Assembly: GCA_028698305.1 (NCBI GenBank)
Contig: JAQVDN010000002.1
Location: 1-64,000 of the forward strand
From: Candidatus Altimarinota bacterium
GTDB lineage: Bacteria > Patescibacteriota > Gracilibacteria > BD1-5 > UBA6164
Direction: 5' to 3'
Length of the DNA stretch: 64,000 bases
In this document: positions 1 through 64,000 of the stretch, piece by piece
Layout: each line of letters begins with the position of its first letter
How positions within the stretch are numbered: position 1 is the stretch's first letter
Notes under the pieces: generated by a model
Seen by the model: the letters and a program-made list of their open reading frames with translations, nothing else
What the model was told of the DNA's origin: nothing
Database searches by the model: none
Made by a program: the position numbers and the translations under genes

Positions 1-1301
1 ATACAATAAAGATACTATGAGTACCAACACTAATAACAACAGATCCAAGTATAACAGAATTACAAACAATAACAGAACAAAAGAGAAGAAGTTTATTTTC
101 AATAAATAATAAGACAAACCTACCAGGAAATATAATAGAGAAGATAAATACATGAATATTGTGAGAATGATTTGTAGTAACAGCAGAAGAGATCTATGAG
201 AATGGAGCAATACAAAATACAGATGTAAATGGATGAGAGACAAGCTTATTATTGTATGAATGAACAATAGAAGATTTAAGTAATGAAACAATAAAGACAA
301 AGGTATGAGAGAATATAATATCATACTATACATGAGTAGAAAGTACACTATGAAATCTGTATCAAGATATAGCATCATCAGACTGAGAAGTAGTACTAGA
401 TGCACTTATTAGTAACAGACAATGATGATTGAATAGTAAGGATATTGCTTTGAATTGAAATACAAATAATTGATGAAGTTCAAGTTGATGATGAAGTACA
501 CCAATAGATTGATTATGTTGAAGTGATAACTGATGAAACTTTACATCAAATCCAACAAATCTATGTAATTGATGAACAGCATCATCTGTAACAGATAATG
601 GGTGATGAAGTACATATGATTGGACATGTGAATGAATAAATGGTTGAATAACTGTAAGTTGTAATGCAAATAATATAAATGCTTCGCAATATCCATGATG
701 TAATGAACTAGACATAACAATATGAAGTTATACAGTTGCTGCATGTAATGTATGAGCAACAATAGCAAGTACAGATTGGACAGTTTCTAGATGAAGTTAT
801 TTTCAATTTTGAAGAAATAAAGGATTTCCATATTCTGAATCACTTAGAACTAGTTCTCAAATTAATGGAGATATATGATTAAATCCTCTTATTGATACAT
901 ATTATTTTATTTGATATAGTGGTATACCAAATTGAGACTGGGCAAACACAGATATAACAAATAATTGGTGACATACAACAAATACTTCTATTTCAAGACA
1001 ATGACCATGTGCTAATTGATATCATGTGCCTAGTCAAGAAGAGTGGGCTTGAATAAGAACAGAATGATGATGGTGAAATAATTGAACAATTATGCAAAAT
1101 TCAATTAAATTACCATATGCATGAAGCCGTGTTGTTTCGGATTGAAGTTATGCAAATTGAGGTTCATTTGGTTTTTATTGGTCATCATCTATAATTCCAG
1201 GAGTTTGATATTCTTCTTTAATGTTTAATTCAGGCTTTATTAGCTCTGCTCAGCCTTATAGTAGTGCTACCGGTATGCAAGTTAGATGTTTTAAAAATTA
1301 A
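1..1301 (+). CDS. FISUMP-domain surface protein, 5' end outside window
   Basis: About 432 residues are visible; the start lies before base 1. Reading TGA as glycine gives one open frame to TAA at 1299. The middle is rich in Gly, Ser, Asn and Cys, with a glycine run and a spaced-cysteine segment (CGSDNGG near residue 165, later WTCEG and SCNAN). The C-terminal 190 residues resemble the Fibrobacter succinogenes major paralogous domain (FISUMP): VAACNVGAT, GYHVPSQEEW, GFYWSSS and a closing GMQVRCFKN. Such domains sit on secreted or surface proteins, so I infer an exported adhesin-like protein. Its ligand is unknown. A hairpin terminator follows. Confidence 0.8.
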
Positions 1302-1375
1302 TATAATAAAATAATTAAATATATTTTGTCAATAAAATAAATTCAAAAAATCATAAACTTTCTTTATATTTAAGA

Positions 1376-1411
1376 AAAATTAGTTATATTTCATATATAA
1401 CTAATTTTTTT
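1376..1411 (+). terminator. Rho-independent terminator after FISUMP gene
   Basis: A 13-bp inverted repeat (AAATTAGTTATAT and its complement) around a 5-nt loop is followed by a T run that ends at the ATG of the next gene. Confidence 0.8.
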
Positions 1412-2173
1412 ATGCAAAATATTACAAATTTAGAGATAAAATACAAAGATTTTATTGATGATAACAATAGTGAAACTATTGTTATTTTGCATGGTTGGTG
1501 ATGAAAAAGTGACAGTTGGCTTGAAGTAGCTGATTTACTTTTTAAGTCATGATTCAATGTAATAATTCCTGATTTACCATGATTTTGAGAAACTAAACTA
1601 GAATATGTTTTTGATCTAGATGAATATGCAAAAGTAATTACAAATTTTTTGAGGACACTTAAAATAGACAATTTTATACTTTGGTGACATAGTAATTGAT
1701 GAGCTATAGCTATAAAGATAGTAAATTCTCAGATTTTTAATATTAAAACTTTAGTTTTAAATAATAGTGCTTGAATTAGAAATGATAATAAAAGAAATAT
1801 TAAAAAAATATTTTTTTCACTATTATCTAAACCATTTAAAATTATTTTTAAATTAAATGTTTTAAAAACAATAAGAAGGAAAATATATTATTTCATATGA
1901 TGATCTGATTATATTAAAAGTGAAGAAATTCCATTTTTAAAAGAAACATATTTAAAGATTATTTGAGAAGATATAAGTGAATTAATAAAAAAAATTGATA
2001 TAGATACTTTACTTTTATGGTGAAAAAATGATACTTTTACACCTCTTAGTGATGCTTATTTTATGAGAAATAATATAAGAAAATCCAAACTCATAATTAT
2101 TTGAAATGAGTGACATTCTATTCACTTAAAAAATCCTAAATTACTAATTAATAATTTTTTAGAAAACATATAA
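1412..2173 (+). CDS. Alpha/beta hydrolase
   Basis: 253 residues. The fold's landmarks are in order: HGWGG oxyanion loop (residue 28), nucleophile elbow GHSNGG (near residue 90), acid region WGKNDTFTP and catalytic His in NEGHSIHLKNP near the end. Several of the glycines, including that of HSNGG, are TGA. No signal peptide is seen, so it is probably cytoplasmic. The substrate cannot be inferred; it belongs to the broad esterase/lipase group. It starts right after the preceding terminator and is followed after 1 nt by the MurF-like gene, so it probably heads the 1.4-6.0 kb transcription unit. Confidence 0.88.
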
Positions 2174-2174
2174 T

Positions 2175-3749
2175 ATGGAAACAAACTTAACATTACTTAT
2201 ATTTTTTTCAATACTTCCGATAATAAATAAATTTCTTTTTTGGTTTTATGTTATACAACTAAAAGAATACAGGTTGGATAGATTTAGAGAATATATATCG
2301 ACTTTACAGTGAAAAAATGCTATTTTAAACTTTTGGGCTTATATAGAAATCCCAGTTTTTATAGTTGTGTTTTGATATTATTTAAACACAGTTTTTGAAA
2401 ATACTATTTATAGTGTAGTTATTACTCTTTTATTTTTAGAAACTATATTTGTTATATCAAAAATAATTAGAAAACAATTATTTTTTCCAAAAATAACTTC
2501 TAGATTTTTAGTTACTTTTCTTATTTTTATTTTTGTAGAAATAATACTTTTTACAGTTCTTAAAAATGAATTTTTATTTATATTGTTAAACTTGGTTTTA
2601 CCATTTTTATTTATATTTTTAAGTGTTTTTATAAGTTTACCAATAGTAAATAAAATAAAAAAGAAAAAGCTGCTTGAAGCAAAACTCAAATCAAAGATAA
2701 TAACTAATCCAATAAAAATTGGTATTACTTGAAGTTATTGAAAATCAAGTGTAAAAGAATATCTAAGTCAAATCCTAGAACAAAATCACAAAGTTTTAAA
2801 GACTCCAAAAAATATAAATACTGAGCTTTGAATAAGTGATTTAATAATCAAAAAACTTAAAAATAAATTTGAGTATTTTATTGTTGAAATGTGAGCTTAT
2901 AAGATATGAGAAATAGAAACAATTTGAGATATAGTAAATCATAAATATGGTTTTTTAACTGCTATATGAAATCAACATCTTGCACTTTTTTGATGAATAA
3001 AAAACACAATAAAAGGGAAGAGTGAGATAGCAAAAAAAGTACTTGAAAATAAATGAATATTGTATATAAATTGGGATGATAAAAATATAAAAAAAGCTAG
3101 TTTTAATAAAAAACTCAATATAGTTAAGTATGGTATAAAAGATAATTGTGATGCAAAATCAGATATAATTGAAGTCAAAAAAATGATTACAAAATTTGAT
3201 TTTTACTATAAATGAAGTAAAACAACTTTTAAAACTAATCTTATTTGAACACATAACATAATAAATATTACTTGAATATTAGCTTTTTGTTTTGATATAT
3301 GATTAGATAAAGATTATTTAAAAAATGTATTATTAGATCTGAAAATGCCTGAAAATACTTTATGTATTGAGAAATATAAGGATATAATTTTTATAGATGA
3401 TACATACAATTTATCAGAATGATGATTATATGCTTGACTTGAAGCACTTAGTTATTTTAAAGATGTAAATAGAAAAATACTTGTTTTAGATGATATATTG
3501 GAACTTTGAAAAAAATCATGTAAAATACATCATGAAATCTGAAAAAAAATATGAAAAAATAAACTAGTTGATAAGGTATTTTATGTTTGAGTTAACAATA
3601 AAGAAGATTTTATAAAGTGACTTATAAGTTGATGATTTAAAGCATCAAATATAATTTCAGATCTAGATTGGGTTAAAGCATGAGACATCATACTTTTTGA
3701 ATGAAGAAAATCAGGTATACAATTAAATAAGATATTATGAAAAAAATAG
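2175..3749 (+). CDS. murF: MurF-type Mur ligase with N-terminal membrane domain
   Basis: 524 residues. Residues 1-165 are hydrophobic, with about five membrane segments; this is not part of classical MurF. The ligase part follows: ATP loop GITGSYGKSS (near 180), VEMGAYKIGEI, GNQHLALFGG (the HLxxFGS-like MurF signature), GTHNIINITG and FIDDTYNLSEGG. MurF adds D-Ala-D-Ala to the UDP-MurNAc-tripeptide in peptidoglycan synthesis. The membrane anchor suggests ligation at the membrane, where MraY would act next; that is inference. The gene ends with TAG and overlaps the next start by 13 nt, indicating coupling to the DegT gene. Other Mur-ligase-like functions are possible, but the motif set fits MurF best. 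Confidence 0.82.
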
Positions 3750-4999
3750 TTTTTGCTGAAAATTTTACTACTTTAACTAAAAGTCATTTTTATAGCTCAC
3801 TTTCATTTTTGACATACAAGATTTTTTCAATAAGAAAATGAAAGTATAAAACAAAACTTGAAAATAAATTCTTAGATTACTTTCAAGTTTATGACAAAAA
3901 AATAGTTAGTTTTTACAATGCAAGAACTGGTATTTTTCAATTATTAAATAATCTATGATTTAAATCAAAAGATGAAATTATAATAAATAGTTATAATTGT
4001 ATTTCTGTTGTAAATAGCATAATACAAGCATGATTTACTCCTATATATGTGGAAATAGATAGTGAAAATCTTTGATTAGATACAGATGATTTATTTAAAA
4101 AAATATGACCGAAAACTAAAGCTATAATTGTTCAACATACATTTTGAAAACCAAGCAATATAAAAAAAATATCTAGTATAGCAAGAGAAAATAATCTCTT
4201 GTTAATAGAAGATTGTGCGCATAGTTTATGATCTAAAATAGATAATAAAAAACTGTGATTATTTTGAGATTTTGCCATATTTTCAACATGAAGGGACAAG
4301 GTTATATCATGAGTAAATGGAGGATTTTTACTTATAAATAATGAAAAATACTTTAAACTAAAAAATAAAATAGAAAAAAAACTAGAAAATCTAAGTTTAA
4401 ATATATTGTTACAAAATCATCTTTACAATGTATTAGCTTTTATATGAGTAAAAACATATAATTTTTTTTCTATATGAAAAACTATTATTTTTTTATCAAA
4501 AAAAAATCATCTATTTAATCAAGTTTTAGATGAAAATGAAAAAAAATGTGAAAATAATAAACTTTATTTTTCTCTACCAGACTCGCTTGCATATATAGCA
4601 CTAAAAGAATTAAATAAGTTATTTTTTATACAAAAACATAGAAAAGATATAGCAAATTATTATAATGAAAATATAGATACCAAAGAGTTTAAAATACTTT
4701 TTAATGAACAAAAAAAAGAAGAATTAAATTATTTTAGATTTCCTATCTTATTTAAAAATACTACAGATTTAGATAGATTTTATAATCATATTAAAAATAA
4801 TTGAATAATTCTTTGAAATAGTTGGACCTGATCAAATATAGCACCCAAAACTAGTAATTTAGAAAAATCTAAATATAGATGAGACTGCAAAGTTTCTGAA
4901 AATATATCTAAAAATATACTTTTTTTACCAAATTGAACCAATATAAGCTTAAAAGATGCTGAAAATATAGTAAAATTAATAAATAATTATAATGTATAA
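3737..4999 (+). CDS. DegT/DnrJ/EryC1/StrS-family PLP enzyme
   Basis: 420 residues. It resembles sugar aminotransferases of the DegT family: FYNARTGIFQLL near residue 55, NSYNCISVVNSI, PIYVEID, KAIIVQHTFG, IEDCAHSLGS (the cofactor-binding Asp region) and FSTGRDKVISG, where the Lys is the likely Schiff-base residue. These enzymes transfer amino groups to nucleotide-linked sugars for surface glycans; a few members are dehydratases. It overlaps murF by 13 nt and the FemAB-like gene by 8 nt, so the three are translationally coupled and probably serve wall or surface polymer assembly. The exact sugar is not deducible. Confidence 0.85.
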
Positions 5000-6038
5000 A
5001 TTAAAAGAAATTGTAAATAAAAATGATTGGAATAATTTTATAATTTCTAATCAAGATAGTTTTGAATTTTTAAGCTTTTTATCAAGTTGGGAATGGTGAG
5101 TTTTTCAAGAACTATCTTGAAAAAAAGTTTTTAGATTTGGTATATATAAAGGTGAAATATTAATTTGAGTTTTACCATTAATCAAAAATGAAGCAAAAAG
5201 ATGAACATACTTATTTGCAGCACACTCACCTTTGATATTAAAAGAATATGATTTTTTTGATATCATATGAGACTTAAAAAATTTTTTAATTTCATTTTCT
5301 AAGTCTCAAAAAGTTGATTTTATTAGATTTAATTCTCCAGTTAAAAATACAATAAATAATAAAAACTCTTTTAAAAATCTAGGATTTATTGATGCTCCTA
5401 TGCATGAACATGCTGAAGATACTCATTTACTTGATTTGAAAATCTCAGAAGATGAGCTGCTTTCTAATATGAAAAAAGAAGATAGATATTATATAAATAG
5501 AGCAATAAAGGAATGAGTTGAAATAGTTATTTGAAATACTAATGAACAAATAGATTTACTTTCTACTATGCATCAAAACCACTCAAAAAAAATATGATAT
5601 CATAGTTTTTCTGCAGATTTTATAAAAATACTTTATGATGCATTTGGTGATAATATAACTACAATTTCAGCTAGATATAATTGAAATATAGAAAGCATAC
5701 TGATGACTATAAGATTTGCAAATACATGTGTTTATTATATTGCTGCTAGCGATATAATAAGTCATAAATTTTCACCTAATTATCTATGCCAATGGGAAGC
5801 AATAAAAAATGCAAAAGAAAATAATTGTGAAATATACAATTTCTGGTGAGTTTCACCAGATAATAATCCAAAACACCCAATTGCTTGAGTAAGTAAATTT
5901 AAAAGAAAATTTGCTTGATATGATTATAGTTTACTTCATGCACAAGATTTACCAATTACAAAAAAGTATTGGATTAATTATCTTATAGAAAGTATTAGAA
6001 GAAAAAAAAGATGATATTATTATAAAAAACCAGAATAA
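4992..6038 (+). CDS. FemAB-like peptidoglycan bridge aminoacyltransferase
   Basis: 348 residues. The order of elements fits the FemAB/GNAT-type family: FLSSWEWGVFQE near the start, DFIRFNSP, DTHLLDL, NMKKEDRYYINRAIKEGVE (near 160), MHQNHSKKIGYHSFS, and the C-terminal IYNFWGVSP and HPIAGVSKFKRKFAG. FemAB enzymes add amino acids from aminoacyl-tRNA to lipid II or modify surface glycans. Its neighbour is a MurF-like ligase, which supports a cell-wall role. The ATG overlaps the end of the DegT gene. A bidirectional terminator follows. Confidence 0.85.
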
Positions 6039-6075
6039 AAAAAACTAACATTTTTAAAAAATGTTAGTTTTTTTT
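6039..6075. terminator. Bidirectional terminator between FemAB-like and SPFH genes
   Basis: A run of A, the stem AAAACTAACATTTTT, a short loop, the complementary stem and a run of T. It can end transcription from both sides of this convergent pair. Confidence 0.8.
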
Positions 6076-6076
6076 A

Positions 6077-7030
6077 TTACATTATATCGCTTCCAGAAAC
6101 AAGTTTAGATGCTCTTCATTCTAAATCTTCATTTAGATAAATTAATTTAGAATTATCTTGAGCTCATATATTTCAAAGAGTTTCAATTCTAGATGAATCA
6201 AGTAAGAACTGTAAAACTTTTTCAGCATTTAGAGAATTGTCTGTTTTTTTGATCATATCAACAGATTCTTTAAATCATTCTGCAATCTTCATTCTTTGAC
6301 CTGCCATACCTTCTCAAAGAAGTATTTTAGATTCTTTTTCTGCTTCTGCTTGTTTAACTTGCATTATTTTTTTAGCTTCAGCTTCATTTAATGCAGCTTC
6401 TTTTAATTTTTCAGTTTCTATAACTTTATTCATTGCTTCCATAACACTTGGAGCTAATTTTATATCTCTAACTTGAATAGAATCCAATCTAAAACCAAAA
6501 CTAGATAACTTACTTCTAAGTCTTTCTTCTATAACTTGACCAATTTCTTCTCTTTTTTCAAATATATTTTTATGAGTAAAAGTTACTATCATAGCTCTTA
6601 ATTGTTCATCAATAGTAGATTTCATCATTGTTCTATGATCATCTATATTATATATAGACTTATATATACTTCATTCACTAGTATCATTTTTATCATCTTC
6701 AACATAATATATTACATTTAACCCTATACTTGCAGTAACATTATCATCTGTTATCCCATCAACATCAACAGGAAAATTTTTTCTATAAAGAGTTTGTGTT
6801 TTTGTTGTTTCTACTATAGGTATAATAAAACTTAAACCTGGTCTTAAAATCCTATTATATTTTCAAAAAAATTCAACAGTCATTACAGTATTTGGCTTAA
6901 CTATTCTAATAGATAATGATATTAAAATCACATCAAAAATAATGGCAAAAGCAATTCATCCAGCTCAAAATACTGATAATAATCATACTGGAACAAAGAT
7001 TAAAGCTAGTGGAACTATAAATCAAATCAT
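6077..7030 (-). CDS. SPFH/band 7 (stomatin/QmcA-like) membrane protein
   Basis: 317 residues. The N-terminus carries two hydrophobic stretches (MIGFIVPLALIFVPVW, then FAIIFDVILISL). The band 7 domain follows: FFWKYNRILRPGLSFIIPIVET, LYRKNFPVDVDGITDDN, and the hallmark coiled tail with GFRLDSIQVRDIKLAPSVMEAMN and Ala/Glu/Lys-rich KEAALNEAEAKK. The family makes ring-like membrane scaffolds, often tied to FtsH quality control; ftsH lies far away at 60.5 kb. I chose the ATG at 7028-7030. An AGGAG sits about 25 nt upstream, which is too far, so an earlier non-ATG start (for example an ATA codon) cannot be excluded. Confidence 0.88.
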
Positions 7031-7152
7031 ATTTCTAAAAGTTAATATTAAAATACTCCTAAATTATATTTTATTTAGTATAAATATGCAAATAATTTTT
7101 CAAAATATTAAAAATTAATATAATGTCTATAAAATATTATTAATTATAAAAT

Positions 7153-7770
7153 ATGTCTATAGAAAATAATTGATTTCAAAATGAAAAAATAAAAAAGACC
7201 TTGTCTCCTGAGGAAATGGAATTAGAAGAAAAAAGACAAATTGAATTTAAAAAACAAAAAGAAAGAATTTCTGTTGAAATTGAATCTGAACACAATCTTC
7301 TATATTTAAAAGAAATGATTAATAATTGATTTGTTTCACAAGAAACAGCAAAAAAAATTATAGATTGAATACAAATTTCAACTGAAGAAGTTAAAGATAT
7401 TTTTAATAAAATCAATCAAATAGAAGAAGTTAAAGATATAGATAACTATCTTCCTAGAGAATATAGGATAACACAAGAACAATATTTTAAGGCTATTAGT
7501 GATGATATATTTAGAGTACAAGTTTTAACAAAACTAGATTTTGCATTAACTTTATTATCAAAACAAATAGTCCCTGATACAGCAATTGGATTAAATATAT
7601 TTTCTTGATTTTTATGAGTATTAGATAAAAATCTTATTTTAATACAAGAAAATACTATAGACATAAAAAATTGACTAAAAAAAGTAGACAAACAAAAGTT
7701 ACCAAAACAAGATATTAAATTAAGTTTTTGGCAGAAAATTATTAAATTTATCAAAGAATTATTATACTAA
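7153..7770 (+). CDS. Hypothetical protein, helical
   Basis: 205 residues, family not recognised. The first 75 residues are strongly charged and helical (PEEMELEEKRQIEFKKQKE), predicted coiled coil. Repeated Ile/Asn/Lys-rich helices follow, then a segment with NIFSGFLGVLDKN and a basic hydrophobic end. No signal peptide or clear membrane span. It is separated by 1 nt from the EamA-like gene and is likely co-transcribed with it. Confidence 0.6.
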
Positions 7771-7771
7771 C

Positions 7772-8641
7772 ATGAACATAATATTTTGAATTATTTCCTC
7801 ATTTCTAGATTCAATAACTGAAAGTTATCGGAAAAAAGCAATCAATAATGCAAGATTACCTGATTGATTAATTGCCTTTTTTTGACCATTAATTTGATTA
7901 TTTGTAATATATTTTCTTGTAATATTATTTTGAATAAATTATAACATTTTTTATGATACAAACACTATACTTTTATTATTTTGATGTGCATTAATAGAGA
8001 GTTTTTGATCATTATTAGAAGTTAAAATCGTTAAAAATACTAAAATTTCAAAAATAATGCCTTATTCAAGTTTAGATAAACTTTTTGTTATATTATTGTG
8101 ATTTTTATTTTTTTATTGAAATCCATGATATACAAGTTTTTTAACACTTTTAATATCTATTTTTACTATTTTTTTAATTATTTTATTTAGTATAGATTTT
8201 AAAAATTTAAGTATTGAAAAAAATATTAAATTATACATATTTTTAAAATTTATTTATGCTTGCAATATTTTAATAATATGAAAAATATTATTTGAATATT
8301 CAACTTTAGATATCTTTGCATTAATTATATTTTTTTATATTATGTTTAATATAATAATAAATTTATTGTTAAAAAAGGATTTTACTTTGATTTTTAAGCA
8401 ATCAAAAATTTTTTATAAATATAGATTTTTAACAGCAATATTTTGACGGCTTTCTTTTATAATTTGAATCTATATAATTGAATCTAGTTGAGTATTAATC
8501 GCTTCTCTTTTAAGTTTCATTACTATAGTTTTTTCTGTTTTTTCAATGAAATTTATACTTTGAGATTCTCCAACTCCTAAGCAAATCTCATTATCAATTT
8601 TGGTTATTATTATGATATGAATTTGATATTATTTTAAATAA
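7772..8641 (+). CDS. EamA/DMT-like multi-pass membrane protein
   Basis: 289 residues, almost entirely hydrophobic, with about ten predicted membrane spans in two similar halves. The closing stretch FILGDSPTPKQISLS followed by a final Gly/Ile-rich span resembles the end of EamA (drug/metabolite transporter) permeases. The substrate is unknown. Many membrane glycines are TGA. It is probably an operon with the preceding hypothetical gene and is followed by a terminator. Confidence 0.6.
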
Positions 8642-8655
8642 TCTTGAAATAAACT

Positions 8656-8699
8656 AAAAAACTCTATAATTAAAATAATTTAATTTATAGAGTTTTTTT
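8656..8699 (+). terminator. Rho-independent terminator
   Basis: The stem AACTCTATAA pairs with TTATAGAGTT across an AT-rich loop and is followed by seven T; the next ATG begins immediately after. Confidence 0.75.
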
Positions 8700-10088
8700 A
8701 TGAAGATTAATAATTGTGAAGATAATCAAGTATTTATAAGACCTAATTTTTGGTTTGATATACAAAATAATAGCCAAAAATATGCTCATATTATAATGAT
8801 TGCAACAAAACCAGATATAATAAAACAAGCACCATTATATCTAGAATTAAAAAATAGAGGAGAATTGGTTATACTTGTTCATACATGACAACATTATGAT
8901 TATAATCTTAGTAAATGAGTACTTGCAGAATTTTGAATGGATGTAGATGTAAATCTAAATATTTTTTGACCTATTCATAAGAAATTTTCACTAGTTATAG
9001 AAAGATTGTGAGATTTTTTAGTTGAATTATCAACTAATTATAAAAAAATACCTGTTCCATATGTTCATGGTGATACTCTAACTGCTACAACAGCAGATAA
9101 AGCTGCTTTTTTAAATAAATTTGCAGTCGTTCATGTAGAAGCTTGAATTAGAACATTTACTCCAAGCAAAGAATTTTATCATAATTTATTTCAAAAATAC
9201 GATGAAGGAAAATTTAATTGGGAAAAATATTATAAAGAACTACAAGACTTTGATATCTATGAAACTGGTAGTATAGAACCGTATCCAGAACAATTTGACA
9301 CAAGATGAATAGAGGCTTCAACTTGATTATTTGCAGTTCCAGTTGAACTTTATAGTAAAACACTTAAAAAAGAATGATTTCCTAAAGAACATATTAAAGT
9401 AGTTTGAAATACAATTGCAGATGCGATAAATATATCAAAACAAAAAATATGAGAATCAAAAGCATTTGAAAAATATCCAAATATGAAAGATAAGCCTTTT
9501 ATATTTATCACTATTCACAGAAGAGAAAATACAGAAAAAAAAGAAAGATTTTTAGTAATATACAATGCTATTAAAAAACTAATTCAAGACTGAGTACATG
9601 TTTGTTTTTTATGACTTTATGCAAGTGAATTTGCTATTGATAATTACGGACTTAGAGAAGATATAGAAGATTTAAAGAAAAAATATAAAGATAATTTTGC
9701 TTATGGCCCAGCTCTTGCTCATCATGCTGAAGTTATAGATATGATAAGTAAAGCATGAGCAGTAGTAACTGATAGTTGAAGTATGCAGGAAGAAGCAAAT
9801 ATAGTTTGAGTGCCTTGTGTAACTGTTAGGTTTTGATCAGATAGAACTGAAACTATTTTAGACGGTACAAATATAATAGCACCTCCTGTTAATTCTAAAC
9901 TTATTGTTGATATAGTAAAATGAGCAATATCTAATAAATCAATGATAAAAAAAGAACATCTTTATGGTAAAAATGTCTCTAAAAAAATAGTAGATGAAGT
10001 ACTTGATATGCTAAAAAAAGATTGAAAACTATTTAAATTTGATGATGAAAGACTTGATTTAGAACAATTTTTTAATCATAAGATTTAA
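8700..10088 (+). CDS. wecB: UDP-N-acetylglucosamine 2-epimerase family protein
   Basis: 462 residues, longer than the usual 360-390 because of an N-terminal extension and an insert around residues 160-210. Signatures are IIMIATKPDIIKQAPLYLEL, LVHTGQHYD, VHGDTLTA, VHVEAGIRTF, VVGNTIADAI, FITIHRRENTEK and DSGSMQEEANIVGVPCVTVR, the conserved UDP-binding region. The enzyme interconverts UDP-GlcNAc and UDP-ManNAc for surface polysaccharides. It sits alone between terminators. Some members hydrolyse rather than epimerise, and the missing canonical NR pair after EAG-R-T leaves the exact reaction open. Confidence 0.85.
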
Positions 10089-10089
10089 C

Positions 10090-10124
10090 AAGTAAAAAAG
10101 AACACTTCGTGTTCTTTTTTACTT
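10090..10124. terminator. Bidirectional terminator
   Basis: Long perfect hairpin: AAGTAAAAAAGAACAC, loop TTC, then the complement. The TAA of the minus-strand gene (10119-10121) lies in the outer stem, so one hairpin serves both genes. Confidence 0.88.
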
Positions 10125-10928
10125 GTATGAATTTTTAAAATCTTCTAATTTTTGTAATACTATATTATATACTTCTATTTTTTTATTATTGTTAATATTT
10201 GCTGAATTTTGAATTTCATCTTCATATGATTTTATAAAAGTTTGAGTTTTTATTATTGTTTTTTCTATAACTTCAACTTTTTGAATATTGGTTAATCAGC
10301 TAAAATTTTTGTTTTGTTTTAAAAATTCTAGTTTTTCATCCATCTTTCACTCAACTAACTTTTGTAAACTTTCTTCTATATATATCCTGTGTTCTTTTAT
10401 TTTTTCTTCTAGTATATTTACTTTATTATTTAATATTTCTTGTTTTCTATATATATCAGAATCAATTTCTTTTTTCTCAAAATATATAGTTGTATCAGAT
10501 TTTATATATTCTAAATAGTTTGAATATTCACTTGATTTAATAAAACTAGTAAGTTTTTTATATAATTCTTTTTTTTCTTCAAGTAATTTTTTTCTAATGT
10601 CTGATGTATCAAGTAATTGTTTAGATTTTTCTTGCAATTCTATCTCTAAAACATATTTATTTTTATTGTATTCATCAATAATTAATCTAATATTTTCTAA
10701 GTCAACTAATGTTAGATCTTCTCTAAAATATGATTTTAGCTTTTGATCAGGAGCAAAATCTTTGATTTTTATATATAAATCTTCTTTTGCTTTATCTAAT
10801 CCCTCTATATTTTCTTTTAACTCTCTAATTGTTTTCGTTGAATCAGAAAAAACCAAATCATTTGCATATGATTGGGCTCAAAAAAACGATACGAATAATG
10901 TTAAAAATATAAATATTTTTTGTAACAT
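10119..10928 (-). CDS. Secreted or anchored coiled-coil protein
   Basis: 269 residues. The start MLQKIFIFLTLFVSFFG followed by AQSYAND is a good signal peptide with cleavage near residue 22. The rest is almost wholly charged helix with heptad-like spacing (ELKENIEGLDKAKEDLY, KKLLEEKKELYKKL, KVNILEEKIKEH), that is, a long extracytoplasmic coiled coil. No enzymatic motif seen. I chose the ATG at 10926-10928 because it gives the signal peptide; a later Met would lose it. It lies downstream of the two-component pair on the same strand with a 133-nt gap, so it may be a target of that pair, but this is only positional. Confidence 0.7.
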
Positions 10929-11061
10929 TTTTAAAAAGTTAAACAAAGAAAGGGGAAAATAAGATATTTTTAGGCTTTAACTTTAAGACCCCTAACTCGT
11001 AAATATATAATAACCAAAAAAAATAAAAATAAAAGTTTTAAATGTGAATATTGTGTGAAGA

Positions 11062-12381
11062 TTATATGTAAATTTTAAAACTAAATCATTTTCATAAATC
11101 TGATTTAATTTCGTATTTCCATGAGTGACTCTCTATTATTTTAGTTACAATAGACAATCATACTCAAATTCATCTACTATCTATATCTCATGTTTTTTCT
11201 ATTTTTCATTGATAAAATTTTTCTGTTAGAAAAGGTATTTCACTTGTTTTAACTCAAATTCAATCATCACTAAATTCTATATATTTTTTTGTTATATTTA
11301 TTCTTAAAATAGTATTTTTTCATGCATATTTTAAAAAATTTCAAATTAGATTATGAACCATTTGTATAAATAAATCTTTATCTGCAGTTATAAGGTTTCA
11401 TATTTCTCAATTAACTTTTATCCTTTGTTTATTTTCTCTAAGTCTTTTTTTATGAGTTTCGACCAATCATATAATAAGTTCATAAACTTGAAAATCACTA
11501 AGTGATAAATCCAATTTTTTTCTATCCAATTTTTCATATTCCATAATCTTATTTACAAGTGTAATAAGTCTTTTCATTTCATATGTAATAGAATTAAGAT
11601 TTTTTTGATCTAGTTTTATTACTCAATCAGATATTCATTCAAGATAACATTGTATAGAAGTTATTGGAGTTTTAAGTTCATGGCTTATATCAGCGAGTAA
11701 TCTAGTTCTAATCTCATCTTGTAAATTCAATTTTTTATTTAATTTATTAATTGCATCAACAAGTAATCAAACTTCATCTTTTTTATTATAATATACAAGC
11801 TCTTCTGTTTGTTTTGAGCTTGGCTTTTTATTTTGAATTTCCTTTATTTTTTGAGTTATATCTTTTATAGGATATATTGTTTTTCTTATAAAAACAATTA
11901 AAAGGATTATAGATATAGTTATAGATATTATATTTGTAATAAGGATTGATAAACTAAGTTTATTTACAAATCTATATTCTGGTGAATTTTTATCAGCCAT
12001 AGCTTCAAGAACTTTTCAAAAATTATCTGTTGGAATAATTTCTTCTATATATTTTGGAGCTATTCAACTCTTAACAAGATAATTTACAACTATATCTACA
12101 TTTTTTTCTTTACTTAATGGGATTTTTCAATCATTATTTTCAAGTAATTCAAAAAATTCTATTTCTGTATCTGTAAATATACTTTCTATGTCATCAATAG
12201 TTTGTTTTTTTATAACCTCATTTATATATTCTATTGTTATCTTATCTCTTGATTCAATTTTTTCTACTAAATATACTTTTAAATATGTCGTATAAAAAAC
12301 ATAAAAAGCTACTATATTTATAGTAGTAATAAAAAGTATAGTAGTGACTATAGCTAATATAAATTTTCTAGATAATGACAT
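11062..12381 (-). CDS. Sensor histidine kinase
   Basis: 439 residues. TM1 at about 10-30, an extracytoplasmic sensor of about 100 residues, TM2 near 135-155 and a HAMP-like linker. HisKA follows with DISHELKTPITSIQ (phospho-accepting His near residue 237), then HATPase: N box MVHNLIGNFLKYA, G1 SDDGIGV and G2 GIGVGLSIV. Many of the ATP-binding glycines are TGA. It lies 9 nt downstream of the response regulator gene and is surely in its operon. The signal sensed is unknown. No terminator is obvious between it and the coiled-coil gene. Confidence 0.94.
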
Positions 12382-12390
12382 TTTTGTTTT

Positions 12391-13071
12391 TTATATATTA
12401 ATCCTATAACCTTCTCATCTTATAGTTATTATTAGGTCTTTTGCATCAAGTTTTTTTCTCAGATTTTTTATATGAGTATCAATTGTTCTATCATATAAAT
12501 AATTATCATAACCTATGATTTCTTTCATTATAAATTCTCTTGAAACTATTTTTCACTTTTCTTCAATTAATTTTTTAAGTATATCAAATTCATTACTTGT
12601 TAATGTAATATATTTATTTGATTTTTCTACTGATCTTTTTGTTAGATCAAGAATAATATCTTTACATTTCAAAATATCAGATGATATATCTTCATTTTGT
12701 TCCTTTGTTTCTCAAAGTCTTCTTATTATAGTATTTATTCTAGCTAGCAATTCTCTTGGTGAAAATGGTTTAGCTATATAATCATCCGCTCATATTTCAA
12801 GTCAATTTATTCTATCAAGCTCACTTGATCTGGCTGTAAGCATAATAATAGGTATATTTCAAATTAATCTATATTCTTTTGTTATTTCTATACCATCTTT
12901 TCAAGGTAGATTTATATCTAAAATAATTAAATCAGGATTTATTTCTAAAATTTTTTCTATAGCATAAAATCATTCATTATGTAAGAATACTTCAAAATCT
13001 GAATTTTCAAGATACAATTTTAATGATGCTGATATTCATCTATCATCTTCAATTATCAATATTTTTCTCAT
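12391..13071 (-). CDS. OmpR/PhoB-type response regulator
   Basis: 226 residues. The receiver domain has the acidic pair IIEDD at the start, phospho-acceptor Asp near residue 53 in LIILDINLPGKDG, MLTARSS (Thr switch) and IAKPFSP (Lys). The C-terminal winged helix has LTSNEFDILKKL, YLYDRTIDTHIKNLRKKL and IRGEGYRI, typical OmpR family. It is the first gene of the pair, followed by the kinase. Targets are not visible; the coiled-coil gene downstream is the nearest candidate. Confidence 0.95.
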
Positions 13072-13211
13072 CTTAATTTTATTAATTATACTATATAATT
13101 TTTATAAATATACCTCTATAATTTTTTTTTTCAAATTAAATTTGCATTTTTTAAAAATATTTATAAAATCCCAAAGTAAAAATTATAATATTTATTATTT
13201 AAAATAGAAAA

Positions 13212-13421
13212 ATGACAATAGGACCTAAAAAGAAAACATCTAAATCTATTACTAGAGAGAGAACTTCAGCTTGGATTTTAAAAATGGCTAGAAAATTAAA
13301 AAATAGAGTTATGTTAAATAAAGAAGGTAATGGTTTAGCACATGTAGTAGATGAAAATGGTATGTATAATGGAAGACAAGTTATAGCAAAAAAATCTAAT
13401 AAAAAAACTACTAGAATATAA
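13212..13421 (+). CDS. rpmF: 50S ribosomal protein L32
   Basis: 69 residues, a normal length for L32. The start GPKKKTSKSITRERTSAW matches the VPKRRTSK opening of the family, and the end has MYNGRQVIAKKSN, matching the YKGRQV signature. The four zinc-binding cysteines of many L32 proteins are absent, as in the cysteine-free type. All five glycines are GGA or GGT and none is TGA, unlike most genes around. A TATAAT at 13184 may be its -10 box. nusB follows after 85 nt. Confidence 0.88.
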   Translation: MTIGPKKKTSKSITRERTSAWILKMARKLKNRVMLNKEGNGLAHVVDENGMYNGRQVIAKKSNKKTTRI

Positions 13422-13506
13422 TACTTTTATCTAAATAATACACATAGATATACATTTGTTTTATCTATGTTATTTTTTGTAATATATATAATCACTGTTC
13501 TTTAAA

Positions 13507-13983
13507 ATGACTTCTAAAATAAATCGTAAAAAATCTAGAAAATTACTATATCAAGAAATCTATGCTAGTACTTTTTGTGAACTAGATTTAAATGAGTTTT
13601 ATAATTCATTCTTTGATGAAGTTTTTACTTTTGAAAGAGATGAAGATTATTTAGCCGAAATGAATAAAATCATTAGATATTATGAATCATTTTTTGTATT
13701 TATAATAAAAAAATATTCTCCAAAATTTGATTTTGATAAAATGAGTGTTGTAAATATTATACCTGTTTATATAGCACTAGCTGAAATGTTTTTCCTATCA
13801 GAAGAAATACCAGGTAAAGTCTCTGTAAATGAAGCTGTTGAGGTTGCAAAAGTATATTGAGATGATTCTTCCAAGAAAATAGTTAACTGAATCTTAAATA
13901 AAGTACTACATGAATATGAAGAATTAAATATTATTAAAAAAGATTTTAAATTAGAAAGTCAATATACTATTTTTAAAAAATAA
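13507..13983 (+). CDS. nusB: Transcription antitermination factor NusB
   Basis: 158 residues, slightly longer than the usual 140. All-helical; the C-terminal half carries the family signature: VSVNEAVEVAKVYGDDSSK followed by KIVNGILNKVL. The glycines of YGDD and VNGIL are TGA, so without recoding it would stop after residue 117. NusB binds boxA RNA with S10 during rRNA transcription. Its place between rpmF and rnc makes a ribosome/RNA-processing cluster. Terminator directly behind. Confidence 0.9.
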
Positions 13984-14011
13984 AAACTCTTTAGAATTAA
14001 AGAGTTTTTTT
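13982..14011 (+). terminator. Rho-independent terminator after nusB
   Basis: AAAAACTCTTT, loop AGAA, then TTAAAGAGTTTTTT. Confidence 0.85.
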
Positions 14012-14040
14012 CTTTACTTTTTTTATAAAAAAAGTAAAGT
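14011..14040 (+). repeat. Second inverted repeat behind nusB terminator
   Basis: CTTTACTTTTTT, short loop, then AAAAAAGTAAAG. It directly follows the nusB terminator and has no T run after it. It may be a backup terminator read from the other strand, or part of the rnc leader. Confidence 0.45.
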
Positions 14041-14139
14041 GTATAGGTAAAAAAGTAAAAAGTTATGCAATTAAAAAATAATTTTTTGATTTTAAATTTT
14101 TTAGTTTTTTATATATATTTTATATATTATTATAATATA

Positions 14140-14865
14140 ATGGTTATAACTAAAAAAGCCGTAGAAAATCAAATTTATATTGATAAAATTTGAAACTTAA
14201 TTTTAAGTCTTGATATAGATTTTAAAGATATTTCAAATTATATATTAGCATTTATACATAGATCAATAGTAAATGAAAAACCAGATTTTGCACCAGAGCA
14301 CAATGAAAGATTAGAGTTTTTATGAGATGCTGTTTTAGAACTTGTAGTTACAGATAATCTATTTAATGATTATCCAGAAAAAACAGAATGAGAATTAACA
14401 GATATAAGAAGTGCTATTGTTAGAGGTAGAAATTTATCAAATGTTGCAAAAAAACTCAACTTTAGTGAATATTTATTACTTTGAAAATGAGAAGAAAAAT
14501 CTTGATGAAGAGATAATGATTATTTATTAGCTAATGTAGTTGAAGCTGTCATTGGAGCTATATATGTAGATCTATGATTCATAGAATCTAAAAATTTTAT
14601 AGAAAAACATATATATCCTGTCGTTCATGAAGTAATAAAAAATAATTTAACAAAAGATTATAAAACTACTATTCAAGAATTAGCACAAGCTAATTTTGAT
14701 GTTACTCCAACATATAAAGTATTAGAAGAAATATGACTAGATCATGACAAGATTTTTACTGTTTGAATATATTTTTGAGAAATTTTAAAATGAACTTGAA
14801 AATGATCAAGTAAGAAAAAAGCACAAGAACAAGCAGCATATGATGCTTATTTAAAAATAAAATAA
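14140..14865 (+). CDS. rnc: Ribonuclease III
   Basis: 241 residues. The catalytic domain has the signature HNERLEFLGDAVLELVV near residue 50 (the glycine is TGA) and the acidic second site in LLANVVEAVIGAIYVDLG. The dsRNA-binding domain covers residues 173-240, ending GSSKKKAQEQAAYDAYL. RNase III cuts double-stranded RNA in rRNA and mRNA processing. It starts the rnc-yggT-ftsW-mutS-holA series, all closely spaced. Confidence 0.95.
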
Positions 14866-14874
14866 AATAAAATT

Positions 14875-15167
14875 ATGAATACTATTTTAATAGCTATATT
14901 ACTCTTAACAGACATAATAAAATATATAATAATAATTGATATTATATTATCTTGGTTGATCTTATTTTGACTTAAAACTAGACCAAAATTTATCGCAGAT
15001 ATAATTGATCCGATTTATAACTCTATAAAAAAATCATACCTACTTCTTTTTGACCAATAGATTTTACACCGATAATCATCTTATTAATTTTAATTTTAAT
15101 AAGATGATTAGTTTATTCTGTAGATCCTGTTGTTTGAGAATATTATTTAAATGTTAAGATATTTTAA
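14875..15167 (+). CDS. yggT: YggT-family membrane protein, split by a -1 frameshift at A7
   Basis: The first frame encodes two YggT-like parts, LTDIIKYIIIIDIILSWLI and FIADIIDPIYNSIKK, then runs into TAG at 15055. The rest of the family pattern, IIPTSFGPIDFTPIIILL and a second membrane span, continues in the -1 frame to TAA at 15165-15167. The switch falls at an A7 run (15027-15033), a slippery A AAA AAA. Adding one A, or slipping back one base, gives a normal protein of about 97 residues. It may be programmed frameshifting, polymerase slippage, a real mutation or an assembly error. YggT proteins are small envelope proteins often found near division genes; ftsW begins on its last base. Confidence 0.75.
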
Positions 15168-16381
15168 TGAAAAAAAATATAGATTATAAATTGTTTTTTA
15201 GTGTATTATCTCTTGTTATATTTTGAATGATAATGGTTTCCTCAGTTTCTGTTTATTCATCATTTAGAGTAACAGATTTACAAGCTCAAAAATGATATAT
15301 AGACGAAGCTTATAATTATTTTTATGTGATTAGAAATATAACTCATGTTATTGTTTCCTTAATAATTTTATGAATTATTGCAAAGATTAAATCATCTGTT
15401 TTTGAAAAATATTCAAAACATATTTTTTGATTTACGATATTTTTACTTATAGTTGTTTTATGACTAGGTATGAGTCTAAACTGAGCAAAATGATGGATTG
15501 CTATACCTTGAATACCTTTTACAATCCAGCCAGCAGAATTTTTAAAAATCTGACTTATAATTTTTCTAGCAGCATTCTTTAAAAAATATTATAGTTTTTT
15601 ATCTGATTTTAAAAAATGATATCTTGCATTTATGTGAATAGTTTGATCAGTTTTATTTTTACTTTGAATGCAACCAGATTTTTGAACTATAATGGTTATC
15701 CTTCCTGTTTCAGTTATAATGTTTTTTTATGCTTGAATGAATATTAAACATCTAGCTATAACTATTTTTTTAGGGTTTTTTTTACTATTTAGTGTTTATT
15801 CTATTTGAGATTATGATAAAGTAACTTGAAAAAATTTGAATGACTTGGGTTATATAACTCAAAGAATTGATAATTTTATGGCAGATAATGAAGTTGCAAT
15901 AAAGAATAAAACTATAAATTATCAAACAGAACAAGCTCTTATTGCTATATGAAGCTGAGGATTTAATTGAAAATGATTTGGTTGATCAATACAAAAATTT
16001 GGTTATCTCCCAGAAGTACAATGAGACTTTATATTTTCAGTAATAATAGAAGAACTTTGATTTTTGTGATGAACAATTATATTAATAATCTATATGTATA
16101 TTTGATATAGATGACTTTATATAGCAAGTAGAGTTAAAGATAAATTTTGAAAATTTGCTGCCATTTGATTTTCTTCTCGGATATTAATGCAAGCATTTAT
16201 TAATATATGAGTAAATTTAAATATAATACCATTAACTTGAATTACACTTCCTTTTGTTAGTTATGGATGATCTTCACTTTTATCACTCATGATTTGATTA
16301 GGTATATTATTGACTATTTCTAGAGATGTTGATGAATTTGATTTATCTTCAAGAAGAGAAAAAACTAAAGTTATGTTTTAA
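15167..16381 (+). CDS. ftsW: Cell-division lipid II polymerase/flippase FtsW (SEDS)
   Basis: 404 residues, ten predicted membrane spans. SEDS signatures are MSLNGAKGWIAIPG, FTIQPAEFLKI, LGMQPDFGTI, IAIGSGGFNGKGFGGS, YLPEVQGDFIFSVIIEE and LPFVSYGGSS. The PEVQGDFIFSV form fits FtsW better than RodA. It polymerises lipid II at the septum with a class B PBP. Its ATG overlaps the end of yggT. Many glycines in the signatures are TGA. Confidence 0.92.
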
Positions 16382-16392
16382 TCCTAAAAAAT

Positions 16393-17598
16393 ATGGAATC
16401 TGAAAATAATCAATTAACTCCCGCAATGATTCAATATTATGAATTAAAAGAACAAAATAGAGATGCTATTTTGTTCTTTAGAATGTGAGATTTTTATGAA
16501 ATGTTTGATGATGATGCTATAATTGCAAACAAGATTTTAGGTATTGCCGTAACTTCCAGAAATAAAAATGCTATTAAACCAACTCCACTTGCTTGAATAC
16601 CATTTCATGCAAAAGAAAAATATCTACCTATGTTAATTGAAGCATGATATAAAGTTGCAATAGCTGAACAAGTAAGTGATCCCAATCTAAAATGAATAGT
16701 TAAAAGGGAAATAATCAGAGTAGTTACACCTGCAACGATATGACTTGAGTGAGAAAGCTATGAAAATGCTAACTCAAATATCATTTCAATAACTAATACT
16801 AATAATATTTACTGATTAAGTATTTTAAATATATGAGAAAACAAATGGAAGACTTGTGAATTTAAAGATTTTGAATCATTAGAAAATGAGCTTATAAAAG
16901 TCTGACCAAAAGAAGTAGTTATAGAAAAAAAATTATTTTGAAATGAAAAAATAAAACAGACATTAGAAAGGAAATATATGCTCAATATATATTTCTTTGA
17001 AGCAAAAAAAGATGCTTACAAACACTTGATTAATCATTTTCAAACAACAAATCTTATCTGATTTTGAATTGAAAATTATAGTGAAGCTATAAGATCATCT
17101 AGTATGTTACTTGAATATCTAACTACAAATCAAAAAGCAGATTTTGATTTTTTAAGATCCATATCTTATCTTGATCTAAATAATTTTTTAAGTTTGGATG
17201 ATTCTACTATTAAAAGTCTAGATTTAGTTTATAATATAGCAACAAAATCATCAAAAGAGGGAACTCTATTTTGAATCTTGAACAAAACCAAAACAATATC
17301 TTGAAGTAATTTGATGTTTGAATCTATTTTAAAACCATTAAATAATAAAGATAATATAGAAAAAAGACAAGAATTTATACAAGCTTTCTTGGATGACAAA
17401 ATACTTTTAGATAAGATAAGAGATAAATTACAATCTGTATCAAATATAAACTGAATACTAAATAGAATAGCTTTAAATAGAACAACTCCTAGGGATTTAA
17501 TCAATTTAAAAAATTCATTAAAATCACTTCTAGAAATAATAGAAATTATAAAAAAATCAAACAATAAAAATCTAAGCGATTTAATAAAAGAATTATAA
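16393..17598 (+). CDS. mutS: MutS N-terminal half, ATPase domain missing
   Basis: 401 residues against about 850 for MutS. Domain I is present with [19 protein letters not shown] and the mismatch-contacting [21 protein letters not shown] and PLAGIPFH. The connector and the first part of the lever domain follow ([46 protein letters not shown]). It then ends at TAA. The clamp and the whole Walker ATPase domain are absent, and the following bases encode holA in another frame, so no second half follows. It could bind DNA but could not run the ATP cycle. It may be a decayed mutS or a repurposed reader. Confidence 0.88.
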
Positions 17599-17600
17599 TT

Positions 17601-18527
17601 ATGATATATTTATTTACATGAAATTCATCATTTTTGATAGATGATGCTGTAAAAAAATGGAAAAACCAATTTATAGAAAAATATGGTGATTTTAATTTAC
17701 TTCAAATCAAAGAATTGGATGAAAATATATTGGAAACTCTGCATCAAAATATGCTTTCAGAGTGATTTATGTGAGAAAAAAAGCTTATAATAATAGAATT
17801 GAATTCTGATTTAGAAGAAAAAATACAAGAATTTATTTTAAAAAATATAATTTCTATTCCAGAAAATAATATGATTTTATTTTCTTATCCTCAACCTGAT
17901 AAGAGACTAAAACTATATAAACAATTATATGATTTATCTCAAGTAAAGGAATTTGATAGTGAAAATGAACAAGATGTAGAAAAAATAATCTCTGCAAGAT
18001 ATAAAAATATAACAACTGATGCACTTAGATTACTTATAAGATATAAAGCTAATAATACTCAAAAAATAGTAAATGAAATAGAAAAACTATCAATTCTTTA
18101 TGAAAATATAGATGTAAATCATATTAAAAATATCATAATGCCAGAACTAGAAGAAAATATATTTCTAATAATAGATGATATATTAAATAAAAATATAATA
18201 GACTCTCTTAAAAAAATTGATACAATATTAAATCAAGTTAATATATATGCTTTTTATAATAATCTAATAGCAAACTTAAGAACAAGTGTTTTTATAATGA
18301 AATTAAAAAAAGAAAATAGATCGCAAGCAGAGATTACAAATATACTTTGACTATGAAATAAATCTTTTTTGATAAATAAAAAATATAATATAAATTTTGA
18401 AAAATTGGAAAAAATTTATATAGATTTAGTAAAATTAGATAAAAAAATAAAGAGCTGAAAGCTTCTTTGAACAGAAGAAGATGATTTTAGATTTGAATTA
18501 GAAAAATGTATATTAAAAATAGCTTAA
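17601..18527 (+). CDS. holA: DNA polymerase III subunit delta
   Basis: 308 residues. It starts MIYLFTGNSSFLIDDAVKKW, matching the xYLLxGxexxLxxxA opening of HolA. It continues MLSEGFMGEKKLIIIE and NMILFSYPQPDKRLKLYKQL, with a C-terminal helical collar domain including FYNNLIANLRTSVFIMKLK. Delta opens the sliding clamp in the clamp-loader complex. It begins 2 nt after the mutS stop, so they are one operon. Confidence 0.85.
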
Positions 18528-18568
18528 AAATAATTCAGCTTTGAATTTTAAATAACCCACTATTGAAT

Positions 18569-18592
18569 TTCCTCCCTAATATTATGGAGGAA
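18569..18592. repeat. Short GC-rich hairpin downstream of holA
   Basis: TTCCTCC and GGAGGAA pair perfectly around a 10-nt loop in otherwise AT-rich spacer. It may be an RNA structure or a partial terminator; there is no T run. Confidence 0.4.
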
Positions 18593-18630
18593 GGTCCGAT
18601 ATTAGATGGAAAGTAATTTTATTTATAAAT

Positions 18631-18662
18631 TAAAAATAGCGAACTAAAGTTCGCTATTTTTA
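18631..18662. terminator. Bidirectional terminator between holA and rhomboid gene
   Basis: Perfect 14-bp stem TAAAAATAGCGAAC with loop TAAA. The loop contains the TAG of the minus-strand rhomboid gene. Confidence 0.88.
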
Positions 18663-19222
18663 ATTTTTCAAACAAATTTAGGTTTGAAAAATTCTTTATT
18701 ATAATAATAATAAAGAACTCATCATATAACTCAAAATAGATGTCAAAGTAAGCTTATTCAAGGTAAAAATCATATAAATAAATTTATTATTATTGCTGTT
18801 ATTCATCATTTATATTCATTATTGTTTTTTGATCTTAATTCTAAAACATAATAACTAAGAATTGCCATACAAAATCAACTCATTCAAATAGTATTTGTAC
18901 TTGATCATGAAAAATAAGTCAAAAGTACACCATTAAATAAAACAATAAAAATAAAAAAAATAATAAATTTCTTTCTTCAAATAAGTAATTCAAGAGAAGT
19001 TCAAAAAATATATATAAAAATTGAATTAAAAAGAAAATGTATAAGGTCTCCATGTAAAAAAACACTTGTAAAAAGCTGTATACTATAAACTAAATAATTT
19101 CAATTATCAATAAAGCTATGATTTAATCAAAACATATATAAATCTGGTTTTATATATGCTCAAATTGTAAAAACCAGGGAAGTCAGTATAAGTTTAAAAG
19201 AAAATGGAATATTATTTATCAT
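18644..19222 (-). CDS. Rhomboid-family intramembrane serine protease
   Basis: 192 residues, six predicted membrane spans. Rhomboid landmarks: HGDLIHFLFNSIFIYFFG early (the H...N pair of TM2), the catalytic Ser in TIGMSGF (normally GxSG), and the catalytic His in SLLGHLFGVIGG in the last span. The glycines of MSGF, LLGH and VIGG are TGA. Rhomboids cut membrane proteins within the bilayer; the substrate is unknown. The start overlaps the end of lgt by 11 nt, so both are one minus-strand operon. Confidence 0.88.
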
Positions 19223-19961
19223 TTTTAAATCTTAAAAATAAAATAATTCAGACTATAAGCATAGGTATAGATAATAATTGTCACATAGTAAAAAATCATA
19301 AAATATAACCAATTTGAACATCTGGTTGCCTAAAAAACACTTCTACAAAGATCCTAAAAATAGCATAAAATACAAGAAATAATGATGCTATTTGTCATTT
19401 TTTAAGTATTTTTTTAATATATAGATAATTTAAAATCAAAAATAAAATAAATCATTCTAAAAACGCTTCAAGTAATGGAGAAGGGAAATATCAAACATTA
19501 TTTAAATAAACTGCTAAAAATCAATCATAACCACTATATCCAAGTAACTCCTTATTTAAATAATTTCAAATCCTTCAAAGTCATAATCAAATTGGTAAAA
19601 CTAATGTTATCTGATCTGCAAGTTTCAAAAAACCAATCTTATATTTTTTTGAAAATATGATCATAGCTAAAATAACACCTAAAACTCAACCATGAAAACT
19701 CATTCATCACTCCCAAACTTTTATTATATCAACTGGATTTGATAAATAATTAGAAAAATCATAAAAAAATATATATCAAAATCTACCTCATAAAACTACT
19801 CATAAAAATATATATAAGAATAAATCATCCAATTTATCTCTATCTATAGCATCTCTTTTATATAATATGTAATATCAAACAATAAAAGATAACGCATACA
19901 TCAGTCAATAGTAAGTTGGTGCAATTTTAAAGCCAAATAAAGTAATTTCAAATATCATCAT
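19212..19961 (-). CDS. lgt: Prolipoprotein diacylglyceryl transferase
   Basis: 249 residues, about seven membrane spans. Lgt motifs are present in order: GLMYALSFIVGYY, VVLGGRFGYIFFYD, WEGGMSFHGGVLG, LPIGLGLGRIGNYLNKE (the conserved GRxxNxxNxE) and the C-terminal IFRIFVEVFFRQPD. Lgt attaches diacylglycerol from phosphatidylglycerol to the lipobox cysteine of prolipoproteins. By hand count about 19 of its 27 glycines are TGA. Two adjacent ATG codons exist at the start; I chose the upstream one (19959-19961). A promoter fits about 30 nt upstream. Confidence 0.95.
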
Positions 19962-19989
19962 TTTGTTTTAATTTAAATTAATTTATTAC

Positions 19990-20017
19990 ATTATATAATA
20001 AAATATTTTCTAGTAAA
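19990..20017 (-). promoter_or_regulatory. Probable sigma-70-type promoter of lgt
   Basis: On the minus strand, TTTACT and TATAAT are separated by 16 nt, with the lgt ATG about 29 nt downstream of the -10 box. Confidence 0.5.
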
Positions 20018-20179
20018 ATAATTATTTTTTAAAATTAATTTGACAAAAAAAATAATATGACTAAAACTTATCGGTTTTATTTTAAAAATTAGTTATGAGT
20101 AATTTGTGCTAAAGTAATATTCACAATCTCAAATTTTAAAAGATTAAATATAGAATATTTTAAATTCTATTAAATAAAT

Positions 20180-22255
20180 ATGAATACTAGGGTTTTTAAT
20201 GAAGATGTACCTTTAGAATTAATTTCTTGAGAAGTTATTTTAGAGTCATGAGCTGATTTAATGTGAGACATATCATTAAATTGAGAATGATTAAGTGATC
20301 AAGAATTAATTGAAATGGATTCAGTCTGAACGGTTTATGAAATAGTTCATCAAAATGATGAAAAAAGTGAAGAAAATTACTTAAAAGATTTAGAAGAGAT
20401 TTTCTCATCGAGTAAATTAGAAAATGATAAAAAAATTGCAGTTGAACATATAGTTGAACAAATTTGAAGACTTGATAATATTTTTTGAAAAAGAAATTTA
20501 AGCGTAGACAGTTTGTTTATATTGAATGAAATAGAAAGAAGCTGATTATTAAATGTAGGTGATAGTTGCTACTTTGTACCTTGAAGCTTATCATCACTTA
20601 GAAAAATAATTAGATTTTGAATTATTGATAAAGAAAATATTCATATCAGATTATGAAAATGAGTTAATTTGCAGGAATGAATTAGATTTGTTAAATTATG
20701 AAAAAATTGATATGAAAATGCAATTTTAGTATTTCAAAAAAATGAAAAAATTGATAGTTTATCTTTGAATATAGGAGATAATTCATCAATGGCACATAGT
20801 GTATCATTTTATCCATATATAAATGATAATTGAAATTATGAAATAAGAATAGATTCATGAAAAAATGTATTTTTTTGAATAAATTCAATTATATGATCTT
20901 GATCAAATTTTTGAGATAATACTGTTATATGGTGGAATACACTTATTGGTACAAATGTAAAAATATGAAATGATTGTTTGGTATGAACTTCATGTCTAGT
21001 TGAAAATGATTCAGTTATACCCGATAACTGTTTAGCTCCAAATTTTTCTACAATATCAGGTGAAACAACAATTTTTGATTATGAAATGTATCAAAGATGT
21101 AAAGATATAATAGAAAATTCAGAAAATGAAGATGAAATAAAATTGGCATCACAATATCTATCAAAAACTTTTATTGTAGAATATGAAAGATATATAAAAA
21201 ATCCTATTTTTTATGATAACGAATTGGTAAATGAAAAAAAATCTAGAAAATTTTTAATTATATTTAAATCAAAAGATGATTTAAATAATTTAGTAGAAAA
21301 TATAAATCCAGATTATAAATGAATGTTAAATTTTAATTCCCACCATGTTACACCTGAAAATAAAATATTTTTAGCTATAACTAGTTTATTAAATTTTTTA
21401 TCAGATAATGTTGAATGATTTAAAAAATCAAAAGAATATAAATTTAAAAGCACTAGAAAACTAGAAGAAGTTTTTAAAACATTATGATGAAAAGTATCAA
21501 GAGAAATACTTAAAAATGAAATAGATAATGAAAGTAGTTTAAATGTTATTCCATATCCTAAAAATACTCAAAAATTTCTTACAATAACATTTCCATATAT
21601 TATAAAACTATTAAAAAACAAAGTTGATCCAAAAGAAATCCTAAAACTATTAGAAGAAGAACTAGAACGGCCAGAAATTGATATAGATAAAATACCAGAT
21701 ATTTTTTTATGAAAATGTATTGTAACATGAAGATGTAAAATAATATGAACAAACACATTATTATATGATACACTTATAAGATCAGATGAAATAAATTATT
21801 CTAGTCAAAAAGTTGAAATAAATAATAGTGCATTAGCAAAAGTAATCATTCATTGACCAGGAGATAAAGAAGCAAATAATGTGGTTATTTTAAATTCTGT
21901 ATTCCATTGAGAAACATCTATATTAAATACTTTTTCCTGAATAAATATAGTATGAGATTACAATCATCCATCTACTTATAATAACACAAGTATAATAGAT
22001 TCTTCTATAAATACTTGAAATATAACTTGTAATAATGCTTTTATACAATGAACAACTCTATGAAATAGTATTTCTATTGCTTGAGGGAGAAATCAAAAAG
22101 TTGTTCTTAAAAATTCTACTATTGAAAGAAAAACAAAAATTGCACCATGAGTGGAATTAAATTGAGTTGAAATAAAAATAAATTGATATTATTTATGAAG
22201 AAATTCTGTCTTAGAAAACAAAGTAATTACTCCTAACTGAATTTTTTCAAAATAA
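20180..22255 (+). CDS. Large protein with two left-handed beta-helix (hexapeptide) regions
   Basis: 691 residues, no family assigned. Acidic helical N-terminus (1-100). A first hexapeptide-repeat region lies around 235-300 (INSIIGSGSNFGDNTVI, LIGTNVKIGNDCLVGTSC), a helical middle at 300-500, and a second, longer repeat region from about 505 to the end (CIVTGRCKIIGTNTLL, KVIIHGPGD, TTLGNSISIAGG, IERKTKIAPGVELNGVEI). Spacing of Ile/Val/Leu every six residues supports a parallel beta-helix as in acyl- and nucleotidyltransferases. I see no signal peptide, so it is perhaps a cytoplasmic sugar-nucleotide enzyme or scaffold. It is probably co-transcribed with the SulP gene 21 nt downstream. Confidence 0.6.
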
Positions 22256-22276
22256 ATTATAAATAACCTAAAAAAT

Positions 22277-23932
22277 ATGATTAATAAATTAAAAACGAAT
22301 TGGAAAGCTGGTTTAACTGTTGCTATGATAAATATACCTTTATCTATATCTCTTGCAGTTGCTTCTTGAGCAACACCTATGCAATGAATTATTACTTGAA
22401 TATGGGCATGAATAATTGCTTCTTTATTTGCATCTAGCCATTATAATGTATTTTGAGTTGCATGAGCATTGAGTAGTATATTACTCGGTTTTGTAATGCT
22501 TCATCCTGAAAATTGAGTATTATTACTACCACTTATAGCAATATTTGCAGGTTTTTTTATACTTCTTGTTTATATATTTAAGCTCACAAAATATATAACT
22601 CTTATTCCTTCAACAGCTCTTCATTGATTTTTAATATCAGTATGAGTTACAATTGCCCTATGACAATTATCATGAGCATTATGATTAAATGATCCTGCAT
22701 TGAAAATAGAACAACATCATGAAATTGCAATGAACATATATGAATTATTTAAAAATATATCTAGTACAAACATTACATCTTTTGTAACTTTTTGATTATG
22801 ACTTAGTTTTTTAATATTTTGTAAAAAATATTTCCCTAAATTTCCAGCAGTTATAGTTTTAACTATTATTTGAATAATTATTTGAATACTTGTTTCAAAA
22901 TGAATGCTTCCAAATATGCTTCTTTTAGTTACAAAATTTCCTAGTTTATCGTTTTCACTTGTTGATTTTTCATTTTTCACAAGTATAAAAATTGACTCGT
23001 TTTCAACTTTTATTGATATAATTAAATCACTTTTTACTATTTCATTAGTAGTTGCAATAATTGCAATAATAGAAACAATAATTTCAGCTAGGATTGCTGA
23101 AAAAATAACAAAAGTTAAATTTAATAAAGATAGAGAAGTGTTATGACTTGCAATATCAAATATATGAACTTGATTAGTAGGATGATTACCAAATACTGCG
23201 GTATTTGTAAGAACAGCACTAAATATAAATTCTTGAGCTAATCATAGAACAGCTGCATTTCTTATAGCTATTTTTACACTTATAATATCAGCATTATTAT
23301 TCAATTGAGCATTTAAATTTTTACCTTTCCCAATAATTTCAGCTATATTAATGAATATTGCAATATGACTTATAGATATTGGATTACTTAAAAAATTGTA
23401 CAGTATAGAAAAACAAGCATTTTTTATTACTCTTATTACTACTTTTTTCTCAGTTTTTTGGGAACCAACATATGGTATACTTATATGAACTGCAATAACT
23501 TTAATTATATACATAGGTAAAATCACAAATAGCGATGCATATGTTACAGTTTTTAGAAAATGAGGTGACAGAGAAAAAATATCTCTATCAAAATATACTC
23601 ATTCTCAACATCATGAAGATGTATTACTTACAAAATTTTCTTTATGATTAAATTATTTAAATATTGAAACAAATATTGCATTGATAGAAAAACTAAATCA
23701 TAATCAAAAACTTATTATATCTCTAGCTCATATGTGAAATATAGATATAGACTGAATTGAAGCCATTGATGAAATGATTTGAGTATTAAAAAATAATAAG
23801 ATAGATGTATATATTTCATGAATTGATGATATAGAAAGCAGTTTTATTACAAAGATACATAATTATGAATATCTAAAAGAAAATGAAAAAATATACAACA
23901 CTAGTAGTGAAATATTGAAAAAACTTACTTAA
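22277..23932 (+). CDS. SulP-family anion transporter with STAS domain
   Basis: 551 residues. About a dozen membrane spans with SulP features: WKAGLTVAMINIPLSISLAVASGATPM at the start, GIIAS, GVAGALSSIL, TALHGFLISVGVTI, NIGTGLVGGLPNTAVFVRTALN (the conserved SulP loop) and WEPTYGILIG. The C-terminal 100 residues form a STAS-like domain (KLIISLAHMGNIDIDGIEAI). SulP proteins carry sulfate, bicarbonate or other anions; which one is not clear. TGA is the most frequent glycine codon here. Confidence 0.9.
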
Positions 23933-23950
23933 TTTGACTTTTAATATAAT

Positions 23951-23975
23951 TATTGTATAAATATATTATACAATA
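23951..23975. repeat. Perfect 10-bp inverted repeat in the SulP-M23 spacer
   Basis: TATTGTATAA, 5-nt centre, TTATACAATA. No T run follows. It lies just after the SulP stop and could be an operator or an RNA hairpin. The rest of the 333-nt spacer holds a terminator and a promoter. Confidence 0.4.
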
Positions 23976-24012
23976 TAGTTGACCTTTATAGTATTTAATT
24001 TTTAATATATTT

Positions 24013-24053
24013 TAAATAACTTTTCCCAAACAGTAGGGAAGAGTTATTTTTTT
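24013..24053 (+). terminator. Rho-independent terminator after SulP gene
   Basis: AATAACTTTTCCC and GGGAAGAGTTATT pair (one mismatch) around an 8-nt loop, followed by a T run. Confidence 0.85.
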
Positions 24054-24087
24054 AAAATTAAAATATATTAAAACATAAATTCAATAA

Positions 24088-24116
24088 TTGACAAGTATTT
24101 ATAAATATGTCATAAT
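24088..24116 (+). promoter_or_regulatory. Strong sigma-70-type promoter of the M23 gene
   Basis: Consensus TTGACA, 17-nt spacer, CATAAT. It gives a leader of about 140 nt before the ATG at 24266, the longest clear leader in this part of the window. Confidence 0.7.
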
Positions 24117-24265
24117 ATTTTTGTGAAAGTAATTTAAGTATACAAATTACAAAATGTCAATACTTATATATAAGATTAAATAATAGTCTGCAAAATTAAT
24201 TATTTAAAACACTATATATAAAGCTTGGATTTAGTAAATTAAATTATTTCAAAAATAAAACTATT

Positions 24266-26665
24266 ATGAAAACAAATAAAATAAAAAAATACACTACCGT
24301 ATTATTATTGGGTATGTTTTTAGTAAATACTATGAATCCGTTATCTGCATTAGCGATTTCATGAGATACTGATATAATATATCCTTTAAAACAAATTTCT
24401 AAACTTGATTGTAGATTTACAGATTTTGGAGAATTAAACTCTGACTGTAAGGAAGATCTACCAATATTGAAAACTAGTGATTATCAAAAATATGCAACTG
24501 AAAATGGTTGATATAACAAATATACAAGGCTATATACAGTTTTATGGTGATCAAGCTACAAATATGGTTGGGATGTATGAAATGGATGACATATGTGAGT
24601 TGATATAGCAACTGCAAAATGAACTCCAGTTTATGCTATTGCAGAATGAACAGTTATGATAGCAAGTGAATTATCAATGCTTTGAAACAATGTTACAATT
24701 AAACATAAAATTAATTGAAAAGAAGTTGTTTCTAGTTATTCTCATATGTCAAAAATTGATATAAAAAAATGAGATACTGTAAAAGCTTGAACAAAGATTT
24801 GAGAAGTAGGTTCAACTTGAAATTCAACTTGAAATCATCTACATTTTCAAATAGATATAGATACAAAATCATCTCCAGCTTATTATAGTTATGAATCATG
24901 TCCATATAGCTATTATAAGATAAGTGAAGAATGAGTTTGTTTCAGTGAATTAGAAAGACTTACAGTTGATCCACTAGCATTTTTAGAAACAAAATGAGCT
25001 ATATTAGACAATATAACTACAACTACAAAAGTAAATGTAAATAAAAATACATCTACAACAACTAATACAAATAATCAATCATATACTATTTTTGATAGAA
25101 CAGTTTATATTTGATATTCTAGTGATGATATAAAACAAGTACAAAATATATATAGGTTACTTGGTTATTATAATGGTCCTATAAGTTGAGATTATAATGA
25201 TATACTTGAATCAATAATAGATTATCAAGTTGCAACTAATGTAATAGAAAATAGAAATTCAACTTGAGCAGGACGGTTTGGTCCAGCTACAAGAGCACAA
25301 ACGAAGAAAGATTATGAAAAATACTTAGCAGCTTGAACTACAAATAATTCAAGTGATACTATAACTGAGGTTACAAATGTGGCTTCAACTACTCAAAAAA
25401 TAAGTAAAGAAAAACTTATGACGAGAGAAGAAATAGAAGCAAAAGAAGTAGAAGAATTTATCAAATGATATAATATAGATTTAAAATTTCAAAATGCATC
25501 TTCAAATGTAGCATTATGAAAAACTGAAGTTTTAAAATTGACAATTACAGATAAGAGAAATAAACCTTTTATTTGAAATATGCCTGGATGAATGACATTT
25601 ATATTAAATACTGAAACTGCAAGTGTTTTCCCTACAAAATTATTTAATTTTACAGATTGAAAAAGAGATATTCAAATAACTTGATTAAAAGAATGAATAA
25701 CTAAATTGTATATAAAAGTTTGAACAGTTACTGTAAAAACATTTGAAATAAATGTATTTAACTCAAATAAAACAATCTATCCTACAGCAAGTACAATAAT
25801 ATCTCCAAATAGTATAACAATGTGAGATAGTCAAAGTGCAATATGAGTATTTAAAGATTCAAATAATACAAATTTAATAAATGTACCTTTTGGTTCAACA
25901 TTTAAACTTGTTGCAAGTGAATGAAATAAAGTATGTATAAAAACTTGAACTCTAAAAAATATTAGTCAAGTATATAAGAGAAGATGTGATGAAAGTGAAT
26001 TTAAAAGTGAAATTACTTTTACATACAATGATACAATTTCATGACTACTTATATACGATTATAAAGCTATAAATAAAGATGCTAAATTTGAAATAATTAA
26101 CACTTATAATAATCAAGTATTAGCAGCAAAAAATCTAAAAGTTACTGAACCTAAATGATTAGCAAATACATATGAATATAAAAATGATGTATTAACAATG
26201 ATTGAAAAAGGTGTAGCAACCTGAATAAATAAATGATATTTTCTTGAAAATAGAGATTTAACAGAATATGACTCTTATGTTTGGGTAAAAAATTCTCTTG
26301 TTTCATTGAATAACCAAACTACAGATACAAAAGTAAAAACAAAAATAGAAAATAATATAAAAGATATAAATATTCAATTAAATAAAGCTTCTAAATATAC
26401 TTCTATAAATAGATGACAATTTTTAGCAATGACATATAAATATCTTGTTATAAACCAAGAAAACAATAATACAACCAAAAAATACAGAGATCTAACAGAA
26501 ACAGAAAATAAATTGGCAACCTATGTTTTATGAAATAAAACATTTAAAGATCAATTTGGAGAAACATATTTTCAACCAACAAAAAATATCACTAGATGAG
26601 AGGCTACATTTATGTTAGCAAATATATTCAATAGTTATAATAATAAATTCCTAACTTTAAAATAA
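24266..26665 (+). CDS. Secreted M23 peptidase with peptidoglycan-binding and SLH-like domains
   Basis: 799 residues. Signal peptide 1-32 (basic start, VLLLGMFLVNTM core, ending ALA). The M23 metallopeptidase has HMGVDIATAKGTPVYAIAEG near 108 (zinc His and Asp) and GNHLHFQID near 190 (second His-x-His). Around 275-345 a PG_binding_1-like repeat: DIKQVQNIYRLLGYYNGPISG ending FGPATRAQ. Then Ig/beta-rich regions and a C-terminal SLH-like part (INRGQFLAMTYKYLV, NITRGEATFMLANIF). It likely cuts peptide cross-links at the cell surface during growth or division, or attacks other cells. Single-gene unit with its own strong promoter. Confidence 0.88.
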
Positions 26666-26666
26666 T

Positions 26667-26783
26667 ATGAATGCAACACAATTAGAACATTTAAGAGAAG
26701 GATTAAGAGATCCTGAATCAGTAATAACTCCAGAAATGGAAGAAGAATTTAATGAAAAAGTATTGCTAATTTTATGATACTAA
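26667..26783 (+). CDS. Small acidic ORF behind the M23 gene
   Basis: 38 residues (begins MNATQLEHLREGLRDP, ends LILGY), one TGA glycine. It starts 1 nt after the M23 stop, so translation could be coupled. No known family. Its regular composition and tight spacing favour a real gene, but it is too short to be certain. Confidence 0.45.
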
Positions 26784-26804
26784 TATTTACTAATAAATAA
26801 TAAT

Positions 26805-27119
26805 ATGAGAACAAGTATAGAAACAAAAATAAAAGATGCTTCACAATTTGAAGCTAGAAATCTAAACTCAGATAAAATAAATTGAGTAAGAAATTGAGTT
26901 ACAATTGATTTAATCCACATAATGGATGAAGAATTTAATGATAAAAAACAAGCATTAATAGAATTGGAAATAGCAAGATTATTATGATTATGATGAAAAC
27001 AAAAAAGGAAATTAATGGAAAATTACTGAGAAAAATTTTTCACACTAGATTCAGCAATGACTCAAGCAGAACAATATTGGGAAAGTGCAAATGATTCTAG
27101 ATATGAAATAGCTGCATAA
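26805..27119 (+). CDS. Hypothetical protein, helical
   Basis: 104 residues, not recognised. Charged helices with LIELEIARLLGLGGKQKRKL in the middle and EQYWESANDSRYEIAA at the end; no signal peptide or membrane span. It follows the small ORF by 21 nt and precedes a hairpin and a terminator, so it closes the M23 transcription unit. Confidence 0.6.
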
Positions 27120-27126
27120 TTAATAT

Positions 27127-27167
27127 TTATCTATAAATATTAATTGCAGACCAATATTTATAGATAA
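27127..27167. repeat. Perfect 15-bp inverted repeat
   Basis: TTATCTATAAATATT and its exact complement around an 11-nt loop (AATTGCAGACC), 8 nt after a stop codon. No T tract follows; a true terminator lies 28 nt further on. It may be a protein-binding site or mRNA 3' structure. Confidence 0.5.
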
Positions 27168-27194
27168 TCATGATACTTTTTATTTGAAATAATT

Positions 27195-27228
27195 AAAGCT
27201 ATTACAAAAGTAATAGCTTTTTTATTTT
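27195..27228 (+). terminator. Rho-independent terminator
   Basis: AAAGCTATTAC, loop AAAA, GTAATAGCTTT, then T-rich tail. Confidence 0.85.
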
Positions 27229-27298
27229 GCCTTTTCTTGATTATTTTTCAAAAAAAGATATATTTAAATTAGAAAATATAATTATAAAATAATAGAAA

Positions 27299-29500
27299 GT
27301 GGCTAGAAAACCTAATATGCTAAATTATGAAACAAAAAGATATATATTTATAGTTTTGTTTCTATTTGTTTGAATAGTATCTTTTTTATCAGAAAAAGAC
27401 TCTACATTGTGATATTATTTATCACTTTGATTATACAACCTATTTGGAGATTATTACAAATGGATTTTTTCTCCTGTTTTAGTTTTGTTTTCACTTTTGA
27501 TGATAAAAGATAAAAGTGTAAGTGTGAACTTAACAAGGATTATATGACTTTTTATGTTCTTTGTTTCTACAAGTACAATAATATGATTTTTTATAAAAAA
27601 CTATTATGCAACTTTTAATCTATATCCACTTCTAGAAAGTTTACTTTGAAGTATATCAACTCTACTTGCATTTTTTATAATTTTTCTTACTTCACTTGTA
27701 ATACTTTTTAGATTTTCTCCAGTAAATTTTGCTAGAAAAGCTTTTGATATACCTGAAAAACTAAAAGAAATAAAAGATACTTTTGTGTGAGATTGATTTA
27801 GTCCAAAAGAAAATAAAAAAGTTTCTAAATCAAAAAATGATGAAAGACTTGAAAAGAAAAAACAAGAGCTTGAAGAAATGATGGAAAAACTAAAAGAAGA
27901 AAAAGAAGCTTTAGCAAAAGCAAAACAACCTAAACAACTACATATAGAAGATGCCCCTATAAATCCTAAAAAAGTTGTTATAGAGAAAAAAGACAATTCT
28001 ATCATTTGAAATCTATTTAAAAAAGAAGAAGAAAAATCAGAAGAAAAAGAAGCAAAGATAATAAGAAACAGTGATTTCAAAAATTGGGTATTCCCTGAGT
28101 TATCACTTCTAGATAGTAAAAGAAATGTTGTTGCTGTTGATAAAAATGAGATAAGGAAAAAAGAAATCGAAATAGAAGAAAAACTTCTTCAATTTAAGAT
28201 AGAAGTAACTATGGAATGATATCAAGTATGACCAACGGTTATACAGTATAGATTGAAACCTAAACAATGAGTTAAATTACAAAAGATAGAAAATCTAAAA
28301 AAAGATCTAGCTCTCGCTTTACAAGCAAAATCTATCAGAATACAGGCTCCAATTCCAGGACTTGGTGTTGTATGAATAGAAGTTCCAAATCCAAAAAGAG
28401 AAGCAGTATACCTAAAAGAAGTATTATCTAGTAGCGAATTTAATAATAAAAAATTGGAGTTACCAATAGCTGTCTGAAAAGATGTAAGTTGAAATATAGT
28501 AGTTTGAGATCTAGTTAGAATGCCACATTTACTTGTAGCATGACAAACAGCTAGTTGAAAATCTGTATGAATGAATTGATTTATAATCTCTATGTTGTAC
28601 AAGTTTTCTCCAAGTGAATTAAAGATGATAATGATAGACCCAAAAAGAGTTGAATTATCTGTATATAACTGAATTCCTCATCTACTGACTCCAGTTATCA
28701 CAAATCCAGATAAAGCTTTAAATGCTCTAAAGTGGTGTGTTGCTGAAATGCTTAGAAGATATGATCTGGCTACAAAAGTACATGCTAGAAATCTAGTTGA
28801 ATACAATGCAAAAGTAAGTAAAGAAGAAAAATTACCATATATAGTGATAGTTGTTGACGAACTTGCCGATCTTATGATGAGTGGTAACAAAAAGGAAGTT
28901 GAGGCAAGTATTGCTCGTATAGCTCAAATGGCTAGAGCTGTTTGAATGCATCTAATTGTTGCAACTCAAAGACCTTCTGTTGATGTAATTACTTGATTAA
29001 TCAAAGCAAATATACCTAGTCGTATAGCATTTACTGTAGCTAGTCAAATAGATAGTAGAACTGTAATTGATAAAGCTTGAGCTGAAGATTTACTTGGTAG
29101 ATGAGATATGTTATATAGCCCTACTTGATCAATTGATGCAGAAAGAGTACAATGAGTACTTGTTGAAACTCACGAAGTTGAAGCAGTAGTAAATAAATTG
29201 AAACTGACTATAGATCCAGATATGATATGAAATCTACAAATAGCAGAAATAACAGAATGAAAATCAAAACTTGAATGAAGTATAATGGAAAATTATAAAT
29301 GAGATCAAGATGAAGATCCAGAAATAATAGAAAAGGCTATACAAATAGTAAAAGAAAGTAAAAAATGATCTACTTCTCTTATACAAAGAAAACTATGACT
29401 TTGATATGCTCGTGCTGCAAAAGTATTAGATATACTTGAAGAATTGTGAGTAGTTTGACCAAGTAATGGTAGTAAACCAAGAGATGTTTATGTTGATTAA
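27299..29500 (+). CDS. ftsK: DNA translocase FtsK
   Basis: 733 residues from GTG at 27299, which gives an FtsK-like start MARKPNML; an ATG six codons later is the alternative. Four membrane spans in the first 145 residues, then a Glu/Lys-rich linker. The motor has the beta-type fold with MPHLLVAGQTASGKSVGMN (Walker A), [23 protein letters not shown] (Walker B), [12 protein letters not shown] and SRIAF. The C-terminal gamma domain has [18 protein letters not shown], the DNA-reading winged helix. FtsK pumps the chromosome terminus through the septum for dimer resolution. Terminator behind. Confidence 0.96.
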
Positions 29501-29530
29501 AAAACTAGAAGATAAAACTTCTAGTTTTTT
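29499..29530 (+). terminator. Rho-independent terminator after ftsK
   Basis: AAAAACTAGAAG, loop, CTTCTAGTTTTTT. Confidence 0.85.
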
Positions 29531-29708
29531 AATTTTTTTGAAAAAAAACAATTTAATGCTTTTTTAATGTGGTATAAGTATAATAGTATGTCCTATTTTT
29601 ATTTTTGGCTTAAAATAGAGAAGAAAGTATAAAAATAATTTGCAAAATATAAAAAATACTTAATATTAATTTGTTAATCTTGTTTTTATATTTTAAAAAA
29701 ATTTAAAT

Positions 29709-32700
29709 ATGGGAAATATAAATAATATAAATTTATTGACCAAAATCTCCTTAAAAATAGTTATATTTTTGATGTGATTTTGGTCTTTTTTATTTACTAC
29801 TAGTGCATATAATGATGCTTGTTGAGAACAATTACAATCAGCATTTAATACAAACTTAGCAAAAGAAGTTCATGTAGAAAAAACATTTTCTCTAAGCTGA
29901 CTTAATAGTGACAATATAAATACAATATTAACATGATATAATTGATTAGAATATATTTGAATATCATGAAATAATATATTTTTTATACATGATAATAAAT
30001 TAAAAAAAGCAGTTTATCAAAATGGTATTATACAAGATTGAAATCTATTTGATTTTAATGATACTATTAATTCTAAAAATGATATATTAACTATACAAAA
30101 TAATTTTATATATTATAAAAATACCCAAGATAATGATAGTATATATAAATTAAATATATATTGTAATGATACTACTTTAAAATGAGCCAAGATATCAAAT
30201 CCTATACCTAATATTTTAATGAACTATACATATGTTTTTAATGATAATTCAGCTATATATTACAAAGATATATTTTGAAAACTGTATAAAATTAAAAATT
30301 GGTATTATTGAAATGATATAGAACAAAATAACTTAGTAGATACTGGTATATTTATTGATAGTTTTTTATTTTATGATACTAATGAGTATTATTTTTATTA
30401 TACTTTTAATTGAAAAACATATAAATTATATGCATGATATTATAATATAACAACACCTATAAAAACACATGATTTAGCAATAAATACTTATATTTTTCAT
30501 GATAACTCTAATATATATTATTATGATGATATAAATGATATAACTAAGTACACTAGAAAAGATGGAAGTTCTGTTATAGATGATATATTCTTTCATTGAA
30601 AAATAGAAAAATATATAACAAAATATAATAATTTAAATTATTTTACTTATGATTTTTACAATGATTGATTTCCTGAAGTTTATAGAATGTTTAACTCTAA
30701 TTCATTTGAGCAACTAACTGATTTAAGTTGAGTTATACCTTTATTTGTAGATAATAATTTACTTATATATGGTTTAAAACAATATAATGAAGTTTGATTA
30801 ATAGATGAATTATATTCTCTAAAATTAGATTGAAAAGTTAATTATCCACCTAGTTCATCAAGTTCTTCTTGATGATGAACCATAACTAACCCAGTATGAG
30901 AAACTTCTCAAACAAATACAAACCAAACAATAAATTCAGATCTAATTAATCAAAAAATTTTAGATCACTATAAAACAAAGGCTATTAGAGAAAAAGAAGC
31001 AATAAAATCTTCTCATGAGTGAGATCCTGTTATGTTATACTCTTGAGAATTTATTTATGAAAATACTTTATTAAATTATCCTTGAGTTTGATTACCATTC
31101 TCTTTTGATATAACTTACAAAAACCAAAGTCGTTATTCTTGACCTATATGAAATAATTTTGATTTTTCATATAATCAATATCTTACAGAAGAAGAAAATG
31201 GAGATGTTAAATATTATGATTGAAAACTTTGAGTTGTATTATTTGAATATGATGAAGAAAATGAAGAATTTAAGTATAATACAAGCACAAAATCACAATT
31301 ATTTTTTGATGGTGAGTTTTATAGAATAGTTAAAAATAACACTTTAACTTATTATTTCAATCTAGATTTAAAACTTGATTGAATTGAAGATAATTTTTTC
31401 AATTTTATATTTATAGAACATGATGATACAGAAAAAATTGAAAAAATAATTGATACTCTTTGAAATGAATATTTATTTAGTTATAGATCAGATACTAGAC
31501 TGGAAAAAATAATAGATTTTAATCAAAATGAAGTTATTTTTGATTATTATAATACTGATGATGAATTAGGTTGACTTTATGATTTAAAATCTATAACAAT
31601 TAAAAACTGAAATGAAGAAAAAACTACTAGTTTTGAATATACAAAATGAGATGATTTTGATAGTTCTCACAATATAACAAAACTAATAGATTTTGCTTGA
31701 AATGTGTATGTAGAAAATACATATGATTATTTTGATAGAGTAAATGTTCAAAAATTTGGTGAATGAGATATAACATACAATTACACACTTAGTGATGATG
31801 AAAGCTATATATTAAAAAATGAAGTTATAACTAGAGTATGAGATAAGTTTATATACACATACAATCCTTGATGACAAATATTATCAAAAGAGATATTTAA
31901 AAAATCATGAGAAAGTTATGAATATACTTATGAATATGACTCAAACAACAATTTAATAAAAGAAACAAATCCACTATGAAATGGTTTTGCATATAGTTAT
32001 GACTCAAACAATAATCTAATAGAAAGAAGACAAAAAGCAGATACAAGTTTAGAAAATAGTACAAATGATATAGTTGTATCTTTTGAATATGATGATGTTT
32101 TTAATAAGAAAACAAAAGAAATACTTCCAAATGGAACTATTATAAACTACACTTTAGATGATTTTGGAAATGTATTACAAAAAGAAACTATTGCTTGAAA
32201 TATAAAAATAAATGAGTTTTTTGAATATAATGAATTATGACAATTAGTTTCAAAAACAGATTGAAATTGAAACATAGTTAATTTTGAATATACAAACTGA
32301 AATCTAAGTAAGATAATAAAAAACTGAACTAATGAAAATATAGAAACAAATTTTGAATATGATTCAAAATGAAATATCACAAAGATAACTGATGGAGAAT
32401 GAAACATAACTAATCTAAGTTATGATAATTTTAATTTACTTGTTTCTCAAACGACTCCAAGCTGAATAGAAACAAATTTTGAATACAATTCTCTAAACAA
32501 AAAAACAAAAGAAACTATTATCTTAAATGATACAACAGATAAAATAACTAGTTTTGAATACGATATACTAGATAATCCTACAAAAGTAACTACAAATATA
32601 GATTGAGAGAAAAATAAAACTATAGTTACAAAATATGATAATGATAATAGGATAATAGAAGCTCAAAATTGATCTAATGCAAAAAATACATTTCTATATG

Positions 32701-35700
32701 ATGAAAATGGGAATATAACAAAAAAATCTACTATTTTAAATAACAATACAGAGATAATTACAAGTTATGTATATGATTTAAACGATAGATTAATTAAACA
32801 AATTAATCCAAATGGTAGTGAAATAAATTTTGAGTATGACTTGTTTGATAGACTAATCAAAGCTACAAATAGTGACAATAGTTATATTACAAACACATAT
32901 GACAATATGTGAAATCTACTTGAAACAAGAAGTTATGATTCAAGTGATAATCTAGTTTCAAAAACAAGTTTTGAATATGACAAACTAAGCAGAAAAACAA
33001 AACAAATAAATTATTTACTTGAAGAAAATAAGCAAATAATTACAAGATTTGTTTATGATAATAATAGCAATATATTATCACAAACTAATGCACTAAACCA
33101 AACTACAAGTTTTGTATATGATAGTTTTAATAGACTAATAAAAACTACTGATAATTTATGAAATATAGTAGAATACAAATACAACAAAAATGATAAAATT
33201 ACAGAAGAAATTCTTACTTGAACAAATGGGAAAATACTAAAAAAAGAATATTATTATGATAGTGATGGTAGACTTGAAACATTTCATGACGATAACTGAA
33301 AAATAAATAGTTACAGCTATAATAAATTATGACAATTAATTAGTTATAATGACTGAAATAGTATTACAAGTTATACTTATGATTTACTTTGAAATAAATT
33401 AAGTGAATCAGTCCCTCACCCTAACCCTCTCCCAGAGGGCGAGGGAATAGCTACAACAAACTATGAGTACGATGAAAACTCAAATATGATTAAACTCATA
33501 GATGCAAACTGAAACGAAACAAACTATGAATATGATGAATTAAACAGACTCATTAAACAAACATATGCAGACAATTCATACATAAGTTATACATATGATA
33601 TAAATTCAAATGTAAGTAAGAAAATTGACTGAAATTGAACAATTATAAACTACATTTATGATTCTCAAAATAGATTAATAGAAAAAAATATAATTAATTG
33701 AGAAAATGTAATATGAATAACAAAAGAAAATTTTGAATATGATTCACTATGAAGACTAACAAAAACAACAAATAACGAATGAAGTGAAACTTTGTTTAGT
33801 TATGATAGTCTAAATAGATTAATAAGTGAAACACAAAGCCCTCACCCTAACCCTCTCCCAGAGGGCGAGGGAATAAAAACCATAAACTACACATACGACT
33901 CTCTATGAAACAAAACAAGTATAAGTATAGATTGAAAAACTACATCATATAAGTATGATTCAAACTCTAGACTAGAAACAATTTCAAGAGAAAACCAAGA
34001 AATAGTTAGATATAATTATGATAGTCTAAACTTATTAAGCCAAACATACTGAAACTGACAAATAACAACATATTGATATGATGAAAATTACAATAGATTA
34101 ACAAATCTAAATACTCTAAATAAAAACTTTACTTATGAATATACATCAAATAATCTAATACAATCAAATGGATATGAAAATTATACATATGATGAAAAAA
34201 ATCAGTTAATACAAGTACAATTTAATACTAGATTTGTAAACAAAGATTTCATAGATTATAGTTATGATGCTATGTGAAATAGATTAAATGAAATGTATTG
34301 AAGAATAAATAAAAAATGAAATATAAACTATTTCAAAGATTTTGAATATACAACAAATAATCTAAATCAATATACAAACAAATCCTTCTCTGTGCAAGAC
34401 TCCGAAGGACAAGCAACAAATGAAGAAGATTCCTTCTTCGCTGAAAGCTACGAAGGACTCGTGGAAGATATTGAATCTTTGAATACGACAGAATCAGAAC
34501 CACTTGTAGAACTTAACTGAAAACTAATCTACGACAAGAATTGAAATATGATTTGAAATATGCTGAATAACAAGAGACAATATATTTACTCTTATGATTA
34601 CAAAAATAGATTAGTAAAAGTAGAAAAAACAATCTACAAAAAAGTAGAGTGAAGTGAAACAAATGAAATAGAGGAAATAACAAAGATAATACAATATAGA
34701 TATGATAATCTAGACCGTAGAATACAAAAGATATATAATAACGGAAGCTATACAAACTACTACTATTCAAACAAAGATATAATCCTAGAAAAAAACTACA
34801 CAAAACCAAATACAAATGGACTATCTAAACTAAAAACAAGTAAATACTATACAAATTGAAATCAAATAGATGATATTCTCGCTATGGAAAAAGTAGATTA
34901 TAAAACTAGAAAAGTACAAGAAGAATACATAAACAAAAAATGACAAACAAAAACAAGAAATATAACAGAAAACTACACAGAAACAAATACTTATTATTAC
35001 CATAAAAATCATCTAAACTCAATAGTTGCAATTACAGACAATCTAGGTAATATACTTGAAGAGTATGAATATGATGTATTTTGAAAACCATATAGTAAAG
35101 ATTTACTTACTTGAAAAGTAACAAACTTAAAACAATCAAGTATTTGAAATACTAGATTATTCACAGGAAGAGAATATGAAAGATGATTACAACTATACTA
35201 CAACAGAGCTAGATACTACAATCCAGAACTAGGTAGATTTATATCTAGAGATCCGATTGATATATCTGATGATGTGAATTTGTATAGTTATGTGGGGAAT
35301 AGTGTCGTGAGTTATAGTGATGTTTTGGGATTTGCTAAACAATTTTGAATTAATTTTGTTAGGGAGTATGATAAGTTTTTAAAACTAGAAGATGAATATA
35401 ATATAATTAATAATAAATTTAATCGTGCATTAATAAATCCTTTAGATTATAAAACATCTGAATTACTAAGACCATTAAGAAATCAAGCTTATTTTGAATT
35501 AATAGCACAAGAAGAAATTACTAAAGAATTACATTATAGTAGGAATAAGTATAATGTTGATGCTTGAGATAATATTAGTTTAGTTAATGGTAATAAATGG
35601 TGAGAGTTACCATTATATTTATCATGGTATCATCAACAAACAGCTAGTATTATTCAACCAAATAGAAAGTTTATTTCAAATGATTGACATTATGAAACTA

Positions 35701-35876
35701 TATATGAATATAATTGAAGTATAGAAAATGATATTAGAGATATATGAACTTATAATATATTTGATCCAGTAATTGATGCTGATAATCATATTAAATATGA
35801 TATTGATCCATACTATAAATGGTGAAATTGATCAGCTGATGATACAAATTGGATTAATAGACATACTTGATTTTAA
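29709..35876 (+). CDS. Rhs/YD-repeat polymorphic toxin-like protein
   Basis: 2,055 residues. Hydrophobic N-terminus (export signal or anchor, 1-37), a Tyr/Asn-rich region with WD-like repeats to 370, a Ser/Gly linker, then DPVMLYSGEFIYE near 437, the usual opening of an Rhs shell. Dozens of YD repeats follow (forms like NFEYDSKGNITKITD) to about 1,820. The Rhs core hallmark is RARYYNPELGRFISRDPI near 1,830. The last ~190 residues, after YSYVGN, form a unique tip (AKQFGINFVREYDKF to the end WINRHTGF) of unknown type, presumably the toxin. Two copies of a GC-rich palindromic repeat are translated in frame. The export route is not visible. Confidence 0.88.
33413..33445 (+). repeat. 33-bp GC-rich palindromic element, copy A (in rhs frame)
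   Basis: Starts CCCTCACCCTAACCC and ends GAGGGCGAGGG; it contains the perfect inner palindrome CCCTCTCCCAGAGGG. Within the AT-rich gene it is translated as PHPNPLPEGEG between two YD repeats. Identical to copy B. Confidence 0.9.
33839..33871 (+). repeat. 33-bp GC-rich palindromic element, copy B (in rhs frame)
   Basis: All 33 bases are the same as copy A, 426 bp further on, in the same reading frame, again giving PHPNPLPEGEG between YD repeats. Confidence 0.9.
34380..34470 (+). other. GC-richer in-frame insert in rhs with palindromic parts
   Basis: A block encoding an acidic, non-YD stretch (SFSVQDSEGQATNEEDSFF and on). It includes CTTCGCTGAAAGCTACGAAG, a near-palindrome, and two more TCC-GAAGGA type arms. 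Composition and codon use differ from the flanking YD repeats, so it is probably another inserted repeat element. Confidence 0.45.
34515..35300 (+). repeat. Direct repeat, Rhs tip copy 1
   Basis: 786 bp encoding the last YD repeats and Rhs core (from NGKLIYDKNG to LYSYVGN). It aligns without gaps to 36291-37076, with scattered substitutions. Homology stops exactly where the variable toxin tip begins. Confidence 0.93.
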
Positions 35877-35892
35877 TTATTTACAAAAAAAT

Positions 35893-36249
35893 ATGAATAA
35901 AAAAATAAAAGATTATATAATAATAAATTCATTATTTATTATTATACCTATATTTATTACAATATATATTATTTATAATGATATTTGATTGCATTTTAAT
36001 AAATTTTGAACTCTTTTTACATATTCTTCAATTTATTGATCAGTGACTTGATTTTTTTTAAGAGCTTTTTTATGATATGACTATTATATTAAATTAATTA
36101 TATATATATCTTTAATCAATTTATTTATTACATATATATATATATCTTTAATTGAGAGTAGAAAAAAAATATTTATTATAAGTATTATTTTATTAATTTT
36201 ATCAAATATTTTTTGATTATTATCATTTTGAATTCAAAGATGGGCATAA
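35893..36249 (+). CDS. Small membrane protein, candidate immunity protein for Rhs tip
   Basis: 118 residues with four predicted membrane spans (KDYIIINSLFIIIPIFITIYI; LIIYISLINLFITYIYISL; IFIISIILLILSNIFG). No family recognised. It lies 16 nt behind the Rhs toxin tip and before a terminator, the standard place for the cognate immunity gene. A membrane immunity protein would fit a toxin acting on the membrane or entering through it; this is inference from position only. Confidence 0.6.
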
Positions 36250-36255
36250 ATATTA

Positions 36256-36290
36256 AATATAAAACCTAGATTCCTCTAGGTTTTATATTT
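36256..36290 (+). terminator. Rho-independent terminator ending the rhs-immunity unit
   Basis: Perfect 15-bp stem AATATAAAACCTAGA, loop TTCC, and complement. The displaced Rhs tip begins 1-2 nt after it, leaving no room for a promoter. Confidence 0.88.
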
Positions 36291-37076
36291 AATTGAAAAC
36301 TAATCTACGACAAGAACTGAAATATGATTTGAAATATGCTGAATAACAAAAGACAATATATTTACTCTTATGACTACAAAAACAGACTAGTAAAAGTAGA
36401 AAAAATAATCTACAAAACTATAGAATGAAGTGAAACAAATGAAATAGAAAAAATAACAAAGATAATACAATATAGATATGATAATCTAGACCGTAGAATA
36501 CAAAAGATATATAATAACGGAAGCTATACAAACTACTACTATTCAAACAAAGATATAATCCTAGAAGAAAACTATACAAAACCAAATACAAATGGACTAT
36601 CTAAACTTAAAACAAGTAAATACTATACAAATTGAAATCAAATAGATGATATTCTCGCTATGGAAAAAGTAGATTACAAAACTAGAAAAGTACAAGAAGA
36701 ATACATAAACAAAAAAGGACAAACAAAAACAAGAAATATAACAGAAAACTACACAGAAACAAATAATTATTATTACCATAAAAATCATCTAAACTCAATA
36801 GTTGCAATTACAGATAATCTAGGTAATATACTTGAAGAGTATGAATATGATGTATTTTGAAAACCATATAGCAAAGACTTACTTACTTGAAAAATAACTA
36901 ATCTAAAAGCAAGTACTATATGAAATACTAGATTATTCACATGAAGAAAGTTTGAGAGATGATTACAATTATATTACAACAGAGCTAGATACTACAATCC
37001 TGAGCTAGGTAGATTTATATCTAGAGATCCGATTGATATATCTGATGATGTGAATTTGTATAGTTATGTGGGGAAT
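36291..37076 (+). repeat. Direct repeat, Rhs tip copy 2
   Basis: Gapless partner of 34515-35300 (offset 1,776 bp). TGA at 36942 here matches GGA at 35166, and GGA at 36717 matches TGA at 34941. Confidence 0.93.
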
Positions 37077-37658
37077 AATAGTGTTAATTATGTGGATTTG
37101 ATGGGGACTGAAAAGGCAATGATTTTTGTATGAGTTGATAACAAATTATTTTGATATTCTATGTGATCATTAAATAATGCATATAATATTCAAATCAATA
37201 AATATTTAAATGATTGATATAAAGCTGAAAATATAGAATTATATTTTTGAGAAAATATAGATGATTTTAATTATTTAGTAAATAATAAATATTATAAAGA
37301 TATTTCTATAGTAGCACACTCTAATAATAAAGAAATTAGTATTAATGCAACAAGTAATTCTAATGAAAGTACTATAAATTCAGAAACTATAAATAAATTA
37401 CCAGATTTATCTTGAAGGGATACTATACTAACAATAGTTTGATGTTTAAGTTGAAATTGAGATAATTCAATTGCTGAACAAATAGCAAAACAAATGAAAA
37501 TTACAGTTTTAGCACCTGATAAAATACTTATTGCTGATAATATCAAAGATGATTATTTTATAAGTTGATGAACATATTCATGAAAAATGAGAATTTTTAC
37601 AATACCATATAATTGAGTTCAATCAGATAAAATTGAATTTAAAAAATTTAATCCGTAA
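36291..37658 (+). CDS. Displaced (orphan) Rhs tip with a different toxin end
   Basis: 456 codons open from just behind the terminator to TAA 37658; the first in-frame ATG is 36324. The first 262 residues nearly repeat the Rhs tip upstream (YNRARYYNPELGRFISRDPI is identical). After YSYVGNNSVNYVDLMG it diverges into a new ~185-residue tip with DISIVAHSNNKEIS and TILTIVGCLSGNGDNSIAEQ followed by MKITVLAP. The isolated His and Cys in these motifs recall caspase/CHAT-like peptidase folds, a tentative idea. No promoter, start region or signal peptide, so it is probably a silent cassette for recombination into the full-length gene. Confidence 0.85.
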
Positions 37659-37667
37659 TTTTGAAAT

Positions 37668-38060
37668 ATGATTTACGAACCTATAAATATAAAAATATAT
37701 ATATTATCAGTTTTATTTACATTACCAATATTATTTATTTTTAATTACTACATTAGAAATTTTATAAATAAGAATTGAATTAATAAAAAATATTTATTTA
37801 CCGAGTCATTAATATTTATAATAATATTATTAATTTTATCTTTAATTTTAATTATAAATAATTTTACAGCAGAACTTATAACTACAATTTTATTTTTTAT
37901 TATTCCATATTTATATATTTTTATAAAAAAAAGATTTTATATTAGAAAATGATATAATATATCAGTTTATTATAATTTAATAGAATTTATTTATTTACTA
38001 ATTTCATTAGCAATATTTTTTAGTTTATCAGTATATATAGAAAATTTACTTTTAAAGTAA
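37668..38060 (+). CDS. Small membrane protein, candidate immunity protein for displaced tip
   Basis: 130 residues, four predicted membrane spans (IYILSVLFTLPILFIF; ESLIFIIILLILSLILII; TTILFFIIPYLYIFI; LIEFIYLLISLAIFF). It starts 9 nt after the displaced tip and is followed by a terminator, mirroring the layout of the first tip-immunity pair. The sequence is unlike the first candidate, as expected if each matches its own toxin. Confidence 0.58.
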
Positions 38061-38061
38061 T

Positions 38062-38086
38062 AAAAAGTGAGAAATACTCACTTTTT
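38062..38086 (+). terminator. Rho-independent terminator
   Basis: AAAAAGTGAG, loop AAATA, CTCACTTTTT. Confidence 0.85.
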
Positions 38087-38099
38087 GTTATAAATAAAC

Positions 38100-38273
38100 A
38101 AACGAAGTAAAAGAAATAGTAAAAACTATACAAGACCAAACAATAATGGAATATCTAAACTTAAAACAAGTAAATATTTCATAAATGGAAATAGTATAGA
38201 TGATATACTCGCTATGGAAAAAGTAGATTACAGAACTAGGAAAGTACAAGAAACTTATGTAAATAATAAAACA
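38100..38273 (+). pseudogene. Decayed third Rhs tip fragment
   Basis: One frame still reads NNGISKLKTSKYF, then DDILAMEKVDYRTRKVQE, matching the Rhs tip at 34.8-34.9 kb. It is short and diverged, has no start or core motif and no toxin end, and is closed by a terminator. It marks an older insertion or deletion event in the same tip array. Confidence 0.82.
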
Positions 38274-38275
38274 AT

Positions 38276-38312
38276 AAAAATAGAAAATATTTTTTAGTAT
38301 TTTCTATTTTTA
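38276..38312 (+). terminator. Hairpin with T tail behind the decayed tip
   Basis: AAAAATAGAAAATA, loop, TATTTTCTATTTTT. Confidence 0.7.
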
Positions 38313-38382
38313 TATTAAATGAATTTTTATAACGAAATTTAAAGATTAAAATAAATAAAAAATTATTAAAAACATAAATTTT

Positions 38383-39144
38383 CTATTCTTTCCAAGAAAG
38401 TTGATAAGGAATATAAATTTTTTCAATAGGATAAGCTTCTCAATAAGCTTCTCTATATGCTTGAAATAATGATTTTCTTGATCATATATAAGTTAATCAA
38501 AATGAACTTTCTCTTGGTTCTGTATATTCAACTCAGTGTATTAATAAATCACCTCTATATTCTATTCTTAATTTTATCATTCTATTTATAGCTTGAATAT
38601 ATAATTGAGTAAATCTTATCTGTTTATCATTATCAAGTATATATTCAATACAAATTGGAATAGCTGATGTTAAAAAATTATCCCAATATCTTAGAATGCG
38701 GGAACTAGGATACTTTTCTAATAAGTCCAACTCAGAATCAATTTCAAATGAATCATATGGAAATTGTCTCCTAAATTCTTTAAGAATATAATCTAGCATA
38801 TTACACTTTCAAAAATTAGATTCTACTCTAGCATCAACATCTCATTTTCACTTTAGATATTCTCATCATAAAATAATCTTTGCTTTAGTTAATGCAGAAC
38901 CATCAACTACTTCTTTTGCATTAAATCATCATCAAGACATTATAATTCATTCCTCTAAAAATCAATAATAATCAAAATTACCAATAACTCTATCTTTTCA
39001 AGTCAATCTTTTATTAACATCTCTTGGATCTATTATATTTAGTAATTGTGCATTAGTTACAAGAAGCATATGATGAAATCAGAAAGTTTTAGCTTCTTTA
39101 TTTGCTTCAACTATTTGAAATTGAGGAATATTTGAAGAGTTCAT
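38383..39144 (-). CDS. Hypothetical protein next to the Rhs locus
   Basis: 253 residues, family not recognised. Contains FGFHHMLLVTNAQLLNI, DPRDVNKRLTGKDRVIGNFD, GIIMSGGGFNAKEVVDGSALTKAKI, a helical centre (MLDYILKEFRRQFPYDSFEID) and GVEYTEPRESSFGLTY. No signal peptide or membrane span. Glycines are mostly TGA, so it is adapted to this genome's code. It stands alone, convergent with the Rhs locus; a role there cannot be shown. Confidence 0.6.
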
Positions 39145-39327
39145 TAATTCAAAATTTAAAAATTAAATTTATTTATTTAATAAATAGATTAAACTTAATA
39201 TTGCAATCTATATATTTATATTTAACTTATAAAACTAAAAATGTCAACATTAATTTTATATTAAAATTTGAAATGTATATAAAAGTATATATAGTATATA
39301 TACATATTATATACTAATAATCGATAT

Positions 39328-39732
39328 ATGAATAAGCTAACAAAACACATAAACTGAACTATTTCACTAGAAAGAAACAACTCTATCATAAATATAGTAT
39401 ATAAAAATTGAAATATAGAGTTATCAAAAAAAGATATAAGTGAATTATTTCAAGTAAAGAAAAAGGATATAAGTGATATCATAAATAGTTTAGATATAAA
39501 ATACAACTCTACTTTTTACAATAAATCAAAAGATAAAACTATAAAACTTTATAGGATTGAATCAATTATAATTATATGATATAAACTTAAAAAATATAAT
39601 GAAACAAAACTACTTATAAAAACAAATAGAATAATAAAAAATACTTATTCAAACAACAATACAATACTTGAAATAGTAAAAAATAAATATATAGAAATCA
39701 AAAATAAAATAGAATCTCTTCAATTAATATAA
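39328..39732 (+). CDS. RhuM-like DNA-binding protein
   Basis: 134 residues. It starts with a beta segment then a helix-turn-helix-like stretch (IELSKKDISELFQVKKKDISDIINS), followed by KTIKLYRIESIIIIGYKLKKYNETKLLI. This matches the order of the RhuM family (IWL-aELF-v, then the YnLdvIisvGYRv-like motif). RhuM proteins are often found in genomic islands and near defence genes, function unclear. It is shorter than usual because the C-terminal region is missing. Own unit, terminator behind. Confidence 0.65.
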
Positions 39733-39763
39733 AAAACTAAGACTCAAAAGTCTTAGTTTTTTA
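39731..39763. terminator. Bidirectional terminator between RhuM-like gene and mscS
   Basis: AAAAAACTAAGACT, loop CAAA, and complement with T run. The RhuM-like stop and the mscS stop codon lie at its edges. Confidence 0.88.
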
Positions 39764-40909
39764 ACTCTCTTTTTTTATAATAAGTTCTCTAGTAGGGAAT
39801 GCCATTTCTATAACTGCATTAGCAAATCTATTTTTTATTTCCAAATTTATTTTTTCTTTTTGTTTAACATAATCATCAATTGAGTCATTTATTAATGAAA
39901 AATATGTAGCTTGTATATTTAAAGAAAATTCTCAAAACATATCAAAATTTACTCTATAATTTCATACAAGTCATAATTCTTTTTCTTCTTCCAATATCGA
40001 TTCAATTATTTTTACTCATTCTTGCATTTTTTCTAAACTAGTTCAAAATGCAACTCATATAGAAAAATCTGTTCTTCTATTTTCTCTTATAGAAAAATTT
40101 TCCACATTATTTGATATAATTACTTCATTTGGTATCATAACTTGATGTCAAAGTTTATCGGTAATTGTAAGGTAAGACAATCATATATCTTTAACTGTTC
40201 AGGTTACTCAATTTATACTGACATAATCTCATATATTAAATGGCTTATTTAAAAGTATATTTATAGCTCAAAATATATTACTTATACTTTTTTGTGCAGC
40301 AAAAGCAATAGCAAGTCAACCTATTCAAGCTCAAGCTAACAATGCAGCTATATTGTAACCAAGATTATCAAAAATAGTTATTATTCAAACTATCCAAATA
40401 AAAACAACTATAATTTTATTTACAAAAGGGAATAATGTTTTACTTTGTCATTTTAATTTAGATTTATTTTGTAAGTCTTTCTCAAAAAATTTATTTATAA
40501 ATTTAGTTAGATAAAAAATAAAAATTAAAATTATAGAAATGAAATAAAATTTTTGTAAATACACTTTAAAGAAATCTGGAAATATAGCAAAATAAACAAA
40601 AGCATATAATCATAAAAAATATTTAGTTACTCATAAAAATGAATAAAATATCTCAACAAAGAATAATAAATTCTTCTTATTTGATAGATTATTTGTTAAC
40701 AAAAATTTTAATAATGAATTAAAAAGTCATATAACTCAAATAACTAAAATAAAAGCAATTATAGCAGAAAAATATGAAAAAATATATTCTCCATACTTAT
40801 ATTTTTCTAAAAAATAAGCTCAAACATCAATTTTCTCAAATCAAAAATAAAGTGAAAAATATAAGATTCAAACAAAACTAAAAAATAGATTTTTATAAGT
40901 TTTAAGCAT
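39761..40909 (-). CDS. MscS-family mechanosensitive channel
   Basis: 382 residues. Five predicted membrane spans; the pore helix NIAALLAGAGIGGLAIAFAAQ shows the Gly/Ala pattern of MscS TM3 with several TGA glycines. After it KSISNIFGAINILLNKPFNIGDYV, VTGTVKDIGLSYLTI and VMIPNEVIISNNVENFS form the beta domain. The end AFPTREL is the usual MscS close. It releases solutes under hypo-osmotic stress. Single gene; a TATAAT about 25 nt upstream of the ATG may be the -10 box. Confidence 0.92.
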
Positions 40910-41087
40910 AATAAAAAAATTATTAGATTATATAGTAAATTTTGTTTTGATAAATTTCTTCCATAAATTCAAAAACTCAACCAATCAAAGATTGGGATTC
41001 ATACAGTTTTCATTTACTTCAGAAAATTATCAAAACAATTTAAATCAACTTATTATAATCTAATAATTTTTTGTATTTTTTCAAGAA

Positions 41088-42458
41088 TTATATTTCTTTT
41101 CTGATTAAGCTAAATGCTTCTGGTTTTTCAGACATATTTATCCATACCTCATATCATCAACCATGTGCTGTTTCTACTTCTTCAGCTTTTGATTTATCGA
41201 AAGTATATTCAAAATCCGTAAAAGTTGTAGTTGATTTATGCACTCCATGATTTAATGTTGTCTTATAAATAGTTTCTACAATAGCTTCTTTAACTCAACT
41301 TGGTGATACAATTTCTATTTTATCACCTTTTTCAAATCTATTTTTTACTTCAACTCTAACTAGTTTATTTTCACTATCATAATCTCTAAGTATTCATAAA
41401 AATGCTTTTGTACCATAACTACCATTTCTTTCATAAAATTGTGCATTTGCATTTGGATTACCAGCCAAGAAACCTGGAATATATCATCTATTTGCAATAG
41501 AAAATAATTCTTCAGCTAACTTATGACTATCATACTTTTCACCTTTTTCAATTGCATCAATTGCTGCTCTATAAGCAAGTCAAACTGATGCTATATAATT
41601 AACTGTTTTATTTCTACCTTCAACCTTAAAACTTATGATTCAAGCATCTTTCAATTCTTCCATATAATCTATAGCACAAAGATCTCTACTATTCATAAGA
41701 TAAGTTCAATATGAATCTTCATCAATTTCCATTATATCACCTGGTCTTTCTTTTTCTTCTAGGTAAAAATTACCTGTCAATTCTTCATAGTCTTCTGGTC
41801 TACCAGTAACAGTTTCTAACTCTGCTTCTGTCTTTTCATCTTTAAATACTTTAAATTCCCATCTACAAGAGTGAGAACAAGTACCTTGATTTGGATCTCT
41901 ATTACTTAAATAATTTGAAATCAAACATCTACCACTATAAGCCATACAAATAGCTCCATGTACAAATGCTTCAAGCTCCATATCTGGTACATGTTCATGG
42001 ATTTCTTTCATTTCTTTTATAGATATTTCTCTACTAAGAATTATTCTTTTAACTCAAAGAGTTGACCAAAATTCTGCTTGAGCCCAATTTGTATTGTTCG
42101 CTTGAACTGATAAATGAACTTCTACATCTGGAAATTCTTTTCTAACTAGATATATTAAACCAGGATCAGCCATAATGAAAGCATCTGGTCACATCTCAAC
42201 CATTTTTCTAAATTGTGCTAAAAATGGTTTTATCTTGATATTGTGTGCATAAATATTTGCGGTAAAATATATTTTTTTACCTAGATTATGAGCATAATCA
42301 GTTGCTTCTTTCAATGTTTCCATTGTAAAAGCATTTGTTCTAGCTCTAAGAGAAAACATAGGAGCACCTACATAAGTTGCATCAGCTCAATAAGCATAAG
42401 CAAATTTAAGTTTCTCCATATCTCAAGCTGGCATAAGAAGTTCTAATTTTTTATTCAT
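41088..42458 (-). CDS. U32 peptidase-family protein (TrhP/RlhA-like)
   Basis: 456 residues. N-terminal TIM-barrel: LELLMPAGDMEKLKFAYAYGADATYVG, IYFTANIYAHN, VHLSVQANNTNWAQAEFW, GVKRIILSREIS, ELEAFVHGAICMAYSGRCLIS. The cysteine set CMAYSGRC...NQGTCSHSC is the expected Fe-S-linked motif of this family. C-terminal barrel with RFEKGDKIEIVSP. Characterised members (TrhP, RlhA) hydroxylate tRNA or rRNA bases using prephenate rather than acting as proteases. Single gene; 272 nt separate it from divergent ndk. Confidence 0.9.
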
Positions 42459-42668
42459 ATTACTAAAAATATTTTATAAGATAAAATACTAATTATTTCT
42501 TAGATAATCAGCACAAATAAAGTAAACAAAGATTATTTTTATATAATAATTGTTATCTTATATTTAACTAGTTCCAAACTAGCCCTTTTCAGTTTTCTAA
42601 AAAGTTAGTCAATTATATAGAATTATAGATAATTTCAAGTAATTATTAAAATAAAACATACAAAAAAA

Positions 42669-42695
42669 TTGACTAAAAAATAAAAAACATATAAT
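42669..42695 (+). promoter_or_regulatory. Possible promoter of ndk
   Basis: TTGACT and TATAAT separated by 15 nt, about 37 nt before the ndk ATG. The short spacer lowers confidence. Confidence 0.4.
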
Positions 42696-42731
42696 CTTCT
42701 TGTAATTTAATTTTTTAAAATAAAAAAGAGT

Positions 42732-43178
42732 ATGCAAACTACTTTAATATTATTAAAACCAGATACAATTGAAAGAGGATTAATTGGTGAAGTTATTTCT
42801 AGAATTGAAGCTAAAGGATTAAAAATCAGTGGATTAAAAATGATGCAATTAGATGAAGCTATCATCGAAGAACATTATGATTTCTTAAAAGATAAACCAT
42901 TTTTTCCTGGAATTAAAAAATATATGACTAGAACTCCTGTTGTTGCTATCGCTGCTACTTGAGTAAATGCTGTTGCAACTGTTAGAATGTTGACTGGTGC
43001 TACAAATCCAGCTGAAGCTTTACCAGGTTCTATTAGAGGTGATTTTGGTTTAACTATTGATGCAAATATCATTCATGCATCTGATACTCCAGAAAATGCT
43101 GCAATTGAATTAAACAGATTTTTTAAAGGACAAGATGTATTTAACTATACAAGAGTTATTGACCAAGTAATTTCATAA
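42732..43178 (+). CDS. ndk: Nucleoside diphosphate kinase
   Basis: 148 residues, usual length. TLILLKPDTIERGLIGEVISRIE at the start, RTPVVAIAATGVNAV, GATNPAEALPGSIRGDFGL and the active-site His in NIIHASDTPENA. It transfers phosphate between NTPs and NDPs by a phospho-His intermediate. Only one of eleven glycines is TGA (position 77, in ATGVNAV); the rest are GGA or GGT, similar to rpmF and unlike neighbours. Single gene with possible promoter and a clear terminator. Confidence 0.96.
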
Positions 43179-43182
43179 TTAC

Positions 43183-43213
43183 AAAAAGACTAGAAATTTT
43201 CTAGTCTTTTTTA
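43183..43213 (+). terminator. Rho-independent terminator after ndk
   Basis: AAAAAGACTAGAAA pairs with TTTCTAGTCTTTTT. Confidence 0.86.
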
Positions 43214-43257
43214 TTTTTTTAAATATAATAAATAAAATATTTTTTTACACTAAAAAA

Positions 43258-44718
43258 ATGGCAAGATATTATGATACTATGCTAGCAGAATACATTAAAA
43301 ATCCATGAATCAGATGAATAAGCCTTGATAAATTATCTACAAAGGAATTTAATTATATGATGATAAGTTATGATAGTATAACAGATAAAGCAAAGATAAA
43401 TTTCAAAGATGTAGATTTAAAACAAGCATCAATCTACAGTTGAGAAGATGTTTATATAACAAATAAACTTTATGAAAAACAAATTGGTGATTGAGATAGT
43501 TCAAACTTTGTATTAAATAATATAGAACTTCCATTAATGCAAGTTCTGAAAAAAATGGAAATTAACTGAGTAAAAATACATAGAGATAAATTAAAGGAAA
43601 TATGAATCTTACTTGAAAATGAAATTTCAAGACTTGAAAAAAACATATATGTTTTAGCTGATACTAATTTCAACATAAATTCACCAAAACAAGTTTGAGA
43701 TATACTTTTTGAAAAATTAGCACTTCCAAGATGAAAAAAAACTAAAACTGGTTATAGTGTAAATGCTGAAGTTTTATGAGATCTAGCTCACGAATTTGAA
43801 ATTGCTCAAATGATTGTTGATTACAGACATTATTCAAAATTACTTTCAACATATATAAATTGATTATCAGAATTATTGGATGATAATGATCTTTTACATA
43901 CAAATTATAATCAAACTATTGCAGCGACTGGTAGATTATCAAGTGTAAACCCAAACTTGCAAAATATACCTAATTCTAGTTGAATTGCTTGAACAATAAG
44001 AGAAGCTTTTATTTCCAGATTTGAAAACTGAAACATACTAACAATAGATTATTCACAAGTTGAAGTTAGGATCTTAGCTATATTATCAGAAGATGAAAAT
44101 CTATTAAGTGCTTTTAAAAATAATGAAGATATTCACCACAAAACTGCTCAATTCTTATTTCCTGATAAAGTAATAACAAATAATGAAAGAAAGATAGCAA
44201 AAGCTGTAAATTTTTGAGTTATATATGGTATAAGTTCATTTTGATTATCAAAAATGATCGGCATACCTATGTGAGATGCAAAAACTTACATAAATAAGTT
44301 TTTTGAATCATATCCAAAAGTTAGAATATATTTAGATAATATAATAAAAGATTGTGAAATAAATAAATATGTAGAAACTTATTTTTGAAGAAAAAGATAT
44401 ATAAATGGTATAAATGATCTAAATAAAATCATAAAAAGTGCAGCAGAAAGGGAAGCAACTAATATGCCAATTCAATGAACAAGTGCTGATATAATAAAAT
44501 TGGCAATGATAGAAACTCAAAGTTTTATAGAAAAAAATAATCTAAAAAGTTTGATGATTATGCAAGTACATGATGAACTTGTTTTTGATATATTTCCTTG
44601 AGAAGAAGAAATATTTGAAAAAGAAATTCCTACAATTATGGAAAATATACTAAAAGGTAAAGCTATAAAATTAAAGGTTGATTTTGGTATTTGAAAAAAT
44701 TGGAGGGAAGCAAAATAA
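43258..44718 (+). CDS. polA: DNA polymerase I, N-terminally short
   Basis: 486 residues against about 850-930. It begins inside the 3'-5' exonuclease fold (YYDTMLAEYIKNPGIRGISLDKL) and has no 5'-nuclease domain. The polymerase part is complete: ATGRLSSVNPNLQNIP, motif A LTIDYSQVEVRILA (near 263), O helix ERKIAKAVNFGVIYGIS and motif C MQVHDELVFDI near 434. It fills gaps in repair and replication; primer removal would need another nuclease. The exonuclease remnant lacks the DED residues of the first motif, so proofreading is unlikely. Upstream is ndk and its terminator, so the missing part is not adjacent. Confidence 0.93.
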
Positions 44719-44734
44719 TTTATAAATTTAAAAA

Positions 44735-44998
44735 ATGGAAAATAGAGAATTAACAACTCAAGAAAAAATAGACTATATTTTTGAAACAATAAAAAAACAA
44801 GAAAAAAGGGAAAAAGTAAAAAATATATTTAAATGGTGATTTAGGTTATTTATGCTTTTATATATAATATATTTTTATTTTTTTTGATATGAACTACTTT
44901 TAAATAAAATGAAACAATCTCTTAAAATAAATATAAGTTCTGAAAATCTAATACAAGATTTAAAAAATAAGATTAATTTAGAAAATAACAATTATTAA
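44735..44998 (+). CDS. Small single-span membrane protein
   Basis: 87 residues: charged helix (QEKIDYIFETIKKQEKREKV), one membrane span (LFMLLYIIYFYFFGYELLL) and a charged tail. Not recognised. It lies 16 nt after polA and 2 nt before the next small gene. Confidence 0.6.
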
Positions 44999-45000
44999 AA

Positions 45001-45231
45001 ATGGACCTATTTATAAGATTATTTTATTCTGCTTTTTTTATATATCTATGATATTTAATCATAAGATATAGGAAACAATTACATTGATGGACATGAAATT
45101 TTGTGTGGGCAGAGCATTATATATGAAGATGATGAACATATTTAATATTAGTATGAATATGATTACTTTGTATATTTTATGGAGCAATGTACCCATTTTG
45201 ATGAATTGAATTAGTATTTAAAGAACAATAA
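45001..45231 (+). CDS. Small two-span membrane protein
   Basis: 76 residues: LFIRLFYSAFFIYLGYLII and GTYLILVGIGLLCIFYGAM spans joined by a loop with QLHGWTGNFVWAEHYIG. Not recognised. It is probably co-transcribed with the preceding small membrane gene; no function can be assigned. Confidence 0.6.
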
Positions 45232-45323
45232 AACAAATAATCAAGTCTTAATTTATTTTTAAATTAGATATAAAATAAAAATAAATACAATTAAAAAAAT
45301 AATTTTTTAAAATAATAAAATAT

Positions 45324-46919
45324 ATGATGAAACTGAATAAAATTTTAAGCTTAGTTTTATTACTAATAATAACTTGAATAAATTATGCAAATGCAAATGA
45401 AATAAAAATAAAAGCCGCTATTGAACCAGTTAGTCCAAACATAACTATAATAGAAAAAAATGAGGTAATCAATGAAGATAGATTACAAATAATCACATTA
45501 AAAAATGAAGATGTATTTATATATTTTTCAAATTTCTTTAATGAATTACCAAAATCTTATAAATATATATGATTAAAATATAAATTTATAAAAGAACAAA
45601 GTGAAATAGAAAATGCACTAAAAAAATTGGTTTATCTAAATAAGATAGATAATACAAACTCAAATCTACAATTAAATAAAGAAATGAATGCTTTTGTATT
45701 TTATACATTAGCAAATAAAATTTTATCGCTTGATTTAATCATAGATAAAGAATATCTTATAAATAGAAATGTAAATCTAAATGATTTAAATATAATTAAC
45801 AATATCTATAATAATAAAAAAATATCTGAAGAAAATAATTCTACAAATAATATATTATGAGACAAGAAAGATATATTTAATGAGGTTTACAATACATTAT
45901 TAAAAGAACATTATGATCATCAAACGATAAAAAAAGATGATATAATATACTGAGCAATAGAATGACTTGCGAGATGAACAAATGATATTCATACAGTATA
46001 TTTTCCACCAATTGAAAGTAAGAATTTTGAAGATAGTTTATCATGAGAATATGAGTGAATTGGTTCATATGTTGAGATGACATCTCCTTGAGAAGTAAAA
46101 ATAACTTCACCAATCCCTTGATGACCAGCAGAAAAATATGGTTTAAAATGATGAGATATAATTACAAAAGTTAACTGAAAAGAAGTTAAAAGAGAAAATT
46201 CTTTGGTTGAAGTAGTTTCATGGATAAAATGACCTGCTTGAACTTATGTAAAATTAAGTGTTTATAGAAATTGAGAAGAATTTGAGCTAGATGTTAAAAG
46301 AGAAAAAATAATAGTAAAAAATCTAGAAATTAAAACTCCAAATTCAAATACTTACAATATACAAATAAGAACTTTTTGAGTTTGAGTTGCAAGTGAATTT
46401 AGAGAAGCATTAACAAAAATAAAAAATGATTCTAGGGTTAATAAAATAATAATTGACCTAAGAAATAATTGATGAGGTTATTTAAATGAAGCTACTGATA
46501 TGTTATCTATGCTTATAGATGAATGAGAAAAAACAGCAATTGTAAAATATGACTGAGTAAATAATAATTATTATTCTAGTTGAGAATGAATAATTGATTT
46601 AAATAAATATAAGGTAATAATCCTACAAAATTCAGGAACAGCTTCTGCTTCTGAAATAATGATATGAACACTAAAAGATTATTTTCCAAATATAATAACT
46701 ATTTGAGAAAATACTTATGGTAAATGATCAGTTCAAGCATTGAAAGAATTTCAAGATGGTTCTAGTTTAAAATATACTGTTGCAAGATGGTATACATGAA
46801 AAACAATGACTGGTATTGATTGAATTGGTTTTAAACCTGATTTAGAATTGGAACTTGATATAGAGGCATATAAAAATAATTTAAGTGATAATCAATTAGA
46901 AAAAGCAATTAATTATTAA
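45324..46919 (+). CDS. S41 C-terminal processing protease (CtpA-like)
   Basis: 531 residues. Signal peptide (NKILSLVLLLIITGINYANA). A helical region of about 200 residues, then the Ctp core: ARGTNDIHTVYFPP, PDZ domain with PIPGGPAEKYGLKGGDIITKVNG, IDLRNNGGGYLNEA, the catalytic Ser in LQNSGTASASEIMIG (near 437) and catalytic Lys in NTYGKGSVQ (near 465). The protease acts outside the membrane on envelope proteins. The 11-nt gap to the transglutaminase-like gene suggests a common transcript. Confidence 0.94.
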
Positions 46920-46929
46920 AAAATAAAAA

Positions 46930-48414
46930 ATGAAATTATTAAGAATATTAATAATTTTGTTTTTTGTTTCTATTTCATTTCAAGCTAATGCTTGATATCA
47001 AGATATAGATTCAAAAACAAAATTGGTTTATGAAAAATTTTATTCTCAAATAAAAACAAAATATAAATCTGATGATTGATTATCATATTTATATTTATTA
47101 AACGAGACTTTAAGTAAGATATGAGATATATGAAGAATAAATAAAAATAATGAAAAAATTTTCTTTGATTTACAAAAATTAAATAGTGAAAAAATCTTCA
47201 CTATAGAATTTGATAATAAACAAAAAATAAATAAACAAAAAATATCTAATAATAATTTATTAAATAAATATAAAATAGTTTCATATAATAATGATGCCTT
47301 AATAATAGAAGATTGAATATGGTATACTTATAGTTTTAAAAATAAATATTATTTTGAAGATGAATCAAAAATAAACAAAGAAAACCTAATTTATAACTGA
47401 TTATATGATGAAAATATATTCATTTATTATGATAATGAAAATAATTTAAATTTTATTAAAGAATATAAAAAAGTAAAAATCGTTAGTGATGATTTAATAT
47501 ATTGATTTCCAAACAAATATAATTTATTAAAAATTCTCAAAAATAATAAGATACTTAACTCGTCAAGAGATGATGATAATTATTTTAAAATATTGGAAGT
47601 TTTATCTAAACAATTAACAAAAGATATATATAATAATGATGAAAAAATAAGAATAATATATGATTATATATTAAAAAATATAAGTTATTCTATAGATTTT
47701 ACTATGGAAGATTATGAGATATTTTCCTGAATTGAAACATATATAAATAAATCATGAGTTTGTGAATGATATGTAGAATTATTTAATTTAATGTTATGAT
47801 TCAATAATATAGATTCGCAAATCATTATATGAGATGTTATCGATGCAATAGATTTTCCAAAGATATGACATGCTTGGATAAAGATAGGTGATTATTATTA
47901 TGACATAACTTTTGATGACCCAGTTTGAACAACAAAAACAAAAACTGTTGAAGAATATCATTATTATAAACTACCTGAAGATATTTTTTATACAAATAGA
48001 TTTAATAAATGTAAAACTCCTGAAAACTTAAAAACTTCTTCCTTAGAATATAGAAAAAATTTGATTAAAACAAATCTATCAAAATTGATAACAAAATATA
48101 AAAATGATGATTATAATTTACTTAAACCTTTTATATTCAAAGAAAAATATGGTTTAGACCCTGTAAAAACAGTAACAGCAAATGATATAATAGAGGCTAT
48201 ATGATATAAAGATATGAACAATTATGAAATAATAATTGATTGAACTAAAAAAAGTGTAAAAAGTTTAAATTACTTACCAATTAAAGACGAAACAATAGAA
48301 ATATTTTTAGAACAAATAAATTTCAATTTAGATTGATATATGATTTTAAATTGGCATAAAGATAATTGAGAAACTGAATTTATTATAGCTAATAATATAG
48401 TTTATTATGATTAA
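46930..48414 (+). CDS. Secreted transglutaminase-like protein
   Basis: 494 residues. Signal peptide (LLRILIILFFVSISFQANA). After a charged region of about 230 residues, a papain-like transglutaminase core: KSGVCEGYVELFNLML (catalytic Cys near 276), PKIGHAWIKIGD (His near 310) and YYYDITFDDPVG (Asp). In bacteria such domains act as peptidases or cross-linking enzymes in the envelope. The C-terminal 130 residues are unassigned. It follows the CtpA-like protease closely, so both may process or modify the same surface proteins. Confidence 0.82.
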
Positions 48415-48463
48415 AAATTAATTTTTAACAAATATTTAACATAAAAAAATACCTATATTTGAT

Positions 48464-48490
48464 TTGAATAAATTATATGTACAATATAAT
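48464..48490 (+). promoter_or_regulatory. Possible promoter of a small transcript
   Basis: TTGAAT (48464) and TATAAT (48485), spacer 15 nt, or TTTGAA with 16. It would start a transcript near 48497. Confidence 0.45.
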
Positions 48491-48496
48491 TGTCTA

Positions 48497-48677
48497 TTTT
48501 CTACTAATGAGCTTAAAAATGGCAAAACTTAAATTTGGGCCACCGCCATGCAATTATTTCATGCTTCAACAAATGAAAAAAAGGGAAAATAACAACCAAA
48601 AAGGGGGACAAAAACCTATCGAGAAGAAAAAATGATTTTCTTCTCGGAAAAAAAAGCCAGGCTTCGCCTGGCTTTTT
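48497..48677 (+). ncRNA. Candidate small RNA or short-ORF transcript
   Basis: Bounded by the promoter at 48464-48490 and a terminator at 48651-48677. It includes GGGCCACCGCC, a G-rich AAAGGGGGAC stretch and an 11-bp hairpin (CGAGAAGAAAA at 48620), all GC-richer than the surroundings. No known RNA class is recognised. An alternative is a short protein from ATG 48519 (begins MAKLKFGPPPCNYFML); that frame stays open through the terminator into rimO, which argues against a normal end. The rest of the 344-nt spacer shows nothing else. Confidence 0.45.
48651..48677 (+). terminator. Strong rho-independent terminator
   Basis: AAAAAGCCAGGC, loop TTC, GCCTGGCTTTTT; the most GC-rich terminator of the window. 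Confidence 0.9.
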
Positions 48678-48758
48678 AATTTCTTAAAATTAAGCTTAAA
48701 CTTGATTTTACAAAACTTGCAAATAAAATGAGTAAAATCTTTAATTATAAATAAAAAA

Positions 48759-50192
48759 ATGAAACAAGTAAATTTTTCAGCAATAAACTTAGGTTGTAAT
48801 AAAAATATGGTAGATACAGAATTTACTATATGAGAAATATTGAAACTAAATAGTAATGAGATAGAAATCAATTTTTATCCAGATCCAGAAGATGAAGAAG
48901 TTGAGTATGTGATAATAAATACTTGCTGATTCTTATCTAGTTCTCGTGATGAAGCAGAAGAAACTATTTGGTATTATGATAATATGTGAAAAAAAGTTAT
49001 CTTGATTGGTTGTTATGTACCAGTAAAAGACGACAGTTTTTTATCTAGTCTAAAAAATTTAGAAGCAGTAGTTCCATATGAAGAAGTAAAAAATACAAGT
49101 AGTATACTTCTAAATAATATCCCTCACCCTAACCCTCTCCCAAAGGGCGAGGGAATAGAACAAAAAATATCTAAATTAAAAACTGGACTTGCAAATCTTA
49201 AAAAAGATAAATTAAAAGCATATTTATCAAGTATAGGTTGAGATCAAATCGGTACAAAAGCACATATTTATTGAACAGAATCAGTTAGAGCATTTTTACA
49301 TAGTTATAAATGATATGAATACCTAAAAATTGCAGAATGATGTAATAATAAATGTAGTTTTTGTATCATCCCAAATATCAGATGAAAACAAAAGTCAAGA
49401 ACTATAGAAGATATACTAGAAGAAGTAAAAATCATGGTTAATTCTTGAATAAAGGAAATAGAAATTATTTCTCAAGATACTACTAGATACTGAGTTGATT
49501 TATATAAAGCTCCATATTTACTAGAATTACTTGAAAAAATAGATGAAATACCTTGAGATTTCAAAATCAGACTTTTCTATATGTATCCAGATATACTTAG
49601 TATGACTCATATAGATAGATTAGCGAACTTAAAAAAACTACTACCATATTTTGATTTTCCATTTCAACATATAAGTCCAAATGTTTTGAAAAATATGAAT
49701 AGATTTTATGATGATAGTCATATATCAAAAATCATAGATTATATCAAAGAAAAATTCCCAAATAATTTCTTCCATACAAATTTCATAATTGGTTTTCCAT
49801 GAGAAACTGAAAGTGATTTCAATATGCTTTTGGATTTTGCAAAAAAATACGAATTTGATAGTGTTTCAGTTTTTGGGTACCATGATGAACCACTAGCTGA
49901 TAGTAATAAACTATGAAATAAGATAGATGCAAAAACTATTAAAACAAGGGTAAAAACTATTAAAAATATATTAAATGAAATCTACGATAAAAAAGATGCT
50001 CTTAGAGTAAATACAAAACAAAAAGGTTTCATAGAAGAATTATATGATGATTATGCTATAATTAGACCAGAAATAAAAGCTCCAGATATAGATGATTTAG
50101 ATAAGGTGGATTTTGCGGACATAGACTGAGATTTTGACTTGGATCTAGGTATGAAGGTAGATTATGTTTATAGAGGAACTTTAAAAGAATAG
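48759..50192 (+). CDS. rimO: Ribosomal protein S12 methylthiotransferase RimO
   Basis: 477 residues. MTTase N-domain with the three cluster cysteines: INLGCNKNMVD (12), INTCGFL (near 56) and LIGCYVP (near 86). The radical-SAM motif is AEGCNNKCSFCIIPN near 195; then EIISQDTTRYGVDLY, FPFQHISPNVLKNMNR and FIIGFPGETESDF. A TRAM-like end follows. RimO adds methylthio to Asp88 of S12. Oddity: a GC-rich palindromic repeat is inserted in frame (PHPNPLPKGEG, residues 122-132) between the two domains. I start at ATG 48759, which begins the conserved domain. Confidence 0.92.
49121..49153 (+). repeat. 33-bp GC-rich palindromic element, copy C (in rimO frame)
   Basis: Same element as at 33413 and 33839, with one substitution (GAG to AAG). 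It is translated as PHPNPLPKGEG between the MTTase and radical-SAM domains of RimO. Confidence 0.9.
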
Positions 50193-50239
50193 TATATATT
50201 TTGTATATAATAATTTTGACATTATAAAATAAAAATATA

Positions 50240-50275
50240 AAATGGATTTAGATTAATAACTAAATCCATTTTTTT
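50240..50275 (+). terminator. Rho-independent terminator after rimO
   Basis: AAATGGATTTAG, 8-nt loop, CTAAATCCATTTTTTT; the next ATG follows at once. Confidence 0.86.
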
Positions 50276-53200
50276 ATGAATAATTGAAGCTTTTTAGAAG
50301 AATACAATAAACTGAATACAGAGCAACAAAAAGCAGTTGATAGTATATATGGACAAATCATGGTTGTTGCTTGACCTGGTAGTTGAAAAACTCAAATCAT
50401 ATGACTTAGAACAGCAAATATCATAGAAAAAACATGAGTTAATCCAGAAAATATACTTATAACTACTTTTACTGATGCTTGAGTTATAGCTATCAAAAAA
50501 AGACTTGTTAAATTTCTAGGAAATACAGGTTATAAAGTGAGTGTTTCGACAATTCACTCTTTTTCTCAAGATGTAATCAAGACATTTCCAGAAAAATTTA
50601 TAGAATATAAAGCTAGTACAGCTATAGACGAAGTAGAATCACTAGAGATAATAAAACAAATAATTGATGAATTAGTTGCTGAAAAAATAATAGTAGAACT
50701 TACAAATGATTTTGATAAATATTTATATCTAAGAGATATTAAAGGTCGTATTTCTACACTTAAAACAGAAGCAGTTAACAAACAAGCTTTTGAAATAATC
50801 ATAAAAAAACAAGAGGATATTTATGCAGAAGAATTAAGCGAGATTAAACCAACTCTTAAAAAATATGAATCTACAAAAGAATCACAAGAAAAACACATAA
50901 GAAAACTTAGAGAACTAAATATAATATATGAAAAATATAACTCTTATCTAAGAGCAAATTCTTTATATGATTTCAACGATATGATCAATTTTGTATACGA
51001 AAAACTACAAAACGATAGGGAACTTAGGCTTTTTTATGCCGAGACTTTTCAATTTATCATGCTTGATGAATATCAAGATACAAACAATGCTCAAAACAAA
51101 ATCATGGACTTGATTTTGAGCGAAGCAACAGAGCCAAATATAATGGTAGTTTGAGACGATGACCAATCAATCTACCGTTTTCAAGGTGCAAACATAGAAA
51201 ATATGCTTGATTTTTCTCAAAAATACCCTGAAACTAGTTTCATAGTTCTTGATAAAAATTATCGTTCAAATCAACATATATTGGATCTAGCATGAAATTT
51301 GATAGAAAACAACACAGAAAGATTATCAAACAAAATCAAATCTATAAACAAAACTCTTACTAGTGCCTGAAGTTTGAAAGATTCTCAAAATAAAGCTAGT
51401 ATTTTTAAAGCTGTAAATGAACTGGAAGAACAAACTTTTATAGTAAACAAGATAAAAGAACTCCTAAATTTATGATTAAATAAAGAAGAAATAGCTATCA
51501 TAGTTAGATCAAACAAAGAAGTAGAACTTTGGAGTGAATTACTTCAAAAAAATGAAATAGAAGTAGAATCAAAACTAAAATCAAACATATTAAATTCACC
51601 ATATATTGATTACATATTGTCATATCTTGAACTGATTGATAATCCATATAGCAGCGAAGAAAAGCTTATAAATTTAGTTAGAAATAATATAACTTGATTA
51701 AACTCTATTGATATACTTAAAATCAATAGAAGATTATATGAATTAAACTATACTAGAAAATATAAATTGTCTTTTATAGACTTTTTAAGTAATGAAAATC
51801 TATTAAGTGAAATAGATTTTCAAGACAAAAAATGATTTGAATTATTTTTAAAATGATTACTTGATTTCAATAAAGATATAGTTAGTAAAAATCTAAGTGA
51901 ATTTATGTGAGAATTTATGTCTAAAACTGGTATTTTAGAATATATTGAGACTCATGGAGATTTCAGTGATTTAGAAGATGTTTTTACACTATTAAACAAG
52001 ATAAAAAATTGGAACTTAAATGACAAAACTCTAAATATAAAAAGACTTTTAAGCAAGATAGAACTTTACAAAAAATACAATTTTCCTATAACAAGACAAA
52101 TATTAACAGAGAAAAAATGATGAGTACAAGTTCTAACAGCTCATTCATCAAAATGATTAGAATATGATTTTGTAATTATACCATGACTTTATACTTGAAA
52201 TTGGGACAATAAAAGAACTATAGATAAATTAAAATTACCTAATTTAATAGTTTGAGAGTGATTACAAGATATAAAAGAAAAATCTAGTGAAGAAGATAGA
52301 AGACTTTTCTTTGTAGCTTTAACTAGAGCCAAAGACTGACTTATACTTACATATAGTGGTTGAAGTGGTTCAAAAGTACTTTTAGAATCTCCATTTATAT
52401 GAGAAATACAAGAACACTTACAAGATATACAATCAAAAACAAACTTAGAACAAATAAGAGAACTTACAGAAAATTTACTTAAAAATAGTCTGATAAAACA
52501 CTCTGATTTAGAACTAGAATATATAAAAAATTTCTTAGAAACATACAAGATTTCACCAAGTGATTTAAATACATTTTTAGAAAATCCTATAGATTTTCTA
52601 CATAGAGTAGTGTTTAAATATCCTTTTATAGACAACAAATATACTATATTTTGAAAGGTATATCATAGAACTCTAGAGCTTTTTTATCTAAAGTTTAAAA
52701 ATGAGCAAAAATTACCTGAAAAATCATACTTAACTAGTACTTTTAGATTACTCATAGAAAAAGAAATCCTTACACCAGAAGAGCTTGAAAATGCTCTAGA
52801 AAAAGGTATTTCTTGACTAGAGGGTTATTACGATACATATAGTAAAAAATCAGAAGTTCCACTAGTGTTAGAATATAGTTTCAGAAGAAAAAATCTACTT
52901 TTTGAAAACATACCTTTAACTGGAACTGTTGATAAAATAGAAAAGATTTGAGAAGCAAGTTCAGATGATATACAAGCATGACAATTAGCATTTTTCAAAG
53001 ACAAAGTAGCTTTGGTAGATTACAAAACTGGTAAAGCTAAATCTATCTGAGAAATAAAATGAATAGATAGATACTGAAACAAAAAAGAGTGAGAAGGTAA
53101 GTACTTCAGACAACTTATGTTTTATAAACTACTTTGTGAAGTAGATTTTGAATTTAATTCAAAATTTAGTGTTTGATCTCTAGCTCTTGATTTCGTAGAA

Positions 53201-53335
53201 GGAAAAGATTGAGTTTATAAATATGTAGAAGTTGATTATACTGATGAAGAATACGAAGAATTTAAAAACGAGTTAAAAGATGCTTGGGAAAAGATTAATG
53301 ATATAGAGTTTTGGAGAGAGATTTTGTTGAAATAA
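50276..53335 (+). CDS. UvrD-like helicase fused to PD-(D/E)XK nuclease
   Basis: 1,019 residues. Superfamily 1A helicase: LNTEQQKAV (Q motif), VVAGPGSGKTQIIGLRTA (Walker A, near 30), VSVSTIHSFS, FIMLDEYQDTNNAQ (near 263), VGDDDQSIYRFQGA, LDKNYRSNQHIL, VLTAHSSKGLEYDFVIIP (near 620) and FFVALTRAKDGLIL. The C-terminal third carries a RecB-type nuclease: GTVDKIEKIG, then VALVDYKTGKAK (Asp-x-Lys, near 914) and FRQLMFYKLL. The architecture resembles AddB/AdnB-type end-processing enzymes for recombination repair, here in one chain. Own unit with terminators on both sides. It could also degrade foreign DNA. Confidence 0.92.
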
Positions 53336-53340
53336 TTATA

Positions 53341-53370
53341 AAAGCATATTAAAAAATTAATATGCTTTTA
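53341..53370 (+). terminator. Rho-independent terminator
   Basis: AAAGCATATTAA, loop AAAA, TTAATATGCTTTT. Confidence 0.85.
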
Positions 53371-53493
53371 TAGTGCTAAAAAGTGAGTTTTGAAAATTAA
53401 TATAGATTTAATATTAGGCTATTTTAAGCAAATAATCTTTACTTTTGTTATAAAAAATATATAGTAATAACATTAAAATCAAAATAGTAATTT

Positions 53494-53640
53494 ATGGATA
53501 AAAAAGAATTCAAAAATATATTAATAAAAGCATCAATTGATGCATATATTTCTTGATTCTGAAAAATAAAAAATAAAAATGATAAAATTATGCTAAATAA
53601 TTTCATATCAAAATTAAAAATAAAATACATAAATATATAA
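53494..53640 (+). CDS. Small basic hypothetical protein
   Basis: 48 residues (MDKKEFKNILIKASIDAYIS...), Lys/Ile-rich, with two TGA glycines. Not recognised. It stands between the helicase-nuclease terminator and the RecQ-like helicase; a role as a small regulator or antitoxin-like partner is only speculation. Confidence 0.4.
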
Positions 53641-53745
53641 ATTTAAAAAAATGACTTCTATTGCATTAAATAGTCTGAAATTTTCAATAGAGTTTTGACT
53701 TGATTTTTAAGTTTTATATAATTTTTCTAAAAATAATTTTACTAT

Positions 53746-55755
53746 ATGATATTACATTATATTAATATACATCTAGATTATCTAGATAAAAATATTCATT
53801 CAAATACAATAATTGTTTATAAATGATTTTCTAATAATTTTATTAAAGAAATTTCCAAAAAACATACATTTTTATTTAATAATGATAATATATTTTTAAA
53901 TTGAAAAATTGATTTAGATTTTATAAAAAATTCATATAAGAATATATTATTATCTATTGAGGATTTTTCATGAATAAGAACTATGTTATATGAAGAATTA
54001 GTTTTATTAAACTCTAAAAATATTAATATTTTTGATTTATGATTTACTTGAAAAGTAATAGTTTTTGAAAATTCATTATTAGAATACTTTCCAAATGAAT
54101 CTAATTCTGAGTTTGATGATATAGAAGAAAAAATTGATAATGAATTAGACTTTGCAGAAAGTATTCTTTTTGATTTTTATTCAAACTTTAAGAAAAACCT
54201 TTGAATTTGAGTTATACAATATAAATCAATACAAGATGATATTGAATCTTTTGATTTTTATAAAACATTAAATTTTTTAGACATTAGTGATGTTTGAGAA
54301 ATATATAATGAATGAATAACTAATCCAATATTTGTTTGAGAAAATAATAAATATACAAAATTAATGTTTGATCTTTATTATTGAAATATTGATGAATATA
54401 GAGAATTAAATATTGTCTATGATTCTAATATTAATATTTCGACTTTGTATAACTTATTAATAGAATCATGATTAAAAGTAAATTTATATAAAAATATATT
54501 TGATAGTTATATTTATAAATTTACTAACTATAGAGAAGATTTTAACTCAATTCTAAAAAATCATTGGTGATATGATGATTTCAGAAAAATAAATTTTTAT
54601 AAAAATCCTGACATTTCAAAAGATAAGATTCAAATAAGTCAGTGATCATTAATAGAGGATATCGTTACTCAAGTAGAAAATGCTAAATCTAAAAAAAATT
54701 CAAGTGATGTATTTATTACGGCTCCAACTTGAGCTTGAAAATCAATTATCTTTCAAGTTCCTGCTTTATATTTAGCAAATAAATATAAATATGTAACTAT
54801 TGTAATTTCTCCATTAATAGCATTAATGAATGATCAAATACAAGCATTACATAAAAAATGAATATATAATGTTGATTTTATAAATTCAGATAAGTCTGTA
54901 ATAGAAAGAGAAGAAATTATAAATAAAATACAGTCTTGAGATATTGATATATTATATTTATCTCCAGAATTATTATTATCATATGATATAAGTCACTTCT
55001 TATGAGATCAAGAAAATTGATGAAGAGAATTATGACTACTTGTAATAGATGAAGCACATCTTGTAACAACATGGTGAAGAGATTTTAGAGTTGATTATTG
55101 GTATTTATGAAACTATATAAGAAAAATTAGAAAGTATAATTATAATTTTTCAGTTTTGTCACTTACAGCTACAGCTGTTTACTGATGAGAAGATGATATG
55201 GTTTTTGAAACTTTTTGAAGTCTAAATATGTTAAATCCACATAAATATATTTGAAATATTAGAAGAGATGATATTGATTTCAAATTTAGACCTTTTATTT
55301 ATGAGTGAAATTATAATACTGAAAGAGAACTTAAAACAGTTCAAATTATAGAAAAATATTTACTTTTATGAAAAAAATCAATTGTTTATTGTCCATACAA
55401 GAAGCATATTAATTGAATTATAAATATTTTAAATTCTAAATGAAAATGATTATTAGTATGAAAATATTATTGATCATGAGATATGGATAAGGAAGCAAAA
55501 AGAAAAAGTCAAGAGGATTTTTTACTATGAAACAAAAAAGTTATAATTGCTACTAAAGCATTTTGAATGTGAATAGATGTTAGTGATATAGAAAGAGTGT
55601 ATCATCATGCACCTAGTTGAAGTATTCCTGATTATGTTCAAGAAATTTGAAGATTAGCTAGAAGAGAAGATCTTAGTTGAACTGCTGAAATAGATTATTG
55701 TGATAAGGATTTAAATTATTCAAAAGCATTACATTGACTTTCATCTGTTAAATAA
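53746..55755 (+). CDS. RecQ-like helicase, N-terminal and motor part, ends at in-frame TAA
   Basis: 669 residues. An unassigned acidic N-terminal region of about 310, then a superfamily 2 motor: ITAPTGAGKSIIFQVPALYLA (Walker A), TIVISPLIALMNDQIQALH, DILYLSPELLL, LLVIDEAHLVTTWGRDFR (DEAH box), VLSLTATAVYGG, KKSIVYCPYKKH, IIATKAFGMGID and APSGSIPDYVQEIGRLARRE (motif VI). This matches the RecQ family. The frame stops at TAA 55753 and then continues open in the same frame for about 400 codons. It heads a module with a PLD nuclease. Confidence 0.88.
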
Positions 55756-55767
55756 TATGAATGTAAA

Positions 55768-56955
55768 TTGGTTTTAGAGAAAATCAATCAAATTTATACT
55801 ATAAAAAATAATTATAGAAAGAAAAACTCATTAAAACAACAACAAAATTTCTTAGTTTCAATTGAAGATTTTTCATATATCTTTTCAGATGCTGCAAATA
55901 TTGATAATAAATTAAAAAATATTTTGTTGCTTTTAGAGAAAGATTTATTAAAAAAATATAAATTTAATGTTATTATTGCAAGACCTAAACAATTATTTAC
56001 TACTGCTTTTGTTTCTATAGAAAATGGAAAGGAAACTAATTTTATTAGAGAGTATTGAAGATATGTAGGACAAACTTCAACTATAGAAAATAATAAGAGA
56101 ACAGACACTAGATGATTAACTGTTAGGGATGTGTGAAATATATATAAATTAAATCTCTGAAAGTTATGGGAGGAAAAATTTCTAGATAAAAGCTTTCCAA
56201 CACTAAAAAAAGAATTTTATGAAAATACTTTATTTGAGTGATATGAATGAAATGTTATACCTAGATATAAACTTTCTATAGAATTAAATGATGAATTAAT
56301 ATCTATAAAAGAAAAAATATATACTTATTTTTCTAAAATAGAAACTATTTTTTCTAATGGTAATTTTTATTGAAGATATTCTACAGAAAAAGAATTAGAA
56401 AAAGCTATTAATTCAGAGTTTGAAGATCAAAACTTAGCTTTTAGAATAAAAGAAGTATTACTAAAATTTTATTGTTCAAAAAATGATTTTTGATGAGATT
56501 CATCTTGATTAAAATTTGATACTTTTATTCAAGAAAGAAAATCTAAAAAAGATTGATTTACTAAAGAGTATAGAGTTATAGATTTGTCTTTTTGAAAAGT
56601 AAAAAATGCATTCATAAAAAAATTTGATGAGATTTTTACTGATAAAGTTTTTAAGAAATATTTATCTTATGCTGATAAATGAGATAAATATATAAAAATG
56701 GCTAACTTAATAGAATTATTATCTTTGTGAACTTATGAAATGGAATGATGAGAATATCCTCAAATTTTTATTCGTATAAATGATCCATATAAATTAAATA
56801 AAATTATTGAATCGTGAATATATTCAAATTCTTTAGTTTCTGATATTGAAAGAAGATATAAAAGATCAAATCAATTAATAGATAAATTTTTTACACAAAT
56901 GGAGAATGATGAAAGGTGGGAGTTTATAGAAAATTATTTTTTATGAAACATTTAA
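55768..56955 (+). CDS. C-terminal continuation of the RecQ-like helicase
   Basis: 396 codons in the same frame as the helicase, after its TAA. No ATG opens it; TTG 55768 is the first plausible start, and the bases between (TAT GAA TGT AAA) read as normal coding. The ATG at 55757 leads only to a 6-residue peptide. Motifs: LEKINQIYTIKNNY, SIEDFSYIFSDAANID, FNVIIARPKQLFTTAF, FIREYGRYVGQTS. My recollection of long helicases of this type is that they carry such a C-terminal region in one chain, so I infer a single gene of about 1,069 codons with a CAA-to-TAA nonsense change, or recoding at that stop. Confidence 0.72.
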
Positions 56956-56973
56956 TTATTTAATAAATTAAAA

Positions 56974-57726
56974 ATGCAAGTAATAAAAACCAATTTAAAA
57001 GAGATTTTTATAGAGTTAGTTAAAAATTCCAAAGAAAAAATTTATTTATCTTCTCCATTTATAAAAGAAAATATTGCAAAATTAATTGTAGAAAATAAAA
57101 AAGATTGAGTTGATTGCAAAATTTTAACTAAATTTACATTACCAAATATTAGATCTTGATGATTAGATCTTGAGTCTATACAATATTTTACTTGAAAAGA
57201 TTTTTCAGTTAAAAATATTTCAAATTTACATGCGAAGATTTTTATTTTTGACAATAATATAATTATAACTTCTGCAAATTTAACAAATTGATGATTTTTC
57301 AAGAATTTAGAATATTGAGTTTTATTCCAGAATAATTCAGAAATTGAAAAAGATTTTTTAAATTTTTATTTTGATAAAAATCATAATTTAGTTGAAGAGA
57401 AACATATTTTAAAAATTAAAGAAATTATTTCTAAGCTTCCTAAAATTGATAAGAAAGAAGAAAATTTAAGTTTAGATGAAAATGATATTTTTCTAGAAGA
57501 TATAAGTTTAGTAAAAAAAAGTTTATCAAAATGAAACCTATTAACTTATGAATGTATAAATAAAATTTGAAAAAATATTTTTAAAACAAAAGATATTTAT
57601 AAATATGAAAATCTTTTTAAGTGAAAAACACCAAAAAATACAATTAGAAGAAATTTACAAGAATTAAGAGATAATTGATTATTAGAATTTATTGAAAAAT
57701 GAGTTTATAAAAAATTATGGTTATAA
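56974..57726 (+). CDS. PLD-family nuclease with C-terminal winged helix
   Basis: 250 residues. One HKD motif: LHAKIFIFDNNIIITSANLTNGG (H-x-K-x4-D with following S and N, near residue 88), so it probably works as a dimer like bacterial PLD nucleases. The end TPKNTIRRNLQELRDNGLLEFIEKG resembles the winged-helix tail of several restriction enzymes. It starts 18 nt after the helicase frame and is followed by a terminator, so both form one unit. A role in cutting foreign DNA together with the helicase is inferred. Confidence 0.82.
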
Positions 57727-57754
57727 AAATAACAATTTAACCTTGCATTTTTTC

Positions 57755-57799
57755 AAAAAATAGTTAGATCATATTAGTTTATAATCTAACTATTTTTTT
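57755..57799 (+). terminator. Rho-independent terminator ending helicase-PLD unit
   Basis: AAATAGTTAGAT and ATCTAACTATTT with a 13-nt loop and T run. Confidence 0.83.
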
Positions 57800-57973
57800 A
57801 TGAAAATAATTATCCTTGATTTCACTGATGGAAAAGTAAAAATAATAAATAATATATCTGAAAATCTTCAAATAGAAGAAATAGAAGATATTTTAATAGA
57901 TAAATATAATCTAAAACTATCAAACATACAATTTATGATAGTTCCAGAATTAGAAATAGAAACCCTAAACTAA
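57800..57973 (+). CDS. Small acidic hypothetical protein
   Basis: 57 residues: IIILDFTDGKVKIINNIS, an acidic helix (QIEEIEDILIDKYNLKL) and FMIVPELEIETLN. Regular beta-alpha-beta appearance, no TGA codon. It sits alone between two terminators, so it is probably a genuine small gene; function unknown. Confidence 0.6.
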   Translation: MKIIILDFTDGKVKIINNISENLQIEEIEDILIDKYNLKLSNIQFMIVPELEIETLN

Positions 57974-58004
57974 AAAACTCCCTTATTTCATAAGGGAGTT
58001 TTTT
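57973..58004 (+). terminator. Rho-independent terminator
   Basis: AAAAAACTCCCTTA, loop TTTCA, TAAGGGAGTTTTTT. Confidence 0.87.
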
Positions 58005-58009
58005 CTTTT

Positions 58010-58275
58010 TTAAGTTGACCCCAGCCGAAGCTGGGGGATTGAAAAAGATTCAGTTCGAAGCTGAACTACTAAATAATCTAACCAAATTCCGTACCATTTC
58101 CGGCCAGAAGTAGCCTTTTTGTCCTCGTCGAAGGAACGAAATCAAACCAAAAAATCTTTTTTTCTTTGCCTTGTTTATTTTTGTCATTTTCAGACTTGAT
58201 AAACAAAACGAAATTGTGTCTCCAGAAAAAATCCAGGAGAGCACGAAGTGCAGGAACGAAGTTCCACATATCTGT
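58010..58275. other. GC-richer hairpin-rich non-coding cassette
   Basis: About 265 bp with composition unlike its surroundings. It holds several short perfect hairpins, most with a GAA/CGAA loop: CCCCAGC-CGAA-GCTGGGG (58019), TTCAG-TTCGAAG-CTGAA, GCAC-GAA-GTGC and GGAAC-GAA-GTTCC (58252). Two overlapping minus-strand frames are open for about 60 codons but show no family and no TGA-glycine use. It is probably a mobile repeat or RNA element. From 58276 to 58486 the DNA is ordinary AT-rich spacer with nothing else recognisable. Confidence 0.55.
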
Positions 58276-58486
58276 CTCCTATTTCTTATTGAAGTTACAT
58301 ATTTATATATGTAATAACTAATAAGTCAAATTTATTTTACAAAAAATAAAATAAATTTGTAATATTAATTTAAGGCAATATAATCAAAAAGTAAAGTATC
58401 TCCTAACTTTAGAAAATATGTGAACATTATTAAAAAGTGAAGCATTTAGATAAAGAGAAGTAATAAATAAAAATAATAAACAAAAC

Positions 58487-58849
58487 ATGAAAATAGCACT
58501 AGTTTGAGCATCAAATGATACTGAGAAATATGGAAATAAGATACTAAAAGACTTAGTAAAAAAATGACATATAGTATATCCAATTAATCCAAAAGAAGAA
58601 TTTATAGAATGAATCAAAGCATATAAATCAATATCTGAAATAAAAGATGATTTTGAAATAGTAAATTTTGTAGTAAAACCAGAAGTTACTCTACAAATAT
58701 TAGAAAAAAATATTGAACTTCTTAAAGATAAAACTATTTGGTGTCAACCTTGAGTAAGTGATGAAAAAGTTAAAATATTTCTTGAAAATAATTTTACAAA
58801 TTTTATTACTGATAGCTGTATAATGATAGAAAATATAAAAAAAGACTAG
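58487..58849 (+). CDS. CoA-binding domain protein (YccU-like)
   Basis: 120 residues. Rossmann-type start KIALVGASNDTEKYGNKILKDL, then HIVYPINPKEEFIEGIKAYKSISEI, FVVKPEVTLQILE and TIWCQPGVSDEKV. This is the order of small CoA_binding proteins (normally VGAS-kpgryg..vypVNP...v.pe.....iW.qpG). The binding partner and role are not established for most members. Its TAG lies in the stem of a terminator shared with folA. Confidence 0.85.
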
Positions 58850-58866
58850 CTTTCTAGTCCTTTTTT
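58838..58866. terminator. Bidirectional terminator between CoA-binding gene and folA
   Basis: AAAAAAAGACTAG, loop CTTT, CTAGTCCTTTTTT (one bulge). Confidence 0.8.
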
Positions 58867-59428
58867 ATTGGTATAAAAATTTTATATTTTTATAAACTTG
58901 AAAAGAGTATTCTATACCATTTTCAGTTTCATAATCAGTATAACTTTCCAAAACAAAACTTTTTGGAACTCAATCAAAATGCACATCACAATCAAAATCT
59001 CATTTTACTTTTGTAATATATATTTTTTCAAGTAAATCACTTTTTAAAGCATAATTATAAAGTTGACCTCATCAGATCACAAAAATATTTTCTACATTTT
59101 CTTTTCATTCTAGTTCACTTAAACAATGTTCTAAACTAGAAAAATACAGAACAAAGTTATCTATACTAGAACCAATATTGTCTTTTTCTAAATCACTACT
59201 AAGTATACAATTGATTCTATCAGGTAGTGGTCTAAATTTAACAGGAAGTGATTTCCATGTATTTTTTCACATTATTACAGCATTCATCTTTGCTAAATCA
59301 TGAGTTTGTGTTGTGATTTTTTTAAAATGTTTTAAATCACTAGGTAAATTCCAAGCCAAATCTCAAGATTTACCTATACCATTTTTTTCATCAACAGCCA
59401 AAATCATACTAAAACTTATATTTTCCAT
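58865..59428 (-). CDS. folA: Dihydrofolate reductase
   Basis: 187 residues. ISFSMILAVDEKNGIGKSGDLAWNLPSDL (substrate loop), MNAVIMGKNTWKSLPVKFRPLPDR, NIFVIGGGQLYNYAL and IYITKVKGDFDCDV are the DHFR signatures; the glycines of MGKN and IGGG include TGA. It reduces dihydrofolate formed by ThyA. I chose ATG 59426-59428; another ATG 10 nt upstream in a different frame reaches a stop quickly. It lies 21 nt downstream of thyA in one operon. Confidence 0.94.
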
Positions 59429-59449
59429 AACATTTTCATTAAAAAATAT

Positions 59450-60376
59450 TTATACAGCGACAGGAGCAATTATCCTATCATGACTTTTATAATTTAAAAG
59501 TTCAAAATCTTCCCATTCTAGTTTTTCTAGATCTTGTAAAGTTTTTATATCTTTTTTGATTTTTAATTCAGAAAGAGAAAAAGGCTCACGAGAAAGTTGA
59601 AGATTTACTTGATCTACATGATTATTGTATATATGAGCATCTCCTAAAGTATGAGTAAAAACTCAAGGAGTCAATCAAGTTATTTTTGAGACAAGTAAAA
59701 GTAGGGTAGAATAAGAAGCTATATTAAAAGGAACTCCTAAAAACATATCTGCACTTCTTTGGTACAATTGAAGATTTAAAACATTGTTTGTTGTATCTAC
59801 ATTGAATTGAAAAAAAGCATGACATGGAGGTAATAACATTTTATCAATTTGAGCAGGATTCCATGCTGAAACTATTATTCTTCTATTTGTTGGATTTATC
59901 TTTATTTGTTCTATTGCATTTTTTAATTGATCAACTCATTCGCTATTAAAATTTCTCCATTGATGACCATAAACTGGTCATAAATCTCAATATTCTATAA
60001 CAAAAGGATCATTTTCGCTCAAAGATTTTATTTTTTCTATAAATATTTTTTTTTCATCATGCCAAGAATCACTATATTTTGGAAATTTCTTATCAAGTCA
60101 ATTTGACTCAAGATAATTCTGAAAAGGCCATTCATCCCAGATATGAACATCTCTATCTACTAAATATTTTATATTTGTTTCTCATCTTATAAGCCAAATA
60201 AGCTCTACAACTATACCTCTTAAAAATGTTTTTTTAGTTGTAACAAGAGGAAATCAATCTCTTAAATCATATTTTGCTTGCATACCAAAAAGACCTCTTA
60301 CTCATGTACCAGTTCTATCATCTTTTCATATACCATTATCTCTAATATCTTTTAATAAATCTAAATATTGCTTCAT
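59450..60376 (-). CDS. thyA: Thymidylate synthase
   Basis: 308 residues. [93 protein letters not shown] (catalytic Cys near 178), [19 protein letters not shown] and [13 protein letters not shown]. The end RIIAPVAV is the conserved ThyA C-terminus. It makes dTMP from dUMP with methylene-THF and yields DHF, which FolA recycles. First gene of the minus-strand thyA-folA pair. Confidence 0.97.
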
Positions 60377-60462
60377 AAGAAAAATATAAATAATAATTTA
60401 TTTATAATATAATAAAAATAATATAAAAGTAAATCAATAATACAAAATAATAGGACTTTCTT

Positions 60463-60490
60463 TTGCAAAATACTATATTTTAAATAGAAT
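60463..60490 (+). promoter_or_regulatory. Probable promoter of ftsH
   Basis: TTGCAA, 16-nt spacer, TAGAAT; the ftsH ATG is 33 nt downstream. Confidence 0.5.
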
Positions 60491-60522
60491 AATTCTCGCA
60501 ATATTAATAATTAATTTTGATA

Positions 60523-62397
<1,875 letters not shown>

Positions 62398-62428
62398 TAA
62401 AAAGCTAGTTTAAAAACTAGCTTTTTAT
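62398..62428 (+). terminator. Rho-independent terminator after ftsH
   Basis: AAAAAGCTAGTTT, loop, AAACTAGCTTTTT; ftsH ends with TAATAA just before. Confidence 0.86.
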
Positions 62429-62506
62429 ATTTTTTTATATAAAATATAAAAAATAATTATATATTATTTTAAAAAAATGTTTTAAAGATTAAACAACATA
62501 AAATAT

Positions 62507-63121
62507 ATGCATGAAATAGTAGATATAATAGTAAAAATAGTTGGAGACATGTGATATACTTGAATTTTTATAATGATGGTATTAGAATCTAGTTTTTTTC
62601 CTTTTCCGAGTGAAGTAGCAATGATACCAGCTTGATATCTATCAAGCACATGAGTTATGAATTTTTATATAGCACTTCTAGTATGAACAATATGAGCTCT
62701 TGTATGAGCTACAATAAATTATATTTTATGATATTATTTATGAGATAAGGTAATAAAAAAGCTTATAAATAAATACTGAAAATACTTGTTCATAAAATTA
62801 GAACACTATGAAAGATCAGAAAAATATTTTAAAGAGCATTGAGTAATAACGACATTTTTAGCTAGATTTATAACGGTTGTAAGACAATTAATAAGTTTGC
62901 CAGCTTGAGTTTTTAAGATGAATATACCAAAATTTTTATTTTATACTTGATTATGAGCATGATTATGGAATCTTATGCTTATGATAATAGGTTATATAGC
63001 TTGAGAAAATAGGGAATTAATAGCAAAATATAGTAAAGAATTACTTATTTCTTGAATATTACTTGTGATAATAATTTGAATAATTTACCACTACATACAT
63101 AAAAATAAAAAATGAAAATAA
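62507..63121 (+). CDS. DedA-family (VTT-domain) membrane protein
   Basis: 204 residues. [25 protein letters not shown] is the DedA signature (E..FFP.P.E), followed by GATINYILGYYLGDKV, FLARFITVVRQLISLPAGVFKM and a GLGAGLWNLML span. DedA/VTT proteins move lipids such as undecaprenyl phosphate or phosphatidylethanolamine across the membrane. Its stop overlaps the murD start by 10 nt, consistent with a role in wall-lipid recycling. Confidence 0.9.
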
Positions 63122-64000
63122 TTAATTTAAATCAATTTAAAGATAAGAAAGTAGCAATTTTATGATTTTGACTAGAAGGGAAGTCTTCCCTAAATTTTTT
63201 TAAAAAAATATGAGTTTCAGATATAACCATATTGGATAAAAATAACATTTATGATCCTGAATTTATTAATAATACTGAATCAAATTCAGTATGACAAATT
63301 AAATATATAACTTGAGATGATTACTTAAATAACTTAGATCAATTTGATATCATAATAAAAGCACCTTGAATATCTCCATATCAAAATAATTTACTATGAT
63401 TATCTGATAAAATAACTACTCAAACAGAGATTTTTACAAGTTTATATAACTGAAAAATAATCTGAATCACAGGCACAAAATGAAAATCAACTACATCAAC
63501 TATTACATACTTAGCACTAAAAAATGCATGATATAAAGTAAAACTGGTTTGAAATATATGAACTCCAGTTTTAGATGAAATAGATATAATCAATGGCGAA
63601 AAATATGATTATATAGTATACGAAATGTCTTCATATATGCTTGAATGATTGAAACCAAAACTATATATATGACTAGTAAATAATATATATGATTGTCATT
63701 TAGATTGGCATAATTGAATAAAAAACTATACATATTCTAAATTAAATATACTAGAAAATTCAAAACATAAAATAGCCAATATAGAAATAAAAAATCTAGC
63801 AAAAAACATAGACTGAATTGAGTTTTTTTGAGAAGGTACAAATTATTTATACAAGGAAAAACAGTTTTTTGTAGATTGAGTTTCAGTGTTACAAGATCAA
63901 TGATTTCTAATAAATTGAGAACATAACAGATTAAATATAGTATGAATTTTAGCTATTTTAAAGCAAATTAAAAAAGATAAATTTTGCTCTATATGGATAT
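63112..64000 (+). CDS. murD: UDP-N-acetylmuramoylalanine-D-glutamate ligase, 3' end outside window
   Basis: 296 codons visible. Rossmann start KKVAILGFGLEGKSSLNFF, KAPGISPYQ, the ATP loop GITGTKGKSTTSTI (near 119), KLVGNIGTPVLDEI, YEMSSYMLEGLKPKL and LVNNIYDCHLDWHNGIKNY. These are MurD motifs: NIG-x-P and SS-x-L-E replace the Mur-family variants. It adds D-Glu to UDP-MurNAc-L-Ala in the cytoplasm. It overlaps the DedA gene by 10 nt; its C-terminal domain is cut off by the window end. Confidence 0.94.

What the first reader, a model, noticed from the sequence alone, without database searches (positions are those of the whole stretch)
48464..48758. Unknown GC-richer transcript before rimO, with an ORF running through its terminator
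A promoter-like pair, 180 nt of unusual composition with GGGCCACCGCC and two stable hairpins, then the strongest terminator of the window. The frame from ATG 48519 is open through the terminator and joins rimO in frame. It could be a housekeeping or regulatory RNA, a leader that attenuates rimO, or a short peptide gene.
Basis: inference. Interest (0 to 1): 0.58.

Follow-up and report, generated by a model that had tools for sequence, protein, structure and literature searches.

The report
Small protein gene lacking stop codon
In one genus of uncultured Gracilibacteria, which read UGA as glycine, a small positively charged protein seems to be written on a message that ends before any stop codon, the trick E. 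coli uses to hold back its spare ribosome-rescue protein; whether this one rescues ribosomes is untested.

Summary
The unit is real. It is an independent transcription unit, not a rimO leader. It recurs in 5 of the 6 genomes of the window's genus (Candidatus Gracilibacteria, TGA=Gly) and was found nowhere else in 77 order genomes, the GTDB contig scan, viral contigs, phages or plasmids. It has a promoter-like pair, a short 5' leader and a 37-41 codon basic ORF with coding-type substitutions (P about 0.01). Pre-terminator hairpins and an intrinsic terminator follow. In 4 of 5 genomes the ORF meets no TAA/TAG before the terminator stem (in one of these only if a T-run frame break is overlooked; in another a TAA lies in the U-tract); in the fifth a TAG sits at the base of hairpin 1. 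Elsewhere, 22 of 22 gene-adjacent terminators have the stop at or before the stem-loop. The mRNA should therefore be non-stop, as in arfA and brfA. The genus has SmpB, tmRNA (partly as contig-edge fragments) and RNase III (seen in the window), but only RF1; no RF2, ArfB or ArfA was detected. Best reading: a genus-restricted, trans-translation-controlled small protein, perhaps an RF1-dependent backup rescue factor. Architecture is shown; function is inferred. No sequence relation to ArfA was found.

The parts
48463..48490 (+). promoter-like pair TTTGAA - 16 nt - TATAAT
   Evidence: sequence; similar pair at the same place in G025 and G026, weaker in G023 and G024
48491..48518 (+). short 5' leader with TTTTCTACTAA (48497-48507) and weak Shine-Dalgarno GAG (48509-48511)
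   Evidence: TTTTYTACTA-type leader in G024, G025, G026, altered in G023; GGGAG/GGAG 6-10 nt before the start in all 4 relatives
48519..48632 (+). conserved coding part of the small basic ORF, 38 codons, F-x-L...N-x-Q-x-G-G core
   Evidence: profile matches in 5 of 6 genus genomes, E 1e-17 to 6e-30; substitution test P about 0.01
48633..48635 (+). TGA codon read as Gly, at the apex of hairpin 1; the only TGA of the ORF, in frame at the same place in 5 of 5 copies
48620..48646 (+). hairpin 1 (11 bp) inside the ORF, candidate RNase III site
   Evidence: hairpins in all 5 copies, z -2.3 to -6.7, more stable than synonymous recodings in the 4 copies tested
48651..48677 (+). intrinsic terminator; ORF still open, so the predicted mRNA end (about 48680) gives a non-stop message of about 54 codons
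46930..48414 (+). upstream neighbour: transglutaminase-like gene, the constant neighbour of the unit
   Evidence: Pfam PF01841; synteny
48759..50192 (+). downstream rimO, not part of the unit
   Evidence: NCBIfam best match TIGR01125 RimO, below its own cut-off; MiaB/RimO subfamily TIGR00089 above cut-off

Best explanation
The unit is an independent small-protein gene of this Gracilibacteria genus whose mRNA is non-stop by design: hairpin 1 and then the terminator come before any TAA or TAG. Ribosomes that translate it run to the 3' end. tmRNA-SmpB would tag the product for destruction while trans-translation works; when it fails, a basic protein of about 40-55 residues would accumulate. By analogy with ArfA and BrfA the product would be a backup ribosome-rescue adaptor, and since only RF1 was found in this genus it would have to recruit RF1. 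Shown: conservation, coding-type substitutions, hairpins, terminator, absence of a stop before the stem in 4 of 5 (one of them read downstream of a frame break), and presence of tmRNA, SmpB, RF1 and RNase III. Inferred: transcript ends, tagging, RNase III cleavage, ribosome rescue.
For: Relatives in 5 of 6 genus genomes, 0 clear in the other 71 of the order; the same four genomes in the GTDB contig scan, 0 viral contigs, no phage or plasmid match. In-frame synonymous fraction 0.31 against 0.155 in column shuffles, P 0.011; mean BLOSUM of replacements P 0.007; frame 0 best of the forward frames. Before the TGA, lengths differ by multiples of 3 except for one T in G026. No TAA/TAG before the terminator stem in 4 of 5; in G025 a TAG at the base of hairpin 1. 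Control: of 29 terminator-like sites, 22 follow a gene with its stop at or before the stem-loop, 5 are elsewhere, 2 lie inside an ORF, namely this unit and an ORF that relatives show to be a wrong frame. Hairpins retained though rewritten. tmRNA over cut-off in 4 of 6, contig-edge fragments in the other two; SmpB 6 of 6; one RF-1-domain protein per genome in 5 of 6, named RF1 in G000; RNase III at window 14065-14865. Published logic: arfA has a terminator and an RNase III site before its stop, mature ArfA is 52-55 aa, ArfT is 40 aa and works with RF1 or RF2 (PMC6299226, passages); brfA has a terminator inside its ORF (PMC6881298, passages). E. coli arfA folded the same way shows a strong hairpin inside its ORF.
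Against: No homology to ArfA (PF03889 over cut-off in 0 of 48 genomes; local alignment to E. coli ArfA P 0.15-0.52), no Pfam, NCBIfam or PHROGs family and no solved structure. No His in the conserved part, so the Lys-His motif shared by ArfA and BrfA is absent. G025 has an ordinary TAG before the terminator and G023 a TAA in the U-tract. Openness of the tail alone is weak: shuffled tails are open 22-35% of the time, and frame 1 is also open in 4 of 5. The frame is not kept after the TGA (23, 24 or 25 nt to the stem, read). G026 has a frame break in a T run; G022 lacks the unit. The structure model is poor (mean pLDDT 64.3, one helix 13-25). No expression data.
Confidence: 0.35

Rival explanations
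1. An ordinary small basic protein gene whose 3' end has eroded. The protein's important part ends near the GG motif or at hairpin 1, the missing stop is tolerated because tmRNA clears the ribosomes, and nothing is regulated.
For: Frame drifts after the TGA and C-terminal residues are unconserved; one of five copies has a stop and another has one in the U-tract; the unit is lost in G022.
Against: Hairpins are kept in all five copies although their sequence changed and are more stable than synonymous recodings in the four tested; other gene-adjacent terminators in the sampled DNA are preceded by a stop (22 of 22).
Confidence: 0.27
2. A structured small RNA or dual-function RNA: the tandem hairpins and terminator are the product, and the ORF is incidental or secondary.
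For: Strong folding (z -4.14 for 48500-48680; z to -6.7 for the pre-terminator part); leader and RNA structure conserved; ORF broken by one T in G026; tail frame not maintained.
Against: Substitutions are of coding type in exactly this frame; start codon behind a purine-rich leader and 3n length differences in 4 of 5 copies; no Rfam family at gathering score.
Confidence: 0.25
3. The conserved TGA is a real stop here, so the gene is a normal 37-41 codon gene written in the standard code.
For: Sole TGA of the ORF, in frame in 5 of 5 at the end of the conserved frame; other Gly codons are GGN although 829 of 1070 Gly codons in 40 window ORFs are TGA.
Against: The one RF-1-domain protein of G000 is RF1, and no RF2 was detected; TGA-poor usage also occurs in ribosomal protein genes (about 20-60% TGA) and ndk (1 of 11), and the comparator small gene at 58081-58269 is TGA-free, so it fits high expression.
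Confidence: 0.05
4. A leader that attenuates rimO.
For: Lies between a promoter-like pair and rimO; peptide plus hairpins plus terminator is attenuator-like.
Against: Present without rimO downstream in G025 and G026, rimO present without it in G022.
Confidence: 0.03

Closest known systems
ArfA (arfA/yhdL), proteobacterial ribosome-rescue factor
   Same: small basic protein from an ORF with a terminator and hairpin before the stop codon; in tmRNA-positive bacteria; predicted non-stop product of similar size (about 54 codons against 52-55 aa, PMC6299226 passages)
   Different: no sequence similarity above chance; no KGKGS motif (only a loose KKKG[FI]S); no RF2 detected in this genus; 1 of 5 copies has a stop before the terminator
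BrfA (Bacillus)
   Same: intrinsic terminator inside the ORF; genus-restricted distribution (PMC6881298 and PMC8012679, passages)
   Different: no Lys-His motif; BrfA needs RF2, which was not detected here; no sequence match in solved structures
ArfT (Francisella)
   Same: about 40 aa; can work with RF1 (PMC6299226, passages)
   Different: [quoted passage not shown] sequence not compared
leader-peptide attenuators
   Same: short ORF, hairpins, terminator
   Different: no consistent downstream gene

Membership tests
ArfA | homology to the ArfA family (PF03889) | tested here: not met
   0 of 48 family genomes over cut-off; no Pfam match for the small ORF products; alignment to E. coli ArfA at chance
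ArfA / BrfA | ORF open through a hairpin/terminator so that the mRNA is non-stop | tested here: met
   4 of 5 copies by sequence, one of them read downstream of a frame break; the fifth has a TAG at the base of hairpin 1. Transcript ends not tested
ArfA / BrfA | works with RF2 | tested here: not met
   one RF-1-domain protein per genome in 5 of 6 genus genomes, identified as RF1 in G000; no RF2 found for it to work with
ArfA / BrfA | Lys-His motif contacting 16S rRNA | tested here: not met
   no His in the conserved parts of the 4 products counted; motif as described in PMC6881298
ArfA / BrfA | trans-translation present and acting on the message | tested here: inconclusive
   SmpB 6 of 6; tmRNA whole in 4, fragments in 2; action on this message untested
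ArfT | recruits RF1 or RF2 to non-stop ribosomes | not testable with these tools
   needs a biochemical assay
rimO attenuator | always upstream of the regulated gene | tested here: not met
Rfam families | score above gathering threshold | tested here: not met
   0 matches in the window; only sub-threshold matches, mostly over the terminator, in the permissive scan

The most novel reading that the evidence does not exclude
A backup ribosome-rescue factor in a Candidate Phyla Radiation bacterium: made from a non-stop message, controlled by tmRNA, and obliged to use RF1 because RF2 is missing where UGA means glycine; the UGA-encoded glycine itself sits in a KKKG-like motif at the hairpin apex.
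Probability: 0.22. Interest if true: 0.72.

Novelty: new variant of a known kind. Interest (0 to 1): 0.5.

Why it matters
Known adaptor-type rescue factors evolved independently and cannot be found by sequence similarity (stated in PMC6881298 and PMC8012679, passages read). A small conserved ORF that runs into its own terminator in a tmRNA-positive lineage is one of the few sequence-only signs. A lineage in which only RF1 was found tests whether such an adaptor can work without RF2. If the rescue reading is wrong, the case still gives a genus-restricted small gene with a conserved structured 3' end, in genomes where stops otherwise sit at the terminator stem.

Tried and rejected
RimO attenuator: rejected by synteny. 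Known structured RNA: no Rfam family. tmRNA or tRNA: none in the window. Double-glycine leader peptide: the GG lacks the hydrophobic pattern expected upstream (pattern recalled, no call). RF1 split by a frameshift: raised by the short 'open frame', rejected because RF1 is intact in one frame. 'TGA as stop' and 'standard-code gene': raised by TGA poverty, weakened by ribosomal protein genes and by the comparator gene. A second apparent terminator-crossing ORF at 57933-58244 minus was a wrong frame; the conserved gene there is 58081-58269 minus with a TAG stop. Homologues in other genera: none convincing at the family or order level, nor at the syntenic place in the 17 loci printed of the 30 fetched. 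Covariation on hairpin 1 was not scored because its pairing register differs between copies. The covariance model R1 was built but not used for a search. Structure prediction gave low confidence, so no fold search was run.

Full report
What is there. The window uses genetic code 25: its long genes are full of in-frame TGA, and the related contigs are named Candidatus Gracilibacteria. Between a transglutaminase-like gene (46930-48414, PF01841) and rimO (48759-50192) lies a 340-base gap that holds a promoter-like pair (48463-48490), a short leader, an ORF from ATG 48519, an 11-bp hairpin (48620-48646) and an intrinsic terminator (48651-48677). The fold is better than all 200 shuffles (z -4.14). 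The ORF has one TGA (48633) and no TAA or TAG up to and beyond the terminator, and runs on into rimO.

Relatives. A DNA search and profile searches found the unit in 5 of the 6 genomes of the genus: G000 (the window), G023, G024, G025, G026. In the other 71 of 77 genomes of the order nothing convincing was found (best E 0.011, in a frame with stops). A degenerate codon pattern of the core hit 4 records in 84,980 species genomes, the same four relatives, and none among viral contigs. The conserved part of the G023 product had no phage or plasmid match. G022 lacks the unit: there a simple hairpin separates the transglutaminase-like gene from rimO. In G025 and G026 the next gene is a convergent ABC-F ATPase. 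So the unit stands alone and is not a rimO leader.

It is probably translated. Products: window MAKLKFGPPPCNYFMLQQMKKRENNNQKGGQKPIEKKKG..., G025 (TTG start) LPPKGYKPPSFFTLKRLKQQGNNNQNGGKIGEPSSPKGKQG..., G024 MAYKKPSFFTLKKMRNRGNNEQNGGSQGNKIPNEKKKG.... On a 22-codon ungapped block the synonymous fraction is 0.31 against 0.155 for shuffled columns (P 0.011; replacements conservative, P 0.007; third-position share P 0.037) and the other forward frames are clearly worse; most single pairs with the window are not significant. For that block one T of G026's T run was left out. Up to the TGA, lengths differ by multiples of three except for that T. Starts follow GGGAG/GGAG in the four relatives and a weak GAG in the window. 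The conserved parts are basic: K+R 8-10, D+E 1-2, no His in 37-40 residues, four copies counted.

The message seems to lack a stop. Before the terminator stem there is no TAA/TAG in frame in the window, G023, G024 and (downstream of its frame break) G026; G023 has a TAA in the U-tract and G025 a TAG at the base of hairpin 1. As a control I scanned the window and three other stretches of the genus for terminator-like hairpins: 29 sites, of which 22 follow a called gene with its stop from 106 nt before the stem to 15 nt inside the stem-loop, 5 were elsewhere and 2 lay inside an ORF. The stretches are partly homologous and some sites count on both strands, so they are not 29 independent cases. 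One of the two is this unit. The other, at 57975, is a wrong frame: the conserved gene there reads MWNFVPALRALLDFFW... and ends at a TAG in the window, with a stop at the same place in all four genomes where I read it. Against over-reading: shuffled tails are open 22-35% of the time and frame 1 is open in 4 of 5 as well, so openness by itself is weak evidence.

Hairpins. The stretch between the GG motif and the terminator folds far better than dinucleotide shuffles in all five copies (z -4.5, -6.7, -5.2, -2.4, -2.3) and better than 1000 synonymous recodings in the four copies tested. Four copies have a further hairpin upstream of hairpin 1; the window lacks it. The pairing register differs between copies, so the hairpin has been kept while its sequence changed. 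RNase III is encoded in the window (14065-14865), so cleavage there is possible but not shown.

The TGA. It is the only TGA in the ORF and in frame at the same place in 5 of 5, while in 40 window ORFs 829 of 1070 Gly codons are TGA. That looked like a gene in the standard code. Ribosomal protein genes of the same genome use TGA for roughly 20-60% of Gly (named from their sequence, not by a family search), ndk for 1 of 11, and the comparator small gene has none (sequence), so TGA poverty fits high expression. The one RF-1-domain protein per genome (5 of 6; none seen in the fragmented G026) is RF1 in G000, so no factor known to stop at UGA was found.

Rescue background. SmpB is in 6 of 6 genomes. 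tmRNA is over its cut-off in G022, G023, G024 and G026; G025 has a match to 352 of 445 bases and G000 to the last 104 bases at a contig start. The G022 tmRNA contains an open tag-like frame ending ...GGLTAFKNALTPAFVVA, although ARAGORN did not call these tmRNAs. No second RF-1-domain protein such as ArfB was found and no ArfA family match passed its cut-off in 48 genomes.

Mechanism. In E. coli and Bacillus, arfA and brfA carry a terminator (arfA also an RNase III site) before the stop codon, so the product is tagged and destroyed while trans-translation works and accumulates when it fails (passages of PMC6881298, PMC8012679 and PMC6299226). The published adaptors are described as unrelated in sequence and narrowly distributed (PMC6881298), though one later paper calls BrfA homologous to ArfA at 21.5% identity (PMC11633108, passage); ArfT is 40 aa and can use RF1. 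E. coli arfA folded as a control shows the same kind of hairpin inside its ORF. The unit here has that architecture, a predicted non-stop product of about 54 codons in the window, and a plausible vacancy: tmRNA present, no alternative rescue factor detected. I therefore propose an RF1-dependent, tmRNA-controlled rescue adaptor as the best single mechanism, at 0.35 for the statement as a whole and 0.22 for the bold form. It is not an ArfA family member: homology, the RF2 partner and the Lys-His motif all fail. The structure model has mean pLDDT 64.3 with one helix (13-25) and adds nothing decisive.

Literature. Searches showed no paper on a rescue factor or on this small gene in Gracilibacteria; only listings were seen, apart from passages of PMC6881298, PMC8012679, PMC11633108 and PMC6299226. 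The library lacks most subscription journals.

Noticed in passing
window 58081-58269, minus strand: Another genus-restricted small gene, MWNFVPALRALLDFFWRHNFVLFIK..., 63 codons, AGGAG ahead of ATG, stop kept in the four genomes read, no TGA codons, inside a transcript that folds very stably (z -6.24). No PHROGs family.
   Followed up: partly
L068 about 3171-3308 and downstream (G016, another genus of the family): A different small basic ORF (MTKKVVSSPNNKAARKRQDQMASRLAKQKAKG...) downstream of the same transglutaminase-like gene also appears to run through a strong terminator without TAA/TAG; not found in other fetched loci.
   Followed up: partly
window 49120-49154 and inside 29709-35876: A GC-rich inverted repeat (CCCTCACCCTAACCCTCTCCC...GGGCGAGGG) sits in frame inside rimO, giving the peptide PHPNPLPKGEG; the large repeat protein at 29709-35876 carries PHPNPLPEGEG twice. 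G024 rimO lacks it.
   Followed up: no
genus genomes, e.g. window 43183, 62397, 39734: Stop codons usually sit at or inside the base of the terminator stem, often 0-5 nt from it.
   Followed up: partly
window 42732-43178 and G000 ribosomal protein genes: UGA as glycine codon is strongly depleted in ndk (1 of 11) and reduced in ribosomal protein genes against 77% overall, suggesting that UGA-Gly decoding is costly.
   Followed up: partly
L008/L088 (G026): A T8 run breaks the small ORF by one base; assembly error, pseudogene or frameshift site cannot be told apart.
   Followed up: no
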